From contig FAON01000004.1 in the NCBI GenBank assembly GCA_001485605.1, positions 124,001 through 188,000 of the forward strand: a stretch of DNA of 64,000 nt, in the 5' to 3' direction. Shown here in pieces: positions 1 to 64,000 of this stretch (within the stretch, counting starts at the first letter, position 1; every line of letters starts with the position of its first letter). This DNA comes from Candidatus Kryptobacter tengchongensis (GTDB lineage: Bacteria > Bacteroidota > Ignavibacteria > Kryptoniales > Kryptoniaceae). Both the position numbers and the translations under genes were made by a program. The notes below the pieces were generated by a model that worked only from the letters and a program-made list of their open reading frames with translations, did not search any database and was not told the DNA's origin.

Positions 1-1
1 G

Positions 2-19
2 CATCTTAATTTCGCCTCC
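2..19 (-). promoter_or_regulatory. Ribosome binding site and start codon of a gene running off the left edge
   Basis: On the minus strand a GGAGG (positions 19 to 15) lies 10 nt before an ATG at positions 4 to 2. This is 17 nt past the stop of the pilus lipoprotein gene. The pilus operon therefore appears to continue beyond the window, but only the start codon is visible, so nothing can be said about the product. Confidence 0.5.
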
Positions 20-35
20 ATTTTTTATTTTGTTT

Positions 36-1415
36 TTATCTCGCTATCCCAGAGATATTAACAGTTGCAGAACCATTTGGACCACTTGTAGAAATACGAA
101 CAAGAATAGGTCTGCGAGTAGTATCAGCCGTTGTATCCTGAATTGCAAATGAAAATCTTGTCCAGCTTCTGTCCCTTGTATCCGGCAAAGTTATATTAAG
201 ATCTCCCAGTGCTCTTATATCCTTGCCATCAATTGAAACGGAAATCGTAGTTCCACCCGCAAGCGGATTCCCATTTTGATCACTTACAATATAATTGAAA
301 ACTTGAGAGCCTAAGTTGGGAATATCAAATGTTGCTGGTTCAACAGATATTTGTGGTATTCCTGAAAATAAAACAATTGTTTCAGCTTTTATAGTATTTT
401 GATTTTCATCTGCGGTCGTCGCAGTTATAACTGCATAACCTGGACCGAGAACTGGATGAACAGGTCTTGGCTCTGCCGAAATTAAATTAACACTACCTTG
501 CCCTTTATCGTCAGTCAAAACAGAACCCTCAATTATACCACCTGTAGTTGTAAAATATACAGCTGTCCCCGGTTTAACTGGATTACCATATTTATCTCCA
601 ACATAAGCAGTTATCTTATTCGTAAGCCCAAAGATGTTATACCCTGGGAAATTCAACTTTTCCGGCGCTATGCTAAAATGCGCTGAATCAGGCAAACCAC
701 CGTGAATTACAATCACCACAGGAAGAGATCTTACGGTTTTCGTCCCAACGAAAGATTCAGCCACAATTTGCACCACTCCCGCTTTTGTCCCACTTACAAC
801 ATTTACAGAAACACGCCCTTTGCCGTCTGTTCTCGCTTTTGGAGGATATACAAATTCACCACCACCTGGACCTGAACCAATCCTGAAATTAACCTCAACC
901 GAATGGGCAAGATCAACTGGCTTGCCACTTGAATCCTGAACCTCAAAAACAAGTTGAGCTGTCTCCACAGAACCACTTCCCTTCACACCAATGCTTTTTG
1001 ATGTTTGAGACACAAGAACTATACTTGCCGCTTCACCACTAGTTGGAACTTCTGAAGTAACACGCTTCAACATCAAAGTTGGAACATCAATCGTTCTTCC
1101 AGGAACAGCCAACACTCTACTTGTATCAGGGTCATAACCTTCCTTAAATGCAACTATCTGAAGCTCGGTTTCAACATCAACCTCAAAATTAAACTGATAT
1201 TTTCCCACTGAGTCAGTATAAGCTATAAGCGCTGGGGTTATGCCAAGAACTCGCACAACAGCATTAGGAATTGGGGCATTTGTTGTTAACTCAAGTACTT
1301 GCCCATTTAATATAACTGTTTTTTGTTGCTTCCCCGACTCCGGTTCAACCGCTTTTTTACATCCCGAGATAATCAAAGAGAACAAAACAATGTAAATGAA
1401 GATTTTTTTCATCAT
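36..1415 (-). CDS. Lipoprotein with Ig-like (Big_1/invasin-like) repeats, last visible gene of pilus operon
   Basis: A 459-residue predicted lipoprotein. The N-terminus has two lysines, a hydrophobic stretch and an ISGC lipobox ending at Cys19. Residues about 37-95 resemble a carboxypeptidase-regulatory-like beta domain (VLNGQVLE..., T-DSVGKYQF). The rest looks like two or three Ig-like domains of the bacterial Big_1 type, with repeated 'D..GNPV/L..GT' and 'TDDKGQG'/'TDGKGRG' turns. There is no catalytic motif. It starts 12 nt after the secretin stop, so it is probably cotranscribed with the pilus genes. A role as an outer-membrane-anchored surface or pilus-associated adhesin is inference from the fold and position. 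Confidence 0.6.
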   Translation of the reverse strand: MMKKIFIYIVLFSLIISGCKKAVEPESGKQQKTVILNGQVLELTTNAPIPNAVVRVLGITPALIAYTDSVGKYQFNFEVDVETELQIVAFKEGYDPDTSRVLAVPGRTIDVPTLMLKRVTSEVPTSGEAASIVLVSQTSKSIGVKGSGSVETAQLVFEVQDSSGKPVDLAHSVEVNFRIGSGPGGGEFVYPPKARTDGKGRVSVNVVSGTKAGVVQIVAESFVGTKTVRSLPVVIVIHGGLPDSAHFSIAPEKLNFPGYNIFGLTNKITAYVGDKYGNPVKPGTAVYFTTTGGIIEGSVLTDDKGQGSVNLISAEPRPVHPVLGPGYAVITATTADENQNTIKAETIVLFSGIPQISVEPATFDIPNLGSQVFNYIVSDQNGNPLAGGTTISVSIDGKDIRALGDLNITLPDTRDRSWTRFSFAIQDTTADTTRRPILVRISTSGPNGSATVNISGIAR

Positions 1416-1427
1416 AGAAACTCTGAT

Positions 1428-2651
1428 TTATTTTTCGGGTTTTAGCTGCTTTTTATAATTTTCAAGCGCCTTCAAAAATTCCTCTCTACCTTCTTTTAAT
1501 GCCGGGCGTTCGCCAACTTTGAAAGATCTTTCTTTTAACCTTTCCGCAAGAGTCGGCAGAATTTCAGCTTTCAAAAGTATTATGAGCTCTTTCTTAGTTA
1601 TGGTTTTAACATCAAAACCAAATAAATATCTCAAACCGAAAAACCACCAGGGCAAATCTTTAAGTATTGGAACTCCTTCACGAGTTGCCCTTTCCTCATT
1701 TATGTAAAGACCACCAATTACTGTTTCTTCTCCATCAAGTAGTAAAATTTTGGTCTGAGCGGATGATTTGTTTATCGTTATCTGCGGAGCTACACCTGCT
1801 ACATTGCTTCTTTCAATGTTAAGTTCAAGTGAAATAAAATAAACAGTGTCAAACTTTATAACCTCAGGTTTAACCCTAATAATTGAACCAGTTGAATAAA
1901 ACTGAGTTATAGCATTGCCAGCGAAATCTCTAACCGTAACAGAAATATCGCTTCCGACTTGAATTTGACCTTGTTCCCCCGACCTAACGGTAATTCTTGG
2001 GTTTGCGACAACCTCACCGATTTGCTGGGATTCAAGAGCTCTAAAAACAGCAACCAGACTCCCAAAATCAAGGTCGGGATTAACATCAACTGTAAATAAG
2101 CCAGTTTTACCTTCGCCAGCTGACATCGTAACCCCGACATTTACCCCTTTGCCACGGAAAAAATCCCAGCTAAAACCATACTGTCTTAATTTAGCTGCGT
2201 CAGCCTCAAAAAACACAGCTGAAATCATAACTTCTCGTGTTTCAAACTGTATTTTTGCTTTCTCTTCTTCAGTTGGAGCAGTTGGCGCCGGAGGTCCTGT
2301 AACTTCAGCAAGGGGAACAATTTTTATATAATCTGCATACTCCTCATACCAAAGCTTGTTAACTCTCAAAATCAACTCAAACGCATCAAGCCAATGCATC
2401 TTGTCAATGTCAACCCCTATAGGATTTGTTCTTGATTCAGGGTCAATTATAACCTTACCCAAAAACTTCTTACTTATGTCATTAAAAATCTGAAGAGCCT
2501 GATTAAAAGGCATCGTCCTTGACATTGAAACGATTTCCTCAGGGGCAATGTAAGCCCTTCTTAATTCCCGGGGACGACCTCCAATTTGTGAAAGAGCAAA
2601 ACTTGAAAAAATTGTAAATAGAAGCAATAAAATTGTTATTCTAAGTTTCAT
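1428..2651 (-). CDS. pilQ: Short type IV pilus secretin (PilQ/GspD family)
   Basis: Outer-membrane channel subunit through which the pilus leaves the cell. A signal peptide (about 1-21, ending in A-L-S-Q) precedes a small STN/N0-like domain at about 45-115. The C-terminal secretin domain spans about 200-385 and carries the family pattern of a dG-ETVIGGLY strand, VPILKDLPWW and a final K-ELIILLKAEIL. At 407 residues it is much shorter than typical PilQ (about 650-750), with no AMIN domains and apparently one N-domain. A strong GAGGTGAG lies just before the ATG. It sits 12 nt after the PilO-PilP gene, the normal pilMNOPQ order. The secretin identity is clear; assignment to pilus rather than type II secretion rests on the neighbours. 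Confidence 0.85.
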   Translation of the reverse strand: MKLRITILLLLFTIFSSFALSQIGGRPRELRRAYIAPEEIVSMSRTMPFNQALQIFNDISKKFLGKVIIDPESRTNPIGVDIDKMHWLDAFELILRVNKLWYEEYADYIKIVPLAEVTGPPAPTAPTEEEKAKIQFETREVMISAVFFEADAAKLRQYGFSWDFFRGKGVNVGVTMSAGEGKTGLFTVDVNPDLDFGSLVAVFRALESQQIGEVVANPRITVRSGEQGQIQVGSDISVTVRDFAGNAITQFYSTGSIIRVKPEVIKFDTVYFISLELNIERSNVAGVAPQITINKSSAQTKILLLDGEETVIGGLYINEERATREGVPILKDLPWWFFGLRYLFGFDVKTITKKELIILLKAEILPTLAERLKERSFKVGERPALKEGREEFLKALENYKKQLKPEK

Positions 2652-2663
2652 CTCACCTCTCTG

Positions 2664-3545
2664 TTATTTTTGTTGCTCAAACCTTAACCTCAAAACGAAT
2701 TTTTCAACTATACCTGCCTTATTAAGTGTGAACTCAACCTGATTCTTTTCAATATCAATTTTCGTAACATAGCCAAGATATACTTCATCCCCTTCTTTCA
2801 AAACATGAATTTTTCCAGTATGATCAGCTACAAACGCTTTCCCAGGGATAACTGCTTTTAAGTCGGCTCTTTCAACCTCAAGCAATCCCCTCGTATTTGG
2901 TGGTAATTCCCTATAAATATAAGGCGTAAATGGGTTTTTCACCTCAGCAATGACAACATCACCAAGGGTTCTTTTTATCGGTGGCAAATCCTTAACATCA
3001 GCATAAAGGGCATGAATCTCCATCTGAAATGGAACTACAATTGAAAATTGCTTTGTTACTTCATCTCTTGTTTCAACCCCACGAAGATCAAGCCGTGCAA
3101 TCCTGTAAATCTGCGGACCTCGCTCAAGATACCAGATAAACTTATAAATGTTGTCAAAAGATGCTTCCCCTTTGATATCGTAGATGTTATATCCGTATTT
3201 TTGTGCTTTCTTACTTCCCATGTAAAGCATATCAAACTTTACAAAACCAGCATAGTTCAAAATTGAATTTAGATAAGAATAGGTCATCGCCGGTGTAACA
3301 TCTGGCACTATTTGCTTATCAAGTTGTGCAAGCTTTTCCTGTTCCTCCTTTATCTGCTTCTGCAAATTATATAACTCAATTTGCAATCCAGCAAGTGCAT
3401 TTATCTGCTGATCTGTTCTTTGAATTTCAGCTTTTACCTCTTTTATCTTTTTAGGATAGGAGTAAATGATAAAATAAGCACCAACCGCAAGAATTATGAT
3501 CAAAAAACCAAAAAGTATCAATGTATTTCTCGTCTTATATGGCAA
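2664..3545 (-). CDS. PilO-PilP fusion, pilus alignment subcomplex
   Basis: A 293-residue inner-membrane protein. One N-terminal helix (about 9-29) is followed by a periplasmic coiled coil (about 34-75) and a ferredoxin-like PilO core at about 85-185 (DIKGEASF...YKFIWYLERG). Residues about 200-293 look like PilP: a 'KNPFTPY' entry, 'TRGLLEVE', then a beta-rich tail with 'GDEVYLGYVTKID', the strand pattern that contacts the secretin in PilP. PilP is normally a separate lipoprotein. Here it seems to be tethered to PilO in one chain, directly upstream of the secretin gene. The PilO half is well supported; the PilP half is a judgement from motif and length. Confidence 0.7.
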   Translation of the reverse strand: MPYKTRNTLILFGFLIIILAVGAYFIIYSYPKKIKEVKAEIQRTDQQINALAGLQIELYNLQKQIKEEQEKLAQLDKQIVPDVTPAMTYSYLNSILNYAGFVKFDMLYMGSKKAQKYGYNIYDIKGEASFDNIYKFIWYLERGPQIYRIARLDLRGVETRDEVTKQFSIVVPFQMEIHALYADVKDLPPIKRTLGDVVIAEVKNPFTPYIYRELPPNTRGLLEVERADLKAVIPGKAFVADHTGKIHVLKEGDEVYLGYVTKIDIEKNQVEFTLNKAGIVEKFVLRLRFEQQK

Positions 3546-3561
3546 TTCCTCACCTCAAATT

Positions 3562-5172
3562 TTATTTTTGGGCTGATTTGACTACCTCAGGTGTTATTCT
3601 TGCTTTTATCTCAAACTGATAAACTGTTTTACCTCTTATTTCTTGAACCTGAACTTGCATTAATGTTGCATTGCTAATTGCATTTGAAAACCTTGGGATC
3701 CTGTTTCTATAAAGAGAGTATCCTTTGATTGTTATCGTATTTGGATCAGGCGCACTTATATCGGTAATCCAAATCCTTCCGATGTTTTGAGCTTCAGTGG
3801 CTATTTTTTCAAGAAACTTGCTCCATATGTCTGTGTTAACTTTCATTGAGTCAAGGACCCCAAAAGTTGATTTATAGTAAGCCAACCTCTGCCTTGCCAT
3901 GTCAACTTGCTGTTGTAAACCTTGAAGTTCAGCAAGCTCCGACCTTTTCCTCTGAAGTTCACTTTGAATTTCTGAAAGACTTCTGTTAAGCTGAGCTATT
4001 CTCGTTGTTATCTGGAAGGTTAAAAGAGGTATCAAAATTAAAAACAGCCATCCGAGGAGCCCGAGTTTGAAAACTTTTTGACCTTCACGAACCTCAAAAG
4101 GAGTTAAATCAATTGCATATAAGTCTTTTCTTTCAATCTCAAGGGTTCTCCACGCTGAACCAATAGCCACAGCAACCCTCGGCAAACTTTCAATAAGCAA
4201 TGGGTCAGCCCCATCCGGGGATAAATTTGGAAATTTAATATAATCAATACTTACATCCTCCGGAAACATTTGCTCAAGAACTTCTTTAACTCCAGCTGAT
4301 TGAGCCTCACCAGCAAGGATTATGTTATTTATAACACGCAAGCCAAGGTTATCCTGCTCAAGCATTAATCTGCTGTAAACCGTATTTGCGATATTATATG
4401 AATCAACACCCTCACCTATCGGTGGAGAAATGTGATAAAGCTCATTACCTTTCAAAAAGATAAATCTGCTGAATTCATGACCGATGTAAATTATTACCGT
4501 GATCGCATTTTGATTAAATTTATAATTTAACTTGACAAGGTTTACAAGCGATAGCTCGGGAGTTTCAATAAATGAAATTTTTGGAATTCTTCCACCAATT
4601 GACTTTTTAACACTGTCAAGCAGGTCAATCAATGCGATTCTTGAATCCCGAACCATCGCAATTATAGAACCATCTGAAAACTCAAGGTAATTAACAGCAT
4701 CTGGCTTAAGCGGTTCCCCCGCCCTTTCTTTTGATATCTCCTCAATTATCTTTTCTTTTAATTTATTCCCTTTCAATCCCCAGTTTGATTCAAAATTAGC
4801 ATAGTAAACATATGGCTCCGGAATTGAAATAGCAAGTTTATATTTTCTCTTTGGATATTTGCTCAAAACTCCAATAATAATTGAAGCATTATCCTGAGCC
4901 CCACGCCCTGTTTCAGTTAAAAGAAGATCCTGAGCTGAGGTTTCAGATGTTATATCTATGGGAGTCATTTCAGAGATAGAAGTTGGCTCAATTTGTTCAA
5001 ACACTTGAGTCCCAACTGATGTTGCTTCAAGCTTTGTTGCAAGGTTAACTATCTGAGCGTCAACAAACCTTATTTTCTTCCCAGATCTTGCAAGACAAGC
5101 AACTTGAAGAGATAAACCATCAATGAAAACCCCAACCGCGAGCTTACCCGAAAATTTTTTGTTTTTTGGCAT
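3562..5172 (-). CDS. PilM-PilN fusion, pilus assembly platform protein
   Basis: Residues 1-345 are a PilM-type actin-like ATPase. A phosphate-1 strand lies near 13-27 (VGVFIDGLSLQVAC), phosphate-2 near 226-240 (IIYIGHEFSRF) and an adenosine loop near 285-294 (ILAGEAQSAG). The segment 353-364 (AIDLTPFEVREG) looks like the N-terminal PilN motif that binds PilM elsewhere. It is followed by one membrane helix (about 369-388), a coiled coil and a PilN-like periplasmic ferredoxin fold to residue 536. The protein therefore joins the cytoplasmic ring to the periplasmic alignment complex covalently. It lies between pilT and the PilO-PilP gene, as expected for pilMN. Domain order is seen; functional equivalence to separate PilM and PilN is inferred. 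Confidence 0.8.
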   Translation of the reverse strand: MPKNKKFSGKLAVGVFIDGLSLQVACLARSGKKIRFVDAQIVNLATKLEATSVGTQVFEQIEPTSISEMTPIDITSETSAQDLLLTETGRGAQDNASIIIGVLSKYPKRKYKLAISIPEPYVYYANFESNWGLKGNKLKEKIIEEISKERAGEPLKPDAVNYLEFSDGSIIAMVRDSRIALIDLLDSVKKSIGGRIPKISFIETPELSLVNLVKLNYKFNQNAITVIIYIGHEFSRFIFLKGNELYHISPPIGEGVDSYNIANTVYSRLMLEQDNLGLRVINNIILAGEAQSAGVKEVLEQMFPEDVSIDYIKFPNLSPDGADPLLIESLPRVAVAIGSAWRTLEIERKDLYAIDLTPFEVREGQKVFKLGLLGWLFLILIPLLTFQITTRIAQLNRSLSEIQSELQRKRSELAELQGLQQQVDMARQRLAYYKSTFGVLDSMKVNTDIWSKFLEKIATEAQNIGRIWITDISAPDPNTITIKGYSLYRNRIPRFSNAISNATLMQVQVQEIRGKTVYQFEIKARITPEVVKSAQK

Positions 5173-5192
5173 CGCAATATAATCTTAAGTTT

Positions 5193-6437
5193 TTAAGCTG
5201 CCTGCAAAAGTTGCTGCATCCTTCGCTTATTATTTGCAAAATTAATAGCGGTTTCAAGTGAAATCTTCCTCTCAAGATAAAGCCTCCTTAAATCCTGTTC
5301 CATTGTTATCATACCATACTCAGCACCTTCAGCTATCATCTGATAGATTTCACCAGTGTTATTATTTTTTATCGCAGCCCTTATTGACGGCGTCATAACC
5401 ATTATCTCCTTAGCAAGAACCCTTTTCCCATCTAAACTTGGAACAAGCTTTTGCGAAATCACACACCTCAAAATATCCGCTAATCTATTTCTAACTCTCT
5501 CTTGTTCAATTGGGGGAACCTCACCTATGATCCTGTCAATACTTTCAATCGCTGAAGATGTATGAAGTGTTGATAAAACTTTATGTCCACTATCAGCAAC
5601 TTCAAGCGCAGCCATTATCGTGTCTGGATCTCTCATCTCACCAATTATAATTATATCTGGATCCTGACGCAATGCTTCTATCGTCCCTTGTTTAAATGAC
5701 ATCGTATCTCTCCCTACTTCCCTATGGCGAATTATACAACGCTTTGATTCATGAACATATTCAACAGGCGATGCTATTATGATTATATGTCCATCAACCG
5801 TTCTGTTATTAAGGTCAACAATTGCGTCAAGCGTTGTGCTTTTACCTGAACCAGTTATTCCAGTAACAAGAATTAAACCCTCTTTTGTATACTGCAAACT
5901 TAATATCCTTGTCACATTTGGGTGAAAACCGTAACTTTCATATGGTCTTATTTGCGTGTTAATAGCTCTCATATTCAAAGCAAGGTCATCAAGATCAAAG
6001 TAAGCATCCGCACGATAGCGGTATATTGTCCCATTTTCATCTCTAAATGTATATGAGAAATCAAGATTCCTATTTTCATAAAGATATTCTCTTTGCTTTT
6101 CCATCAGCAAACTTTGAATTAAGATGTTAAACTCATCAATTTCATAAGTTCCAAATTCTGGAATCGGTTTCTTGGCACCATGAATCCTAAGCCAAACCAT
6201 TTTCTTTGAACCCCATCCCCCAAAGTCTATATCCGAAGCTTCAACTTCTCTCATTCGCAAAAGAAACATATTTATTAGGTTTCTTAAAACAAGCTTCTGT
6301 GCCTCGGGCATCTTTTTTATTAGCTCGTTACCAATATACATCTGCTTCTCAATGCTAAAAAGTGTAATAGGAATTTTCGCAGCAAGTGAACTTAACATCT
6401 CTTTCGCTTCCCTTACAAGTTGCAGATTTACAGGCAT
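5193..6437 (-). CDS. pilT: PilT-type pilus retraction ATPase with altered Asp box
   Basis: A 414-residue hexameric secretion ATPase of the PilT/PilB family. Walker A is GITGSGKS (193-200), Walker B DPDIIIIGEMRD (259-270) and the His box STLHTSS (289-295). The usual acidic Asp box 'ED-P-I/V-E' reads AS-P-V-E (about 222-226), so both acidic residues are missing; the neighbouring PilB keeps them. The lack of the PilB-type N-terminal domain and zinc tetracysteine supports PilT rather than PilB. PilT powers depolymerisation and twitching. The gene starts 27 nt after the stop of the large minor pilus protein gene and is probably in the same operon. Whether the Asp-box change alters ATPase activity is unknown. 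Confidence 0.85.
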   Translation of the reverse strand: MPVNLQLVREAKEMLSSLAAKIPITLFSIEKQMYIGNELIKKMPEAQKLVLRNLINMFLLRMREVEASDIDFGGWGSKKMVWLRIHGAKKPIPEFGTYEIDEFNILIQSLLMEKQREYLYENRNLDFSYTFRDENGTIYRYRADAYFDLDDLALNMRAINTQIRPYESYGFHPNVTRILSLQYTKEGLILVTGITGSGKSTTLDAIVDLNNRTVDGHIIIIASPVEYVHESKRCIIRHREVGRDTMSFKQGTIEALRQDPDIIIIGEMRDPDTIMAALEVADSGHKVLSTLHTSSAIESIDRIIGEVPPIEQERVRNRLADILRCVISQKLVPSLDGKRVLAKEIMVMTPSIRAAIKNNNTGEIYQMIAEGAEYGMITMEQDLRRLYLERKISLETAINFANNKRRMQQLLQAA

Positions 6438-6464
6438 AACCTAAATCTTATTTTTAGTTTTTTT

Positions 6465-7823
6465 TCATTCCCACCATGAAATCAATTGCAGTTGTCTTAT
6501 ACCACGATAATTTACAAGTGGATAATACGGTGGTGCCTTATCCCTAAATCTTGGATCATACCTATACCTTTTGCTAAAGCCATTTTGAATTATTCCACTA
6601 CCACCTGCAAATTGTCCAACAGGTCCTCTTTCTTCTTGACATATACCTCCTGTTAAATAAATCGCCCCGGAAGGTGGTCTCTTATTCCAATTCTCAGCTA
6701 TGAAATTGCGATCGTTCGCACCACCGTCCCAAGCCATAATAGCTGCTTGAATAATAACATCATTTTGGTTTGGATCGCTATCAGCTATAATAACATTTCT
6801 GTAGGAAACAAGACCGAGAAAATCATCAGAGTTGGGATTAACATTGGGATCATCCGCATATTTTAAATCATCCCAAATTCTTATGTTTCCATCCGCTAAA
6901 ATTGTCAATTGACCATTTAAAGTACCTTCAACAACAACTTCACCTCTAACCCAAATAACCCCCGTGCTACTTAATTCTGAAACTCTTGCCACGGTATCAG
7001 GTGGAGATAAAATTGGAACTTGCCTTGTTCTACTATACTGCCCCGTCCCTATATTTTGTGTTTCCCAACCTGTTATGTTTCGTTTCACAACCTTACCATT
7101 AGGTAAAAATTTAAGATAAACCGATTGATTAAAAACTCCCCCACCGTTTATCGCCGCTGTTTTAGTCCTTGTCATATCCACTGGTATCTCGGCATAAATC
7201 CCAACTTCCCAGCCACCGTAAAATTTTGCTTTATTTTTGTTTGAAGTAGGTTGAGGATTTATCCCCGAATATGCTGTAACCTTATCATAAAAAACAGGGG
7301 AACCATATGTATGTAAAACTCCATTTGTATGGACAGGTCCCCAAACGGTATCACCATCTATCCAATAAACTGGGGCACCTTGATAAAATTCAGTTCCAGT
7401 AAACCAGAAATATTTTGATGCAGGAGTTACAGGTCCACTTGAATACACAAAATAAGCAAAAGAAGAATCTTCAATCTTATAAGGCTTTTTATACTTCGCA
7501 TAATAAGTATCAACGAAAGCATATCCCCACGCTCTAACGCTTAACCTAACGACAGAATCAGGTATAACTGTATGGATCCTGACAAGTGCAGTGCAATTGT
7601 TCATTATAACATTGAAACTTGAACCTACTAATGTAGCATCTTTCCATAACCTGCTTACTCCTATATTCATCGCACTTACTGCTGTCTCATGAACAAGAGT
7701 CTTTGAATAGTAATAACTAAAACTATCGGTTGCAGAGATCACAGCCCGAGTTAAACGAATGTGATAAATTGAAAATGCTGTCATAAAACCTATCAAAATC
7801 AGTAAAGATGTCTTACCAAACAT
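6465..7823 (-). CDS. Large minor pilus/pseudopilus-like protein (possibly DUF4900-type)
   Basis: A 452-residue protein with one N-terminal hydrophobic helix (about 5-20, 'MFGKTSLLILIGF') and no other membrane segment. This is the shape of a class of large pilin-like proteins. The body is Tyr/Asn/Gly-rich and beta-like, with a 'GPVHTNG' motif near 165-171 that recalls DUF4900 proteins found beside pilus genes in Bacteroidota; I give that name with caution. It ends with WW. It lies between two pilin-like genes and pilT, with a gap of only 13 nt to the upstream gene. I infer a role at the pilus tip or in initiation, comparable to PilX/GspK-like subunits. No catalytic motif is visible. Confidence 0.55.
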   Translation of the reverse strand: MFGKTSLLILIGFMTAFSIYHIRLTRAVISATDSFSYYYSKTLVHETAVSAMNIGVSRLWKDATLVGSSFNVIMNNCTALVRIHTVIPDSVVRLSVRAWGYAFVDTYYAKYKKPYKIEDSSFAYFVYSSGPVTPASKYFWFTGTEFYQGAPVYWIDGDTVWGPVHTNGVLHTYGSPVFYDKVTAYSGINPQPTSNKNKAKFYGGWEVGIYAEIPVDMTRTKTAAINGGGVFNQSVYLKFLPNGKVVKRNITGWETQNIGTGQYSRTRQVPILSPPDTVARVSELSSTGVIWVRGEVVVEGTLNGQLTILADGNIRIWDDLKYADDPNVNPNSDDFLGLVSYRNVIIADSDPNQNDVIIQAAIMAWDGGANDRNFIAENWNKRPPSGAIYLTGGICQEERGPVGQFAGGSGIIQNGFSKRYRYDPRFRDKAPPYYPLVNYRGIRQLQLISWWE

Positions 7824-7836
7824 AAACCTTTACCTC

Positions 7837-8529
7837 CTATCTTCTCAAATTCTTTGATACCAATCTTGTCTGTCTCCAAAATGATGTCCTTAGCAAACGC
7901 CTCAACTCTTTTTTCCTAAACTCTTGATCCTGAATACTTGAAACCTCCTTCCTAACAAGCTCGGGTGATAAAATAACACGTGGATTAAAAGCTGTTAAAG
8001 TAACTTCTACCATCTTTGAAGCAACAAGCTCAGCCCCAGGGTCTACTGGGTTACCCACTTGGTCAAGATATCTAAAAACTCTCGCATTGCCAATCCTACC
8101 AATATCGGTAGATGAAACACCTTCACCTGTTATCTTTAAAATTCTTGTGACCTTATACATCCTTAAAACCGTATCACCGTAATCAATTGTTTCTGCAAGA
8201 GTTACAACATATTCAATTGTGTCCGGTATATTATCCCTGTGTGGAATTAAATGTCCAAAGTAGTCAAAATCGCGATTTAACTGAGCAATAAATTTCAAGT
8301 GATTTGGTTGAGCTATAAACAAAACTTGATCTCCCTCCGGGATTCCATACCCCATTTTTCTTAAATCGTATTCAATCGTGCTTGACATGTTCATTAAATT
8401 CATCTGAATGATGGCATCGGAATTATAATTCAAAAATTCCCTCGTTCCTGTATCCGTTACCGTGATTGTAATAAGTAAAATTGCTCCACCTACTATCATT
8501 GCCATTATGTAGTCCAGAAGCGAACCCAT
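7837..8529 (-). CDS. PilW-like minor pilin
   Basis: A 230-residue protein with a single N-terminal hydrophobic helix starting almost at once (MGSLLDYIMAMIVGGAILLI) and a soluble beta-rich C-terminal domain. The arrangement matches PilW/PilX-type minor pilins. There is no basic leader: a glycine sits at position 2, so processing after Met-Gly would leave only a two-residue leader. The gene is 12 nt downstream of the PilV-like gene and 13 nt upstream of the large minor pilus gene. Function is inferred from topology and context, since no diagnostic motif remains. Confidence 0.55.
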   Translation of the reverse strand: MGSLLDYIMAMIVGGAILLITITVTDTGTREFLNYNSDAIIQMNLMNMSSTIEYDLRKMGYGIPEGDQVLFIAQPNHLKFIAQLNRDFDYFGHLIPHRDNIPDTIEYVVTLAETIDYGDTVLRMYKVTRILKITGEGVSSTDIGRIGNARVFRYLDQVGNPVDPGAELVASKMVEVTLTAFNPRVILSPELVRKEVSSIQDQEFRKKELRRLLRTSFWRQTRLVSKNLRR

Positions 8530-8541
8530 ATGAATTAACCT

Positions 8542-9084
8542 TTAATTATAAAACCAGTAACTGTAAACAAAACTGATTTTAATTGTATCTTTCACCTTCC
8601 CAGCCGGTGTTTCCCGATAAATCAACGGTGGTTCATAATTATCTGTGATAAATACTGTCATCCTTTTATGAAATGTCCTATATGAGACAGGAACAACCCT
8701 TCCATTTGAAAGGTCAACATATTCCACTTTAAATGAAACTCTATAGATAACGCTGCTTTTCCCTGTGTCAATTTTGACGATGTTATTATAGTCATCAAAA
8801 TCATTTATTTGCATTGAATCAGTGGGTTCAAACCCAAGTTCTAAAGGATGTGTAAATGTATTTGGGTCTGTCTTAGCGGTATTGTTTGAATCTGCAACCG
8901 CTTCATCAAAATAATATTGCGTCGCCTGTTGTATATAAGATGTTGCAATAGAAAGAGCCTCAAGACGATAGCGATTTTGAGCTAATGATATATCATGACT
9001 TGAAAGCCCACGGTTTATGTTCAAAACAGCAAGCGAAAGTAAAGCCAAAGCAAGTATTGTTATTAATGTTTGTCCTGTGCCCAT
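8542..9084 (-). CDS. PilV-like minor pilin
   Basis: A 180-residue protein beginning MGTGQTLITILALALLSL, an immediate hydrophobic helix followed by a polar coil (about 27-60) and a beta-rich head. The size and helix-then-globule shape match a minor pilin. As in the pilin and the PilW-like protein, the start is Met-Gly with no charged leader. The gene lies 21 nt downstream of pilB. The body ends with a hydrophobic strand (IKISFVYSYWFYN) that may be the last beta strand of the pilin head. The call rests on topology and position. Confidence 0.55.
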   Translation of the reverse strand: MGTGQTLITILALALLSLAVLNINRGLSSHDISLAQNRYRLEALSIATSYIQQATQYYFDEAVADSNNTAKTDPNTFTHPLELGFEPTDSMQINDFDDYNNIVKIDTGKSSVIYRVSFKVEYVDLSNGRVVPVSYRTFHKRMTVFITDNYEPPLIYRETPAGKVKDTIKISFVYSYWFYN

Positions 9085-9105
9085 AAAAATTTCGCTCTTT
9101 GATGT

Positions 9106-10893
9106 TTAATCCTCTGTTGTCGCATGAGCAACTTCTTCAAGAGTTGTAAGTCCTTGTTTTATTCTTTCTCTACCAGCTGCTCTTAATGTAAGCATGCCAT
9201 CCTTAATAGCTTGCTCCCTTATCGCCTCTTCATCAATGTCCTTTCCTGTTTTGAAAATTAACCTTCTTATTTCTTTCGTAAAATAAAGTGCCTCATGAAT
9301 CGCTATCCTTCCTTTATATCCACCATGGCATTGATCACACCCAACAGCTTCATAAAAAACAGTATTCTTAATTTCCTCCTCCGTAAATCCTAAACTTAAC
9401 GGAATAGCTGGATCAATATCTTCTATCGGTCTTTTACATTTCTCGCATAGCTTACGAATCAATCTTTGAGCAATTATTATGTTTATAGCGTATGCGATAA
9501 GAAATGTCTCAATTCCCATTTTATACAATCTTGATATAGCGCTTGGAGCATCATTTGTGTGAAGAGTTGAAAATGTTAAGTGTCCTGTATTTGCCAGCTT
9601 AATTGCAATTTCGGCGGTCTCTTTATCTCTTATCTCACCAACCATAACTACATCTGGGTCATGACGCAAAATCGCTCTCAATGCTTGCTCAAAGTTCATC
9701 TTTGGTCCTATCTTTAACTGCCTCGCTCCAGGGATTATATATTCAACCGGATCTTCAACGGTTAGAACATTTATCTCTGGTTTTATGATATAATGTAAAG
9801 CCGCCATCAATGTTGTTGATTTACCACTTCCAGTTGGACCGGTCACTATTACCATTCCTTGGGGCTTTGAAATCGCTTTTATGAAAAATTCCTTAGCTTT
9901 ACCTTGAAAACCAAGTTTATCAAGGTCAGTTATAACCTTTCTATCATCAAGAACTCTTATAACGATACTTTCAAATTTATACTGAAACTCCTTACCAACT
10001 ATTGGAAGAACGGAAACCCTATATCTTATCATATGCCCGTCAACTTTTCGCTGGATAAAACCATCTTGTGCCATTTCACGCTCAAATCTGTCAACATTTT
10101 TTGATCTATCTTTAACAACAGCCGCTATTGCCTCAGGTCTTATCCCTTCCTGAACATGCCACAATCTTAACTTTCCATCAATTCTGAAATGAATTTCGGT
10201 CGTCCTTGAATCCTTTGGAATTATGTGAATATCACTTGCACCTTTCCTCACCGCTTCAACAAGCATACCCTCAACGAGATTAACAAGCATACTTTTGTTA
10301 ATTTCCGCTTCAATCGCAGCCTCATCAAGCGTTTCCTCTTCAAGTTCATCCTCAGTTATTTCAATTTTTGATTCTTCAAGGACTTTTAGAAACTCGTTTT
10401 CTGGCGGGAAAACTTTATCAAAAAGATTTTGCATATCTTTTAGTCTAACATAGCACACCTCATATCTTTTCGCACCGAGTGCTCTGGCAATTAAAGGTAT
10501 ACTTCTGCTTGTAGGGTCAGCAGATATAAGGATAAGTTTATCGGGTCTTTGTTCATCATACTTCAAAGGTAAAATTTTTTCCGCTCTCATTTGCTCCTTC
10601 AACGCTTGGGGAAGTGGCTCAACAAGTTTTTTTATGAAATCGGTTCTATTTTTATCAATGTTCTCATCCGCAAGATAAATCTCCCTAAACCCATAAAGGT
10701 TTGCAACCTCTTTAAACACGCTATCATGATCAATCCCAAAATCAGTCACAAGAATTTGAGCTAAACTTCTTCTTGTCTTTGAATCTTCCTGTTCCTTGAT
10801 CCTTAAAGCTCTCTCAAGCGTCTCATAGTCAATTATCCCCTTCTTTAAAAGCGTATAACCCAGTTTATCTGTAATATCTACTCCGATTGTCAT
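9106..10893 (-). CDS. pilB: PilB/GspE-type pilus extension ATPase
   Basis: A 595-residue cytoplasmic motor for pilus extension. An N-terminal T2SSE_N/MshEN-like domain (1-160) and an acidic linker rich in Glu (175-200) precede the ATPase. Walker A is GPTGSGKST (352-360), the Asp box VEDPVEY (379-385), Walker B DPDVVMVGEIRD (412-423) and the His box STLHTND (442-448). A zinc-type tetracysteine with Cys483, Cys486, Cys519 and Cys522 is intact, which separates PilB/GspE from PilT. The gene follows pilC by 22 nt and precedes the PilV-like gene. Length and domain order are normal for the family. Confidence 0.93.
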   Translation of the reverse strand: MTIGVDITDKLGYTLLKKGIIDYETLERALRIKEQEDSKTRRSLAQILVTDFGIDHDSVFKEVANLYGFREIYLADENIDKNRTDFIKKLVEPLPQALKEQMRAEKILPLKYDEQRPDKLILISADPTSRSIPLIARALGAKRYEVCYVRLKDMQNLFDKVFPPENEFLKVLEESKIEITEDELEEETLDEAAIEAEINKSMLVNLVEGMLVEAVRKGASDIHIIPKDSRTTEIHFRIDGKLRLWHVQEGIRPEAIAAVVKDRSKNVDRFEREMAQDGFIQRKVDGHMIRYRVSVLPIVGKEFQYKFESIVIRVLDDRKVITDLDKLGFQGKAKEFFIKAISKPQGMVIVTGPTGSGKSTTLMAALHYIIKPEINVLTVEDPVEYIIPGARQLKIGPKMNFEQALRAILRHDPDVVMVGEIRDKETAEIAIKLANTGHLTFSTLHTNDAPSAISRLYKMGIETFLIAYAINIIIAQRLIRKLCEKCKRPIEDIDPAIPLSLGFTEEEIKNTVFYEAVGCDQCHGGYKGRIAIHEALYFTKEIRRLIFKTGKDIDEEAIREQAIKDGMLTLRAAGRERIKQGLTTLEEVAHATTED

Positions 10894-10915
10894 TTGACAT
10901 CACCTCAAAAATTTT

Positions 10916-12280
10916 TTAAAAAATTTGAAATGGAAGTATTATTGTATACGGCGTCTTCGGCTTGACCATCGCTGTCTCGGAAGACACAAGTGTTAAAAGC
11001 GTCATCACAATCATTATGATCATCGCAATTACAAGCTGAATGAAATCAACGGCATTTTTAAGTTTATAAACTGTTTCCTTCTCATAATAATTTGCAATTT
11101 GAAGTGCTGTCTGTTTAACTGTTCCTGTTTCTGCCCCCGAATGAAATCTGGCAAGCGCTGTCTTAGTGAAAACCCCAGTCGCTTCAAATGCTTCTACAAG
11201 TCCTTTACCCTGACTTAACATCATTGGTATAGCTATCGTCTTTATCTGATGTTCCATATATTTATTCCCACAAGCCTCTGCTGCAAGGCGAATTGCGTCA
11301 ATGTTCTCCCCCGACCCTGCATATAAAGCATAAAAAACCCTGCAGAAAATTTCTATCGTTGTTTTGTGAATTAATGGACCAAGAACTGGAATCTTTATGA
11401 TATATTTATCACGCAAAAATTGCCCCCTTGGAGTTCTAATGAAATAAATAAAAGCAAATACAATCGCAGCTGAAATAAGTAAAATATAAGTCATATTATC
11501 AAGTAAAAAATGGCTGAGTTTCAAAGTCGCCGCTGTCATAGGTGGAAGCTCGGTTCCAAGTTTAAGGAAAAGCTCAGCGGTCTCCGGGAAAATATAAGCA
11601 ACATAGAAGATAACCGCGATAAATAAAACAATTAATGTAAACACAGGCATTATCAATGCACTTTTAAGATTCTTTTTAAATTCAGCATTTCTTTCAAGAA
11701 ACTTAGCCGTGCTTTCGTAAATATCAGCCATATTTCCACTTTTTGACGCAAGCCCGAGCATTCTCGCTGTAAACTTACCAAGCGCTTTTTCTTGCTTTAA
11801 AAACGCCTCCTCGCTATCTTTACCCTGACGCAAATCATTGTTTATCTCTCTTAAAGCCTCTCTTAATGTTGGATGTTGTACATCGTTTATCAAAAGCTGA
11901 AGAACTTCATTATAAGGTAATTTTTCCCTTAACAAATCTGCACTTACCCGAACAAATGTGACTATTTCTGTCTCCGGTGGTTTAAATTTAAAATCAAGAA
12001 CTTTTGGTTGAATGCTTACAACTTTATACCCAAGTTTTTCAAGTGCCTGTTTTACCTCCTCCTTTGTAAATGCTTTCTGCTCACCTGTTATCGGTTTTTC
12101 ACTATCACGCTGAACCTTATAAATAAATGTTTTTCTCTTTTGAATCCTCGTTACCTTTATTTTCCTCTGTTCAGCAAGCTGTTTAATCTTTTTCTTTGCT
12201 TCAGCAAGGCTATCAGCAGATATTATACCTTGAACAGGTCGCCCCGTCAATGTCACTCCCTCAAAACGATAATCAGGCAA
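10916..12280 (-). CDS. pilC: PilC/GspF inner-membrane platform protein
   Basis: A 454-residue membrane protein with two T2SSF domains (about 125-250 and 310-435) and membrane helices near 205-230, 262-284 and 415-440. Family motifs such as 'LYAGSGENIDA' and 'ALARFHSGAETG' are present. It anchors the pilus motor and the other assembly proteins in the inner membrane. The N-terminal 110 residues are extended and contain two short basic helices (SLAEAKKKIKQL and EEVKQALEKLGYKV) that look like a duplicated cytoplasmic module. It is the first gene after the pilin terminator and so depends on read-through or a weak promoter in the 70-nt gap. Its own start has GGGAGGTGATT upstream. Confidence 0.9.
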   Translation of the reverse strand: MPDYRFEGVTLTGRPVQGIISADSLAEAKKKIKQLAEQRKIKVTRIQKRKTFIYKVQRDSEKPITGEQKAFTKEEVKQALEKLGYKVVSIQPKVLDFKFKPPETEIVTFVRVSADLLREKLPYNEVLQLLINDVQHPTLREALREINNDLRQGKDSEEAFLKQEKALGKFTARMLGLASKSGNMADIYESTAKFLERNAEFKKNLKSALIMPVFTLIVLFIAVIFYVAYIFPETAELFLKLGTELPPMTAATLKLSHFLLDNMTYILLISAAIVFAFIYFIRTPRGQFLRDKYIIKIPVLGPLIHKTTIEIFCRVFYALYAGSGENIDAIRLAAEACGNKYMEHQIKTIAIPMMLSQGKGLVEAFEATGVFTKTALARFHSGAETGTVKQTALQIANYYEKETVYKLKNAVDFIQLVIAMIIMIVMTLLTLVSSETAMVKPKTPYTIILPFQIF

Positions 12281-12320
12281 ATTTTAATCACCTCCCCAAA
12301 AGATTAATTATATGAAAAAG

Positions 12321-12344
12321 AAGGAAGGGGGAATACCCCCTTCC
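12321..12344 (-). terminator. Hairpin terminator between pilin and pilC
   Basis: A perfect 9-bp stem GGAAGGGGG/CCCCCTTCC closes a 4-nt loop, 9 nt past the pilin stop. On the minus strand it is followed by TTCTTTTTC. It fits a Rho-independent terminator that limits read-through from the pilin into pilC and the rest of the machinery, giving excess pilin over assembly proteins. Confidence 0.8.
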
Positions 12345-12352
12345 GAATTCAA

Positions 12353-12880
12353 TCATTGCGCAGTAAAGCCGCTGAATGAAGTCGTTTGGCCATTAGTATT
12401 AGTATTAGAAGTAACATCTGCTTTGAAAGTATTTCCGGTAGCTTCAGGTATCCACCCTTGCTTAATTTCCACCTTGTCAGGTGTTACAAGTGCAACCGCA
12501 GCCACAAATTGCGTTTGCCCACCTACGCTAGCCTTTTCGGTGCCAACGGCATAGATAAAAATATAATCTGTTCCAGCTGTTCCAGTCAAACCAGTAAAAC
12601 CAGCACCACCATCAGTTGTTCCCCAACCATAAGTTCCATTAGGATTGCTTCTATCCAACGTACTTAACGCAAAGTTATCAAATTTCTGACCACCACCGCC
12701 AAGTTCAACTGGCGTTCTGTAATATCTCTGTGCCTTTGAAGCAAGATTTGCAAGGTCACTTGCAATTGCACTTCTGTTGGCGTCAACTGCACTGCTCTTG
12801 AACATTGAAATTCCAACAGCAATTGCGATTCCAACTATGATGACGCCAAGGACGATGAGTAAAAGTTGCTGCTGACCCAT
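12353..12880 (-). CDS. Major pilin-like protein with minimal leader
   Basis: A 175-residue protein starting MGQQQLLLIVLGVIIVGIAI, a pure hydrophobic helix from the first residues, then an amphipathic continuation with 'DANRSAIASDLANLASKAQRYY', the typical alpha1 pattern of a type IV pilin. The head is Gly/Thr/Ala-rich with an aromatic 'GTYGWG' turn and few charges. There is no basic leader and no Glu at +5; a Gly at position 2 is the only candidate cleavage site. A strong promoter, an ideal AGGAGG and an immediate terminator indicate high separate expression, which supports major pilin. It heads the pilus operon. The pilin class is inferred from helix, size and context. Confidence 0.75.
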   Translation of the reverse strand: MGQQQLLLIVLGVIIVGIAIAVGISMFKSSAVDANRSAIASDLANLASKAQRYYRTPVELGGGGQKFDNFALSTLDRSNPNGTYGWGTTDGGAGFTGLTGTAGTDYIFIYAVGTEKASVGGQTQFVAAVALVTPDKVEIKQGWIPEATGNTFKADVTSNTNTNGQTTSFSGFTAQ

Positions 12881-12886
12881 AATAAA

Positions 12887-12901
12887 TTACCTCCTGAATT
12901 T
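12887..12901 (-). promoter_or_regulatory. Strong Shine-Dalgarno leader of the pilin gene
   Basis: AAATTCAGGAGGTAA precedes the pilin ATG. The same 15 nt precede porV at 52940-52954. AGGAGG is an ideal match to the 16S anti-SD, with an AT-only spacer, and fits very high translation. Confidence 0.7.
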
Positions 12902-12988
12902 AGTTTTTAATTTAGTTTTTGTTGGACATATTTTCTATCGCATACAAAATTCAAATTACAAAACCACCTAAAGAACCTACTCACACTA

Positions 12989-13017
12989 AAGATAAACTTA
13001 TATTTTGTAAAAGTCAA
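12989..13017 (-). promoter_or_regulatory. Promoter of the pilin/pilus operon
   Basis: On the minus strand, TTGACT (13017-13012), a 17-nt spacer and TATCTT (12994-12989). Read in the Bacteroidota form this is TTG-N20-TATCTTTA, seven of eight bases of TAnnTTTG. Transcription would begin near 12982, leaving a leader of about 100 nt that ends with the AGGAGG. Confidence 0.7.
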
Positions 13018-13163
13018 GCATTTCAACAATAAATCAATAAATTTTATGCCATAAATCACACTTTAAAAATTCATTAAAAATCAAAACGACCTAAAGCTAA
13101 TCTTTACCTTTTTCCACTTGGCTTTGAAATTTTTACAAGATATCCTTGTAACACTTTATTACA

Positions 13164-13604
13164 TTAAAATGGTCTAAAAACCGCAAGAAAAACTATCAGA
13201 ATAAATATAATAAGGTTCAAACGAGAATAAACTTTGATGATTTTGTTCACCTTTACCATTTCATCAACTGGAGTCTGACCTTCACTTAAAAGTTTCTCCC
13301 GCTTTGAAATATATTTTACGCCTACGAAAACACCCGAAATAACGAACCATATAAACAAAATTACCTTAACAATCAACCACCCTTGTATATTTCCGATGAC
13401 AAACCAATTATAAATTCCAGTAATTAAAGCCAGAAGTCCACCATTGCGAGCAATATTTGAAAATTTTAAGGACAATTTATGTAGGCTCAAAGTCATTTCC
13501 CTTCCAAAGGCTGACTCAATCATTGAAAAACCAAAAACTGAAACCGCAATTAGCATGGCTGATAAAATGTGAAGAAAAAATGAAATCTTTGAAAGAAGTT
13601 CCAT
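13164..13604 (-). CDS. Four-helix membrane protein of unknown function
   Basis: A 146-residue protein with predicted membrane helices near 8-28, 54-70, 76-96 and 128-145, and a charged loop (SKREKLLSEGQTPVDEM) between the third and fourth. A histidine in helix 1 (FFLHILSAM) gives it some likeness to CopD/DUF2269-type small membrane proteins, but I cannot assign a family with confidence. The gene is 19 nt downstream of the TPR protein gene, at the end of the minus-strand housekeeping run and just before the pilin promoter. A weak 7-bp hairpin (13133-13151) follows its stop. Confidence 0.5.
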   Translation of the reverse strand: MELLSKISFFLHILSAMLIAVSVFGFSMIESAFGREMTLSLHKLSLKFSNIARNGGLLALITGIYNWFVIGNIQGWLIVKVILFIWFVISGVFVGVKYISKREKLLSEGQTPVDEMVKVNKIIKVYSRLNLIIFILIVFLAVFRPF

Positions 13605-13623
13605 AAATTTTACCGCGCTTAGT

Positions 13624-14316
13624 TTATTCGTTTTTTAGCGATGCGATGTAAATTTCAACATCACGAATTTTTGTGAAGTTAGGATATTCCTTCTTTATTC
13701 TCTCATACATGCGAAGTGCCTTTTCCCTTTCCCCGGCAAGTTTATAATTTCTCCCTGCGTTGTAAAGGTATTCAGGAATGAGTATATTCTCTTTGAATTT
13801 TTGCGATGCCTTTTCAAAATATTCACCCGCTTTTTTATATTCCCCTTTTATCTCGTACACTGATGCAATTCCAGCAAGGGATGCTGAAAGCAAAAGCTTA
13901 TCGTTGCCGTCATATTTTTTGAAATACTTTAAAGCGTTATCATAATCACCAAGCATAAAGTAAGCATTTGCAAGATAATATGTTGCTATTTCCCCTGCGT
14001 CCGTTCCGCCGTAATTTTCAACAATATATTTTAACCCTTGTATATTTCGTTGTGGGATTCCATCAATTGCAGTTTTGTAATCACCATTATCGTAGTAGGT
14101 TATAATTCTTGAAAAAAGCACCTCAGCTCTTTCATTTTCAGCCTTCACATTGTTTCTGTAAATAATTACACCGGCAACTAGAATGATTATGCCTGTTAAG
14201 ACATAACTTAAAATCTTTCTGTTTTTCTCAACGAACTCACGGGCTTTGTAATAAGTCAAAACAAGCTTATCCTCTTTCAGTTCTTGTTTTTTTATTTTTT
14301 TCCTTGGCTTAAGCAT
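13624..14316 (-). CDS. Membrane-anchored TPR protein (YfgM/BamD-like)
   Basis: A 230-residue protein with a basic N-terminus (MLKPRKKIKKQ), one membrane helix (about 37-53, ILSYVLTGIIILVAGVIIY) and a periplasmic part containing four or five TPR-like helix pairs, such as 'YYLANAYFMLGDYDNALKYFKKY', 'IKGEYKKAGEYFEKA' and 'LAGEREKALRMYERIKKEYP'. This layout matches the YfgM family or BamD-like scaffolds that handle envelope proteins. It lies between comB and the four-helix membrane protein. A candidate promoter TTGTTT-N17-ATATTT lies upstream at 14353-14381. The exact role is inferred. Confidence 0.65.
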   Translation of the reverse strand: MLKPRKKIKKQELKEDKLVLTYYKAREFVEKNRKILSYVLTGIIILVAGVIIYRNNVKAENERAEVLFSRIITYYDNGDYKTAIDGIPQRNIQGLKYIVENYGGTDAGEIATYYLANAYFMLGDYDNALKYFKKYDGNDKLLLSASLAGIASVYEIKGEYKKAGEYFEKASQKFKENILIPEYLYNAGRNYKLAGEREKALRMYERIKKEYPNFTKIRDVEIYIASLKNE

Positions 14317-14352
14317 GCTTGTATTTTTTTTGTTTTCGCTGAAAATTTTTTT

Positions 14353-14381
14353 AAATATGCGAAATTTTATAAAGAAAACAA
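14353..14381 (-). promoter_or_regulatory. Possible promoter of the TPR protein gene
   Basis: TTGTTT, 17 nt, ATATTT on the minus strand in the only sizeable gap of this operon (14317-14386). The spacing matches the other promoters in the window, but the -10 is weak. Confidence 0.3.
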
Positions 14382-14386
14382 AAGAT

Positions 14387-15121
14387 TTACTTCAATGCTT
14401 TTATAACGCCATCAGAGAAAATTGGCAAAATAGGTATTGAATCAATTGATGAAGCAACTTTTAAGTCCTCTTCAAACCCAAGTTCAATCAAAAATCTACC
14501 GTGCTCGCTTTCCCTTAACATCTTCAGTAAATTTTTACTGTAAAATTTATAAAGTTTTATAGCGGACACAGTTGAATCACTTAAATTGAGTCTTTTCCTT
14601 GATTTTCCTTTCGTAAGCAGGAAAGCGATCATCCCCCCGCAAACCGCATCTTCAATACAGAAACGATTTAACTTGCCTGAACATAGAATTAAAATATCAT
14701 CGCTATTTTCGCTAACGAATTTTACAACTTCTGATATATTTATAAATCCAGCTACAAGTGAATGCTTAGCATATTTTGTTTTAGTTATAGCGACTGAACC
14801 ATTCGTGCTCGCATAAATTAAAGTTTTCCCCATAACTTTTTCCTCTGTATATTCAAACGGAGAATTTCCAAGATCAAATCCATCAATAATTTTTCCGCCT
14901 CTTTCCCCGCACAAAAGAAACGAGCCCGGCTCAAGGGTTGAGGCGTATTTAACTGCATTTTCAATAGATGCCACTGGGATTATCGCCCTTGCCCCATTTT
15001 TTAAAGCAGTTGCTATTGTGGTTGAAGCTCTTAAAACATCAACAACTATAACTGTTTTATTTTGCAAGCTTAATTCATCTTGGATTTGCAGAGGTATGAA
15101 AAATAAATCAATATTCATCAA
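14387..15121 (-). CDS. comB: Probable 2-phosphosulfolactate phosphatase (ComB)
   Basis: A 244-residue ComB-family Mg-dependent phosphatase. The family signature VVVDVLRASTTI lies at about 24-36, followed by 'GERGG..IDGFDLGNSP' (about 92-108), 'ASTNGS' (about 124-129) and 'CIEDAVCGGMI' near 175. ComB dephosphorylates 2-phosphosulfolactate in coenzyme M or sulfolactate formation. In bacteria without coenzyme M the true substrate is uncertain. Two ATGs are adjacent at the start; I keep the first. It lies 17 nt after gcvT, probably as part of the same transcript, with no other sulfolactate gene nearby. Confidence 0.8.
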   Translation of the reverse strand: MMNIDLFFIPLQIQDELSLQNKTVIVVDVLRASTTIATALKNGARAIIPVASIENAVKYASTLEPGSFLLCGERGGKIIDGFDLGNSPFEYTEEKVMGKTLIYASTNGSVAITKTKYAKHSLVAGFINISEVVKFVSENSDDILILCSGKLNRFCIEDAVCGGMIAFLLTKGKSRKRLNLSDSTVSAIKLYKFYSKNLLKMLRESEHGRFLIELGFEEDLKVASSIDSIPILPIFSDGVIKALK

Positions 15122-15138
15122 CTACCCCAAACTTTGTT

Positions 15139-16230
15139 TTACCGCGCCCTGTTTGTAACAAATGGAGGGTTAACAATCACCGCAGTTAATTCCTTTCCAC
15201 GAGCGTTGATTTTTATCTTTTCACCTAAGTTTGAAAATCTAATATCAACATACCCCATTCCTATTCCCTTCTCAAGGATTGGAGAAAAAGTTCCACTTGT
15301 AACATAACCTATTTTTTCACCATCTTTAAAAATTTCATATCCATGTCTTGGTGGAATTTTTTCATCGGTTATAAAACCGACAAGCTTCCTTTTGATACCT
15401 TCAGTTTTAACCTTAATCAGGCTTTCTCTACCTATGAAATCACCTTTATCAAATTTAACAATCCAATCAAGCCCGGCTTCAAGCGGATTTGTGGTTTGAT
15501 CAATATCATTTCCATAAAGCATATAACCCATTTCAGTTCTCAGTGTATCCCTCGCGCCAAGACCTGCCGGACCTATGTTAAATTCCTTCCCGGCTTCCAT
15601 AATTGCGTCCCAAACTTTTCTGCAAATTTTTGGATCAGCTTCAAAATAAAGTTCAAATCCAAGTTCACCTGTATAGCCAGTTCTGGAAATTATCATATCA
15701 ACGCCAGCAAGCTTCCCCTTAACGAAATGATAATATTTAATCTGACCCAAATCAACATCCGTTAACTTCTGCAAAGTTAAAAGAGACTTTGGACCCTGAA
15801 CCGCAAGAAGAGCCACATCATCGCTTATATTTTCAAGCTTAACATCTTCTTCAAGATGTTTTTTCATCCATTCAAAATCTTTTTCAATATTGGCTGCATT
15901 TACAACAACCATGTATGATTCGCCAAGGTTATAAATTAAAAGATCATCCACTATTCCACCATCATCATAACACATCGCTGAATATTGGGCTCTTCCCTGT
16001 TGAAGTTTTGAGACATCATTTACGGTCAATTTTTGTAAAAAATTCAAAGCTTTTCTCCCACTTACTTTAAACTCACCCATATGTGAGACATCAAAAACGC
16101 CAACCGATTCACGAACTCGCTTATGTTCAGTTATTATGCCATCATATTGGATTGGCATTTCATAGCCAGCAAAAGGTGCGATCTTTGCTCCAAGTTCAAG
16201 ATGAATTTCATAAAATGGGGTGCGTTTCAT
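15139..16230 (-). CDS. gcvT: Glycine cleavage system T protein (aminomethyltransferase)
   Basis: A 363-residue tetrahydrofolate-dependent aminomethyltransferase. It transfers the methylene group of the lipoyl-bound glycine remnant to tetrahydrofolate, releasing ammonia. Visible signatures are 'FAGYEMPIQY' (about 19-28), 'VGVFDVSHMGEFKVSG' (about 43-58), 'SRTGYTGELGFELYF' (about 187-201) and 'GLGARDTLRTEMGY' (about 229-242), all typical. The C-terminal domain with 'GYVTSGTFSP' is present, so length is normal. It sits 18 nt after the transaldolase gene. The other glycine cleavage genes are not in the window. Confidence 0.95.
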   Translation of the reverse strand: MKRTPFYEIHLELGAKIAPFAGYEMPIQYDGIITEHKRVRESVGVFDVSHMGEFKVSGRKALNFLQKLTVNDVSKLQQGRAQYSAMCYDDGGIVDDLLIYNLGESYMVVVNAANIEKDFEWMKKHLEEDVKLENISDDVALLAVQGPKSLLTLQKLTDVDLGQIKYYHFVKGKLAGVDMIISRTGYTGELGFELYFEADPKICRKVWDAIMEAGKEFNIGPAGLGARDTLRTEMGYMLYGNDIDQTTNPLEAGLDWIVKFDKGDFIGRESLIKVKTEGIKRKLVGFITDEKIPPRHGYEIFKDGEKIGYVTSGTFSPILEKGIGMGYVDIRFSNLGEKIKINARGKELTAVIVNPPFVTNRAR

Positions 16231-16248
16231 ACAGTTATTCTCCTTATT

Positions 16249-16923
16249 TTATTTTACTTTTTCAAATCTCTTTTCAAGCTCCGCTTGAGCTTTTCTCCAA
16301 TCATCAAGAAACCTTTCAAGTCCAATATCAGTTAATGGATGTTTTATCATTTGTTCAAGAACTTTAAACGGCATTGTGACGACATCTGCGCCTATCAAAC
16401 CCGCCTCAACTACATGCATTGGGTGCCTTACGCTTGCGACGAGAACTTGAGTTCTAAAATTGTAGTTTCTGTAAATCTGGACGATTTGCCTGACAAGATT
16501 CATCCCATCGCTTGATATATCATCAAGCCGACCGATAAATGGGCTGATGTAATAAGCTCCAGCTTTTGCAGCAAGAATTGCCTGAGATGGAGAAAAACAA
16601 AGCGTTACATTTGCTCTTATACCCTCGCTTTTTAAGAACTTAACAGCTCTTAAACCATCTTTTATTAAAGGAATTTTCACAACGATATTATCCGCAAGCC
16701 TTGCAAGTTCTCTTGCTTCCTTAACGATTCCATCAAAATCGGTTGATATAACTTCTGCACTTACATCACCATCAACAATTGAGCATATCTCTTGAAGTAG
16801 TTCCCTAAAATCCCTCTTCTCCTTCGCAACCAGACTTGGGTTTGTGGTGACGCCATCAAGTATCCCCCAACTTACTGCTTCCTTTATTTCATCAACATTT
16901 GCTGTGTCAAGAAAAATCTTCAT
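16249..16923 (-). CDS. tal: Small transaldolase / fructose-6-phosphate aldolase
   Basis: A 224-residue class I aldolase of the TalC/FSA group. It begins [16 protein letters not shown] and carries '[12 protein letters not shown]'. The Schiff-base lysine is in the VVKIPL motif and '[11 protein letters not shown]' and '[10 protein letters not shown]' follow. At this size it is either a transaldolase of the short microbial type or a fructose-6-phosphate aldolase; sequence alone does not decide. A start 13 codons further upstream is possible, but this ATG has GAGGAG before it, matches the family start and begins one base after the RNase G stop (TGA-A-ATG), so I prefer it. Confidence 0.9.
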
Positions 16924-16924
16924 T

Positions 16925-18598
16925 TCAAATCTCCTCTTTTTTATTTTGTTTTGGGATAACAACTTGTGCGCTTGTTCCCGTCTCGGTTAATTCTTTGCCT
17001 GTTTTCACTGAAACAACTTTGAATTCTTCAACCGAAAGGGTTGGATCGGGCTCAATTTTAACTCTGATAAAATATTTTAACATCAACTTCAAAATCTTTA
17101 ATTTCCCATTCAAATTTGACTTCACATACTTTGCGAGGGTTGGGTGAAGTTTTAGAATCAGTTTTCTCTCATTTGAAACAGCTCTAAATTTTGCAAACCA
17201 TCTTTCCACTTTTTTGAAAATTAAGTTTCTCAAAAAAATTGTGCCTGTTCCAGCGCAAGTCGGGCACGGCTCACTAAACTTTTCAAATACGCTCGGTCTT
17301 ACCCTCTGCCTCGTAATTTGAATTAACCCAAATTCAGTCATCGGCAAAACTGTAACCTTTGCCCTGTCCTTTTTAAATTCTTTACGAAGTTCCTCAAACA
17401 AACGCTTCTTGCTTTTATCATCCTCCATATCAATAAAATCAACCACAATCAAACCACCTATATCCCTCAACCTCAATTGTCTCACAATCTCTTTAGCAGC
17501 GTCAAGATTAATTCTCAAAGATACCTGTTCTTGATTTTGTCTTGGCGCGTATCTTCCTGTATTCACATCAATAACTGTCATAGCCTCTGTTTGTTCAATA
17601 AGAATGTAAGCTCCGCCACGAAGATAAATTTTCCTTCCAAGCGAATTTTCAATCTCTTTATTAATTCCATACTTTTCAAATATATCCTCAGTTTCATCAA
17701 GTTCAATTTTATCAACGATATCAGGTGCTGCCCATCTCGCATATGCAACTATTTCACGGAAAAGAGATTTTGAATCAACGACAACCCTTTCAACATCTTT
17801 TGTCAAAAGGTCACGCATCACGCTTGATGTAACGCTTATATCCTTGTAGAGCAAGGCTGGCGGTTTTTCATTAGGAATCATTTTTTCTATCTTTTCCCAT
17901 GTTGTGATCAGCTGTTCAAGCTCCCCTCTCAATGTCTTCGTATCTTTACCCTCAGCTGCGGTTCTGACTATAACACCATAACCATTTGGTAGAAGTGCTT
18001 TGATTATGTTTCTTAATCTTCTTCTTTCCTTTTGATTTAGGATTTTTCTTGATATTCCAATTTTATTTTCCATGAAAGGCATCAAAACAAGAAATCGTCC
18101 CGGTAGAGTTATTCTCGTTGTAACTCTTGCCCCCTTTCTTCCAAGCGGTTCTTTTATAACCTGAACAAGGATAGGTTGACCTTTTTTCAAAAGATGTGGT
18201 TTTCTTGGTGCATACGCTTCAACATCTTTAGATGGTTGAGAAGCGGAAACAGGCTGTAAAGATTTTTCTTCCCCTTCTTCAGTCAATTCCTTTGTTGCCT
18301 CAGTTGTAGTTTCAGAAACCTCATCAATGCTTGTATCATCCCCAAGCAGGTCAGCATATTCTTCAATTGATGTCTTATCAATATCTGCAAAATGAAGAAA
18401 TGCGTCTTGCCTGTGTCCGATATTTATAAACACCGCTTTTATCCCAGGTAAAACCCTCGCAACCTTACCAAGGTAAATATCCCCAACCATCCTTTCTTGT
18501 TCAGGATTTTCAAAGAACAATTCGGCAAGTTGACCATCTTCAAGAACCGCTATACGAGTTTCTTTCTTCTTCGTACTGATATAAATTTCTTTCCTCAT
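16925..18598 (-). CDS. rng: Ribonuclease G/E family endoribonuclease with acidic insert
   Basis: A 557-residue Mg-dependent endoribonuclease for rRNA and mRNA processing. The start [20 protein letters not shown] is typical. An S1 RNA-binding domain (about 36-165) is split by a Glu/Thr/Ser-rich low-complexity stretch at about 75-130. The catalytic aspartates are Asp344 (VIDVNTGR) and Asp387 (VVDFIDM). The zinc link is CPTCAGTG (445-452). No RNase E-type C-terminal scaffold is present, so rng rather than rne. The start lies 59 nt inside the upstream radical SAM gene, indicating translational coupling. Association of this RNase with that radical SAM pair is common. Confidence 0.92.
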
Positions 18599-21257
18599 AA
18601 AAAACCCTTATTTTGTTTTTCACAATATCATCAACTGGATCAATTATAGTGCCATTTCTGAAAATAAATTGAGCTGTCCTTTCAATTTTTAACTTTCTTA
18701 TTTCCTCCCTATTCAAACCCAAAAGAATTTCAAGTATTAAATCAACCTTCGGCATAATCCCATCTTTGTCACGAATAACTCGCAAAGTAAAACCATCGTT
18801 TCCCATAAAAATTTCATCAACATATTTACGGATATTCATGACCTTTATCTTTCCGTTCTGGTTGACCTTGTGAACTAAAATTTCATCTTTTGCAAGAAAC
18901 GTTTCAATCTGACTTTGAAGATTCTCTGAAGTGAAATAGATTTTATATTCAAAAAGATTAATCTGGCTATCAAGTGATTCTTTGGGCTTTGGTATTTCCC
19001 CGATTTCAATTATACGCATTCCACTGGGAAGATTGGGGATAAGGCGATGTTTGATCTCCTCCGGCTCAAGGTATTCCTCAAGCTCAAAGTCAATGAATTC
19101 ACATAAGCTTGAATAACCGATGGGAAGTGGAGCAGAAAATGAAAATTTTGGATGTGGATGGAAACCTCGTGTATGTGCGACCCTTAAATTAGATTTTCTG
19201 AAAATGCGATTGAAAAGACGAACCAAATCAAGATGTGAAATGTATTTTAGATACCCTTCTTTAGTATACTTCATTCTGTAAAAGTAGGTTTGAGATGTTT
19301 TTATTCCTTCGCTTTGCGATTTATCAACCCAGATTGCTTCTTCGCCTATGCTTAAAACTTCGCCATTTTGTGAAATTTCACTTCGTTTGTCAATTTGTTC
19401 CCTTATCAGCATTTTTATCATTTTAAAATCACAAGCCCCACATGCATGGCATACATCTTCGGGTCTACAATCTGGAACCATTGCTTCTCTATAAGCTTTT
19501 TGCCTTTCCCTCCATAAAAATTTTTTCAAAACGCCCATAAAAATATGATCCCAAGGGAAGACATCATCTTTTTCATATTCCCGTATATATTCTTCAACCG
19601 TTAGCCCATTTTCTTTCAATGCTTCCATCCATAAATTAAAATTCAACTTATCTGTCCAAGCGTCAAATTTCGCTCCCTTTTTCCAGGCAGAATAAATTAC
19701 ATTTGATATTTTTCTATCACCACGCCCAAGGATTGTCTCAAGAGTTGTAATTCTGGGGTCACGAATATCAAGCTTTATATTTTTGCACCTATTTTTTGAC
19801 TTTAAGTATCTTGTTTTTTCAAGAAGTTCTTCAATTGAATTTTGTCTTTCCCATTGAAAAGGTGTATGTGCTTTTGGAGAAAAAGGTGACACAGAGACAT
19901 GAACTTCCATGTTATAAATTTTTTTCCTCTTTGCAATTCTCACAACATTTTCAGCGATTTTTAAAATTCCATCAAGATCCTCATAAGTTTCTGTAGGAAG
20001 CCCCATCATAAAGTAAAGTTTGACAAGTCGCCATCCATGATCAATCGCTATCTCAACAGCGCGGTAGAAATCTTCCTCAGAGCTTTGTTTATTTATAACC
20101 CTGCGTAATCTTTCAGTTCCAGCTTCTGGGGCAAATGTTAATCCACTTGCTCCGCCTTCACGGGCAAATTTTGCAATCCCTTTTGTATAAGTCTGTGGAC
20201 GAAGCGATGGAAAACTCGGGGAAATCCGTTTCTCCTTAACAAGTTCATAATTTCTGCTCATAAGTTCAGGTAATAGCGAGTAATCAGATGTTGAAAGCGA
20301 AACAAAAGACATTTCTTCATAACCGGTATTTTCAATCACCGTTTTTGTTTCATTTATCAAATCATCAACGGGTCTTTCACGAACAGGTCTATAAATCATC
20401 CCCGCATTGCAAAACCTACAACCCTGCGTACAACCTCGCATTATTTCAAGCTGGAATCTATCATGAACAACCTCTATTAAAGGGACAACTGGTTTTTCAG
20501 GGTAATATTCTGGCTTTAGCTCCGGTATTACATTTCGTTTAACTGGAAGAGGAAGTTCGTCAAAGAGTTTTTTCATACCTTTTAGCTTACCGTCATCATA
20601 AACAGGTTCATAAAACTTTGGAACATAAACACCTTGTAAAGTTTTCGCAGCTGTTAGTAAAATTTCATCCCTTTTTGCGCCTTCTTTTTTCATATTGTAA
20701 ACAAGCTCAAGAAAAGCAGGTAAAAGATTTTCACCATCCCCAAGCAAAAAAGCATCAATAAACGCAGACATTGGCTCGGGATTACAAGCCACAGGACCAC
20801 CAGCGATAACTATTGGATCTTCTTCAGTTCTATCTTTTGAAAAAATGGGAACTCCCCCAAGATCAAGCATATTCAAAATGTTCGTATAGTGAAGTTCATA
20901 CTGCAGGGTAAAGCCAACGATATCAAAAAATTTGAGGGGTCTTTTAGTCTCAAGTGAAAACAATAAAATACCCTCTTTTCGCATTATCTCCTCAGCGTCA
21001 ACCCATGGAGCGTAAACCCGTTCAGCGCTTGCCCATGGGATTTGGTTCACAATGTTATACAAAATTTTAAATCCAATATATGACATGCCTATTTCATAAA
21101 CATCAGGAAAACACAAAGCAATTCTGAACTTTGCACTTGGCTTTACAATTATGTTAAATTCATTCCCAACATATCTTCCTGGCTTATCTACGAATGGAAG
21201 AAGTTTCTCATCAATATCAAGTTTAATTTTTTCAAGCAATCTATCTTCAAAACTCAT
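18540..21257 (-). CDS. B12-binding-type radical SAM protein fused to a DUF2344 domain
   Basis: A 905-residue fusion. Residues 1-about 640 form a TIGR03960-type protein: a cobalamin-binding-like N-terminal region (about 30-200, with 'FPDVYEIGMSYIG'), then a radical SAM core with its 4Fe-4S cysteines Cys276, Cys280 and Cys283 (CTQGCRFC). Residues about 655-860 match DUF2344/TIGR03936 (YLKYISHLDLVRLFNRIFRK and HTRGFHPHPKFSFSAPLP). The two parts are often adjacent genes next to rng. The function is unproven; an RNA or ribosome-related modification is suspected from the neighbourhood. A further Cys cluster (CRPEDVCHACGAC, about 614-626) could bind a second Fe-S cluster. The gene is divergent from murA. 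Confidence 0.88.
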   Translation of the reverse strand: MSFEDRLLEKIKLDIDEKLLPFVDKPGRYVGNEFNIIVKPSAKFRIALCFPDVYEIGMSYIGFKILYNIVNQIPWASAERVYAPWVDAEEIMRKEGILLFSLETKRPLKFFDIVGFTLQYELHYTNILNMLDLGGVPIFSKDRTEEDPIVIAGGPVACNPEPMSAFIDAFLLGDGENLLPAFLELVYNMKKEGAKRDEILLTAAKTLQGVYVPKFYEPVYDDGKLKGMKKLFDELPLPVKRNVIPELKPEYYPEKPVVPLIEVVHDRFQLEIMRGCTQGCRFCNAGMIYRPVRERPVDDLINETKTVIENTGYEEMSFVSLSTSDYSLLPELMSRNYELVKEKRISPSFPSLRPQTYTKGIAKFAREGGASGLTFAPEAGTERLRRVINKQSSEEDFYRAVEIAIDHGWRLVKLYFMMGLPTETYEDLDGILKIAENVVRIAKRKKIYNMEVHVSVSPFSPKAHTPFQWERQNSIEELLEKTRYLKSKNRCKNIKLDIRDPRITTLETILGRGDRKISNVIYSAWKKGAKFDAWTDKLNFNLWMEALKENGLTVEEYIREYEKDDVFPWDHIFMGVLKKFLWRERQKAYREAMVPDCRPEDVCHACGACDFKMIKMLIREQIDKRSEISQNGEVLSIGEEAIWVDKSQSEGIKTSQTYFYRMKYTKEGYLKYISHLDLVRLFNRIFRKSNLRVAHTRGFHPHPKFSFSAPLPIGYSSLCEFIDFELEEYLEPEEIKHRLIPNLPSGMRIIEIGEIPKPKESLDSQINLFEYKIYFTSENLQSQIETFLAKDEILVHKVNQNGKIKVMNIRKYVDEIFMGNDGFTLRVIRDKDGIMPKVDLILEILLGLNREEIRKLKIERTAQFIFRNGTIIDPVDDIVKNKIRVFYEERNLYQYEEERNSYSGS

Positions 21258-21298
21258 AGTCTTTCAATGCTTTTATTTCTTCTTCCCTTATTTTCACT

Positions 21299-21330
21299 CA
21301 AAAATACGAAAAAAATATAAGGATTGCAAA
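21299..21330 (-). promoter_or_regulatory. Bacteroidota-type promoter of the radical SAM-rng-tal-gcvT-comB run
   Basis: On the minus strand TTTG (21330-21327), 20 nt, then TATTTTTG (21306-21299), a full match to TTTG-N19/21-TAnnTTTG. Transcription would start about 35 nt before the ATG at 21257. Its -33 element overlaps the -35 of the divergent murA promoter. Confidence 0.6.
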
Positions 21331-21352
21331 ATTTTGTTTTTGGCTTTATTTT
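21324..21352 (+). promoter_or_regulatory. Promoter of murA
   Basis: TTGCAA, 17 nt, TATTTT, also readable as TTG-N20-TATTTTTC (seven of eight bases of TAnnTTTG). Start of transcription would be near 21359, giving a leader of about 35 nt before the ATG at 21394. Confidence 0.6.
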
Positions 21353-21393
21353 TCAGAATTTTGGAAGAGCGAAAAAACTAAAAAGAAGCAAAA

Positions 21394-22656
21394 ATGGAAA
21401 AATTTGTAATTATCGGAGGTAAAAAACTTTCGGGTTCGGTAGAGATCAGCGGCGCTAAAAATTCAGTCTTGGCTCTCATGCCCGCAACAATTCTTGCAAG
21501 CGGAACTTATAAAATTTATAACACCCCAGATCTTAGAGATGTGAAAACGATGAGTCAAGTGCTTATGGAAATGGGAATTGATGTGAAATTTGAAAGCCAT
21601 GTCTTAACTATTAACACAGAAAACATATCAAAGTTTGAAGCCCCTTATGAACTTGTTAAGAAAATGAGAGCATCAATTTATGTGCTTGGTCCTCTCGTCG
21701 GCAGGTTCGGTTATGCTCGTGTCTCTCTTCCTGGCGGTTGTGCTTGGGGACCAAGACCGGTTGACCTTCATATTGAAGGTATAAGGAAACTTGGTGCTGA
21801 GATTGATCTTGACTCCGGGTATATTGTCGCAAAAGCAAATCAACTACATGGGACGAAAATTCACCTTGACAAACCAAGCGTGGGTGCAACCGGAAACATT
21901 ATGATGGCTTCGGTCTTGGCAAAAGGAACCACTGTGATTGAAAACGCAGCGAAAGAACCTGAAATAGTTCAACTTGGTGAATTTTTAAACTCAATGGGAG
22001 CGAAAATAAGCGGACTTGGGACGGATAAGATTGAAATTGAGGGTGTGGATGAGCTTCATCCCGCCGATGTTGAAACAATACCTGATAGAATTGAGGCTGG
22101 AACTTTTCTTGTTGCTGGAGCAATAACTAGTGGGAAAATAAAGATTGAAAAGTGCAACCCCTCCCATCTTGAAGCAGTCCTCATTAAACTTGAAGATGCA
22201 GGATGTCATCTAAATATAGGCGAGGACTTCGTTGAGCTTGAAGCGCCTGATGAAATTAAACCCGTTGATGTTACAACCGCTGTATATCCAGGCTTCCCAA
22301 CAGATATGCAAGCCCAATGGATAGCGCTTATGTCAATTGCAAAAGGAACCTCAGTTATAACTGAAACAATTTTTTACGATAGGTTCAAGCATGTGCCCGA
22401 ACTTGTCAGACTTGGAGCCGATATTGAAGTAAATGAAAATGTGGCAATTGTAAGAGGAGTGGAAAAATTAAAAGGAGCGAAAGTGATGTCAACTGATTTG
22501 AGAGCAAGCGCTTCACTTATCCTTGCAGGTCTCGTCGCCGAAGGTAAGACGGAAGTTCTAAGAATTTATCACATTGACAGGGGATATGAGCGAATTGAGG
22601 AAAAACTTCAAAGACTTGGAGCACAAATATGGAGAGAAAAAACAGATGAATTTTGA
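21394..22656 (+). CDS. murA: UDP-N-acetylglucosamine 1-carboxyvinyltransferase
   Basis: A 420-residue enzyme of the EPSP-synthase fold that adds enolpyruvate from PEP to UDP-GlcNAc, the first committed step of peptidoglycan synthesis, in the cytoplasm. The PEP-binding 'GAKN' is at 20-23. The active-site loop 'LPGGCAWGPRPVDLH' holds Cys116, the residue attacked by fosfomycin in sensitive forms. The inside-out barrel repeats and the 'DLRASASLILAGL' motif near the C-terminus are intact and the length is normal. It is transcribed away from the radical SAM gene. The ECF sigma gene follows after 49 nt with its own promoter. Confidence 0.97.
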   Translation: MEKFVIIGGKKLSGSVEISGAKNSVLALMPATILASGTYKIYNTPDLRDVKTMSQVLMEMGIDVKFESHVLTINTENISKFEAPYELVKKMRASIYVLGPLVGRFGYARVSLPGGCAWGPRPVDLHIEGIRKLGAEIDLDSGYIVAKANQLHGTKIHLDKPSVGATGNIMMASVLAKGTTVIENAAKEPEIVQLGEFLNSMGAKISGLGTDKIEIEGVDELHPADVETIPDRIEAGTFLVAGAITSGKIKIEKCNPSHLEAVLIKLEDAGCHLNIGEDFVELEAPDEIKPVDVTTAVYPGFPTDMQAQWIALMSIAKGTSVITETIFYDRFKHVPELVRLGADIEVNENVAIVRGVEKLKGAKVMSTDLRASASLILAGLVAEGKTEVLRIYHIDRGYERIEEKLQRLGAQIWREKTDEF

Positions 22657-22667
22657 TGAATTTTTAA

Positions 22668-22692
22668 GGAACTTTAACGAAATTTAATCGTC
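22668..22692 (+). promoter_or_regulatory. ECF-type promoter of the sigma factor operon
   Basis: GGAAC(TT) at 22668-22674, then CGTC at 22689-22692 with 16 nt between GGAAC and CGTC, followed by ATAA. This is the classical ECF -35/-10 pair and suggests that the sigma factor transcribes its own operon. The expected start of transcription (about 22699-22702) is within a few bases of the ATG at 22706, so the mRNA would be nearly leaderless. Confidence 0.6.
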
Positions 22693-22705
22693 ATAATTTC
22701 AGAGT

Positions 22706-23287
22706 ATGAAAGAACAATTTGAAACACTTGATGAGGCAGAAATAGTAAAGAGAGCAAAAGACGGAGATGAGAAAGCTTTTGAGATGATAATTAAGAAATA
22801 TCAAAATAGGGTTGCAAATTTGATCTTTAAAATTATCGGAGATTCAAGCGTCGTTGAAGACCTGACGCAGGATGTATTTTTAAGAGTGATTGAATCATTA
22901 AGAGATTATAAATTTGGTTCAGCTCTTTATACTTGGATTTACAGAATTACAGTTAACATTTGCATTGATGAGATAAGAAAAAGACAACGCTCAAGAACTT
23001 ATTCGTTATCAGATGTGTTAACTCAGAACCCAAAAGTTGAGCCAGCTCATTCGCCCGTTGAAAAGACAGTTGAACGAAAAGAATTAAGAGAGATAATTGA
23101 AAATGCAATTTCAAAGCTTCCTTTAGAATATAAAACTGCGATAATTCTGCGCGAATTTGAAGATTTACCGTATGAGGAAATCGCGAAAATACTTAAAGTA
23201 AGTGTTGGAACTGTGAAATCAAGAATTTTCAGAGCAAGAAAACTTCTTGCAGAACATTTAAAAGAATATAGGGAAATTTTAAAATGA
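22706..23287 (+). CDS. RpoE-like ECF RNA polymerase sigma factor
   Basis: A 193-residue sigma factor with region 2 at about 22-90 ('VVEDLTQDVFLRVIESL' and 'TWIYRITVNICIDEIRKRQR') and region 4 at about 125-185 ('LPLEYKTAIILREFEDLPYEEIA' and 'SVGTVKSRIFRARKLL'). Regions 1.1 and 3 are absent, as in ECF sigmas. The stop overlaps the start of the next gene (ATGA-type overlap), a zinc anti-sigma factor, which is the usual partner. A candidate self-recognised promoter lies directly upstream. The inducing signal is probably envelope stress, given the Spy-like protein and efflux adaptor in the operon (inference). Confidence 0.93.
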   Translation: MKEQFETLDEAEIVKRAKDGDEKAFEMIIKKYQNRVANLIFKIIGDSSVVEDLTQDVFLRVIESLRDYKFGSALYTWIYRITVNICIDEIRKRQRSRTYSLSDVLTQNPKVEPAHSPVEKTVERKELREIIENAISKLPLEYKTAIILREFEDLPYEEIAKILKVSVGTVKSRIFRARKLLAEHLKEYREILK

Positions 23288-23736
23288 GACATAGCAAAAT
23301 TAAAAAGCTCGTCTCCGAGTATATTGACGGTGAGTTAAAAAATAATGTTGAATTTATTGAAGAACATATAAAGACATGTGCAGAATGCTTCAAACTTATC
23401 AAGGTTCATGAACTCGTTCGTGAAACTTTGAAAGAGAAAAATGTTGAGGTTTCCCCATATTTATTTACAAGAATACAGGCAAAGCTCAAAGAAAGAAAGG
23501 CACAGCAGACGATATGGGATTATGTGTTTGGATTTTCCAAAGAGCTTGCGATTGCTTTGATTTTAATTTTCATCATTCTTATTGGAATTGAACTTATGTC
23601 TGGGAAAACATCTATAAAAATTGAAGAGGCTGTTTTGAATGAGACGCCATCGGTTCAAAAAGTCATTTCATCAGGTGGAAATTTAAGCCAAGATGATGTT
23701 CTTGAATTAACATTATCAAATGGAGGAAAGAAATGA
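23284..23736 (+). CDS. Zinc-finger anti-sigma factor
   Basis: A 150-residue single-pass membrane protein. The cytoplasmic N-terminal 80 residues hold a ZAS/zf-HC2-like motif: 'YIDGEL' followed by 'EEHIKTCAECFKLIKVHE', with His and two Cys in the H-x3-C-x2-C pattern. A membrane helix lies at about 93-110 (ELAIALILIFIILIGIEL), followed by a short periplasmic tail. It would hold the adjacent ECF sigma inactive at the membrane until a signal arrives. It overlaps the sigma gene by 4 nt and the next gene by 4 nt. Confidence 0.85.
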   Translation: MRHSKIKKLVSEYIDGELKNNVEFIEEHIKTCAECFKLIKVHELVRETLKEKNVEVSPYLFTRIQAKLKERKAQQTIWDYVFGFSKELAIALILIFIILIGIELMSGKTSIKIEEAVLNETPSVQKVISSGGNLSQDDVLELTLSNGGKK

Positions 23737-24092
23737 GCAGCAAAACAAAAGCTATTATACTCATCGCAGGCTGTATTTTGATTGGTTTCGCTATCGGAAT
23801 TTTAATAGACAGAGCACTTCTCCTGAAGTATCACCCAAGAAAAAGCGGATTAAAGGAGTATAGGAAAGAGCTTATCAAAAGGCTAAATTTAAATCAGAAG
23901 CAACAAGTTCGGCTTGACTCAATTTTGAGCTGGTCTCAGAAGGAATTTAAAAATTTAAGCAGAGAATTTCGCCCTAAATTTGATTCGCTAAAAAGCGCAC
24001 TTCGTGATTCAATAAGATCAATTTTAACTCCACAACAGATAGAAGAGTTTGAAAAAATGATAAAAGAAACAGAAAAAAATGAGCGGAGGTAA
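23733..24092 (+). CDS. Spy/CpxP-like periplasmic stress protein
   Basis: A 119-residue protein with an N-terminal membrane or signal helix (about 7-24) and an all-helical, highly charged body. It has the LTxxQ-type pair of the Spy/CpxP/heavy-metal-sensor (CnrX/ZraP) group: 'LNLNQKQQVRLDSIL' and 'LTPQQIEEFEKMI'. These proteins act as periplasmic chaperones or metal and stress sensors. Its place between an anti-sigma factor and an efflux adaptor suggests it senses or buffers envelope stress. It overlaps the anti-sigma gene by 4 nt. No His-rich metal site is seen. Confidence 0.75.
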   Translation: MSSKTKAIILIAGCILIGFAIGILIDRALLLKYHPRKSGLKEYRKELIKRLNLNQKQQVRLDSILSWSQKEFKNLSREFRPKFDSLKSALRDSIRSILTPQQIEEFEKMIKETEKNERR

Positions 24093-24099
24093 TAAAGAA

Positions 24100-25389
24100 A
24101 TGAAGAGAAAACTATTTCGCATTCTGATAATAGTCGTTATTTTAATCGCAGCCGGGCTTGTGGTTGCATTTTACCTCAACAATAGAAAATCAGGAACACT
24201 TCAACTGAAGACATCCAAAGCAGATGTTGGTGATATTGAGGTATATGTTACAACAACTGGGACACTAAATCCTGTTACCCTCGTTCAGGTTGGAACGCAG
24301 GTATCTGGAACAATTGCGAAGATATATGTTGATTTCAATGATGTTGTGAAGAAAGGTCAAATCATTGCCCAGCTTGATTCAACATTCCTTGCAGCACAAG
24401 TAAAAGATGCAGAAGCACAGGTTGAGAGAGCAAGGGCGCAAGTAAATCAAGCACAGCGTGATTTAAGCAGGATAAAAGAACTTTACTCAAAAAACCTTGT
24501 CTCACAGGCAGATTATGATCAAGCACTGACAAATTATGAAACGGCACTTGCGCAGCTAAAATCAGCTGAGGCTCAACTTGAAAGAGCAAAGGTGAATTTA
24601 AAGTATTCAACGATTTACTCCCCAATAGATGGCATAGTGATATCAAGAAATGTTGATGTCGGTCAAACAGTTGCAGCAAGCTTGCAGGCACCGACGCTTT
24701 TCACAATCGCAAACGATTTAAGAAAGATGAGAGTTGAAGCAAATGTTGACGAGGCAGATATAGGAAAGGTAAAACCCGGGCAAACCGTCTTCTTTACCGT
24801 TGATGCTTATCCGGATGAAACTTTCATCGGAAAAGTTTCACAAGTTCGCCTTCAACCTATAAATGTTCAAAATGTGATCAACTATACCGTGATTATAGAT
24901 GTTGAAAATAAGGATTTGAAATTGAAGCCGGGGATGACAGCAAATGTCAAAATCTTAATAGATAAACGTGAAAATGTTTTAAGGATTCCAAATCAAGCGT
25001 TAAGATTCAAACCAGACCCCGAAGATAAACGCTTTGCAAAAGCAATGGAAGAGATGCAAAAAAGGAGAGAAGAATTTATGAGACGAAGACAGCAAGAAGG
25101 TGGAGGTCCTGGATTTTTTGGTCAGGCACAGCAAGGTCAGGGCGGTCAAAGACCCAGCGGTGGTTTCCCAGGTGGAAATAGGGCAATCATATGGATACTT
25201 GATGAAAATAAAAATCCCAAACCAACTTTTGTAAGAACTGGAATAACAGATGGAAACTATACCGAGGTTGTAGGTGGAAACCTTAAAGAAGGAGATGAGA
25301 TTATAACAGGCTATATCTTCCCCACAGCATCAAGCAATAACCCGTCAACATCACAACCATTCCAGTTTAGAGGAAGAACCCCATTTTAA
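24100..25389 (+). CDS. MacA/HlyD-type periplasmic adaptor of an efflux pump, without adjacent pump
   Basis: A 429-residue membrane fusion protein. An N-terminal helix (about 5-22) is followed by a lipoyl half (GTQVSGTIAKIYVDFND), a coiled-coil hairpin (about 95-165), the second lipoyl half (YSPIDGIVISRNVDVGQTV) and a beta-barrel domain (KPGQTVFFTVDAYPDETF). Between about 310 and 360 is a Gln/Gly/Arg-rich insert (GGGPGFFGQAQQGQGGQ). MacA and its relatives pair with an ABC or RND pump and an outer-membrane channel. Neither follows here, since the next gene is on the other strand. I take the second ATG, preceded by GGAGG, rather than the ATG 21 nt upstream, which overlaps the previous gene. Confidence 0.85.
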   Translation: MKRKLFRILIIVVILIAAGLVVAFYLNNRKSGTLQLKTSKADVGDIEVYVTTTGTLNPVTLVQVGTQVSGTIAKIYVDFNDVVKKGQIIAQLDSTFLAAQVKDAEAQVERARAQVNQAQRDLSRIKELYSKNLVSQADYDQALTNYETALAQLKSAEAQLERAKVNLKYSTIYSPIDGIVISRNVDVGQTVAASLQAPTLFTIANDLRKMRVEANVDEADIGKVKPGQTVFFTVDAYPDETFIGKVSQVRLQPINVQNVINYTVIIDVENKDLKLKPGMTANVKILIDKRENVLRIPNQALRFKPDPEDKRFAKAMEEMQKRREEFMRRRQQEGGGPGFFGQAQQGQGGQRPSGGFPGGNRAIIWILDENKNPKPTFVRTGITDGNYTEVVGGNLKEGDEIITGYIFPTASSNNPSTSQPFQFRGRTPF

Positions 25390-25399
25390 TCCATTAAAT

Positions 25400-25430
25400 A
25401 GGGCTTGGGTGATTTTTCGCCCGCCCTTTC
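25400..25430 (+). terminator. Imperfect hairpin after the efflux adaptor gene
   Basis: AGGGC and GCCCT pair, with an inner GGG/CCC after a small bulge, 11 nt past the adaptor stop and before the convergent Uma2 gene. The T-run is broken (TTCTATTAAAAATTTTT), so terminator activity is only possible. Confidence 0.4.
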
Positions 25431-25442
25431 TATTAAAAATTT

Positions 25443-26012
25443 TTACAATCCAAGATCATCCCATAATATCAGTTTAAATCCTTTTAACACTGCGCTTTCA
25501 TACATCCCATCATTTATCTCTACTGTCTCGTATCCCCTACTTTTCAGGATATCCGCTATGAAAATTTTTTCGTTATAATCAACAAACCATATTTCTGGAA
25601 TTTTATGCTACCCGTAAAATTCTCGCTTGATCTTCAAATCATAATGTTTCGTTGACTTTGAAATTATCTCAACAACAAGGTCAGGGGTTCCAAAGAATTC
25701 AAACTCGCCAAATTTACCAGAGTTATCCCGTGAAATAAAAACTATATCAGGCTCAAATCTCCTATCCCCAATTGCTATAGCCAACTTAGACCCAAGAACC
25801 TCACCAAGACTATTTGATTTTACAAAAAGATTTAACCGCGTCAAAATCTCAACAGAGATTCTTTCATGAGTTACGCTTGCTGGGCTATGCATGATGATTA
25901 TCCCATCAATATATTCTGCTTTCTTTTCCTCAAGTTTATAATAATCCTCAAGCGTCCCCTCAAATGTCAAAAGATATTCCCCTATCTTTATGTTCTCAAC
26001 TACAATGGTCAT
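25443..26012 (-). pseudogene. Uma2-family (DUF820) nuclease interrupted by an in-frame amber codon
   Basis: The open frame of 134 codons (26012 to 25611) carries the Uma2 PD-(D/E)XK fold: 'LEEKKAEYIDGIIIMHSP', 'RRFEPDIVFISRD' and 'TPDLVVEIISKST'. It stops at TAG (25610-25608) right after 'KREFYG'. Reading on in the same frame gives HKIPEIWFVDYNEK and 45 more residues ending at TAA (25443), which are the missing family C-terminus. The full reading is 189 codons plus the internal TAG, the normal Uma2 length. A single AAG-to-TAG change would explain it. It could be a recent pseudogene, stop read-through or a sequencing error. The catalytic acidic residues lie before the stop. Confidence 0.8.
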
Positions 26013-26062
26013 AGCACAAAAATGCTTTTTTCAATTTAAAATTTAACACTTAAAATTCAAAA

Positions 26063-26533
26063 TCACTCCCATTCTGCCCTGCCGAAAATTTCTATTATTT
26101 TGTTTCTCCTAAACTCAAAAATCTCTTTAAGACGTGGGGCAATTATCCAGCGATTTACAAGTCCATCAATCAGAGGAATTGGCAAAGCGTAATAAACAAG
26201 GTCGCTCATAAGAACTCCCTTCTCAACAGGGGTAAATGTGTGGCGGTGATGCCAGAATTTATAAGGACCAAAACGCTGTTCATCCACAAAAAACTTTTTT
26301 GGCTCAACATGAGTAATTTCAGTAACCCATCGCATTGGAATATTCCATAGTGGTCTGACAGTATAAATGATAATCAAACCCGCTTCCATCTTATCTGGAA
26401 CGGGTGTTAAAATCTCAAATTTCATATACGGAGGTGTAATAATTTTTAAGTTTTTGGGATCCGAGAAAAAATCCCAAACGGTGTCAAGTTGAGCCGGGAT
26501 CAATTGATGTGTTTCAAATCTAAAAATTCTCAT
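26063..26533 (-). CDS. SRPBCC/START-like ligand-binding protein
   Basis: A 156-residue protein with the helix-grip pattern of the SRPBCC (cyclase/dehydrase, polyketide_cyc) group. The start 'FRFETHQLIPAQLDTVWDFFSDPKNLKIITPP' is the typical first strand plus helix. 'MRWVTEITHVEPKKFFVDEQRFGPYKFWHHRHTF' forms the central strands, and the C-terminal helix is 'VNRWIIAPRLKEIFEFRRNKI'. Proteins of this type bind a hydrophobic ligand, but the ligand is not predictable. A good promoter lies 28 nt upstream. The gene is divergent from rpmE and is followed by the Uma2 remnant. Confidence 0.8.
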   Translation of the reverse strand: MRIFRFETHQLIPAQLDTVWDFFSDPKNLKIITPPYMKFEILTPVPDKMEAGLIIIYTVRPLWNIPMRWVTEITHVEPKKFFVDEQRFGPYKFWHHRHTFTPVEKGVLMSDLVYYALPIPLIDGLVNRWIIAPRLKEIFEFRRNKIIEIFGRAEWE

Positions 26534-26560
26534 AAAGCCAAGATGCTTTTTTGAGGATAT

Positions 26561-26589
26561 TGTATAATCAAAACATAGATAAAAAGCAA
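26561..26589 (-). promoter_or_regulatory. Promoter of the SRPBCC gene
   Basis: On the minus strand TTGCTT (26589-26584), 17 nt, TATACA (26566-26561). Transcription would begin near 26554, leaving a 5' leader of about 20 nt. Confidence 0.5.
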
Positions 26590-26605
26590 ATAATTTTTTA
26601 GGAAA

Positions 26606-26692
26606 ATGAGGAAAATTGAAAAATTCGGCAAATGGGCTTCACTTTTCTTGTCTTTGATTTGCGTTTTGATTATATTTAACTGCGAAAAATAA
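26606..26692 (+). CDS. Possible 28-residue lipoprotein-like peptide
   Basis: A short frame with an AGGA four bases before its ATG encodes a basic start (MRKIEKFGK), a hydrophobic stretch (SLFLSLICVLIIF) and then N-C-E-K and a stop. This is the shape of a lipoprotein signal sequence with a cysteine near the end, although Asn before the Cys is not a standard lipobox. It ends 20 nt before rpmE and overlaps the rpmE promoter. It may be a real micro-peptide, a truncated relic or chance. Confidence 0.25.
   Translation: MRKIEKFGKWASLFLSLICVLIIFNCEK
26648..26676 (+). promoter_or_regulatory. Promoter of rpmE
   Basis: TTGTCT, 17 nt, TATATT. The start of transcription would be near 26683, leaving about 29 nt with AAGGAG just before the rpmE ATG. 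Confidence 0.6.
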
Positions 26693-26711
26693 ATAACCCA
26701 AGGAGATAGAA

Positions 26712-26936
26712 ATGAAGAAAGGAATTCATCCGCCTTATAAGAAAGCAGTAATTGCGTGCGTTTGTGGAAATACTTTTGAGACAAGGTCAACAGTTGGTGG
26801 AGTTATCAAGGTTGAGATTTGTTCAAATTGTCACCCGTTTTTTACCGGGAAACAGAAACTTGTTGATACCGCAGGTAGAGTTGAGCGCTTTATGAAAAGA
26901 TACGCTAAGCATTATCAGGAAGCAAAAGGCGAATAG
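26712..26936 (+). CDS. rpmE: 50S ribosomal protein L31, zinc type
   Basis: A 74-residue protein with the L31 pattern '[12 protein letters not shown]', a zinc pair C-V-C at 17-19 region and '[25 protein letters not shown]'. The four cysteines mark the zinc-binding (C+) paralogue rather than the zinc-independent form induced by zinc shortage. Start is supported by AAGGAG eight bases upstream, a promoter just before it and a strong terminator after it, so it is probably expressed alone. Confidence 0.95.
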
Positions 26937-26960
26937 CCCTTGGTTTAATCATTCAACTTT

Positions 26961-26992
26961 AAAAAGGGAGGGCTTTCGCCTTCCCTTTTTTT
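26961..26992 (+). terminator. Rho-independent terminator of rpmE
   Basis: A 13-bp stem (AAAAAGGGAGGGC with GCCTTCCCTTTTT, one G-U pair) closes a TTTC loop and runs into seven T residues, 24 nt after the rpmE stop. Confidence 0.85.
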
Positions 26993-27050
26993 GTCTAATT
27001 AGGAAACCCATTTTTCATATAAACAAAAACTAAAATGGAGGAAAATTAAA

Positions 27051-27833
27051 ATGCTCGTAATTGTAAAGGAAGACTACGACGCAATGAGCAAAGAAGCTGC
27101 AAAGATCGTCGCTGACAGAATCCGTAGAAAACCAAATCTTGTTCTCGGACTTGCGACAGGTAGCACCCCACTTGGACTTTACAAGGAACTTATAAGAATG
27201 CATAAGGAAGAAGGGCTTGACTTTTCAAAAGTTGTAACTTTCAACCTTGACGAGTATATTGGACTTCCGCCTGAACATGATCAAAGTTATCACTACTTTA
27301 TGTGGGAAAACTTTTTCAAGCATATTAACATCAACCCAGCAAATGTTCACATTCCACAAGGTATGTTCGGCGATTTAAAAATAAGTCCATACGAAACCGA
27401 CCCAAAAGTTGAGGCTTACTGCCAATGGTATGAGGATCAGATTAAGAAATTTGGTGGGATTGATCTGCAAATTCTCGGCATCGGTGCAAATGGACACATT
27501 GCGTTTAATGAGCCTGGTTCATCACTTGGTTCAAGGACAAGAATTAAAACATTAACAGAAAAAACAAGGCAAGATAACTCAAGATTTTTCAAAAGCATTG
27601 ATGAAGTTCCAAAGTATGCTATAACGATGGGAATTGGAACGATTATGGAGGCTAAAGAAGTTATCCTACTTGCAAATGGTGAAAACAAAGCAGATGCTGT
27701 AAAAGCAGCAGTAGAAGGACCGATTACTGCAATGTGCCCAGCTTCAATGTTACAAATGCATCGGAAGGCAATTATAATTGTTGATAAAAAAGCTGCTTCA
27801 AAACTTTCAGCTGAATTCGTTTATTACGGATAA
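27051..27833 (+). CDS. nagB: Glucosamine-6-phosphate deaminase
   Basis: A 260-residue enzyme converting glucosamine-6-phosphate to fructose-6-phosphate and ammonia in amino-sugar use. Signatures are the 'GLATGSTPLGLYKEL' phosphate loop (about 33-47), 'FNLDEYIGL' with the catalytic Asp near 65, and 'LGIGANGHIAFNEPGSS' with the catalytic His and Glu near 135-141. Length is normal. GGAGG lies upstream. It stands before a GlmU-like nucleotidyltransferase gene, so the pair deals with amino-sugar phosphates, possibly recycling of wall sugars (inference). Confidence 0.96.
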   Translation: MLVIVKEDYDAMSKEAAKIVADRIRRKPNLVLGLATGSTPLGLYKELIRMHKEEGLDFSKVVTFNLDEYIGLPPEHDQSYHYFMWENFFKHININPANVHIPQGMFGDLKISPYETDPKVEAYCQWYEDQIKKFGGIDLQILGIGANGHIAFNEPGSSLGSRTRIKTLTEKTRQDNSRFFKSIDEVPKYAITMGIGTIMEAKEVILLANGENKADAVKAAVEGPITAMCPASMLQMHRKAIIIVDKKAASKLSAEFVYYG

Positions 27834-27847
27834 ATCTCAAATTGTTC

Positions 27848-27871
27848 CCTCCCCCATCAAGAAGGGGGAGG
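27848..27871 (+). terminator. Strong hairpin after nagB
   Basis: An 8-bp GC-only-but-one stem CCTCCCCC/GGGGGAGG with an 8-nt loop (ATCAAGAA), 14 nt past the nagB stop. The following CTTGTTAAATTTT is not a clean T-run, so it may be a terminator or an mRNA-stabilising end. Confidence 0.5.
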
Positions 27872-27909
27872 CTTGTTAAATTTTAAAAACTAAATAAGCC
27901 ACAGAAACT

Positions 27910-29172
27910 ATGAATATTTGCATATTTGAAGATGAAAAATATAGAAAACTTCTACCATTAGTTTATTTCAGACCTGTTTATGAACTACGATGCGGTATAA
28001 CTCTGCTCAAGGACAAAATCATAAGGAGCTTTTCAAATCCAACTGTAATTCTTCACGCAAGAGATTATCTAACCGATATTTTAAAGAGAGATTATCCAAA
28101 CTTTTATGTTAATGAAATTCCGTCTAATGTAACTCAGGTTCTTTTCATTAATGGAAGAGTTCTCGCCGAACCACATTTCGCAGATAAGTTCAAATACCCG
28201 GGGAAAGATGTCGTTTATGTTAAAGATGGCGAAATTATCGCATTCTGGGCTACTGGCGAAAATTTGAAAAGGTTCAGAGAAAAGCTTGGAAATCCAATCC
28301 TGAAATCTGATCTTGATGGATTTGAAAAAATTGAGGCGAATGTGAAGTTGATAACTTATCCATGGGAACTTGTGAATAACAATGGTGAACAAATTTTAAT
28401 TGATTTCAATATATTAACCGAAGGAAAAGCAAAGAAACTTGGGAAAATTTATGATGGTGTCCATCTTTTAAATGAACACTTTATTCACATTGAAGAAGGG
28501 GCAAAAATAAAGCCAGGGGTTGTTCTTGACGCCGAAAATGGTCCAATTTACATTGGTAAAAATGCCAAAATTCTACCAAATGCTGTGATTGAGGGACCAG
28601 CTTATATCGGTGATGATAGTTTAATAAAGGTTTCCGCAAAAATTTACGAGAACACAAGCATTGGTCCAGTTTGCAAAGTTGGAGGTGAGGTTGAGGCTTC
28701 AATAATCCATGCATATTCAAATAAACAACATGAGGGGTTCATTGGACATTCATATCTCGGAACCTGGGTTAATATCGGTGCCGATACAAACAACAGCGAT
28801 TTAAAAAATGACTATGGGAATGTCAAAGTCTATATTGATGGTGAATTAATTGATAGCGGTTCAATGTTTGTTGGTTTAACAATGGGAGATCACTCAAAAA
28901 GTGGAATAAATCTAATGTTTAACACTGGAACAGTTGTCGGGGTTAGCTGTAACATTTATGGCGCTGGTTTACCTCCCAAATTTATACCATCCTTCTCATG
29001 GGGCGGAGCTGAAGATGGGTTTGTGACATATAGGATTGATAAAGCAATAGAAGTAGCGAAAAGAGTCATGGCAAGAAGAAAAGTTCAATTTACCGAAGTT
29101 GATGAAAAACTATTTAGAAAGGTATTTGAACTTACACAAGAAGAAAGGGAGAGAAACGGGGTAAAAGATTAA
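27910..29172 (+). CDS. GlmU-like sugar nucleotidyltransferase (TIGR03991-type)
   Basis: A 420-residue protein. The N-terminal part (MNICIFEDEKYRKLLPLVYFRPVYELRCGI) matches the Bacteroidota 'putative sugar nucleotidyltransferase' family related to GlmU, but lacks the classical LAAGxGTRM loop. Residues about 195-370 form a left-handed beta-helix with hexapeptide repeats (GVVLDAENGPIYIGKNAKILPNAVI) and an insert 'HEGFIGHSYLGTWVNIGADTNNSDLKNDYG' typical of GlmU-type acetyltransferases. The likely job is UDP-amino-sugar formation or a related reaction; the substrate is not proven. It follows nagB and ends at a strong terminator. Confidence 0.82.
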   Translation: MNICIFEDEKYRKLLPLVYFRPVYELRCGITLLKDKIIRSFSNPTVILHARDYLTDILKRDYPNFYVNEIPSNVTQVLFINGRVLAEPHFADKFKYPGKDVVYVKDGEIIAFWATGENLKRFREKLGNPILKSDLDGFEKIEANVKLITYPWELVNNNGEQILIDFNILTEGKAKKLGKIYDGVHLLNEHFIHIEEGAKIKPGVVLDAENGPIYIGKNAKILPNAVIEGPAYIGDDSLIKVSAKIYENTSIGPVCKVGGEVEASIIHAYSNKQHEGFIGHSYLGTWVNIGADTNNSDLKNDYGNVKVYIDGELIDSGSMFVGLTMGDHSKSGINLMFNTGTVVGVSCNIYGAGLPPKFIPSFSWGGAEDGFVTYRIDKAIEVAKRVMARRKVQFTEVDEKLFRKVFELTQEERERNGVKD

Positions 29173-29181
29173 TTTTTTTTC

Positions 29182-29210
29182 AAAAGCCCGGTTTAAACCG
29201 GGCTTTTTTA
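29182..29210 (+). terminator. Rho-independent terminator of the nagB/GlmU-like unit
   Basis: A 26-nt perfect palindrome (AAAAGCCCGG, TTTAAA centre, CCGGGCTTTT) followed by further T, 10 nt past the stop. It should work in both directions because of the A-run on the left. Confidence 0.85.
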
Positions 29211-29328
29211 TTTTAAATCCCACTGGACAAATTATCTTACATAGATTTTTGCCTTTCTGGGTTTTTATTTAAGAGGCTATTTTGCTATATTATTTATGTT
29301 TAAAAACAAATGCCTCGTTCCCTACTCT

Positions 29329-30189
29329 ATGGAAATAAATATCCTTTTCATTGGAGATGTCGTTGGAGAACCCGGTTTAAGGATCGTTGAAATGCTTTTA
29401 GCGAATTTTAAAAAGGAGTATAAAATAGATTTATGCATTGCAAATGGTGAAAACCTTGCAGATGGAAAAGGGATAACACCAGAAACAGCCCAACGTCTTT
29501 TTCAAGCTGGTGTAAATGTCATAACAACTGGGAATCATGTCTGGGATAAATTACAACAGGTAAAAGATTATCTCATAAACGAACCAAATATCTTGCGACC
29601 ACTAAACTATCCAAAAGGAACTTATGGCAAAGGTTATGTAATTTACAATCTTCAAAATGGCAAAGGAAAGGTTGCCGTTGTTAACTTACAGGGTAGAGTT
29701 TTTCTCTATCCGATTGATTGCCCATTTAGAGCCATGGAAATGGCTCTTGCCAAAATATCAAAAGAGACCAAAATTATAATCGTTGATATACATGCAGATG
29801 CAACAGCAGAAAAGATGGCTATGGGATGGTATCTTGATGGAAGGGTAAGCGCTGTGCTCGGGACACATACTCATATCCCAACTGCCGATGCAAGAATTCT
29901 TCCAAATGGAACTGCTTATATAACTGATATTGGAATGACAGGTCCTTATGATTCCGTCATCGGAATGGAGAAAAGAGCTTCAATTCTAAGATTTTTATAT
30001 CAAACCCCACATAAATATGAAGTTGCTCAAAATGATGTCAAGTTTTCAGCTGTCTTCGTTTCTGTTGATTCTGAAACCGGAAAGGCTCTTAAAATTGAGA
30101 GCATAGTTTACCCAGAATTTAATAAAACAATAAATGTAGAGACACTTCAAAATGCCAGCACAAATAATCAATGGGAAGAAAATTTCTGA
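29329..30189 (+). CDS. YmdB-type metallophosphoesterase (TIGR00282)
   Basis: A 286-residue metal-dependent phosphodiesterase. 'ILFIGDVVGEPG' (about 4-15), 'IANGENLADGKGIT' (about 37-50), 'GVNVITTGNHVWD' (about 60-72), 'DIHADATAEK' (about 150-159) and 'GTHTHIPTAD' (about 178-187) are the metal-binding motifs. Bacillus YmdB hydrolyses 2',3'-cyclic nucleotides and affects biofilm choice; the target here is unknown. The frame opens 11 codons earlier at 29296, but a TATATTA box at about 29287 would start transcription past that ATG and the family begins at the second Met. The gene overlaps folD by 38 nt. Confidence 0.88.
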   Translation: MEINILFIGDVVGEPGLRIVEMLLANFKKEYKIDLCIANGENLADGKGITPETAQRLFQAGVNVITTGNHVWDKLQQVKDYLINEPNILRPLNYPKGTYGKGYVIYNLQNGKGKVAVVNLQGRVFLYPIDCPFRAMEMALAKISKETKIIIVDIHADATAEKMAMGWYLDGRVSAVLGTHTHIPTADARILPNGTAYITDIGMTGPYDSVIGMEKRASILRFLYQTPHKYEVAQNDVKFSAVFVSVDSETGKALKIESIVYPEFNKTINVETLQNASTNNQWEENF

Positions 30190-31054
30190 AGAAATTAAAC
30201 AAGAAGTAAAACAACAAGCAGAAGCACTTTTCAATGAAACTGGCGTCGTTCCAGGACTTGCATTCATACTTGTAGGAGATAATCCTGCATCCCAGGTCTA
30301 TGTTAAAATGAAAGGTAAAGCGTGTGAAGAACTCGGATTTTACTCAATAACCTTAAAACTACCCACTGAAACATCCGAAAATGAATTAATTGAAAAAATT
30401 CAAACCTTAAACTCCGACCCCAAAATTCATGGAATTCTCGTTCAACTCCCACTTCCACCGCACATTGATGAACAAAAAATTTTACAGACGATTGACCCAA
30501 TTAAAGATGTTGATGGTTTTCATCCTGTAAATGTTGGAAAACTTGTCATTGGACTTGACACATATCTTCCTTGTACTCCCGCAGGGATTCAGGAACTTTT
30601 GAAAAGAAGTGGTATAAACCCATCTGGAAAACATGTTGTGATAGTCGGAAGAAGCAACATAGTTGGAAAACCAATAGCAAACATTTTGATTCAGAAAAAA
30701 GAATGGGCAAATGCGACCGTCACAGTATGTCATACGGGAACAAAAGATATCGCTTACTTTACAAAACAAGCAGATATTCTCATAGCTGCAATGGGTAATC
30801 CAGAATTTATAAAAGGTAATATGATAAAACCTGGGGCTATAGTTATTGATGTTGGTGTTAATCGGATTAACGATCCAAATTCTGAAAAAGGCTATAAACT
30901 TGTTGGAGATGTCCATTTTGAATCAGCTTATGAAGTCGCAGGAGCAATAACCCCAGTTCCAGGTGGAGTTGGTCCAATGACAATTGCTATGCTAATGAAA
31001 AACACACTGAAAGCAGCATTAAATCAGCTTAAAGCGAGACACATTTTAAACTAA
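30152..31054 (+). CDS. folD: Bifunctional methylenetetrahydrofolate dehydrogenase / cyclohydrolase
   Basis: A 300-residue enzyme interconverting 5,10-methylene-, 5,10-methenyl- and 10-formyl-tetrahydrofolate with NADP(H). The catalytic region 'VGDNPASQVYVKMKGKAC' (about 42-59), 'GILVQLPLPPHID' (about 93-105), 'DVDGFHPVNVG' (about 118-128) and the Rossmann motif 'HVVIVGRSNIVGKP' (about 164-177) are all present, with 'PVPGGVGPMTIAML' near the C-terminus. It overlaps the YmdB-type gene by 38 nt in another frame, which points to translational coupling. It links to gcvT functionally through one-carbon folates. Confidence 0.96.
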   Translation: MPAQIINGKKISEEIKQEVKQQAEALFNETGVVPGLAFILVGDNPASQVYVKMKGKACEELGFYSITLKLPTETSENELIEKIQTLNSDPKIHGILVQLPLPPHIDEQKILQTIDPIKDVDGFHPVNVGKLVIGLDTYLPCTPAGIQELLKRSGINPSGKHVVIVGRSNIVGKPIANILIQKKEWANATVTVCHTGTKDIAYFTKQADILIAAMGNPEFIKGNMIKPGAIVIDVGVNRINDPNSEKGYKLVGDVHFESAYEVAGAITPVPGGVGPMTIAMLMKNTLKAALNQLKARHILN

Positions 31055-31067
31055 ACGAATTTGAAAA

Positions 31068-31832
31068 TTGGAGCAGGTTTTCTTTATATCTGATGTTCAT
31101 CTTGGGCATGGGACAAAGGAAATAAATCGTGCGAAAGAAATAGAACTTGTCCGTTTTCTTAATCTTGTTGGCGAAAATTCAACAAAACTTTTTATTCTGG
31201 GTGATTTTTTTGATGTATGGTTTGAGTACAAACTTGCCGTTCCCAAAGGATTTACACGAGTCCTCGGGAAACTTGCAGAACTTTCGGATAATGGCGTGGA
31301 AATTTTTTATATCCTCGGAAATCACGATTTTTGGGTGAGAGATTATTTTGAAAACGAGCTTGGGGTTAAAATATTTAAAGATGATTTAAAAATTGAAATC
31401 AACGGTAAAAAATTTTATATCACTCATGGTGATGGGCTCTCAAAAAGTGATAAAGGTTATAGAATTCTTAAAAAAATTTTGCGCAACAGAGTAAACATTG
31501 CTCTTTTCTCATTGCTTCACCCAGATTTCGGGCTCTGGCTTGCAAATGCATCCTCAAAAAAAAGCAGAGAATACTCAATTAACAGAAATTCACAAAATGA
31601 TGAAAAAGATGTAATTGAATTCGCATCTGAAAAAATCAAGGAAGGCTTTGATTATGTAGTTATAGGTCACTTACATAAACCTGCAATTTTAAAAATTGGG
31701 AATGGATTTTATATCAACACAGGGGACTGGCTATGGAACTTTACATACGGTGTTTTCTCTCGGGAATTTGAAATTAAAAAGTGGAATTTTAAAAATGAGA
31801 AGATTCAGAGATTACTTCAAAAGCGAGATTGA
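31068..31832 (+). CDS. lpxH: UDP-2,3-diacylglucosamine diphosphatase-like phosphoesterase
   Basis: A 254-residue calcineurin-like metallophosphoesterase. 'FISDVHLG' (about 5-12), 'LGDFFDVW' (about 45-52), 'LGNHDFW' (about 85-91), 'THGDG' (about 120-124) and 'VIGHLHKP' (about 199-206) give the complete two-metal site of the LpxH/LpxH2 group, which makes lipid X in lipid A synthesis at the membrane. The only start that keeps the first motif is TTG at 31068; a stop lies six bases upstream in frame. It follows folD by 13 nt and overlaps the PBP1A gene. Confidence 0.85.
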   Translation: MEQVFFISDVHLGHGTKEINRAKEIELVRFLNLVGENSTKLFILGDFFDVWFEYKLAVPKGFTRVLGKLAELSDNGVEIFYILGNHDFWVRDYFENELGVKIFKDDLKIEINGKKFYITHGDGLSKSDKGYRILKKILRNRVNIALFSLLHPDFGLWLANASSKKSREYSINRNSQNDEKDVIEFASEKIKEGFDYVVIGHLHKPAILKIGNGFYINTGDWLWNFTYGVFSREFEIKKWNFKNEKIQRLLQKRD

Positions 31833-34047
31833 CAAAGAAAAATACTTTAACGATCCCGATTACAGGCAAATGATATTGAAAAAACTAAAACAGCGTGAAA
31901 GGATAAAAAGAGTGATTTTAATCTCACTTGCTATTTCGTTCGTCGTCTATGCCATCTACCTTATTTCAGGGCTCCCATCTTTACAACAACTTGAAAACCC
32001 GACGCCAGAGCTTGCCACTAAAGTTTATTCTTACGATGGCGAATTACTTGGACAGTTTTATATAAAACAAAGAGCTTACACACCAATTGATAGTATCCCA
32101 AGAAATTTAATTAACGCTTTAATAGCAACTGAAGATAGAAAATTTTATAGGCATTGGGGGATTGATTTTGATAGAGTTATAAAGGCGATGATAAAAAACA
32201 TATTGAGTTTAAGAATTCGTGAAGGCGCAAGCACAATCACGCAACAACTCGCAAGGAATTTATATCTTTCCCAGGAGCTCTCACTTACAAGAAAAATACG
32301 TGAAGCTATAACAGCCATACAAATTGAAAGAACATATACTAAAGAAGAGATTCTTGAAATGTATCTTAACATTGCATATTTTGGAATGAGTGCTTATGGG
32401 GTTGAATCCGCATCATTTGTATATTTCGGCAAAAGCCCAAGCGAATTAACACTCGCTGAATGTGCTCTTCTGGTTGGAATGTTAAGATCGCCAGCAAGAT
32501 ACAATCCATTTGAATATCCCGATAGGGCAATTAGAGTTCGTGATATAGTTTTGAAAAATATGCTTGTTACTGGCTTTATAACTGAAGAGGAATATGAAAA
32601 GGCAAGAAAAGAACCACTGAATTTAAACCGTGGTCGTGAATATATTTATTCTGGTATTGCTCCGCACTTTCTTGAATATGTTAGATTTCTGCTTCATCAA
32701 AAAGCTGAAAAATACGGATTTAATATCTACAAAGATGGTCTCGTTGTTTACACTACACTTGATGCCAGAATGCAAAGATATGCAATAAAAGCCGTAAAAG
32801 AACAGCTTGAAGAACTTCAAAAAGAATTTGATAAAGCGTGGAAATGGGATAAAGAACTTTTAAACGCTGTGCTTGATAAAGCAATTAAACAAAGTCCAAA
32901 ATATCTTGAAGCGGATTCATCTGAAAAAAACAAAGTTTACAAAGAATTATTAAACGATAAAGCATTCGTTGACTCTGTAAAAAGGGAAACAACACGAATT
33001 CAAACTGGATTCGTTGCAATTGAGCCACAAACTGGATATATCAAAGCAATGGTTGGAAGTTCAAATTTTGAAATTTTTAAATACGGCTTAAACCATGTAA
33101 CGCAAATAAAAAGACAACCTGGTTCAGCATTTAAACCCTTTGTTTATACAGTTGCAATTGATAATGGATATTCCCCTGCGTATCAACTCTTGAATCAGCC
33201 AATAACTATAATAATGGCAAACGGGGAAAAATGGACACCTTCAAATTTTGATGGGACTTTCGGAGGAAAGGTTACTTTAAGAGAAGCACTTAAAATGTCA
33301 ATAAATGTCGTTGCTGTAAGAGTTCTTCAAGAACTTGCTCCGATTAATCAAGTTATTGATTACGCTCATAAAATGGGGATAAAAACAGAAATTCCACCTT
33401 ACGAATCAATTGCTTTGGGAACAGCCGAGGTGATTCCATTACAACTTACCTCGGCTTACGGCGTTTTCGCAAATGAAGGAGTTTATGTTGAACCAGTTGC
33501 AATTTTAAGGATTGAAGATAGATTTGGAAATGTAATTGAGGAAGCTAAGCCCGAAAAGAGAGAGGTTATAAGCAGAGAAACAGCCTACATAATAACAAGC
33601 ATGCTTGAAGATGCGGTTAATTCAGGAACTGGAACAAGGGTAAGGCAATTTTTCCATCTTCCATGTGCAGGTAAAACTGGGACAACTCAAGATTTTGCTG
33701 ATGCTTGGTTCATTGGGTATACCCCCAATCTTGTTGCTGGCGTCTGGCTTGGATTTGATGATAGAAGGATTACTTTTGGAGGAACATTCGGACAGGGTGG
33801 AAGAGCAGCTGCTCCAATGTGGGGCAGATTTATGAGATATGTCTACGATGATCCAGAAATAAATATGCCAATTCTTGATTTTGAACAACCTCCAGATGTC
33901 GTATCCGCAACTATATGTGCAGAATCCCAAAAACTTGCAACTCCATATTGCCCACAGAAAATAACAGATCTTTTCATTAGAAAGTATCTTCCAACGAAAC
34001 AATGCGACATCCACACATCTGAGCAAAAACCAAGAATTATGTTTTGA
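31795..34047 (+). CDS. ponA: Class A penicillin-binding protein 1A
   Basis: A 750-residue bifunctional peptidoglycan synthase. A cytoplasmic tail (1-40) and membrane helix (about 42-62) lead to a GT51 glycosyltransferase domain with 'ATEDRKFYRHWGID' (about 106-119) and 'GASTITQQLARNLYL' (about 142-156). The transpeptidase has SxxK at 'GSAFKPF', SxN at 'KMSINVV' and KTG at 'AGKTGTT'. The C-terminus is short, with 'TICAESQKLATPYCP'. I start at the ATG at 31795, which gives the normal short tail; an earlier ATG inside lpxH would add 33 residues unlike the family. It overlaps lpxH by 38 nt. Confidence 0.95.
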   Translation: MRRFRDYFKSEIDKEKYFNDPDYRQMILKKLKQRERIKRVILISLAISFVVYAIYLISGLPSLQQLENPTPELATKVYSYDGELLGQFYIKQRAYTPIDSIPRNLINALIATEDRKFYRHWGIDFDRVIKAMIKNILSLRIREGASTITQQLARNLYLSQELSLTRKIREAITAIQIERTYTKEEILEMYLNIAYFGMSAYGVESASFVYFGKSPSELTLAECALLVGMLRSPARYNPFEYPDRAIRVRDIVLKNMLVTGFITEEEYEKARKEPLNLNRGREYIYSGIAPHFLEYVRFLLHQKAEKYGFNIYKDGLVVYTTLDARMQRYAIKAVKEQLEELQKEFDKAWKWDKELLNAVLDKAIKQSPKYLEADSSEKNKVYKELLNDKAFVDSVKRETTRIQTGFVAIEPQTGYIKAMVGSSNFEIFKYGLNHVTQIKRQPGSAFKPFVYTVAIDNGYSPAYQLLNQPITIIMANGEKWTPSNFDGTFGGKVTLREALKMSINVVAVRVLQELAPINQVIDYAHKMGIKTEIPPYESIALGTAEVIPLQLTSAYGVFANEGVYVEPVAILRIEDRFGNVIEEAKPEKREVISRETAYIITSMLEDAVNSGTGTRVRQFFHLPCAGKTGTTQDFADAWFIGYTPNLVAGVWLGFDDRRITFGGTFGQGGRAAAPMWGRFMRYVYDDPEINMPILDFEQPPDVVSATICAESQKLATPYCPQKITDLFIRKYLPTKQCDIHTSEQKPRIMF

Positions 34048-34048
34048 C

Positions 34049-35869
34049 ATGAAGATAAATTTTATAAAAGCCCTGTTCCTTATCATAATAAATTTTGCAT
34101 TTGCTCAAACTCAAAACGAGTTAAATCTATTACGGCTTGCCCAATCCTTTGAAAGAGCAGGTGAATACGAAAGGGCTTTGAAAATTTACGAAGAACTTTA
34201 CACGCAAAATCCTGAAAACAGAGTTTATCTTGAAGCCCTCGTAAGATTAAACATACAAACAAAAAACTACGAAAAAGCAATTAACCTTGCACGCCTGTGG
34301 CTCTCATCTCACCCAGATGATATTGACATGATGGGAAAACTTGGAGATGCTCATTTCAAAGCTGGAAAAGAAAAAGAGGCGATTGAAATATGGGACAAAG
34401 CTGTCAGAACATTCCGAAATAACCCAGGGGTTTATAGAATGATTGCTGATTACCTCATTCAAAATCGTCTCTATGATAAAGCAATTGAATATCTCACAAC
34501 TGCACAGAAAATAGCTGGCGTCTCGGAACTTTACTCATTTGAAATAGCAATGCTCTACGAATTCACAATGAGATTTGACAAAGCAGTTGAAGAATACATA
34601 AAAATTTTGAGAAGAACCCCAAGCATGATCCCAAGCGTTAAGTCAAGGATGTCATCTTACATAGATAGACCCGAGGTCGTTAAACAAATTTTGCCAGTGC
34701 TTGAATCTGAAGCAAAAATTTCAAAGCAAAACATAGGGATAATTGAACTTTATTCCTGGGTTTTAATTGAAGCCAAAGATTATCAAAAAGCTCTTGAAGT
34801 TCAAAAACAACTTGACAAAATTACATTTGCAAATGGAGAAGTTATTTTAAATTTCGCCAGAGATCTTTTCAATCAAGGAATTTACCATGTCGCGGTAAAA
34901 GCTTACGCATCAATCGTTGAAAATTATCCAGATTCAAAAATTTTACCCGAGGCGAAATTTGGTTTGATTCGCTCAAATGAAGAAATGTTAAGATTAAAAT
35001 TCGGCTCACTTGAAACCCCAGATTCTTTATTTTATTCTCAACTTCAAGGAGTTGAAAACGACTATATCAAATTTTCAAATGAATATGCGGGGACAAAATA
35101 TGAGGCTGAAGCGCTGTTTCGCTTGGGTCTTTTAAAACTTGATATCCACTTTGACCTTGATCAAGCACAGAGATATTTTGAGGAAATTGAAAGAAAATTT
35201 ATGCTTCATCTCGGGAAAGAGGCGATATTAAAACTTGGTGAGATACTCACACTTAAAGGGGACATAAATTCAGCAAGGGAAAAATATCTTTACTTGATGG
35301 GTGTTAAAAACTTCGCCGACTCATTAAGGGTAAAATTTTTGCTTGCCCAACTTGATTACTACGAGGGGAATTTTAACCTTGCACTTAAAACACTGGAAGA
35401 GATTTCAAAGTTTACATCTTCTGACTTTTCAAACGACGCAATTGAACTAATGTTGAAAATTCAATCAAATCGTTTTCCATCTGATGAGTATTTGAAAATG
35501 TTTGCAATATCTGAATTGAAAATAAAACAAAGAAAATTCGGTGAAGCTATATCACTCCTTGAAGATATAAACTCAAAATGTCCAAACTGTCCAATAGCTG
35601 ATGATGTAATTTTCACACTTTCAAAAACATATTTTTCAATTAACAAATTTGACGAAGCGCTGAAATATGCTGAAATTTTGCTAAATGAACATCCAGAAAG
35701 CATTTATATAGATGATGCGCTGATGGAAAAGGGATTGATTTTTCAAAAACTTGGGAAAACTGAGCTTGCGATTGACTCTTATACGAAACTCATTTCAAAA
35801 TTTCCGAATTCTATATTTGTGAATGAAGCGAGAAAAAAGATAAGAGAATTAAGAGGCGAAATACAATGA
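34049..35869 (+). CDS. Exported multi-TPR protein
   Basis: A 606-residue protein with a signal peptide (about 1-19, ...IIINFAFAQ) and TPR-like repeats along its length. Clear examples are 'AQSFERAGEYERALKIYEELYTQNPENR' region (about 30-58), 'NYEKAINLARLWL', 'AIEYLTTAQKIAG' and, near the end, 'SKTYFSINKFDEALKYAEILLNEHPES' region and 'LGKTELAIDSYTKLISKFPNS' region. It is likely a periplasmic or outer-membrane scaffold for envelope assembly. Its ATG is one base after the PBP1A stop, and its own stop overlaps the next start (ATGA), so it is in the same operon. There is no catalytic domain and no family name I can support beyond TPR. Confidence 0.7.
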   Translation: MKINFIKALFLIIINFAFAQTQNELNLLRLAQSFERAGEYERALKIYEELYTQNPENRVYLEALVRLNIQTKNYEKAINLARLWLSSHPDDIDMMGKLGDAHFKAGKEKEAIEIWDKAVRTFRNNPGVYRMIADYLIQNRLYDKAIEYLTTAQKIAGVSELYSFEIAMLYEFTMRFDKAVEEYIKILRRTPSMIPSVKSRMSSYIDRPEVVKQILPVLESEAKISKQNIGIIELYSWVLIEAKDYQKALEVQKQLDKITFANGEVILNFARDLFNQGIYHVAVKAYASIVENYPDSKILPEAKFGLIRSNEEMLRLKFGSLETPDSLFYSQLQGVENDYIKFSNEYAGTKYEAEALFRLGLLKLDIHFDLDQAQRYFEEIERKFMLHLGKEAILKLGEILTLKGDINSAREKYLYLMGVKNFADSLRVKFLLAQLDYYEGNFNLALKTLEEISKFTSSDFSNDAIELMLKIQSNRFPSDEYLKMFAISELKIKQRKFGEAISLLEDINSKCPNCPIADDVIFTLSKTYFSINKFDEALKYAEILLNEHPESIYIDDALMEKGLIFQKLGKTELAIDSYTKLISKFPNSIFVNEARKKIRELRGEIQ

Positions 35870-37131
35870 TGAGAATTTTTTTAACCCTGCTTATTTTTCT
35901 TTCCCAACTTTTATTTGCGCAGAATAAAATTTTAATATATATGGATTTAAAGCAAACAGACCATCTAAAAGCTTACGGCATAGCATATTTTGCCTTAAAG
36001 CATGGGGTTGATGTTGACTGGCTTTTAAATTACCGCGGTGGTTCATTTATGATGGACTATCATGATGAGATAGCCAATGAATGCAGAGTTCGTGGTGTTG
36101 CTTTTGATGTGCTTTCAAGTTTTGAAGCGATGAAAATTTACGCGCAAATTCAGGATGAAAATAGCAATATGGATGTAGTGCGACTTGAAAAAGCTCCGAA
36201 AATTGCCGTCTATGTCCCGCCGAACTTCAGACCCTGGGATGATGCCGTAACGCTTGCACTTGAATACGCGGAAATACCATACGATAAAATATGGGATGAG
36301 GAAATTTTAAATGGGAAAGTTTATGAATACGATTGGCTTCATCTTCACCATGAGGATTTCACAGGACAATATGGAAAATTTTATGCTTCATTTGGAAAAA
36401 CGCAATGGTATATTGAAGAACAAATGATGTATGAAAGAGAAGCACGACGGCTTGGATTTAAAAAGGTTTCCGAACTCAAAAAAGCTGTTGCTCGGGGAAT
36501 AAAGGAATATATTGCATCGGGCGGTTTTGTCTTCGCAATGTGCTCAGCAACAGATGCACTTGATATCGCCCTCGCAGCTGAGAATACAGATATCTGCGAT
36601 GTTATGTATGACGGAGACCCGCCTGATCCAGATTGCCAGCAAAAACTTGACTTCTCAAAAACTCTCGCATTTGAAAATTTTAAACTTGAAATGAATCCTT
36701 ATAAATATGAATACTCTGACATTGACTTGCCCCCAAGCGATCCACCACCACTTCGTGATCCTTCAACTGATTATTTTACACTTTTTGAATTTTCAGCAAA
36801 ATATGATCCTGTGCCAACCATGTTGACTCAAAACCATGTTAATGTAATTCGCAACTTTATGGGACAAACAACATCTTTCAACCGAAAACTTATCAAAAAA
36901 TCGGTTATAATTCTCGCCGAAAAAGAAGGCACAGATGAAGTAAAGTATATTCACGGTAATTACGGTCGTGGAACTTTCACATTTCTTGGTGGTCACGACC
37001 CCGAGGATTATCAACACGCTGTTGGAGATCCACCAACTGATTTGTCATTGCATAAAAATTCGCCCGGTTACAGGTTGATCCTCAATAATGTGTTGTTTCC
37101 AGCTGCAAAAAAGAAAAAATTAAAAACCTAA
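35866..37131 (+). CDS. Secreted Bacteroidota protein often mislabelled asparagine synthetase B
   Basis: A 421-residue protein with a signal peptide (about 1-18, LLFAQ). The motif 'ILIYMDLKQTDHLKAYGIAYFALKHG', taken in parts, and 'VDWLLNYRGGSFM' (about 46-58) recall a Bacteroidota family that pipelines name asparagine synthetase B. No glutamine amidotransferase Cys2 or ATP-pyrophosphatase motif is present, so that name should not be used. Other visible parts are 'VYVPPNFRPWDDAVTLAL', 'LHLHHEDFTGQ', 'GFVFAMCSATD' and 'GNYGRGTFTFLGGHDPED', which suggest a flavodoxin-like or class I amidotransferase-like fold. It overlaps the TPR gene by 4 nt. Function unknown. Confidence 0.6.
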   Translation: MMRIFLTLLIFLSQLLFAQNKILIYMDLKQTDHLKAYGIAYFALKHGVDVDWLLNYRGGSFMMDYHDEIANECRVRGVAFDVLSSFEAMKIYAQIQDENSNMDVVRLEKAPKIAVYVPPNFRPWDDAVTLALEYAEIPYDKIWDEEILNGKVYEYDWLHLHHEDFTGQYGKFYASFGKTQWYIEEQMMYEREARRLGFKKVSELKKAVARGIKEYIASGGFVFAMCSATDALDIALAAENTDICDVMYDGDPPDPDCQQKLDFSKTLAFENFKLEMNPYKYEYSDIDLPPSDPPPLRDPSTDYFTLFEFSAKYDPVPTMLTQNHVNVIRNFMGQTTSFNRKLIKKSVIILAEKEGTDEVKYIHGNYGRGTFTFLGGHDPEDYQHAVGDPPTDLSLHKNSPGYRLILNNVLFPAAKKKKLKT

Positions 37132-37187
37132 ATTTGAAAATTTAGGCTCAAGCTTATTAATTTTGAAAAAAGCAAAAACCTAAAATC

Positions 37188-38300
37188 ATGCCCTTAACCG
37201 CTGAGGACATAAAATTAATAAATGAAATCGTTGAGCAAAGGGTAAAAGATATCAAAGTTACACGCGAAGAATTTAACTTACTCCGAGATTTGATAATTAA
37301 AATGAGCGAACAACTTTCATATACTGAGGTTAGATTAACGCGCCTTGAGGAAATCATCATAAAGTTTGACGAAAGAATAACACGACTTGAGGAGGTAATT
37401 GTAAAACTTAGTGAAAGGATTACAAAACTTGAAGAAATCACCTTGAAACTTGACGAAAGAATAACACGACTTGAAGAAATCGTTATAAAACTTGACGAAA
37501 GAATAACGCGACTTGAAGAAAGGATTGAACGACTTGAGGAAATCATTATAAAACTTGATGAGCGAATAACTAAACTTGAAGAAAGAACGACGAGGCTTGA
37601 AGAGGTCATTGTTAAACTTGATGAGAGAATAACCAAACTTGAAGAAAGGATTGAACGACTTGAGGAAATCATTACAAAACTTGACGAAAGGATAACACGA
37701 CTTGAGGAAATTGTTATAAAACTTGATGAAAGGATAACTAAACTTGAAGAAAGAACGACGAGACTTGAAGAGGTCGTTGTTAAACTTGATGAGAGAATAA
37801 CCAAACTTGAAGAAGCGGTGCAGCGACTCGCTGAGTTTCAATTAAAAACCGAGGAAAGTTTAAGAAGGCTTGAAAGCGAGCTTACAATTAAAATTGGCGC
37901 CCTTGGTGCCCGATGGGGAATTGGTTCCGAATTTGCATTTAGAGAAGCACTTAAAGGAATTCTTGCAGAGAGAGGCTATCAGGTTGAATCATTTCTTAAA
38001 TTTGACACCGAAGGATTTGTATTCGGCAAACCAGACCAAGTTGAAATTGATTTAATAATCAAAGATTCAAAAATAGCAGCGATTGAGATAAAATCATCGT
38101 TAAATAAAGCAGACCTTGCAACTTTCAACCGCAAAGTTTTATTCTATGAAAGATCAACCGGCAAGGCTGTAAGTGAAAAAATAGCAGTTTCCCCATTTAT
38201 TGATCCTCGTGGGACTAAAGACCTTGCCAAAAAATTAGAGATAAAAATTTATACTAGCCCCGAACAAGTTAAATTTGAGCAAGAAAGTGAGCAAGAATAA
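37188..38300 (+). CDS. Coiled-coil PD-(D/E)XK nuclease-like protein (DUF3782-type)
   Basis: A 370-residue protein. Residues 49-230 are 26 uninterrupted heptads of the form RITxLEE/xxxKLDE, a rod of about 27 nm if fully helical. Residues 235-355 form a nuclease-like domain: Glu248 (GSEFAFREAL), Asp288 (VEIDLII), Glu300 and Lys302 (AIEIKSS), which is the E-x-D-E-x-K layout of PD-(D/E)XK enzymes. It resembles DUF3782 proteins, which I recall mainly from hot-spring archaea and bacteria (recollection, not searched). No signal or membrane segment is seen, so it is cytoplasmic. It precedes an aldo/keto reductase with no gap. Role in DNA processing or defence is inference. Confidence 0.75.
   Translation: MPLTAEDIKLINEIVEQRVKDIKVTREEFNLLRDLIIKMSEQLSYTEVRLTRLEEIIIKFDERITRLEEVIVKLSERITKLEEITLKLDERITRLEEIVIKLDERITRLEERIERLEEIIIKLDERITKLEERTTRLEEVIVKLDERITKLEERIERLEEIITKLDERITRLEEIVIKLDERITKLEERTTRLEEVVVKLDERITKLEEAVQRLAEFQLKTEESLRRLESELTIKIGALGARWGIGSEFAFREALKGILAERGYQVESFLKFDTEGFVFGKPDQVEIDLIIKDSKIAAIEIKSSLNKADLATFNRKVLFYERSTGKAVSEKIAVSPFIDPRGTKDLAKKLEIKIYTSPEQVKFEQESEQE
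37332..37877 (+). repeat. 21-bp tandem repeats encoding heptads
   Basis: About 26 copies of a 21-bp unit (core CTTGAnGAAnGnATnACnAn) with no length variation. They form higher-order blocks: the block RIERLEE...RITKLEE recurs with near-identical DNA from about 37519 and 37648. Copy number is likely to vary between strains through slippage. Confidence 0.85.
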
Positions 38301-39203
38301 ATGAAGCTTACCAGAAGAGAATTCCTTAAGAAAGCAGGGGTATCAATAATCGCAATGAAATTTGCTTCAAAAGATATCAAATTTGAAATTGAAAAAAGAA
38401 AACTCGGCAAAACTGGACTTGAAGTTACAATACTTGGTCTTGGATGTGCTCAAATTGGATCAATCCGAAATTATAAACAAGCAATTAAAATCATTGAAAC
38501 AGCAATTGATATGGGGATAAATTATATAGACACTGCAAGCACTTATGGGGACAGTGAGGAAAAAGTTGGCGAGGTAATGAAATCAAGAAGAAAGGAAGTT
38601 ATACTTGCAACGAAAACACTTCAACGAGATAAAGAATCATCATGGCGTGAAATTAACACAAGCCTTGAACGATTAAAAACCGACTATGTTGATCTCCTTC
38701 AAATACATTCAGTGAATACTATGTATGAACTTGATAAAATTACCTCAAAAAATGGTTCTTTACAAGCAGTAATACGAGCAAAAGAAGAAGGGCTTTGCAA
38801 ACACATCGGCATCACAGGACATACAAGACCAGAAGTGATAAAAGAAGCGTTAAATAGATTTGATTTTGAAACTGTTCTAATGCCTTTGAGCTCAGTTGAT
38901 AAACTCCTTAACGATTTTGGTGATGTTATCTTCCCTATAGCTAAAAAGAAAAACCTCGGCGTAATTGCAATGAAAGTTTTATCTGATGGAAGATTTACTG
39001 CCTTTGTCCCAGAAAGTTTACGCTATGTTTTCTCGCTTCCTATAAGCACCGCAATCGTTGGAATGAAAACACTTGACGAGCTAAAACAAAATGTTGAAAT
39101 CGCAAAGAAATTTATCCCGATGACAGAATTAGAGATGGAAAATTTTATAGAAAAAACTAAAAAACATACCTCAACCTCAATCCTTTGGTGGAAACAGGGC
39201 TGA
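38301..39203 (+). CDS. Aldo/keto reductase with Tat-like N-terminus
   Basis: A 300-residue NAD(P)H-dependent aldo/keto reductase. The N-terminus 'LTRREFLKKAGVSII' has the twin-arginine pattern RREFLK and a mild hydrophobic stretch, so the protein may be exported folded with its cofactor. The TIM barrel holds 'NYIDTASTYGDSE' with catalytic Asp and Tyr, a Lys in 'ILATKTL' and His in 'LLQIHSVN', the full tetrad. It stops at a two-gene convergence. The start codon follows the nuclease stop directly (TAAATG). Substrate unknown. Confidence 0.85.
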   Translation: MKLTRREFLKKAGVSIIAMKFASKDIKFEIEKRKLGKTGLEVTILGLGCAQIGSIRNYKQAIKIIETAIDMGINYIDTASTYGDSEEKVGEVMKSRRKEVILATKTLQRDKESSWREINTSLERLKTDYVDLLQIHSVNTMYELDKITSKNGSLQAVIRAKEEGLCKHIGITGHTRPEVIKEALNRFDFETVLMPLSSVDKLLNDFGDVIFPIAKKKNLGVIAMKVLSDGRFTAFVPESLRYVFSLPISTAIVGMKTLDELKQNVEIAKKFIPMTELEMENFIEKTKKHTSTSILWWKQG

Positions 39204-39422
39204 TCAAGTTTCGTTTTCAACCTTGTTGATCAAAAAATAGTAAAATTTATTTTCCCACTGTTTTCGCCTATCTGAAATAAGAGCGAGGAACAAATAAAAT
39301 GATGAGATCAACATTGAAAGGGCAAATAATAAGAAAATTTTATTTGACAACGATAGATAAATAGATGCAATTGCCAAAACCAAAAATATTATTAAAAGCC
39401 ACACATTGAATTTTACGCTCAT
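39204..39422 (-). CDS. Small two-helix membrane protein
   Basis: A 72-residue frame with two hydrophobic helices (about 6-25 and 29-50) and a basic tail 'DRRKQWENKFYYFL'. I choose the ATG at 39422, because a GTG at 39470 would place the start inside the terminator of the upstream gene. The stop touches the end of the convergent reductase gene. No family recognised. It may be real, given its membrane pattern, but its position after a terminator leaves its promoter unclear. Confidence 0.4.
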   Translation of the reverse strand: MSVKFNVWLLIIFLVLAIASIYLSLSNKIFLLFALSMLISSFYLFLALISDRRKQWENKFYYFLINKVENET

Positions 39423-39443
39423 AAGCCTTGATGATTTATTTTC

Positions 39444-39472
39444 AAAAACGGGCGGGGAAATATCCCCCACCC
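39444..39472 (-). terminator. Rho-independent terminator of the T9SS cargo gene
   Basis: On the minus strand GGGTGGGG and CCCCGCCC pair (one G-U) around a 7-nt AT loop and run into GTTTTTG, 10 nt past the stop at 39482. Confidence 0.75.
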
Positions 39473-39481
39473 AAACATTGA

Positions 39482-41146
39482 TTATTTAATCAAAATCATC
39501 TTCTTAACAGAAGATTGATCATCCGTTGTTAATTTGTAAAAATATACCCCGCTTGGGAGATTCACCCCATCAAATTTAACTTTATATGAACCAGCTGAAA
39601 GATGTTCATTAATAAGCTTTGCAACCTCTTGACCAAGAGAATTGTAAACAATTAAGGTAACATTTGATGATCTCGGCAAAGCAAATTCTATAGTTGTCTC
39701 TGGGTTAAATGGATTTGGATAATTTTGCTTTAATTCAAATTTAGAAGGCGTCTCTGAAACTTTATCATAAACCTTTACAAATCTTGAATAATCAGTATTT
39801 TGCGGATCATAATTTGTCCAACCAAGATCCCATCTCTGAGTTGAATCTGGACCAAAAGCACCAACCCAGTTAACTTTTGCGAAAAACGGGTCCTGCAATC
39901 GTTGATTTGTAAAATCTGCTATACCAATTAAAGGTGAATCAGATAAAGGAATTGGCTTTGGATTTGAAAGATTGAACGGATCGGAAAGTTTAATTTCATT
40001 TACAGTTGAATAAATGCGATTATTGTATTGAGATCTTAAAAACCAATCTTTTGCGTTAAATCCAGAAACATTCGTAGTAACTTGGTTCGCAGACTTGATT
40101 CCAGCCAATATAACATTTCTTATTTGAAGCGTATCATTTTGAGCATCGTTTACAACATTAGAACCATCAAGATAAATTCCCACTGGCCAACCCAAAACTA
40201 CACTATTATAGAAGCTCAACCTTGATGAACGCCTAATATGAGCTCCCCTTTTATAGTTTGGATTATAGCCTGTAAAAGTTGTATCAGGCATTGGTCCGAT
40301 AAGCGTCACATTGCTAAGTATCGGACTTGTTCTTGGAGTGTTTGTTGTGCCAGTTCCATCGTTATCAGATTCAAAGCCATTGCTTCCACTTATATCTGCT
40401 ATATTTGGATCTCTTAACGCAAGGGCAAATTGAACTTTACCAGACCACCCAAAATCTGAATCAAAATCGTCATCAAGTGTTTTATAAGAAATAAGATATT
40501 TAGCGTTAACATTTCCTCCAAACCATTCAAATGCATCATCTCCTGAATAACTTACCTGAACATATTCAATCAAAGTTTTTCTTCCCACTCCTCCAAGTGT
40601 AAGACCATTAATTTCATTATCTGGTTGATACGGGATCCCTGTAAATTCAATTCTAACATATCTAAAAACACCACTACTATCATCTGGATTATTTCCGCCA
40701 TAAATTCCATCGTCTCCAAGCCCTCCTTCAATGACTGCTGTTCCACCTGGAACATTGATGGGTGCTTCACCGAGAATTATAACTCCACCCCAATCGCCTG
40801 CACTCCTTTGACCTGGCGCTTGAGCACTTGTGAAAACGATTGGTTTATCCTTTGTTCCATTTGCATAAATTTTGCCACCGCGCTTTATAATAAGCGTTCC
40901 TTTCGTTTCTTTCTCCCCATAAATTACTGTGCCAGGCTCAATCCTCAAAGTTGCTCCCCTCTCAACCGTGACAAATCCACGCAAAAGATATTGTTTGTCG
41001 GCAGTGAGAGTTGAATCCCTTGCAATCCTTCCCTGCAAAACTACAACATTTGCAGGCGGTTGAGCAAATAAAATTGAACTAATAAAGATGGCTAATACCA
41101 TTAAGATACGGCATATCCAGCTGATTTTGTTAAGATGCTTTTTCAT
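39482..41146 (-). CDS. T9SS cargo protein with beta-helix-like body
   Basis: A 554-residue secreted protein. A signal peptide (about 1-29, ...SILFAQ) leads to a Gly/Asn/Asp-rich body typical of parallel beta-helix surface proteins ('GATLRIEPGTVIYG', 'GTLIIKRGGKIYANGT', 'YVQVSYSGDDAFEWFGG'). Residues about 468-554 are a type A T9SS sorting domain: 'ELKQNYPNPFNPETTIEFALP', taken in part, 'VYNSLGQEVAKLI' and 'LPSGVYFYKLTT', with a final KMILIK. It is therefore moved by the type IX system and fixed on the cell surface. It lies 40 nt downstream of a TonB-dependent receptor, and may be a surface partner for that receptor's substrate. Confidence 0.85.
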   Translation of the reverse strand: MKKHLNKISWICRILMVLAIFISSILFAQPPANVVVLQGRIARDSTLTADKQYLLRGFVTVERGATLRIEPGTVIYGEKETKGTLIIKRGGKIYANGTKDKPIVFTSAQAPGQRSAGDWGGVIILGEAPINVPGGTAVIEGGLGDDGIYGGNNPDDSSGVFRYVRIEFTGIPYQPDNEINGLTLGGVGRKTLIEYVQVSYSGDDAFEWFGGNVNAKYLISYKTLDDDFDSDFGWSGKVQFALALRDPNIADISGSNGFESDNDGTGTTNTPRTSPILSNVTLIGPMPDTTFTGYNPNYKRGAHIRRSSRLSFYNSVVLGWPVGIYLDGSNVVNDAQNDTLQIRNVILAGIKSANQVTTNVSGFNAKDWFLRSQYNNRIYSTVNEIKLSDPFNLSNPKPIPLSDSPLIGIADFTNQRLQDPFFAKVNWVGAFGPDSTQRWDLGWTNYDPQNTDYSRFVKVYDKVSETPSKFELKQNYPNPFNPETTIEFALPRSSNVTLIVYNSLGQEVAKLINEHLSAGSYKVKFDGVNLPSGVYFYKLTTDDQSSVKKMILIK

Positions 41147-41186
41147 TCCTCTTCACCTTATTTTGTTTTGAATTTTGTTTTAAATC

Positions 41187-43880
41187 TTAAAACTTAACAT
41201 TAAGCCCAAACGATATGCTCATAATTGTTGAAATTTTCTGATAAACATAATCCCCCTGTTTCAAAACAACTGGTTTTGCAGTGATATTTTTACCAGTTAA
41301 ATTCAATGTTAAATTTTTGCTCAATTCATATGCAAATTTTAAATCCACTTGATACCTTGCCTGCTCAATTATATCACTTGAATACTGTGTTGCTACATCG
41401 TAGACCCTTGGACCAGTTAAATTAAAAGAGAGACTTGAATTAAACTTTGAATTTGGTTTCTCATACACAATCAAAACATTCACAAGGTATGGAGCTTGAC
41501 CTTGTAAACTTCTTCCTTTCCTTTCTATCGTTCCTTCGGTTCGCTCAACATCAACCCGAGATTTAATCAAAGATAAATTTCCGATGATCTTCACCCACCA
41601 TATATTTTTAACAAACTCAAATTCAATCCCCAAAACATTGGCAAACCTCGCATTTTTAAATGTCCTCTCGGAGCCTAAAGCACTTCCTGAAACTATAACT
41701 TTCTCAATTGGTGAATTTATATGCTTGTGAAAAATTCCAACCGAGATCATATCATCGCTTAAACCGAAGAGTTCAAATCTTAAATCATAATTAAAAATCA
41801 AAGCTCGCTTTAACGCCGAATCACCTCTAACGCTTGTCTGTGTGTAGAAATCAAAATACGCAAATGGCGAAATTTCCCTTAATTCTGGTTTGTTAATTGT
41901 TTGACTATAGGAGAGTTTGATATTCATCATATAAGTAGGTGAGTATTTCAATTCAACTGACGGCAAAACCTCAAAATATCTCTTAGCAATTACAACATCT
42001 CTGACATCAGCGAAATCCCGAGTGTATATGTTTTGATTAACTTTCTCAATTCTAAAACCAGTTGAGAGATTAAAAACTTGATTTTTCATTTTAAACGGCA
42101 AATCAAGCAATAGATAAGTTGACACATTTTTGTCATACGCTTTATATTTATTCGTCCCAGCTTTATATTCATCAAGCGAGAAACCATTTCGTTTGAAATT
42201 CTCTGGAATGAAAATTGAATCAGCTGGAAGATAATACATCTTCCAGTCTGTTACCCCGTTTAAGTTTACAACCACACCGATTAAGCGAAATTTAAAATTG
42301 CGTCTCGTTTCCCAAAAGTCAAAACCTGTTTTAAGATTAAAACCGAAAATCGGTAACTTAACACTTGTCCTTATCTCCCTCACCTCATCTTTCAAATTTG
42401 AAGAAAGGATGCCACCATTTTTAAGGTTTGCCTGTGGTCCAAGTATAACTGTAAACTTTGCATCAGGATTATTCATATCTCTACCGTATACAAGTCTCCT
42501 CGTATCAGGTTCTATATTCAAAACCGAAGATATTGAACCTTGCCATTTAAAATTAACATCCCCAAAATTATTTTCCCCGTAGATCTGTCCGAAATAAAGA
42601 TTTCTCTGGTTAAATTTTATTGCCATGTGAATTTGCTCCGCTCCTTGATCGGTATATTGAAATCCGCGCATTTGCGCCGACTCGTCTTCAAACAATCCAA
42701 CTAAAAGCCCACGAACTCCTACCACTTGATTTGAAAACTTTGCTTTAAGCTCAAGCGAATTTGCAAATCTTACTTCTCTCAAAATTCTATTTCCACTAAA
42801 TTCAAATCTTTTTGACCAATCTCCTTCATATTCGTAAACCTCAAAATCCTTCTTATGAGAATAACTTTCATAGATAACACCAACTGAATAGCTAAATCTA
42901 CCCCAAAATATCTTGCCAACACTTAAAAAATTAGTTCTAAAATTAGGCAAACTATAAAGCGAATTTCTATTCCAGAGATTTTTAATATCTTTCGCATAAA
43001 TGTTCCTTTGTTCAATTGGAACTCGCGTAATGTCCTCTGGCAAACTTGGGGGCAACCCAGAGGTTTTATCTGAAGCACCAAAGAAACTTAACCTGTTCAT
43101 ACCATAAACGAAGAACTTTTTAAAAGTTGCATCTGGGATCCCAGAAAAAGATAAATTCGCTGAATTAACGGTTGAGTCTGGAAATTCAATTGTCTTAATA
43201 TCAACAAATCCACCGGAGAAATTCCCTGGTAAATCGGGAGAAAATGTTTTTACAACTTTTATGCTTTGAACAAGACCTGCAGGTATTAGGTCAAATGTAA
43301 ATGCTTTTTTATCTGCCTCAGGGCTGGGGAGAAAAGAACCGTTTAAAACAGCAATGTTATACCTTTCGTCAACCCCACGAACATTCACGAACTTGTCCTG
43401 CCTTATTGAAACCCCAACGACCTTGCCCATAAGCTCAGATGAAGTTGAAGCTGTTGTTAACTTTATCTGCTCATAACTTAAACCATCAAATATCCCGGTG
43501 CTTATCTGCTTACTTGCCATAAAACCTTTCAAAGAAACATTATCGTTTACAGCAGAACCACTTACTTCAACTTCTTTGAACTTAATAGCCTCCGCTTGCA
43601 ATCCAATGTTAAGTTTTGTTTCTCCACTAATCGTTATCAAAGTATCAATTGTTTTATACCCAACATAACTTACTCTCATTCTAAAGCTTGATTTCCCAAC
43701 ATTTATAACGAACTCCCCATTGAAATCTGTGGTTGTGCCAACATTTAGTTCCGGAATAAAAACATTAGCGGAAATAAGCGCTTCCCCAGTTGTTAGATCA
43801 AAAACCCTACCCGATATCTTGTATTGAGCTAATGAAACGCTTGCTATTGCGATGAGTAGAATTAGTAATTTTTTCCTCAT
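41187..43880 (-). CDS. TonB-dependent outer-membrane receptor
   Basis: An 897-residue receptor. A signal peptide (1-18, ...VSLAQ) is followed by a carboxypeptidase-regulatory-like domain (about 19-105, 'ISGRVFDLTTGEALISANVFIPE'), a plug domain (about 110-235, 'VGVSIRQDKFVNVRGVDERYNIAVLNG' in parts, 'PGNFSGGFVDIKT') and a 22-strand-type barrel ending in F-G-L-N-V-K-F. This is the SusC-like Bacteroidota layout, though no SusD follows. It imports a bulky substrate across the outer membrane, using TonB energy. The only neighbour in the unit is the T9SS beta-helix protein. Substrate unknown. A TATAAT box lies upstream (about 43920-43930), but the -35 is poor. Confidence 0.88.
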   Translation of the reverse strand: MRKKLLILLIAIASVSLAQYKISGRVFDLTTGEALISANVFIPELNVGTTTDFNGEFVINVGKSSFRMRVSYVGYKTIDTLITISGETKLNIGLQAEAIKFKEVEVSGSAVNDNVSLKGFMASKQISTGIFDGLSYEQIKLTTASTSSELMGKVVGVSIRQDKFVNVRGVDERYNIAVLNGSFLPSPEADKKAFTFDLIPAGLVQSIKVVKTFSPDLPGNFSGGFVDIKTIEFPDSTVNSANLSFSGIPDATFKKFFVYGMNRLSFFGASDKTSGLPPSLPEDITRVPIEQRNIYAKDIKNLWNRNSLYSLPNFRTNFLSVGKIFWGRFSYSVGVIYESYSHKKDFEVYEYEGDWSKRFEFSGNRILREVRFANSLELKAKFSNQVVGVRGLLVGLFEDESAQMRGFQYTDQGAEQIHMAIKFNQRNLYFGQIYGENNFGDVNFKWQGSISSVLNIEPDTRRLVYGRDMNNPDAKFTVILGPQANLKNGGILSSNLKDEVREIRTSVKLPIFGFNLKTGFDFWETRRNFKFRLIGVVVNLNGVTDWKMYYLPADSIFIPENFKRNGFSLDEYKAGTNKYKAYDKNVSTYLLLDLPFKMKNQVFNLSTGFRIEKVNQNIYTRDFADVRDVVIAKRYFEVLPSVELKYSPTYMMNIKLSYSQTINKPELREISPFAYFDFYTQTSVRGDSALKRALIFNYDLRFELFGLSDDMISVGIFHKHINSPIEKVIVSGSALGSERTFKNARFANVLGIEFEFVKNIWWVKIIGNLSLIKSRVDVERTEGTIERKGRSLQGQAPYLVNVLIVYEKPNSKFNSSLSFNLTGPRVYDVATQYSSDIIEQARYQVDLKFAYELSKNLTLNLTGKNITAKPVVLKQGDYVYQKISTIMSISFGLNVKF

Positions 43881-44040
43881 CAGAAATGCTTATTTTATTT
43901 CTACTACATTTTCACCATCAAATTATACCCCGATCTTAAAGGAAAAATGAAGGAAATATTAAAAATTTGTGAAGGCAGACTTTTTAAAAGCAGAAAATAG
44001 CGGTTAAGATTAAACAGAATTTTAACAAAACCAATCAGAT

Positions 44041-44922
44041 TTAATCGCTTAAATACTTAATTATCTCAGGAGTAATATCAAGGATGGATTTTATGCTCGT
44101 TGCGACTTTTTCCTTCCCCCTTCCCCAGATTATGGTCGGAACTTTATTTAATGTGTGGGTTTTAACTGACAAATCCTCAATATTTCCGTGATCGCTTGTT
44201 AAAATTATTAAATGTCTCTTCAAATTAACACTTGTAAGCAAAGATTCAAGAAATCGTTCAATCCTATCAATATATTTTAAAGCAAGTTCAAAATCTTGAT
44301 TGTGCCCCGCTTCATCAGTAAAAGGAAACTCATACATAACGAAGTCATATTCATCAAGCAAACTTGCGATGATTTTTCCAGATTCCTCAGGAGTTATTAT
44401 CTTAACATCTGGATAAAACCTCTTCAAAAATTCCCCGGTTAAATCAGCTGGCACAGCTTTTCCCTCTTGAAGTTCCTTATCATACCATCTGAACGGAATT
44501 TGCGAAGCCATCACTGCGTAAGTTGTCGCAGAGAGTCTATCACCACGCAACTCAAAATAATGTTTTGAATAAGCATTTGCAAAAGTAGCTCTCTTTCCCA
44601 TCTTTTTTAACTTTAAAAATATGCTCTCGGAGAGAAGAACTTTTCTCAATGTCGGTGTTGGAAGACCATTTATATGAGCCCGCATTAACTCGGACGCATT
44701 CACACCTGTGAAAATTGTAGTTTGACCCGTGGCACTTTGAGGATAACCAGGAACATTTAAAGATGCATCCGTTGGAATTATAATCCCACCATATTCCGCA
44801 CTGAAATCTTCACTATCAACAAAAGCACGAAAGAATTTAGATTTATACCTTGCAAATGGATTTTTCTCTGGATCATTTTCCCCAATCCCAATGCCATCAA
44901 AAAATAAAAGAGCAACTGACAT
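44041..44922 (-). CDS. Metalloenzyme of the alkaline phosphatase / iPGM superfamily
   Basis: A 293-residue two-metal enzyme. 'LLFFDGIGIGENDPEKNP' (about 4-21) holds the first metal Asp. 'SATGQTTIFTG' (about 61-71) holds the likely nucleophile Thr or Ser. 'DEAGHNQDF' (about 204-212), 'LTSDHGNIED' (about 242-251) and 'THT' complete the site. It lacks the large cap domain of cofactor-independent phosphoglycerate mutase (about 510 residues), so it is not a standard mutase. Phosphatase, mutase or phosphotransfer activity are all possible. The start of this gene abuts the DUF5683 gene with a 1-nt gap. Confidence 0.75.
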   Translation of the reverse strand: MSVALLFFDGIGIGENDPEKNPFARYKSKFFRAFVDSEDFSAEYGGIIIPTDASLNVPGYPQSATGQTTIFTGVNASELMRAHINGLPTPTLRKVLLSESIFLKLKKMGKRATFANAYSKHYFELRGDRLSATTYAVMASQIPFRWYDKELQEGKAVPADLTGEFLKRFYPDVKIITPEESGKIIASLLDEYDFVMYEFPFTDEAGHNQDFELALKYIDRIERFLESLLTSVNLKRHLIILTSDHGNIEDLSVKTHTLNKVPTIIWGRGKEKVATSIKSILDITPEIIKYLSD

Positions 44923-45774
44923 TTAAAACTCAACACTTAATTTTGCTTTAGCCACTAAACCAAAATAAAAATTGTAATTTAAACTCGTCTCGGTCTTAAC
45001 CCTCTTATTATGCAAGATTGCGCTCACAGTTGCATCCATAGCACTTAAAATGTGATTTGCAACTATTACAAAAGCTGAGGTCGTGGCGATTGAATAAAAA
45101 TCGTTCGCTTTCCCTCGCTCCAATGAATAAAATTTAAATCTCGGCGTCGGAGATAAAAGTGAAACATCTTCGGGCACAAAGTTCTTATCAAAGTCATTCC
45201 AGCCAGGGGCATATTGATGGTATTTCCCAATCAACTCATAATACTGCTGTTCTCCGTAAAATGGAAGTCTATGCGAAAAACCACCAGCCTTACGACTTAT
45301 ATATTCTTCTGCTTGATTTAATTCCAACCAATCAATCCTTTGCCACGGTTTTAAATTTTCATTTGGGTTTATTGAAATTATCGGAGCGTCTTGACCTCCA
45401 TATCTTGTCATCCATTCGTTCATCCACTTAGCATAATCAACGACGCTCCAATTTTCATCGGCATATTGTTTAAACCTTTGAGTTTGTTCATCTCCTCTTT
45501 TCGTATAAGTGAAATAAAAATACCACGAGACAATCTCAACTGTAAAAAACAACGCTGACTTCAAATAACTTTTTGTGTAAAGTTCCCCACTTCCCGGGAC
45601 TACTGCAGACATTAAGCCCGCTTTCAAAGGTGAAAGTTTCTTAACCTCATTTTGAACCTGAGCCATGCCAAGGTCAATTCCAACCTGACCAGTTAAAAAT
45701 TTTAAATCCTGTGCTGTTAAAACTGAGGCAAAGAGAAAGATTACACAAAAATATCTTACCATCTCTCTCACCAA
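44923..45774 (-). CDS. DUF5683-type exported membrane protein
   Basis: A 283-residue protein with a signal peptide (about 1-21, ...ASVLTAQ) and the DUF5683-like motif 'SAVVPGSGELYTKSYLKSALFFTVEI' in parts (about 56-80), in which a small loop with P-G-S-G joins two membrane helices. A further helix lies near 225-245. The last 40 residues have a beta-like end 'NYNFYFGLVAKAKLSVEF'. Function unknown; these proteins occur in Bacteroidota envelope gene sets. It starts eight bases after the stop of the hybrid barrel gene, so it probably shares that transcript. Confidence 0.65.
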   Translation of the reverse strand: MVREMVRYFCVIFLFASVLTAQDLKFLTGQVGIDLGMAQVQNEVKKLSPLKAGLMSAVVPGSGELYTKSYLKSALFFTVEIVSWYFYFTYTKRGDEQTQRFKQYADENWSVVDYAKWMNEWMTRYGGQDAPIISINPNENLKPWQRIDWLELNQAEEYISRKAGGFSHRLPFYGEQQYYELIGKYHQYAPGWNDFDKNFVPEDVSLLSPTPRFKFYSLERGKANDFYSIATTSAFVIVANHILSAMDATVSAILHNKRVKTETSLNYNFYFGLVAKAKLSVEF

Positions 45775-45782
45775 AATTGTTT

Positions 45783-48700
45783 TTACTCAATTGAATCAAA
45801 TTCAAAAACGACACCAAAATAAAACCTTAACTCCCGACCATAGCTAAACTTTTGCTTATTTATAACTTTATCAAACTTATCAAAACCATAAGAAACACTT
45901 GCAAATATCTTCATCGGGAAAACATAGAAAGAAGTTCCATCAACTCGCAATTCAAATCCGACATCTCTCTTAAAATCTCTTAACTTTGTCCCATCATCCC
46001 ACGCATTCCCAAAGTCAAAATAAAAGCCAACATAAATTCTTTGCATTCCTATATGTAGAACTTGAAGCGATACATCATCAAAAATTGGAAATCTATAAAT
46101 TGCTTTCAAAGTTAAAATCTCATTACCTCCGAAAGAATAAAAAGAATAACCACGCATCCCGATCAAACCACCAGCATAAAAATTAAAGAATTCATTCACT
46201 GGCTTGCCAAAGATACTTCCATACCTTAAAATAAACCCGAGCGAGTGATTTTTCAAAGGCAAACTTAAATACTCATTCCAATTCAGCTCAAACCTCCAAA
46301 AGTTAAAGTTTCTATATACGGGCACAAGAATCCCGTCTTTAAGTTCATAACTTCCATCTGGGTTCAACTTGTTAAACTCATAATTAAAACGCAAGTTAAT
46401 TTTTCTACCGATTGGATTTATATCAGAGTTGCTTTTGGGATGAATATCTCTGAAAGATAAACTAAGATAAAAAGTGCGACCAATAAAATAAACATCATCA
46501 CTTGATGGAACTAACATATTCGTTTCAGGGATTGTAAAGCTTTTTATCTCCGCAGAATATCTTGAGAATGTAAAACCTGTCCTCAAATTTAAATTAGGCA
46601 AAATAAATTTCCAGTGAAAAGCAAGGTCAACCTCTGTGAGATGATAGACGATGTCAACTGGGATTAGATTTAAACCAAGCTCAAGCAAAAATTTAGTAGC
46701 CCGTGTGACATTGTATGCTTCAACCGAAAATCTCGGCTTCAAACCAAGCTGATAAAGGATTGGAAATCTATCGTTAAATTGAAATTGCAAAAACAAATCA
46801 CGTTCAAGTTTCTTATTTATTAACGCCCCAGCAAATAGACTGTATTTCCCAACAACATCGGTTGAATACGCATAAAGCCCAAACTTCAAAAGATCAATTC
46901 CACGGTCATGTTTATTATAATTATCAAAACGAAAAACTGGATAAACCGCAAGAGATGTGTAAACATTTTTATACTCATAAATTTCAAAATCGGGCAAATT
47001 TGTATCATCATAATCATTTGAATGCTTTGACGAGAGATTGAAGCTAACCCCATCGCCAGAGGCAAGCCAATCAACAACCGGCTTAAATCCCTTGACTTCC
47101 TTCATATAAGCAATTTTAAATCCATCGGATGTATAAGTTGAATAAACAATTCCCCCATTTTTAACATCCGGCATAAAAGCACCACCGTAGACATTTGTAA
47201 TTTGAAACATCTCTCCCGTCACAACATCAAACTCATAAATGTTGAAGATGCCACTTCTATCGGATGAGAAGTAAATTTTGTTTCCATCATTTGAAAAAAC
47301 TGGATTTCGCTCATCGCTTGCGGTTGCTATAATGGGTTGGAAAATTAGCGTTTCAATATCAACAACACCAATGTCACGATTATTTTTTAAAGAGTAATCA
47401 AATAAAATTTTTTTACCATCCGGTGAAAAAGAAAGGTTATAAACTTGCTCACCATTTTTAAAATTGGTCAAAATCTTGACCTCTTTGATAGAAGAATATT
47501 TCCTTTTGCCAAAATCATCAATGTGAATCACCCCGATGTTTGAAGTCCCATCATTGTAAAATACGAATGCGATGTATCTTCCATCTGGAGAAACTACAGG
47601 GTTATTTGCCCTTAATCCGTAAGTCAATCTTTTTTCAGTTTTTGAGTTGATCTCGTAGACAAAAATATCATATAAATTTTGCCAGTTTTTATTTCGCCTC
47701 GTCTTTTTTGAGTAGAAAATTTTCTTTCCATCTGGTGACCAAGATAATGAACCTGAAACGCCATTGACAATCTTTTCAATCTTCCTCGTTTCAAAATCAT
47801 AGATGTAAATTGCCGATGGCGAGAAATAATCACTTTCTTTATTTGAGATATATGCAACTTTTTTAGCGTCTGGGGAAAATTTAGGATAAAAATTTCCAAA
47901 TCCGTCTTTCTCAATTAGTTCTCCTTCAATTTTTTCTATCTCTTCAATCTGGCGACGGTATTTTTCTTTGAGGTGAGATTTCCATAGATTGTAAAATTCC
48001 TTCCCATCAATCCCGAGAGATTTTCTTATCGCTTGATCTATTGTAAGGTGAAATGGGGCTTTTAGATTCCTTGAAATTTCTTCAAGTTTTTCAGCACCAT
48101 AATTTTTTGCGATAAATTCAACAAGCGAAAATCCTGAGTTATAAACCGACTCATTCCCTAAACTTGTTTTTCCAAAAGAATTTAGCTGTTCCCAGGTCAG
48201 AAGTTTATCATCAATAACTTGCATTCGTAAAATCATATCTCTATGCGTATCCCAATAGTCGTAATTTAAATTCGGATGGTTAAACTGCGCCGTTCCTTCT
48301 GCAAACCATGCCGGGACATTTATCCCAGCAATTGGATAAGATACGATGATGTTTGGAAAACCATACAATATATCTGGTCTGCTTTCCTTTTCATAGCCAA
48401 GCCATTGAAAATAAACAGCTGGAACTCTTCTTCCAAATTTCATCGCAACCTGCATTTGAATCATATGTGTGAATTCATGCGTGACAACATCCCTTAACCA
48501 ATTATGCTCCCCACGAAGTTCAAAATTAAGTGCGCTTGCCCAAATTTCAATTCTGTTATCATAGAAAAAAGTCATACCATTTGAATAATCATCATAATCT
48601 TTTATGATGATGCTAATCTTCTGATCAGGCTTATGATTGTAAAGTGAGGTTATGGGATCATATATCTCCTCCGCAATTTTAGCGACAACTTTCGCTGTCC

Positions 48701-48854
48701 TTTCAGCTCCATCATGAAAGTGGATGAGAAAATGTTTTGTTTCAATTGTATACCAGCGAAGCTCTGGATGAATAAACTCTTCCTCCTGAGCAAAGGAAAG
48801 AAGACTAACAAAACAAATCAAAATTATCAAATCTATCCTTGAAAAAAATTTCAT
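45783..48854 (-). CDS. Peptidase-MA / TolB-propeller / outer-membrane beta-barrel hybrid
   Basis: A 1023-residue exported protein with three parts. Residues 24-310 form a peptidase MA-like domain with an intact zinc motif H126-E127-F-T-H130 and the downstream W-F-A-E186-G-T-A element. Residues about 320-610 carry at least five TolB/WD40-like repeats ('SPDGKKIFYS', 'SPDGRYIAF', 'SPDGKKILFD', 'SNDGNKIYFSSD'). Residues about 640-1023 are amphipathic beta strands ending in E-F-D-S-I-E with 'GGLIGMRGYSFYSFGG', like the BamA/surface-antigen barrel. The predicted form is an outer-membrane barrel with a protease and propeller on the periplasmic side. It overlaps the T9SS-sorted gene by 4 nt. Function not known to me. 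Confidence 0.8.
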   Translation of the reverse strand: MKFFSRIDLIILICFVSLLSFAQEEEFIHPELRWYTIETKHFLIHFHDGAERTAKVVAKIAEEIYDPITSLYNHKPDQKISIIIKDYDDYSNGMTFFYDNRIEIWASALNFELRGEHNWLRDVVTHEFTHMIQMQVAMKFGRRVPAVYFQWLGYEKESRPDILYGFPNIIVSYPIAGINVPAWFAEGTAQFNHPNLNYDYWDTHRDMILRMQVIDDKLLTWEQLNSFGKTSLGNESVYNSGFSLVEFIAKNYGAEKLEEISRNLKAPFHLTIDQAIRKSLGIDGKEFYNLWKSHLKEKYRRQIEEIEKIEGELIEKDGFGNFYPKFSPDAKKVAYISNKESDYFSPSAIYIYDFETRKIEKIVNGVSGSLSWSPDGKKIFYSKKTRRNKNWQNLYDIFVYEINSKTEKRLTYGLRANNPVVSPDGRYIAFVFYNDGTSNIGVIHIDDFGKRKYSSIKEVKILTNFKNGEQVYNLSFSPDGKKILFDYSLKNNRDIGVVDIETLIFQPIIATASDERNPVFSNDGNKIYFSSDRSGIFNIYEFDVVTGEMFQITNVYGGAFMPDVKNGGIVYSTYTSDGFKIAYMKEVKGFKPVVDWLASGDGVSFNLSSKHSNDYDDTNLPDFEIYEYKNVYTSLAVYPVFRFDNYNKHDRGIDLLKFGLYAYSTDVVGKYSLFAGALINKKLERDLFLQFQFNDRFPILYQLGLKPRFSVEAYNVTRATKFLLELGLNLIPVDIVYHLTEVDLAFHWKFILPNLNLRTGFTFSRYSAEIKSFTIPETNMLVPSSDDVYFIGRTFYLSLSFRDIHPKSNSDINPIGRKINLRFNYEFNKLNPDGSYELKDGILVPVYRNFNFWRFELNWNEYLSLPLKNHSLGFILRYGSIFGKPVNEFFNFYAGGLIGMRGYSFYSFGGNEILTLKAIYRFPIFDDVSLQVLHIGMQRIYVGFYFDFGNAWDDGTKLRDFKRDVGFELRVDGTSFYVFPMKIFASVSYGFDKFDKVINKQKFSYGRELRFYFGVVFEFDSIE

Positions 48855-51781
48855 TTTACAATCGCAATTTTTATTATTTTTACATCACTTTTACCTTGTG
48901 CAATTGCTTCAATCCTTGCATAGTATATTCCGCTTTGAACATTTTTCACATCCCACTTTATATCGGTTTCAAAATTTGCGCTAACATTTGAGTTGATTTC
49001 ATCCACTTTAAATCCCGCAAGATCAAAAATTTTAATGTTAATTTTCGCATCATAAAAAGTTTTAACACGAATAAAAGTAAATTCGTCATAAACAGGGTTA
49101 GGCCAATTATAAACCTCTTTTTTATCAAGTATCTCAACAGATGTTGGAGGGATAAACTCTGGTGATTTTGAGGAATAATTTGAATGTTTCTCATCCTTGA
49201 GATAATTTGACCACAAAACATTTGCAGGTATCACATCAGGCTTTATAGTCCATGCATAAAGGTATCCATCATTGCTCGGGACAAAAAGATAAACAAGGTT
49301 GCTCTCATAATAAACCGCTGGGGACGCAACACAAGCACCACTTATTGGAACTGGGAAACCGGGGATAGTTCTACCATAAACATCAAACGCATAAATCAAT
49401 CCAGTATCAGTTCCAACAATTATTTCAGGTAAGCTATCCGCGTAAAAATTAACGACAACTGGAGATGATAGAGTCCTTGCATTTTTAACCTCTATTGGAA
49501 AATTAAAAAGAACTGAACCAAAGTAATTAAAAGCCCAAATTTTATTCCCCGCAGTTATTATGATATCTGGGAACCCGTCAAGATTCAAATCAGCAATTGC
49601 AGGCGAAGTATAAATTTCAAGCGAAGGTTGAATTTGAACTTGCTTTACTGCGCCCGTCTGTGTATTAAGAATAATAACCTCGCCAGTTTCGGAAAGTGCA
49701 ACGATTATCTCAATTTCACCATTGCCTTTCAAATCAATTCCACTGGATGAAACTAAATCAACATTAAAATTCCATTCTTTAAACTCTGTCTTAATTCTTC
49801 GTTTTGAGACCGCAACCCACATTGAGTCACTTGCAATTAAAGAAACAACGGGATCGTCCGCTATTTTAATTTTTCGGTTCAAACTTCCATTTTTATTTAA
49901 AAAAACAATATTCCCAGCACTATCTCCAAAAAGTATCTTATTCTGAAAAATCGCAGGTGGAGTTGAAATAGGTTTTTCATTTTCATAAACCCATATACTA
50001 TCAACAAAACCATCAAGATTAGAATCCCATGTTTTAAAAGCATAAACTTTTTTATCATCCACCCCTATAACATCACCTATCCCATCGCCATCAACATCAA
50101 ATATCGCACATGCGAAATCACTTTTAATGTTTGAATAATATCCTTGCTCATTTAGTGTTAAGCTCGTCCCAGATGGATTAAATGCAAAGATTCCAGAAGA
50201 TGAATTCAAAACTATTTCATTCTTCGGATCATTATCTATACTTCCAATTGTAACAAAAGATCTCTCCGTAATCCCAAATATCCGCTTTGGAAAAGCAGGA
50301 GCTGGAAGAACTGTTGAATCTGAAGTTCCAACTTTAAATGTCATCACAGGTGAAGGGGAACTAAAGTTGTAAATTTTAACATTAAAGTTTGACAGATTAT
50401 TCGTCGGATTCCATGGATAAGCATTTACAGAGAATTCATTTTTATAAACAGGCGATGAATTACCTAAAAACCACATATCAAATACCCAACCGATTTCATC
50501 TCCATAAATTACTTGTGGACCATCTGCTTCAATAAGTTTTACGCCAAGTCGTTTAACATCGTTATTTATTGAGTTTATCTTCAATTTCTCATCAATCACA
50601 TTTTCATCAATATACCATATCAAAATTCCAGAACCAGGCAAAGCCCAGTCAGGTTCATCAACATCAATCAAAACTCCATACACTGAATCAATGTCAAAAT
50701 AATTAAACCCTATCTCATCTTTTGTAAATACCCTTTCAATTATCCTCTCTCCCGTTGAATCACGCCAGTAAAATTTTAATCTGACTCCATCGTTAAAAAC
50801 ATCACGGTTTCTATTCTCAATGAGGAAATATTCCTTTGCGCTAATAGGTATCTTAAAAATTGCGTTATTTTTGTTAACTTGAAAAGCAGAGATTGAAATG
50901 GTTGTATCTTTAAAAACTTTAACTTCAACTGGCTGACAAATCCCAAGTTTTATTTTTTCCCAAGCTGATGGTTCAGGTGGCAAAATCCCACGATATGAAA
51001 AAATCCCAGGTCCATCCATCAATCCAAATCTTCCAATTCGTGATCTTCCTGTTTTTGTATCAAACAAATCTGGCAATCCAAGGAAACTTGCAAAGTTTGA
51101 TACAAGTAACCCATTCAATCCAATTTGAAGTAACGCCTCGCCAGTTATGCTCTGAATATACCTTGATTCAGTTTCAGGAAGAATGATTGAATTTTTAACT
51201 TCAAAATTTTCAGTGATTCCATTTTTCCTCAAGAATGAATTTATGGAATCATGGTTTACAAATAGAGACGGGATATCAAATGGGGTTGGGTTATATCCGT
51301 ACTCAGCAGATAAATTTATATCCCTTCCAACGCCAGCGTGAAAAATAATGTAGCAATCATATTCAGAAAGTTGGTAATTTGTTCGGATTGATGAGTTTTT
51401 AACGTTCGTCCAAGTTTCATAGACAAGCATTAAAATTCGTTCAAGTCCAGAGTCTTGTGGCGGTGAATAGTGTCGCATTGGTTTTGATAGCGTGAAAATT
51501 GAATCAATGATTTCATATTCAATTTCTATGGAAAATTTAGAAAAATAATTTTTCAAAAATTGCAGGTGGGCTTCAAAATACTTTTTATCATGCGGTGGGG
51601 GATCAATGATCTTCTTTGATTGAAAATTTAAGTTAAATTTCCCATTCCCTGTTGTCAATGGATCGTTATCTTCCTGAAAATCAACCATTACAGCAAGAAC
51701 TTTATAAACTTGCTGACCCTGGGAAAATATATCAACTGTTAAAGCAAGCAGAAAAATTAAAAATATGTAGATTATCCTCAT
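48851..51781 (-). CDS. T9SS-sorted protein with catalytically dead M6-like domain and propeller
   Basis: A 976-residue secreted protein. After a signal peptide (about 1-20, ...VDIFSQ), residues 25-320 resemble an M6 (immune inhibitor A) metalloprotease, ending with 'FLGLPDLFDT' and 'GRFGLMDGPG', which flank the active site in M6. The zinc motif that should read HEFGH is S228-N-F-A-S232, so both His and the Glu are lost. Residues about 505-870 hold FG-GAP/quinoprotein-like repeats ('IFDVDGDGIGDVIG', 'ADLNLDGFPDIIIT'). Residues about 890-976 are a T9SS sorting domain (YNWPNPVYDEFTFIRV, 'VQSGIYYARIEA'). The protein is thus probably a non-enzymatic binding protein displayed on the surface. Confidence 0.75.
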   Translation of the reverse strand: MRIIYIFLIFLLALTVDIFSQGQQVYKVLAVMVDFQEDNDPLTTGNGKFNLNFQSKKIIDPPPHDKKYFEAHLQFLKNYFSKFSIEIEYEIIDSIFTLSKPMRHYSPPQDSGLERILMLVYETWTNVKNSSIRTNYQLSEYDCYIIFHAGVGRDINLSAEYGYNPTPFDIPSLFVNHDSINSFLRKNGITENFEVKNSIILPETESRYIQSITGEALLQIGLNGLLVSNFASFLGLPDLFDTKTGRSRIGRFGLMDGPGIFSYRGILPPEPSAWEKIKLGICQPVEVKVFKDTTISISAFQVNKNNAIFKIPISAKEYFLIENRNRDVFNDGVRLKFYWRDSTGERIIERVFTKDEIGFNYFDIDSVYGVLIDVDEPDWALPGSGILIWYIDENVIDEKLKINSINNDVKRLGVKLIEADGPQVIYGDEIGWVFDMWFLGNSSPVYKNEFSVNAYPWNPTNNLSNFNVKIYNFSSPSPVMTFKVGTSDSTVLPAPAFPKRIFGITERSFVTIGSIDNDPKNEIVLNSSSGIFAFNPSGTSLTLNEQGYYSNIKSDFACAIFDVDGDGIGDVIGVDDKKVYAFKTWDSNLDGFVDSIWVYENEKPISTPPAIFQNKILFGDSAGNIVFLNKNGSLNRKIKIADDPVVSLIASDSMWVAVSKRRIKTEFKEWNFNVDLVSSSGIDLKGNGEIEIIVALSETGEVIILNTQTGAVKQVQIQPSLEIYTSPAIADLNLDGFPDIIITAGNKIWAFNYFGSVLFNFPIEVKNARTLSSPVVVNFYADSLPEIIVGTDTGLIYAFDVYGRTIPGFPVPISGACVASPAVYYESNLVYLFVPSNDGYLYAWTIKPDVIPANVLWSNYLKDEKHSNYSSKSPEFIPPTSVEILDKKEVYNWPNPVYDEFTFIRVKTFYDAKINIKIFDLAGFKVDEINSNVSANFETDIKWDVKNVQSGIYYARIEAIAQGKSDVKIIKIAIVK

Positions 51782-51805
51782 TTTACGGGGAAGAAAATTA
51801 TTATT

Positions 51806-51836
51806 AAAAAAGGGCGAGAAAGAGCTCGCCCCTTTT
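51806..51836 (-). terminator. Terminator between porV and the dead M6-like gene
   Basis: On the minus strand GGGCGAG-type stem (51831-51825 with 51818-51812), a 6-nt loop CTCTTT, AAAA before and TTTTTT after. It lies 5 nt past the porV stop and only about 25 nt before the next ATG, so downstream genes rely on read-through. Confidence 0.75.
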
Positions 51837-51841
51837 AAATG

Positions 51842-52933
51842 TCATTCTTGACCACCAAAGTTTAGCAAAATTGTAAAGCGAAGAGTATTAGCAAGCGGAT
51901 GGTTTTCCTCAAAAGTTGAAATATAACTGAAATCAACACCAACGATGCTATATCTTATCCCAGCTCCAAAGGTTGCAAATTTTCTTCCACCAGCGCGCGG
52001 GTCCTCATAAAAATAACCAGCTCTTAAAGCAATGAGCCGTGGGCTTCCATACCAATATTCAAATCCTAAACCAACAGTCACTTTTCTCAAACTTGCTTGT
52101 TCGCCCCATGCTGTGATCAGTGATTTCGGCAACGGATCGGGTTTTCTATTTTCACCTGGGTATCTTCTCACGAGAACTCTTCCAAAGTCAACAGTTGTTG
52201 TGAAGTTATTATACTTTGTTTGAATTATATCAAAAGCAAAACCAACCCTCAAATGCGTTGGAAGTGGGTCCGCCTGCTCCTTATCAATGTAATGAATCAT
52301 CGGACCAAGATTTGAAAGGTTAAATCCAGCACTTACTCTTCTTCCAAATATATACTCTCTGAAAAGTAAACCTATATCAAAGCTTACCCCGTTTGCAACT
52401 CCCCTGCCCTGCTCTTCCGCCGTTCCAAACGGAGCAAGCTGGCTGTGAATATATCTAAGATTTAAACCAAACCCCAAACTTTTGGTTAACTTCATAGCAT
52501 AGGCAAGCGTAACAGCATATTCAAAAGCTTTGAAGGTTCCAAGATATGTGTTATTTTCATCTCTTCTTTCAAAAGAGCCCAAGTTAAAGAAAGTTATATT
52601 TGCACCAACAGTAGCATCAATGACATTAAGGTAATGTTTTGCACTTAGGTATTCGTAAAACAGATCAGAGCTAAACTGTGGGAGCCATCTTGCATGTGTG
52701 AAGCTTATTTCAGTTCCCTTTTGAAAAGCAAGTCCAGCAGGATTCCAGAAAATTGCGTTTGCATTATCCGCAAGCGCAACCCCTGTTTCTCCCATTGCTC
52801 CAGATCTTGAATCAGGCGCTATCAAAAGAAAAGGTACCGCAGCATCTCCACCTTGTGCGTAAAGTAAATTACCAAATAAAATAAGCGCCAAAATAACATT
52901 TAATCCGATTATAAATTTGCCTTTCAACAACAT
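51842..52933 (-). CDS. porV: T9SS outer-membrane protein PorV (PorV/PorQ family)
   Basis: A 363-residue outer-membrane beta-barrel of the FadL-like PorV group. A signal peptide (about 1-26, ...NLLYAQ) precedes the family signature 'APDSRSGAMGETGVALADNANAIFWNPAGLAF' in parts (about 39-70), and 'SFTHARWLPQFSSDLFYEY' follows. The last strand ends 'FTILLNFGGQE'. PorV shuttles cargo from the T9SS translocon to the PorU sortase. The gene lies 119 nt downstream of porU, the order seen in other Bacteroidota. The start has the ideal AGGAGG shared with the pilin gene. PorQ is the main alternative, but the adjacency to porU favours PorV. Confidence 0.88.
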   Translation of the reverse strand: MLLKGKFIIGLNVILALILFGNLLYAQGGDAAVPFLLIAPDSRSGAMGETGVALADNANAIFWNPAGLAFQKGTEISFTHARWLPQFSSDLFYEYLSAKHYLNVIDATVGANITFFNLGSFERRDENNTYLGTFKAFEYAVTLAYAMKLTKSLGFGLNLRYIHSQLAPFGTAEEQGRGVANGVSFDIGLLFREYIFGRRVSAGFNLSNLGPMIHYIDKEQADPLPTHLRVGFAFDIIQTKYNNFTTTVDFGRVLVRRYPGENRKPDPLPKSLITAWGEQASLRKVTVGLGFEYWYGSPRLIALRAGYFYEDPRAGGRKFATFGAGIRYSIVGVDFSYISTFEENHPLANTLRFTILLNFGGQE

Positions 52934-52939
52934 ATTTAT

Positions 52940-52954
52940 TTACCTCCTGAATTT
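52940..52954 (-). promoter_or_regulatory. Strong Shine-Dalgarno leader of porV
   Basis: The 15-nt AAATTCAGGAGGTAA is identical to the leader of the pilin gene (12887-12901) and lies just before the porV ATG. A weaker promoter candidate, TTGTTT-N15-TATATT, is at 53023-53049. Confidence 0.6.
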
Positions 52955-53052
52955 TTGTTTTACAAACTAAGCCAAAGCATTAACCTTTCTATCAGCATCC
53001 AATCCTCTTTTGTTTTTGCTTAAATATACAAAATTTTCACAAAAAACAAATT

Positions 53053-56000
53053 TTACCTCATCACAACTAATTTCCCAAGTGATTCAGCCTTTTTTGAGCC
53101 ATTAGAATCTTTAACAATTACCTTATAAATATAAACGCCGTTTGCAACCTCATCGCCATCCATATCTCTACCGTCCCACTCAATCGCAATAAAGTTCCCA
53201 GTTAGACCGTACCTTTCTATTTTGTTGATCAACTTCCCAGTCAGAGTGTAAATTTTTATTTCAACATCAACAGGGGTATCCTCTAAAGTTGCAACTTTTT
53301 GAAAAGTAAAATATGTTTTATCTGCAAATGGATTTGGATAATTGAAAACATTATAAATCGCAAATTCACCAGACTCAACAACTTTAAATTCAATTTCTTT
53401 AACAGACGAATTATTGAAAATATCCCACGCTTTAACTTTTATTTTATGTTTTCCCGGCGCCAGATTTGGTAATCTATATCTAACCTCACCACGCCTGTAA
53501 TCATCAAGCTTTGCTCGGTAAAAATCGGAAAGGTCAATGCTTGATGGGCTATCATCAATGAATGCTTCAATTCTATGCCCTATTGCAGATGTTGAAACAT
53601 TAACACCGCTTTCATCAAAAATTTCAATAATTAAAAGTGGCTCATTAGAAACAACATCTCCAGGTTTAAAATTGGCATTATTCAGATAAATATCAATCTC
53701 CGGTCCTTTTAAATCACCAACAAAGTTTGAATCAATACCATTGATTACAAGATTTGTTGTAAAACCAGCACCGTCAACCCAGTCAGAATAAAAATATGCA
53801 ATTGCTTTAGCTCTTGCATTTGAAAAAGATATATCTTTAGGAAGAACGAATTCGCCTTTAAACATATCATTTTTAAGCGAATACTCACCTCTGAAAAGTA
53901 AATTACCTTGATCAATAAAATTAAACACCCACCCAAGCTCATCGGTATAACTTAAACTTTTCTGAGCATCAAAAATTGCAATTTCAACTTTTCCAGATAT
54001 ATTTAAATTTGAACCGTTGTTTTTGTGTACTCTCCCAGAAAAACTTGCCCTTCCAAGGGCTTTGAGCTGGATCAGCTGACTTGTGCTGTTCCCGTTCATA
54101 GTATCAATTGAGACTGAATATCTTGGTATAACAAGATGCAACGCCGGGTCTGCAAATAAGAAAAATTTTCTATCGTTAAGTGATGCATAATATTGTTTAA
54201 CCCTGAACATCGCCTCACCAACTTTAGCTGTTTTATATTCGTCAGTCCACTTAAAAAGTTCATCAAAAAATTTATAATTAAAAGCTGCGTTATCACCCGA
54301 ATAAACAAGCCTTGCAGATGAAAGAACACCAATTGCACCACCATTTTTAAGCGTTAATAAAACTTCGCTTGAACTTTGTGATTTCGGATTATCAAACCTC
54401 GCAAAATCACATGTAGCTGCTACAACAAACGGCAATCTACCGCCATTTTTTAGGTTTTGAATCGTATAACCGATCTCAAATACTCTCTCATGCGCCCAAA
54501 CATACGGATTACCATGCCCTATCCAATTTACAATTGCAACACCACGATTTATAAAATTAACAAGTGCTTTTGATGCTTCTGGCTTCCTTCTTCCAGCAGA
54601 AGTGTAGGTAGTTGGATACGCCACAAGATAAAGCTTCCGTTTATCAATAAACTCAGGGGTATAATAATTAGCAAGGGCTTCACTCTGAAGCGTATGGATT
54701 GTTCCATCAGTTATACCCCCAGAAGTTAAACCATCATCAGCAACATATAAAATTGTATTTCTCCAAAAACCAAAATCTTTATTAGTTTCATACTGAATTA
54801 TCTTATTCACAACAGTTTCAGCTTCTTCTTGGCTTTGTACTGGTAAACGACCTATTGCCATGTCTATGTAAATATCCGGAGTTAAAAGCACAAAGAAGTC
54901 ATCGGATGTATATGTTAAAATCTGTTGCAATCCTTCCCTGCTTTCATAAGCCGGGATCCAATTTTTATCCACAATTTCAACATTTCTATAATCATAATCC
55001 CCGTCCCCGAACAACAAGATGTAAAAAGGCTTCTTATTCCATTTGTCAAACGCATATTTTAAAAAATCTCTTATCGCAACTGGGTCAAGAATTCCACATG
55101 AAAATTCATTGTAAATATCTTCAACATCTACCACAAGTGTTTTAAGGGAATCCTTATTTGCTCTGTGATCAGCTAATCTTTTCGCCTGTGTTATGAAATC
55201 AGGATGAGTTATCGCAACCCAATCAGCTCCTTCAATTTCCCCACGAAGGTTGGTATTTTTAACCTTTTCAATTTTTGATACCTTTCTGTAGCCGTTGCTT
55301 CCGACGCCGATAAATCGCTTTATCACCCCTCTTTGCTGAGAAACCTGGAACATAAACTCGCCAGCATTTATATTACCTGTAATAATCTTAACATTTGCGA
55401 AATCAGTTACATCAAAAACTTTGACATCATTTGAAGAAAAACCTGAAATTTTATACTCAACAACAGCATTTGTGTCATAAGAAAAAAATGAGATATAATC
55501 ATTAACCGCCTTGAAGTTTCTTGGATAAATTATTTCAAACCAGTCAATATAGCCAGCAACTGCTTCCCCGATCCAGTTAAAATAAAATTTCAAATTGCTC
55601 CTTGAATCCTTTAGCGTCCCATTATAAACAAATTTCTTCGGTCCGGATTTAACGGCATAGAAGTCAAGTAAAGATGAGGCTCCGGTTAAAATAACTGTAC
55701 CAAGCTCTATAATGCCAAGTTCATCGTCACCTTCCTTAACGACAAACCAGTTTGGACCAGCTGACCTTGATGCAACTTGCACCCTATATTTAATCGGTTT
55801 CCCAGGAACAAGCTCATCAAGTTTAACTGCATAACTTATCACATTGAACCCAGACTTCGCTTCAACCGAAGCCATGAACCAATCCCGACCTGATTCAGTC
55901 AAGTTAATTTTTGAATCATCTCTAAAATAAAGCCCAACGGTATGCTCAGGTCTAAACGGAGATGGATGATTTAAACTTTGAACTGTTTCAATTCTTTTAC

Positions 56001-57105
56001 CCTGTGTCCCGCCGAATGTAAGAAAATAGTAATTTACATCCGAATAGTCATGAATGTAATGGGAAAACTCTTGATTTATGGGATCATAATTCCATCCGCT
56101 TGTCCCTTTACCATAGAAGAGTATGTAATCCCCTTGATCAAACCTTCCATCATCCTGTCCATAAACATAAATCGCATTCTCAATTAAACCACTTGGTCTT
56201 GAAGCTTGAACATCTTCAGGCAATTGGAAACCACCGTTATTAAAAATTTTTATTGTCCTCGGATCAATGTTATCCGGATTTATACCTGCATTTCTCAAAT
56301 CTGAGTAAGTTATCTTATAAATCCCTTCTTCTGTTATAGGTATCTTATACCAATCTCCGCTTGCAAGTTGGCTTACGCTTGGTTTAGAAAAGTTTAAATC
56401 CTGCAACTTCCAAAATTTAGCAATATCATAATTAACAAATGACTGCGCAACTTTTAGATCAAATTTATCTGGGTTTGCAAATAAATCTGTCCTCTGCCCG
56501 TATCTTAACATTAGTTTTATTTTTGTGTAAACCTTAACCTTACCAAGCGCAGGATTATACTGCAACGGATAAACTTTAATAGTTGACACAATGTAATTTC
56601 TCGCCCTACCTATATCCCCAAGCTTAATGATTTCTTCTGGGATATAATTCCCTTTTCCATAGCTATCGCCAAAAGCAAATACTTTTACATAAGAAATAGT
56701 ATCTTCGCCCCCCGAAAATTTTTCTGAAATTAAATTTGGAAATGGTTTTATCTTCACATTTTCATATTCAATGTAAGAAGTCTCAATAATTTGAATTGAA
56801 TTCCCATCAATTGCTTTCAAAGCAACTGGAAAAATTCTTACAGGAATTTGCGGCTCCCCTACTTTGGGGTTTTCAAAAGTTGTGTTAAAAAATAAAAACG
56901 ACAAAAGCAATTGACCATCATGTTTAATTGAATCAATTTTGAAAAGATAGGGGGTGTATTCAATCACAAGTTCATCACCAGTATTAGAAACAATTCTGAA
57001 ATCGGGGATGCTTTGAGATGAAACAATTTGAGCAATTAAAAGCAAGACAAATATAAAAGGACAGTTGCCAAGCGAACTTACGTTAAAGGCTAATTTGTTT
57101 CGCAT
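53053..57105 (-). CDS. porU: T9SS C-terminal sortase PorU (gingipain-like C25 peptidase)
   Basis: A 1350-residue cysteine peptidase that removes the sorting domain from T9SS cargo and attaches cargo to surface lipid. The C25 domain (about 640-1010) has the catalytic His864 in NWIGHGNP and Cys899 in AATCDFARF, followed by 'SSSEVLLTLKNGGAIGVLSSAR' in parts. Ahead lie beta-rich domains; the C-terminal 100 residues resemble a sorting domain ('VFNYPNPFADKTYF', 'VANGVYIYKV'), as PorU has. The signal region is odd: MRNKLAFNVSSLGNCP precedes the hydrophobic core FIFVLLLIAQIVSS, and this n-region is encoded by one arm of an inverted repeat. No clear Shine-Dalgarno is seen. The gene heads the porU-porV unit. 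Confidence 0.9.
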   Translation of the reverse strand: MRNKLAFNVSSLGNCPFIFVLLLIAQIVSSQSIPDFRIVSNTGDELVIEYTPYLFKIDSIKHDGQLLLSFLFFNTTFENPKVGEPQIPVRIFPVALKAIDGNSIQIIETSYIEYENVKIKPFPNLISEKFSGGEDTISYVKVFAFGDSYGKGNYIPEEIIKLGDIGRARNYIVSTIKVYPLQYNPALGKVKVYTKIKLMLRYGQRTDLFANPDKFDLKVAQSFVNYDIAKFWKLQDLNFSKPSVSQLASGDWYKIPITEEGIYKITYSDLRNAGINPDNIDPRTIKIFNNGGFQLPEDVQASRPSGLIENAIYVYGQDDGRFDQGDYILFYGKGTSGWNYDPINQEFSHYIHDYSDVNYYFLTFGGTQGKRIETVQSLNHPSPFRPEHTVGLYFRDDSKINLTESGRDWFMASVEAKSGFNVISYAVKLDELVPGKPIKYRVQVASRSAGPNWFVVKEGDDELGIIELGTVILTGASSLLDFYAVKSGPKKFVYNGTLKDSRSNLKFYFNWIGEAVAGYIDWFEIIYPRNFKAVNDYISFFSYDTNAVVEYKISGFSSNDVKVFDVTDFANVKIITGNINAGEFMFQVSQQRGVIKRFIGVGSNGYRKVSKIEKVKNTNLRGEIEGADWVAITHPDFITQAKRLADHRANKDSLKTLVVDVEDIYNEFSCGILDPVAIRDFLKYAFDKWNKKPFYILLFGDGDYDYRNVEIVDKNWIPAYESREGLQQILTYTSDDFFVLLTPDIYIDMAIGRLPVQSQEEAETVVNKIIQYETNKDFGFWRNTILYVADDGLTSGGITDGTIHTLQSEALANYYTPEFIDKRKLYLVAYPTTYTSAGRRKPEASKALVNFINRGVAIVNWIGHGNPYVWAHERVFEIGYTIQNLKNGGRLPFVVAATCDFARFDNPKSQSSSEVLLTLKNGGAIGVLSSARLVYSGDNAAFNYKFFDELFKWTDEYKTAKVGEAMFRVKQYYASLNDRKFFLFADPALHLVIPRYSVSIDTMNGNSTSQLIQLKALGRASFSGRVHKNNGSNLNISGKVEIAIFDAQKSLSYTDELGWVFNFIDQGNLLFRGEYSLKNDMFKGEFVLPKDISFSNARAKAIAYFYSDWVDGAGFTTNLVINGIDSNFVGDLKGPEIDIYLNNANFKPGDVVSNEPLLIIEIFDESGVNVSTSAIGHRIEAFIDDSPSSIDLSDFYRAKLDDYRRGEVRYRLPNLAPGKHKIKVKAWDIFNNSSVKEIEFKVVESGEFAIYNVFNYPNPFADKTYFTFQKVATLEDTPVDVEIKIYTLTGKLINKIERYGLTGNFIAIEWDGRDMDGDEVANGVYIYKVIVKDSNGSKKAESLGKLVVMR

Positions 57106-57194
57106 ATCGTGATCATTCGTTTTTGCTTTTAAGTTAAAGCATGTTAATTCAAAGAGTAAAAACCTTTAACGAAGTCGCAAAGGCAACTGTCCTT
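57057..57194. repeat. Imperfect inverted repeat across the porU start
   Basis: The outer 13-bp arms AAGGACAGTTGCC (57057-57069) and GGCAACTGTCCTT (57182-57194) are perfect complements. The inner 9-bp arms CGTTAAAGG (57081-57089) and CCTTTAACG (57163-57171) are also perfect, with GCGA and CTT matches between. About 29 bp can pair with small bulges. The loop (57090-57162) contains the porU ATG and its upstream region. The structure could be an RNA hairpin in the porU mRNA or a relic of a small palindromic element. Confidence 0.7.
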
Positions 57195-57212
57195 AATTTT
57201 TCAATCTACCTC

Positions 57213-57241
57213 AATATAATCAATCAAAAAATCAAAGTCAA
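57213..57241 (-). promoter_or_regulatory. Promoter of porU
   Basis: On the minus strand TTGACT (57241-57236), 17 nt, TATATT (57218-57213), the strongest match in the window together with the pilin promoter. Transcription would begin near 57206, so the full inverted repeat would be in the mRNA. Confidence 0.7.
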
Positions 57242-57323
57242 GTTTTTCAAAAGCATAGGAGCATCTAATAGGTAATTAGGAATTAACACTGAAAAATCTT
57301 GAACTCCTAAATTTACGACCCCA

Positions 57324-58445
57324 TTAGCCGAGATACTTCCTGAATTTAAAAACACTGAAACTGAATATGAAAACTCCAAACCCAAGAAGAATTAAAATTT
57401 GTGGATACAGAACTTCAACACCTGCCCCTCTAAGAAAAATTCCACGAAGTATGATCAAAAAGTATTTCAAGGGAATGAAATTGGTAATAAACTTTATCAG
57501 GGGTGGCATACTTTCAACTGGGAAAACGAAGCCAGACAAAACTATATTTGGCATTGCAAAGAAATACGCAGTCATCAACGCTTGTTGCTGCGTTTTTGAT
57601 ATCACAGATGAGAAAATCCCAAGACCAAGTGTAGTCAAGAGGAAAACAAAAGTTGAAACAAACAACAAAAAAACATCACCTCGCAATGGAACCCGAAACC
57701 AGAATTTGCCAACGAGTATAACCGCAATCGCGTCAAATAAACCTATCAAAATAAAGGGTAAAATCTTTCCAAGCAATAATTCATAAGTTTTAATCGGTGT
57801 GACAAGCAAGAGTTCTACAGTTCCCTGTTCTTTTTCTCTAACCATTGTCATTGAGGTCATTATCAATGTCACTGTTATAAGTATCATCCCTATTAACCCG
57901 GGAACCATAAAAGATGTTGATCTTATTTCAGGATTAAACCATATTCTTACCTCAGGCTCGCATAGCGGAATAAATTTAATTCCAAAATTTGAAAGTTTAT
58001 TTTCAACAATTGATATGAATTTATCCATTATAACGCTTGACATGAAACCCATTGCAATTGTTGCGGAGTTTGAATTTGTTCCATCAATTATAATTGGAAG
58101 TTCAAATTTCTCTGATTTAATTATGCTTTTTTCAAAGCCATTTTTGAAGATAACAACCACATCCGCTTTCCCCTTCTTAAGAACCTCGTCAATTTGTTTT
58201 AAATTCTCCAAGTATAACGCAATATCAAATGTTTCACTTGAATTAAGAGCATCTTCTATTGTTCGGGTAAGTTTACTTCTATCCTCATCTAAAATAGCAA
58301 TCCGCACATTTTTAACCTCAAATGTTGCAGCATAACCAAGTATAAGAAGTTGAAGCACGGGTGCAACTATCATTATTCCCACAAGAAGACGATTTCTGCG
58401 AATTTGTGATATCTCTTTCCTAAAAATGGTAAAGATTCTAAACAT
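57324..58445 (-). CDS. ABC-2 type exporter permease (YbhR-like)
   Basis: A 373-residue permease with the ABC-2 layout: one helix at about 20-38, a large extracytoplasmic domain (about 45-170) and five helices from about 178 to 368. Signatures are 'QIRRNRLLVGIMIVAPVLQLLILGYAATF' in parts, 'EKEQGTVELLLVTPI' (the coupling region) and 'SGFVFPVESMPPLIKFI'. The start overlaps the stop of the paired permease (ATG/TAA sharing a base at 58445). It is the second of two permeases in an exporter of the YbhGFSR type. Substrate unknown. The last gene of the unit. Confidence 0.88.
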   Translation of the reverse strand: MFRIFTIFRKEISQIRRNRLLVGIMIVAPVLQLLILGYAATFEVKNVRIAILDEDRSKLTRTIEDALNSSETFDIALYLENLKQIDEVLKKGKADVVVIFKNGFEKSIIKSEKFELPIIIDGTNSNSATIAMGFMSSVIMDKFISIVENKLSNFGIKFIPLCEPEVRIWFNPEIRSTSFMVPGLIGMILITVTLIMTSMTMVREKEQGTVELLLVTPIKTYELLLGKILPFILIGLFDAIAVILVGKFWFRVPLRGDVFLLFVSTFVFLLTTLGLGIFSSVISKTQQQALMTAYFFAMPNIVLSGFVFPVESMPPLIKFITNFIPLKYFLIILRGIFLRGAGVEVLYPQILILLGFGVFIFSFSVFKFRKYLG

Positions 58446-59611
58446 TAAATTTCACGCATTAATTTTTTCAATCTCACCGCTGATGCAATAAAGGTCAATG
58501 ACATGAAAAAGCATAAAATCAAGGTGCTAAAAATATGTTCTTTAATCCCATTTCCTTTCAAAATGATGCCACGAATTATTTCAAGATAATATCTTGCGGG
58601 GATAAAACAGGAAATTAACCTCAACAGGAAAGGCATATTTCTCACAGGGAAAACAAAATCAGATAAAACGAAAGTTGGCACAACCGTTGATATAAAAGCA
58701 AGAGCCATTGTTGATTGCTGGGTTTTTGCAACAGTTGAAATTATCAACCCAAGGTTCAACCCGCATAAAATAAAAACTATAGTTACCAAAAAAAGTAAAG
58801 CTATACTTCCCTTTACTTTAAGATTAAACAAAACAATTCCCGCAAAGAGAATTAAAACCGAATCAAAAAATGCAAGTATTGCATATGGAATTGTTTTACC
58901 CGTAATGATAAAAAACGGATTTAACGGAGTGGATATCAATTTCTCAAAAGAGCCAAGCTCTCTTTCACGCGAAATTGAGAGCGAACTCATCAAAACGGTC
59001 ATTATCATCATTATTAAGCCCATTAAGCCAGGGATAAAGAAATTAACGCTTTTAAGTTCTGGGTTGAACCATATGCGTGGTTTCAAGTCAACAACTGGCA
59101 TCATCTTACCAGTTTTTTTGAAAATAAAACTTTGCACAATATCCCCCGAAAAGCCCTGAATTATTTGCCGAACATACCCAAGAACAACATTTGCAGTATT
59201 TGCATCGCTTCCGTCAATTATAATTTGAATTTTTGCAGGTCTACCTAAACCAATCTGAGCAGAAAAACCCAACGGAATCACAACCCCAACTTTCGCTTTA
59301 CCCGAGATCAAAAAATTATCAATTTCATTAATATCTTCAACTTCACTGTAAAGGTTAAAAAATCCAGAGGAAGTAAACCTATCAATAAATCTCCTGCTAA
59401 ATTGAGTTTTATCAAGGTCACAGACGACGAGACTGGCATTTTTAACATCCATTGTAACCCCATATCCAAAGACGATGAGCAGAAAAAGCGGAATAAAGAT
59501 GATTATTATAATGCTTCTTGGGTCACGAATCAATTGAATAAATTCTTTTAAAACGATGCTAAGAAGAGCTGTAGTTTTTATTTTTTGTGAGAGCAATGAA
59601 AACATCTTCAA
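58445..59611 (-). CDS. ABC-2 type exporter permease (YbhS-like)
   Basis: A 388-residue permease with the same fold as its neighbour: a helix at about 33-52 (IIIIIFIPLFLLIVFGYG), an extracytoplasmic domain (about 55-185) and five further helices. Signatures are 'FIQLIRDPRSI', 'SRERELGSFEKLISTPL' and 'SDFVFPVRNMPFLLRLI'. The start lies 53 nt inside the ATPase gene, which implies coupled translation; an ATG two codons later is equally possible. With the other permease it would form the membrane half of the exporter. Confidence 0.88.
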   Translation of the reverse strand: MKMFSLLSQKIKTTALLSIVLKEFIQLIRDPRSIIIIIFIPLFLLIVFGYGVTMDVKNASLVVCDLDKTQFSRRFIDRFTSSGFFNLYSEVEDINEIDNFLISGKAKVGVVIPLGFSAQIGLGRPAKIQIIIDGSDANTANVVLGYVRQIIQGFSGDIVQSFIFKKTGKMMPVVDLKPRIWFNPELKSVNFFIPGLMGLIMMIMTVLMSSLSISRERELGSFEKLISTPLNPFFIITGKTIPYAILAFFDSVLILFAGIVLFNLKVKGSIALLFLVTIVFILCGLNLGLIISTVAKTQQSTMALAFISTVVPTFVLSDFVFPVRNMPFLLRLISCFIPARYYLEIIRGIILKGNGIKEHIFSTLILCFFMSLTFIASAVRLKKLMREI

Positions 59612-60503
59612 TTGAGGGTTGAATTACTTCAACTTTCTTAAAGTTCAAATTTTTTCTTCTTAAAAAGTTTTCTATCTCAAAAATCTTCTCAGTCGCATTT
59701 TGAACGACGATGTGAATTGAATCGCCAAAGATACCTATATCTTCAATGAAATCAAGAGTTGAGAGAGCACTGTAGCAAAGCGTTAAGTTTTCGGGGATGA
59801 TATTTATAACCTCGCCGTGCATGTATTTTTGTTTTATTTCAGTTGGCGAGTCAATAGCAAGTATCTTCCCTTGAGAAATGAAAGCAATTTTATTACATCT
59901 TTCTGCCTCATCCATATAATGTGTTGTCACAATAACCGTCTTACCTTTTGCGGAAAGAGAATATACAAGATCCCAAAACTGTCTTCTTGAGACAGGGTCA
60001 ACCCCTGATGTCGGTTCATCAAGGAAAACAATTTTTGGCTCATGGACAATTGCAGTCGCAAATGATAACCTCTGCCTCCAACCTCCGGATAGATGCATCG
60101 CAAGTGTCTTCCTGTACTTTTGGAATGAAAGATGCTCAATTATCTCTTCAGTTCTTTGCCTTGCAAGTTTTTTATCATTGAGGTAGACGCCAGCATAGAA
60201 ACTTATATTTTCCTCAACGGTTAAATCATCATAAAGCCCAAATCTTTGAGACATATAACCAATTATTTTCTTGATCTTTTCAGGTTCCTTAACTATTGAA
60301 AACCCACCTACGGTTGCACTTCCAGAGGTTGGGCGAAGCAACCCACAAAGGAGACGAACAAGCGTTGATTTACCAGCGCCATTTGGACCAAGGAGACCAA
60401 AAATTTCACCCTGTTCAACCTTTAAATTAACAGAATCAACAGCGATAAGATCACCAAATTTCTTTGTAAGTTCAAATGTTTCAACATCAAACATTCCCAT
60501 CAC
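59559..60503 (-). CDS. ABC exporter ATP-binding subunit (YbhF-like)
   Basis: A 314-residue single ATPase domain. Walker A GPNGAGKST (about 38-46), Q-loop 'YMSQRFGLYDDLTV' (about 83-96), signature 'LSGGWRQRLSFATAI' (about 139-153), Walker B 'IVFLDEPTSGVDP' (about 158-170) and the H-loop 'TTHYMDEAERC' (about 192-202) are intact. The signature reads LSGGW rather than LSGGQ, as in YbhF-type exporters. The last 70 residues are a substrate-linked regulatory tail. E. coli YbhF has two ATPase domains; here there is one, so two copies are needed per transporter. It overlaps the adaptor gene by 4 nt. Confidence 0.92.
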   Translation of the reverse strand: MMGMFDVETFELTKKFGDLIAVDSVNLKVEQGEIFGLLGPNGAGKSTLVRLLCGLLRPTSGSATVGGFSIVKEPEKIKKIIGYMSQRFGLYDDLTVEENISFYAGVYLNDKKLARQRTEEIIEHLSFQKYRKTLAMHLSGGWRQRLSFATAIVHEPKIVFLDEPTSGVDPVSRRQFWDLVYSLSAKGKTVIVTTHYMDEAERCNKIAFISQGKILAIDSPTEIKQKYMHGEVINIIPENLTLCYSALSTLDFIEDIGIFGDSIHIVVQNATEKIFEIENFLRRKNLNFKKVEVIQPSIEDVFIALTKNKNYSSS

Positions 60504-61465
60504 CTCCGTTTTATTATTTCAACATCTGCTGGCATCCCTGGTTTAAAAATCCCATCTTCGTTTTTAATTTTAACTTTAACTGCATAAACGAGTTTAACTC
60601 TTTCATCTTTCGTTTGAACATTTTTCGGAGTAAATTCAGCCTTTGGTGAGATGAAAACTATAACACCCTTGAAAATTTTACCTGGGTGAGAATCAACCTT
60701 AACATTAACTGAATCACCAACTTTAATCAATCCAATTTCCCTTTCTGGCACATAAATTCTTACATAAACTTCATCAAGCCCAGCAATTTTAGCTACCGGA
60801 GTTCCAGGTGAAACAAATTCACCCACCTCAACAAATTTTTCAAGAACAAAACCAGGAATAGGGGAAACAATTTTTGATCTTTTCAATTGGATCTCCATGC
60901 TTTTTAATTGAGCAATTGCCCTATTGTAATTTGAAAATGCTATTTTTATTTCCTCCTCTCTTGGTCCTTTTTTCAAAATTTCAAGTCTTTTCTTTGCTTC
61001 TTCATACTGAGTTTTGCTTGCTTCGTAAATTGTTTTAATATTGTCAAATTGTTCCTGAGTTATAATTCCATCTTCATACAAGCTTTTAGTTCGTTCAAGT
61101 TGCTTTTGCGCGTTTTCAAAATTAACCCTTGAACGATTTACAATTTCCTCCATCGCTTCAATTTCTTCACTTCTTGCCCCCTTCAACAAAAGCTGATACT
61201 GTAAAAAAAGCGCCTCTGCCTGTGCTTTTGCCTCAACATATCTTTGATAAACTAATTCAGTATCAACCTGACAAAGCACAAAGCCACTATCAACCCTTTC
61301 TCCCTCATCAAAGTTAAGTTTAATGATTTTTCCACCGACTTCTGAGCTTACCACTACTTCCCTTGCTTCAACCGTTCCGCTTGTCTCAAAACTCCCCGAG
61401 TTTTCGTTGTTTGAGCAGGACATAAGAAGAGTTAAAATCAAAGTTAAAATTAAGTGCTTTTGCAT
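60500..61465 (-). CDS. HlyD-family membrane fusion lipoprotein (YbhG-like)
   Basis: A 321-residue adaptor with a lipobox L-L-M-S-C18. Domains are the first lipoyl half ('SSEVGGKIIKLNFDEGERVD'), a coiled-coil hairpin (about 65-180, rich in Glu/Lys/Ala), the second lipoyl half ('IVSPIPGFVLEKFVEVGEFVSPG' in parts) and a beta domain with 'YVPEREIGLIKVGDSVNVKV'. It links the inner-membrane ABC exporter to an outer-membrane channel. The channel (TolC-like) is not in the window. It overlaps the ATPase gene by 4 nt and lies 22 nt after the DUF2279 gene. Gene order matches ybhG-F-S-R. Confidence 0.9.
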   Translation of the reverse strand: MQKHLILTLILTLLMSCSNNENSGSFETSGTVEAREVVVSSEVGGKIIKLNFDEGERVDSGFVLCQVDTELVYQRYVEAKAQAEALFLQYQLLLKGARSEEIEAMEEIVNRSRVNFENAQKQLERTKSLYEDGIITQEQFDNIKTIYEASKTQYEEAKKRLEILKKGPREEEIKIAFSNYNRAIAQLKSMEIQLKRSKIVSPIPGFVLEKFVEVGEFVSPGTPVAKIAGLDEVYVRIYVPEREIGLIKVGDSVNVKVDSHPGKIFKGVIVFISPKAEFTPKNVQTKDERVKLVYAVKVKIKNEDGIFKPGMPADVEIIKRR

Positions 61466-61487
61466 CGCCCATGTGAAAGTTATTTAG

Positions 61488-62378
61488 TTAAAAGTAGAGA
61501 TAATAAAATTCAAGTCCTGGTTTTATCCTCAAAGTTGGCGCTGGAAGATGAATGTAATTTAAGGTGCGAATAACACGGTTTAAAATATCAATCTTCGTAT
61601 CAATTTTTAAGAGATTAAAATCAATCGCAATGTAAAGTTCAGAATAACCCCTTCCTGCATAATTTATGTTTTTTACACTGTATCCGATCGCAAGGTTGAT
61701 AAAATCCGGGATGAATTTTTCAATTTTATGGGGCAATAATTTTTGAAATTCAAAACTCGCCCAGAAGGTCATTCCTTCATAATCGGTATGAAACTGCTTT
61801 TTATAAAGCGCATCTTTCAAACTTCCAACCCGTAAATAGTCAAGCCATGTATAACCAGACGGGGTATAGCTGAATTTAAAAGTTATTGAATTAAGCCCTG
61901 GGAAATATTCTTGTGCCACGGGGAAGAAAGCTCCGAAAACATCTAAAACCGCATCACTTGGGCTAAATCCCCAGCGTGTTGTGAATCCGTCTGTAAGCTC
62001 AACAACCCCAACTTCATATATAACGCTTATTCCAGCCCCAAGGAACGCAGATGTTTTTCCACTAAAACCGACCCATTTAAAAATACTTTTATAAACATCT
62101 GAAAGGACATAAGAAAAATAAAAATGCCCTGCTTTATCAGCTCGCAATAAATCATTCCAATCCTCACGCAAAGTAAATTTTTTCACCTTCGTTGGTTTCC
62201 ACCATACCTGATTGAAATAATCGTAAGTTAAAGCCCCAAACCCAGCAGTTCCAAGCACAACAATTCCAAGCTTGATCTTATTTACCCTCGTTCTCTCAAT
62301 TACAATGCTTGACGAATCACCAAAGACATCGTTTCTTGCGCTTATAAAAAAGATAAACAAAAGCAAAAACTTTGACAT
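61488..62378 (-). CDS. DUF2279-type exported protein
   Basis: A 296-residue protein with a signal peptide (about 1-21) and a helical-hairpin region matching DUF2279: 'WNDLLRADKAGHFYFSYVLSDVY' in parts (about 74-95), with the D-K-x-x-H motif, then 'GISVIYEVGVVELTDGFTTRWGFSPSDAVLDVFGA' in parts (about 119-150), which holds E, D and S residues typical of the family. The C-terminal half is beta-rich and ends with an aromatic strand (GLEFYYLYF), so it may lie in the outer membrane. Function unknown. It is in the MoxR-to-exporter run. Confidence 0.7.
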   Translation of the reverse strand: MSKFLLLFIFFISARNDVFGDSSSIVIERTRVNKIKLGIVVLGTAGFGALTYDYFNQVWWKPTKVKKFTLREDWNDLLRADKAGHFYFSYVLSDVYKSIFKWVGFSGKTSAFLGAGISVIYEVGVVELTDGFTTRWGFSPSDAVLDVFGAFFPVAQEYFPGLNSITFKFSYTPSGYTWLDYLRVGSLKDALYKKQFHTDYEGMTFWASFEFQKLLPHKIEKFIPDFINLAIGYSVKNINYAGRGYSELYIAIDFNLLKIDTKIDILNRVIRTLNYIHLPAPTLRIKPGLEFYYLYF

Positions 62379-62402
62379 CTGAGATATTTTTACATTTTTA
62401 AA

Positions 62403-63170
62403 TTAGCTACCCAAAAATGGAACAAATAAACTTAACACAACCCATACAGCCCATGCACCAAATACAACTAAAAAAGATGATGTGTAATTCTTGTTAAATG
62501 CCTTCGCCATACCAACCGCAAAAACAGCAAGTTGCCAAATTGTGAAAATTTCAATTTTTGACGCAAGTATATATACTTTACTTGTAGAAACTTCCATAAA
62601 AATCGCGGGACTTGCACTCGCAAAAAACGAACCAGTTAAAAAAGCAAGAATTGTTGAAACGATAACCCCAACTGAAGATATTAAACTTGAAAGGGAGTAA
62701 ATTGAGAAAATCGTCATGAATTCAACTTCACCTTTCAAAAACAATCTCCCAAGAAGAAAATAAACAAGTGATACAATTAAAAATACAATTGGAACGCCAA
62801 TCAAAACACCAACTGAGCTAAAAATTTGTTGTGCTCTGCCAAATTCAGCGATTCTTTCCTTTGCCACCTCAGCTTGTTCTTCGGTCATTTTACCTTCCTC
62901 AACAAGTTTGTCTATTCTTTGCTCTTGAAAGATCATCAATGAATCCTTTATTTTTTCATCATTAAATTTTAAAAAGTTTGATAAGATAGCAAGCACAACA
63001 AGCAGAACAATTGGAACAAGCCAGTCAATTACCCGAGGTTTTGCTTTAACAAGATTTTCAAAAACTTCACTTGGTGCTATAAATATCCCCGTTAATTTGT
63101 CAATGAAAGGAATTGGTTTAACTTCTTCTGCGAAACTTGATTCTTGATTAGGCTGGAAGTTTTCTGACAT
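62403..63170 (-). CDS. Yip1-family inner-membrane protein
   Basis: A 255-residue protein with an N-terminal cytoplasmic tail, 'FIDKLTGIFIAPSEVFENLVKAKPRVIDWLVPI' in parts, which is the usual YIP1-domain start in Bacteroidota, and about five membrane helices (47-63, 118-140, 150-175, 190-210, 228-252). A charged amphipathic segment (about 70-112, 'EEGKMTEEQAEVAKERIAEF') sits between helices 1 and 2. Role unknown. It is 12 nt after the MoxR gene and 24 nt before the DUF2279 gene. Confidence 0.8.
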   Translation of the reverse strand: MSENFQPNQESSFAEEVKPIPFIDKLTGIFIAPSEVFENLVKAKPRVIDWLVPIVLLVVLAILSNFLKFNDEKIKDSLMIFQEQRIDKLVEEGKMTEEQAEVAKERIAEFGRAQQIFSSVGVLIGVPIVFLIVSLVYFLLGRLFLKGEVEFMTIFSIYSLSSLISSVGVIVSTILAFLTGSFFASASPAIFMEVSTSKVYILASKIEIFTIWQLAVFAVGMAKAFNKNYTSSFLVVFGAWAVWVVLSLFVPFLGS

Positions 63171-63181
63171 TGTCTTTCTCC

Positions 63182-64000
63182 TTAGATTATTTTTAAAAGT
63201 TTTTCAACTATTTCAACAGTTGATACGCCATCAGCCTCAGCATTAAAGTTTGTCACAAGGCGATGTCTTAAAACTGGCAATGCTACAGCTCTAACATCAT
63301 CTATTGTTGGGGTAAATCTTCCATCTAATATAGCCCGAGCTTTCGCCCCAAGTATGAGATACTGCGAAGCCCTTGGACCCGCCCCCCAACTTATCCAATG
63401 CTTGATGAAATCTGGAGCTCCATTCATGTTTGGTCTCGTTAATGTAACAAGCTTAACAGCATATTCAATCACATTATCTGCAACTGGAACCTTTCGCACA
63501 ACTTCTTGAAGTTTCAAAATTTCAAGTTTGTTGAGGACTTTTTCAACCTCAGGTTGATACAAACTTGTCGTCTTACGGACTATTTCAATTTCCTCATCAA
63601 AACTTGGATAATCTATCCAGATATTAAACATAAATCTATCAAGTTGAGCTTCGGGGAGCGGATATGTCCCCTCCATTTCAATTGGATTTTGAGTCGCAAG
63701 GACAAAAAATGGCTGTTCAAGCTCATAAGTTTGCCCACCAGCTGTGACGCGGTATTCCTGCATTGCTTCAAGAAGTGCGGATTGCGTCTTTGGCGGTGTG
63801 CGATTTATTTCGTCAGCAAGAATTATATTTGCAAAAATTGGACCTTTGACAAACTTGAAGAACTTTTCACCTGTGCTTATATTTTCCTCAATTATCTCAG
63901 TCCCGGTTATATCACTTGGCATAAGGTCTGGCGTAAACTGAATTCGGCTAAATTTTAAATCAAGCGCCTGAGCAAGCGTTTTTATCAGCAATGTTTTGGC
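63182..64000 (-). CDS. MoxR-family AAA+ ATPase, truncated at the window edge
   Basis: The C-terminal 272 codons are visible; the frame is open to the last base (A-K-T-L-L-I-K-T), so the Walker A is cut off just upstream. Present are Walker B 'ANIILADEINRTPPKTQSALLEAM' in parts, sensor 1 'VLATQNPIEMEGTYPLPEAQLDRF' in parts, the arginine finger region and the lid 'WGAGPRASQYLI'. MoxR ATPases act as chaperones for metal or cofactor insertion and are often followed by vWA-domain genes. Here a Yip1 gene follows instead. Any vWA partner would lie outside the window. Confidence 0.93.
   Translation of the reverse strand, partial: AKTLLIKTLAQALDLKFSRIQFTPDLMPSDITGTEIIEENISTGEKFFKFVKGPIFANIILADEINRTPPKTQSALLEAMQEYRVTAGGQTYELEQPFFVLATQNPIEMEGTYPLPEAQLDRFMFNIWIDYPSFDEEIEIVRKTTSLYQPEVEKVLNKLEILKLQEVVRKVPVADNVIEYAVKLVTLTRPNMNGAPDFIKHWISWGAGPRASQYLILGAKARAILDGRFTPTIDDVRAVALPVLRHRLVTNFNAEADGVSTVEIVEKLLKII

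Follow-up and report, generated by a model that had tools for sequence, protein, structure and literature searches.

Why should the start codon of a secretion gene lie inside a long inverted repeat, one arm of which is read as part of the signal peptide? The question is raised by porU in the 64,000-nucleotide stretch of DNA analyzed here (the window), whose host is a Candidatus Kryptonia bacterium. PorU is the sortase of the type IX secretion system, whose cargo it cleaves and attaches. The preliminary description of the locus proposed that the repeat is either an mRNA structure controlling porU, for example a temperature-sensitive hairpin, or a palindromic mini-element that had landed at the 5' end of the gene.

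The porU product scores 1022 bits against the NCBIfam PorU model NF033707 (cut-off 420) and also matches the Pfam Peptidase_C25 domain, and the adjacent porV reaches 261 bits against the PorV model NF033710 (cut-off 250); the two genes lie on the same strand and are probably co-transcribed. The features of the locus are the following.

51842–52933, minus strand: porV, the adjacent gene downstream of porU (NCBIfam NF033710)
53053–57105, minus strand: porU, type IX secretion system sortase, 1350 aa (NCBIfam NF033707)
57049–57058, minus strand: U-rich tract TTTTATATTT, immediately 3' of the stem, the proposed terminator tail
57057–57069, minus strand: 3' arm of the outer stem, GGCAACTGTCCTT, coding for GNCP (site of the compensatory change in G006)
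57072–57089, minus strand: 3' arm of the inner stem P1, CCTTTAACGTAAGTTCGC, coding for most of AFNVSSL
57090–57162, minus strand: 73-nt loop with the start codon (from RNA folding)
57103–57105, minus strand: porU ATG in the hairpin loop, with the 3' arm 16 nt downstream in all six species
57163–57178, minus strand: 5' arm of the inner stem P1, GCGACTTCGTTAAAGG, carrying the class-wide core CGTTAAAGG
57182–57194, minus strand: 5' arm of the outer stem, AAGGACAGTTGCC (from arm pairing)
57190–57194, minus strand: AAGGA motif close to the start of the mRNA, forming the opening bases of the outer stem
57213–57241, minus strand: sigma-70-type promoter TTGACT-17-TATATT, with the same boxes in all six Kryptonia

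The inverted repeat around the porU start is real, with 13 + 16 bp of pairing on the minus strand: the outer arms (57182–57194 and 57057–57069) pair over 13 bp with zero mismatches, and the inner arms (57163–57178 and 57072–57089) form 16 bp interrupted by two single-base bulges. The leader RNA is predicted to fold with -53.1 kcal/mol (z = -6.45), a stability equaled by none of 200 shuffled sequences, and the ATG is enclosed by the hairpin as the preliminary description had it. The promoter placed there at 57213–57241 is also present, its boxes running from 57241 to 57213, and the predicted mRNA 5' end falls about 11 nt upstream of a stem of more than 25 bp. The gene indeed lacks a Shine-Dalgarno sequence, which is common here, as only 9 of the 35 long ORFs of the window have one, and the stretch NVSSLGNCP is a genuine oddity of the PorU N-terminus. 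That description was right about the hairpin and missed both the class-wide reach of the leader and the U-tract after the stem: the Kryptonia outer stem GGACAGTTGCC/GGCAACTGTCC leads into TTTT-rich sequence, and the tract, TTTTTT[AG]TTT in congeners, encodes PF[IL]F. An upstream overlapping ORF (ATGNNNACGATATGC) was set aside as a candidate, neither its length nor its frame being kept.

The hairpin is under selection as a nucleic acid. In the six Kryptonia with an intact porU start, the promoter, both arms and the loop ATG are all kept at porU, and the block at porU in five congeneric genomes with a recovered porU start shows 82–92% DNA identity. Each of the six species retains all 29 pairs (174 of 174 pair cells paired), and the substitutions in the arms comprise one compensatory change, A-U to G-C in the outer stem of G006, and two wobbles. 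Third positions are invariant in the six species throughout porU codons 6–17, compared with 14% of third positions in the rest of the gene (17% at invariant amino acids), where the longest invariant run is 4. The amino-acid replacements within codons 6–17 are confined to the helix end (A/T, in a codon whose first base lies outside the stem), the bulged base (V/A) and the compensatory site (C/R). Furthermore, all six species have the stem 16 nt from the ATG, in-frame starts are kept too, and GGCAAC[CT]GTCC followed by TTTT.. occurs in every one of them. Covariation by itself was set aside as proof in Kryptonia: the arms vary too little, and 77 of 500 shuffles did equally well. In the comparison that the preliminary description had named as its own refuting test, congeners were found to keep both the start of the protein and the pairing of the arms; this supports the core idea of an mRNA structure controlling porU, but its temperature-sensitive version is not supported, for reasons given further below.

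The element also reaches beyond the genus. A model built from the six Kryptonia sequences only (R1) and run on a class sample of 391 genomes had its best match outside the genus in G277, directly upstream of porU (E 0.0135). Conversely, a model of 12 leaders from other families, with Kryptonia left out (R3), gave matches in 55 of 313 genomes; each of the 34 loci fetched, among them 22 from outside the training set, had porU immediately downstream, and the sole match in the Kryptonia genome G006 was the porU element (E 0.029). These blind matches of R1 and R3 are weak singly, and their force comes from position. The model R2, made from family f2, also matched porU leaders in f4, f13, f14 and f23. 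Genome-wide, about half of the matches to the pattern GTTAAAGG-N-CCTTTRAC fall at porU, and the remainder are about as frequent as in a reversed-pattern control. Among 296 genomes sampled across the phylum, with an uncounted share from outside the class, matches were confined to the same class.

Shared by these leaders are a P1 core, GTTAAAGG...CCTTTAAC, and a common layout. In other families, TTGACA-17-TATATT, often followed by AAGGA and TAT[AC]GA, precedes the P1 hairpin, which consists of TTGTTAAAGGTTT, a loop of about 20–80 nt and ACCTTTAACA, and the leader usually ends in a terminator such as CCGAATG...CATTCGGTTTTTT just upstream of the porU ATG. The core GTTAAAGG follows the -10 box at 42–44 nt in Kryptonia and at 28–57 nt in other families. 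A promoter lies upstream of P1 in 36 of 40 leaders from other families, with a TTGAC-type -35 box and a TATATT -10 box separated by 16–18 bp, compared with 1.2 of 40 in shuffled sequences, and 19 of 32 leaders have AGGA in the interval from the promoter to the P1 core, where shuffling gives an expectation of 5.1. AAGGA and TAT[AC]GA recur upstream of the P1 core in most leaders and on one strand only, the leader strand reading AAGGA-TATMGA-TTGTTAAAGG, which suggests a partner that would bind in a sequence-specific manner.

Rfam release 15, in which several families list cis-regulatory leaders, contains no family that matches the Kryptonia element or the leaders of its relatives at gathering score, the matches being weak and far below the cut-offs. 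The leader is kept before porU across at least nine families, and it very probably represents a conserved, previously uncatalogued porU leader RNA family that includes Kryptonia; that the Kryptonia inverted repeat is the local form of this class-wide leader is well supported. Conservation before one gene over so many families implies that a dedicated signal or binding partner exists, and it offers a handle on the regulation of type IX secretion.

Several families carry variants of this arrangement. In three f12 members (L059, L149 and L152), a start codon lies in the loop, some 70 nt upstream of the predicted porU ATG, and is in frame through the terminator; the in-frame reading into porU was seen in three of the six f12 genomes examined, with the peptide M..CK[EG]IYIGLPS.., and a Shine-Dalgarno sequence GGAGA is found at the loop start in L059 and L149, while in L060 and L157 the related peptide ends inside the terminator. 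Family f12 is an independent case of the start-in-loop arrangement of Kryptonia. No conserved leader ORF is common to the families examined, f12 alone having a related one (M..CK[EG]I). In f20 (L273, L274 and L275), the leader core stands about 1.5 kb upstream of porU, before a gene for a 463-aa MOP-type flippase, and it heads a flippase-porU operon, perhaps linked to the LPS anchoring of secreted proteins. A leader in f17 (L124:1501–1614, E 4.7e-6 with the f2 model) precedes a PorV-family gene closest to PorV2, and the element may thus control more than one secretion gene. Two porU copies are present in L071 and L141 (f2) and in G060 and G068 (f6), and in f2 the leader is matched at both copies. 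In addition, six f7 members (L077, L188, L193, L195, L201 and L212) have a different hairpin before porU, ACCATTTATTAAAG..CTTTAATAAATGGTTTTTT, which itself leads into a T-tract as in Kryptonia.

What such a leader might do is suggested by the terminators that lie close before porU. A terminator was detected between -60 and -4 of the ATG in 52 of 133 porU genes (39%) and before 9 of 161 other ORFs (Fisher p = 6e-13, for start sites assigned automatically), with the T-run starting 4–60 nt upstream of the porU ATG. At so short a distance a promoter rarely fits between terminator and gene, so porU would be reached by read-through, that is, by attenuation; the case against a second promoter is drawn from this distance. 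The terminator hairpin of relatives takes forms such as GCCGAA..TTCGGCTTTTTT and GCCGAA...TTCGG. Moreover, the P1 3' arm has two possible partners, the P1 5' arm and the terminator, clearly so in f2, f23, f31 and part of f17; examples are L148, in which GACCTTTAACAT can pair with ATGTTAAAGGTT, and L064, in which TGTAGACCTTT can pair with AAAGGTCTGCA. The arm is more complementary to its own terminator than to swapped partners (p = 0.0085, among related sequences). No double changes of this switch were found within f2, and the alternative pairing is absent in f6, f14 and Kryptonia. Antiterminator pairing as a universal feature was considered and rejected, being unsupported outside a subset of families.

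In many families, then, a strong promoter is followed by the GTTAAAGG/CCTTTAAC hairpin and by a terminator ending 4–60 nt before the porU ATG, and in several the 3' arm of the hairpin can pair with the terminator instead, which would give an antiterminator switch. Attenuation across the class is likely. In Kryptonia the separate GCCGAA hairpin is missing, and the proposal is that the separate terminator has gone and an extra outer stem leads straight into the U-tract, with the start codon in the loop and with the 3' arm and the U-tract serving as the opening codons of porU. The stem, which closes a loop of about 70 nt, much larger than is usual for a terminator, is followed directly by the U-tract in all six species; the standard scan, which allows loops of up to 8 nt, misses this putative terminator for that reason. 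The f17 leaders likewise have a stem and U-tract, located before their second terminator. TTT makes up 76% of Phe codons, and Phe/Leu codons could account for the U-tract; whether transcription terminates there in Kryptonia could equally go either way. Taken as a whole, we lean toward the porU leader being a transcription attenuator whose hairpin and U-tract have merged, in Kryptonia, into the coding start.

With translation starting at the loop ATG, the ribosome would unfold the stem and RNA polymerase could pass, and without a ribosome there transcription would end after about 160 nt; translation from the loop ATG would thus probably compete with termination in Kryptonia. Ribosome-dependent relief of termination is a tentative proposal. 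Rather doubtful is the fullest version, in which a class-wide attenuator links expression of the sortase operon to some sensed signal (translation status and secretion load are possible ones) and has collapsed into the gene in Kryptonia, where a single stem would serve as 5' leader, as terminator and as coding sequence for the signal peptide, with the ribosome as antiterminator. Kryptonia genomes have hundreds of type IX secretion cargo proteins, 811 being reported across the set of PMC4737851.

The main rival to a Kryptonia terminator is a constitutive stabilizer or protein-binding site: the same leader would be non-terminating in this lineage and act in 5'-end protection, RNase III cleavage or the binding of a protein that would repress or activate translation at the loop ATG. 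A stem of more than 25 bp that begins some 11 nt into the predicted mRNA would suit such a role, as would an ATG that is mostly open and fixed 16 nt from the stem, the lack of the GCCGAA terminator in Kryptonia, and the conservation of both core strands beyond what pairing demands, which fits a protein site. This alternative is nonetheless unlikely, given that six species keep the U-tract right behind the stem and that the relatives clearly carry terminators. Less probable by far is an independent small RNA, with porU expressed by passive read-through: the leader does have a promoter, a conserved hairpin and a terminator, but the leader is found almost only before porU or its operon, where a free RNA need not stay, and the Kryptonia element overlaps the coding start.

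The remaining explanations concern the repeat as DNA or as a thermosensor, and each is highly improbable. The inverted repeat is single-copy in the window's genome, the second exact GGACAGTTGCC, at C8:97844, being an unpaired chance copy within another coding region; a weak match in G047 (L086) was discarded, as it falls in unrelated coding sequence. Apart from the same locus in Kryptonia, no further copy was found in its own genome or in 60 relatives, nor among viral contigs, plasmids and phages, and a pattern scan of 84,980 species genomes returned three records, all of them Kryptonia (including Kryptonium and Chrysopegis) and all at the same locus. A MITE-like mini-element that landed at the 5' end and supplied the start codon would explain the 138-bp length with 13-bp perfect ends, and in the window genome the joined flanks give a plausible TTG start followed by MKNFIFVLLL, but the single copy at an identical site in six species, the want of a target duplication (already noted at the flanks in the preliminary description) and the core and promoter spacing common to leaders of other families all speak against it. 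Precise insertion was rejected as a candidate, the joined-flank TTG reading being out of frame in a congener. Judged on sequence, the invariant third positions of codons 6–17 and the block kept in congeners exclude a recent mobile element. Relatives within the phylum use invertible segments, and the start codon is flanked by inverted repeats, but an invertible switch or other DNA-level site is at odds with an orientation identical in six of six genomes and with G-U substitutions and asymmetric bulges, which suit RNA over identical DNA sites.

The thermometer, in which the hairpin would hide the start codon in the cold, gains some appeal from a hairpin around the ATG in a thermophilic host, Kryptonia springs being at about 70 °C (PMC4737851). 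In silico, the porU ATG is unpaired with a probability of 0.81–0.86 at every temperature from 37 to 80 °C, and at 80 °C the pairing probability is still 0.89 for the inner core and 0.96 for the outer stem, so the start codon would be open when cool and the stem would not melt. The known thermometers ROSE and fourU also place a hairpin near the start codon, but they mask the ribosome site and melt, in contrast to the mostly unpaired ATG and unmelted predicted stem of Kryptonia.

To conclude, the closer parallels are with attenuators. No report of RNA-level control of porU was found in the literature searched; in Flavobacterium psychrophilum, porU is induced by osmolarity and its reported control is a special promoter/sigma motif, and a leader RNA is not described in the part of that account consulted here (PMC9723704). 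The trp/his-type leaders, ribosomal protein leaders and riboswitch platforms share with porU the order of promoter, structured leader and terminator before the gene, and a subset of the porU leader families may also have the mutually exclusive pairings of intrinsic-terminator attenuators. The porU leader differs from these in having no conserved leader peptide, no known ligand or protein and an unrelated sequence. Kryptonia departs further, in that its terminator-like stem holds the gene's own start codon and opening codons, and if the proposed reading is true, an attenuator has here merged into the coding start and imposes its sequence on a signal peptide.
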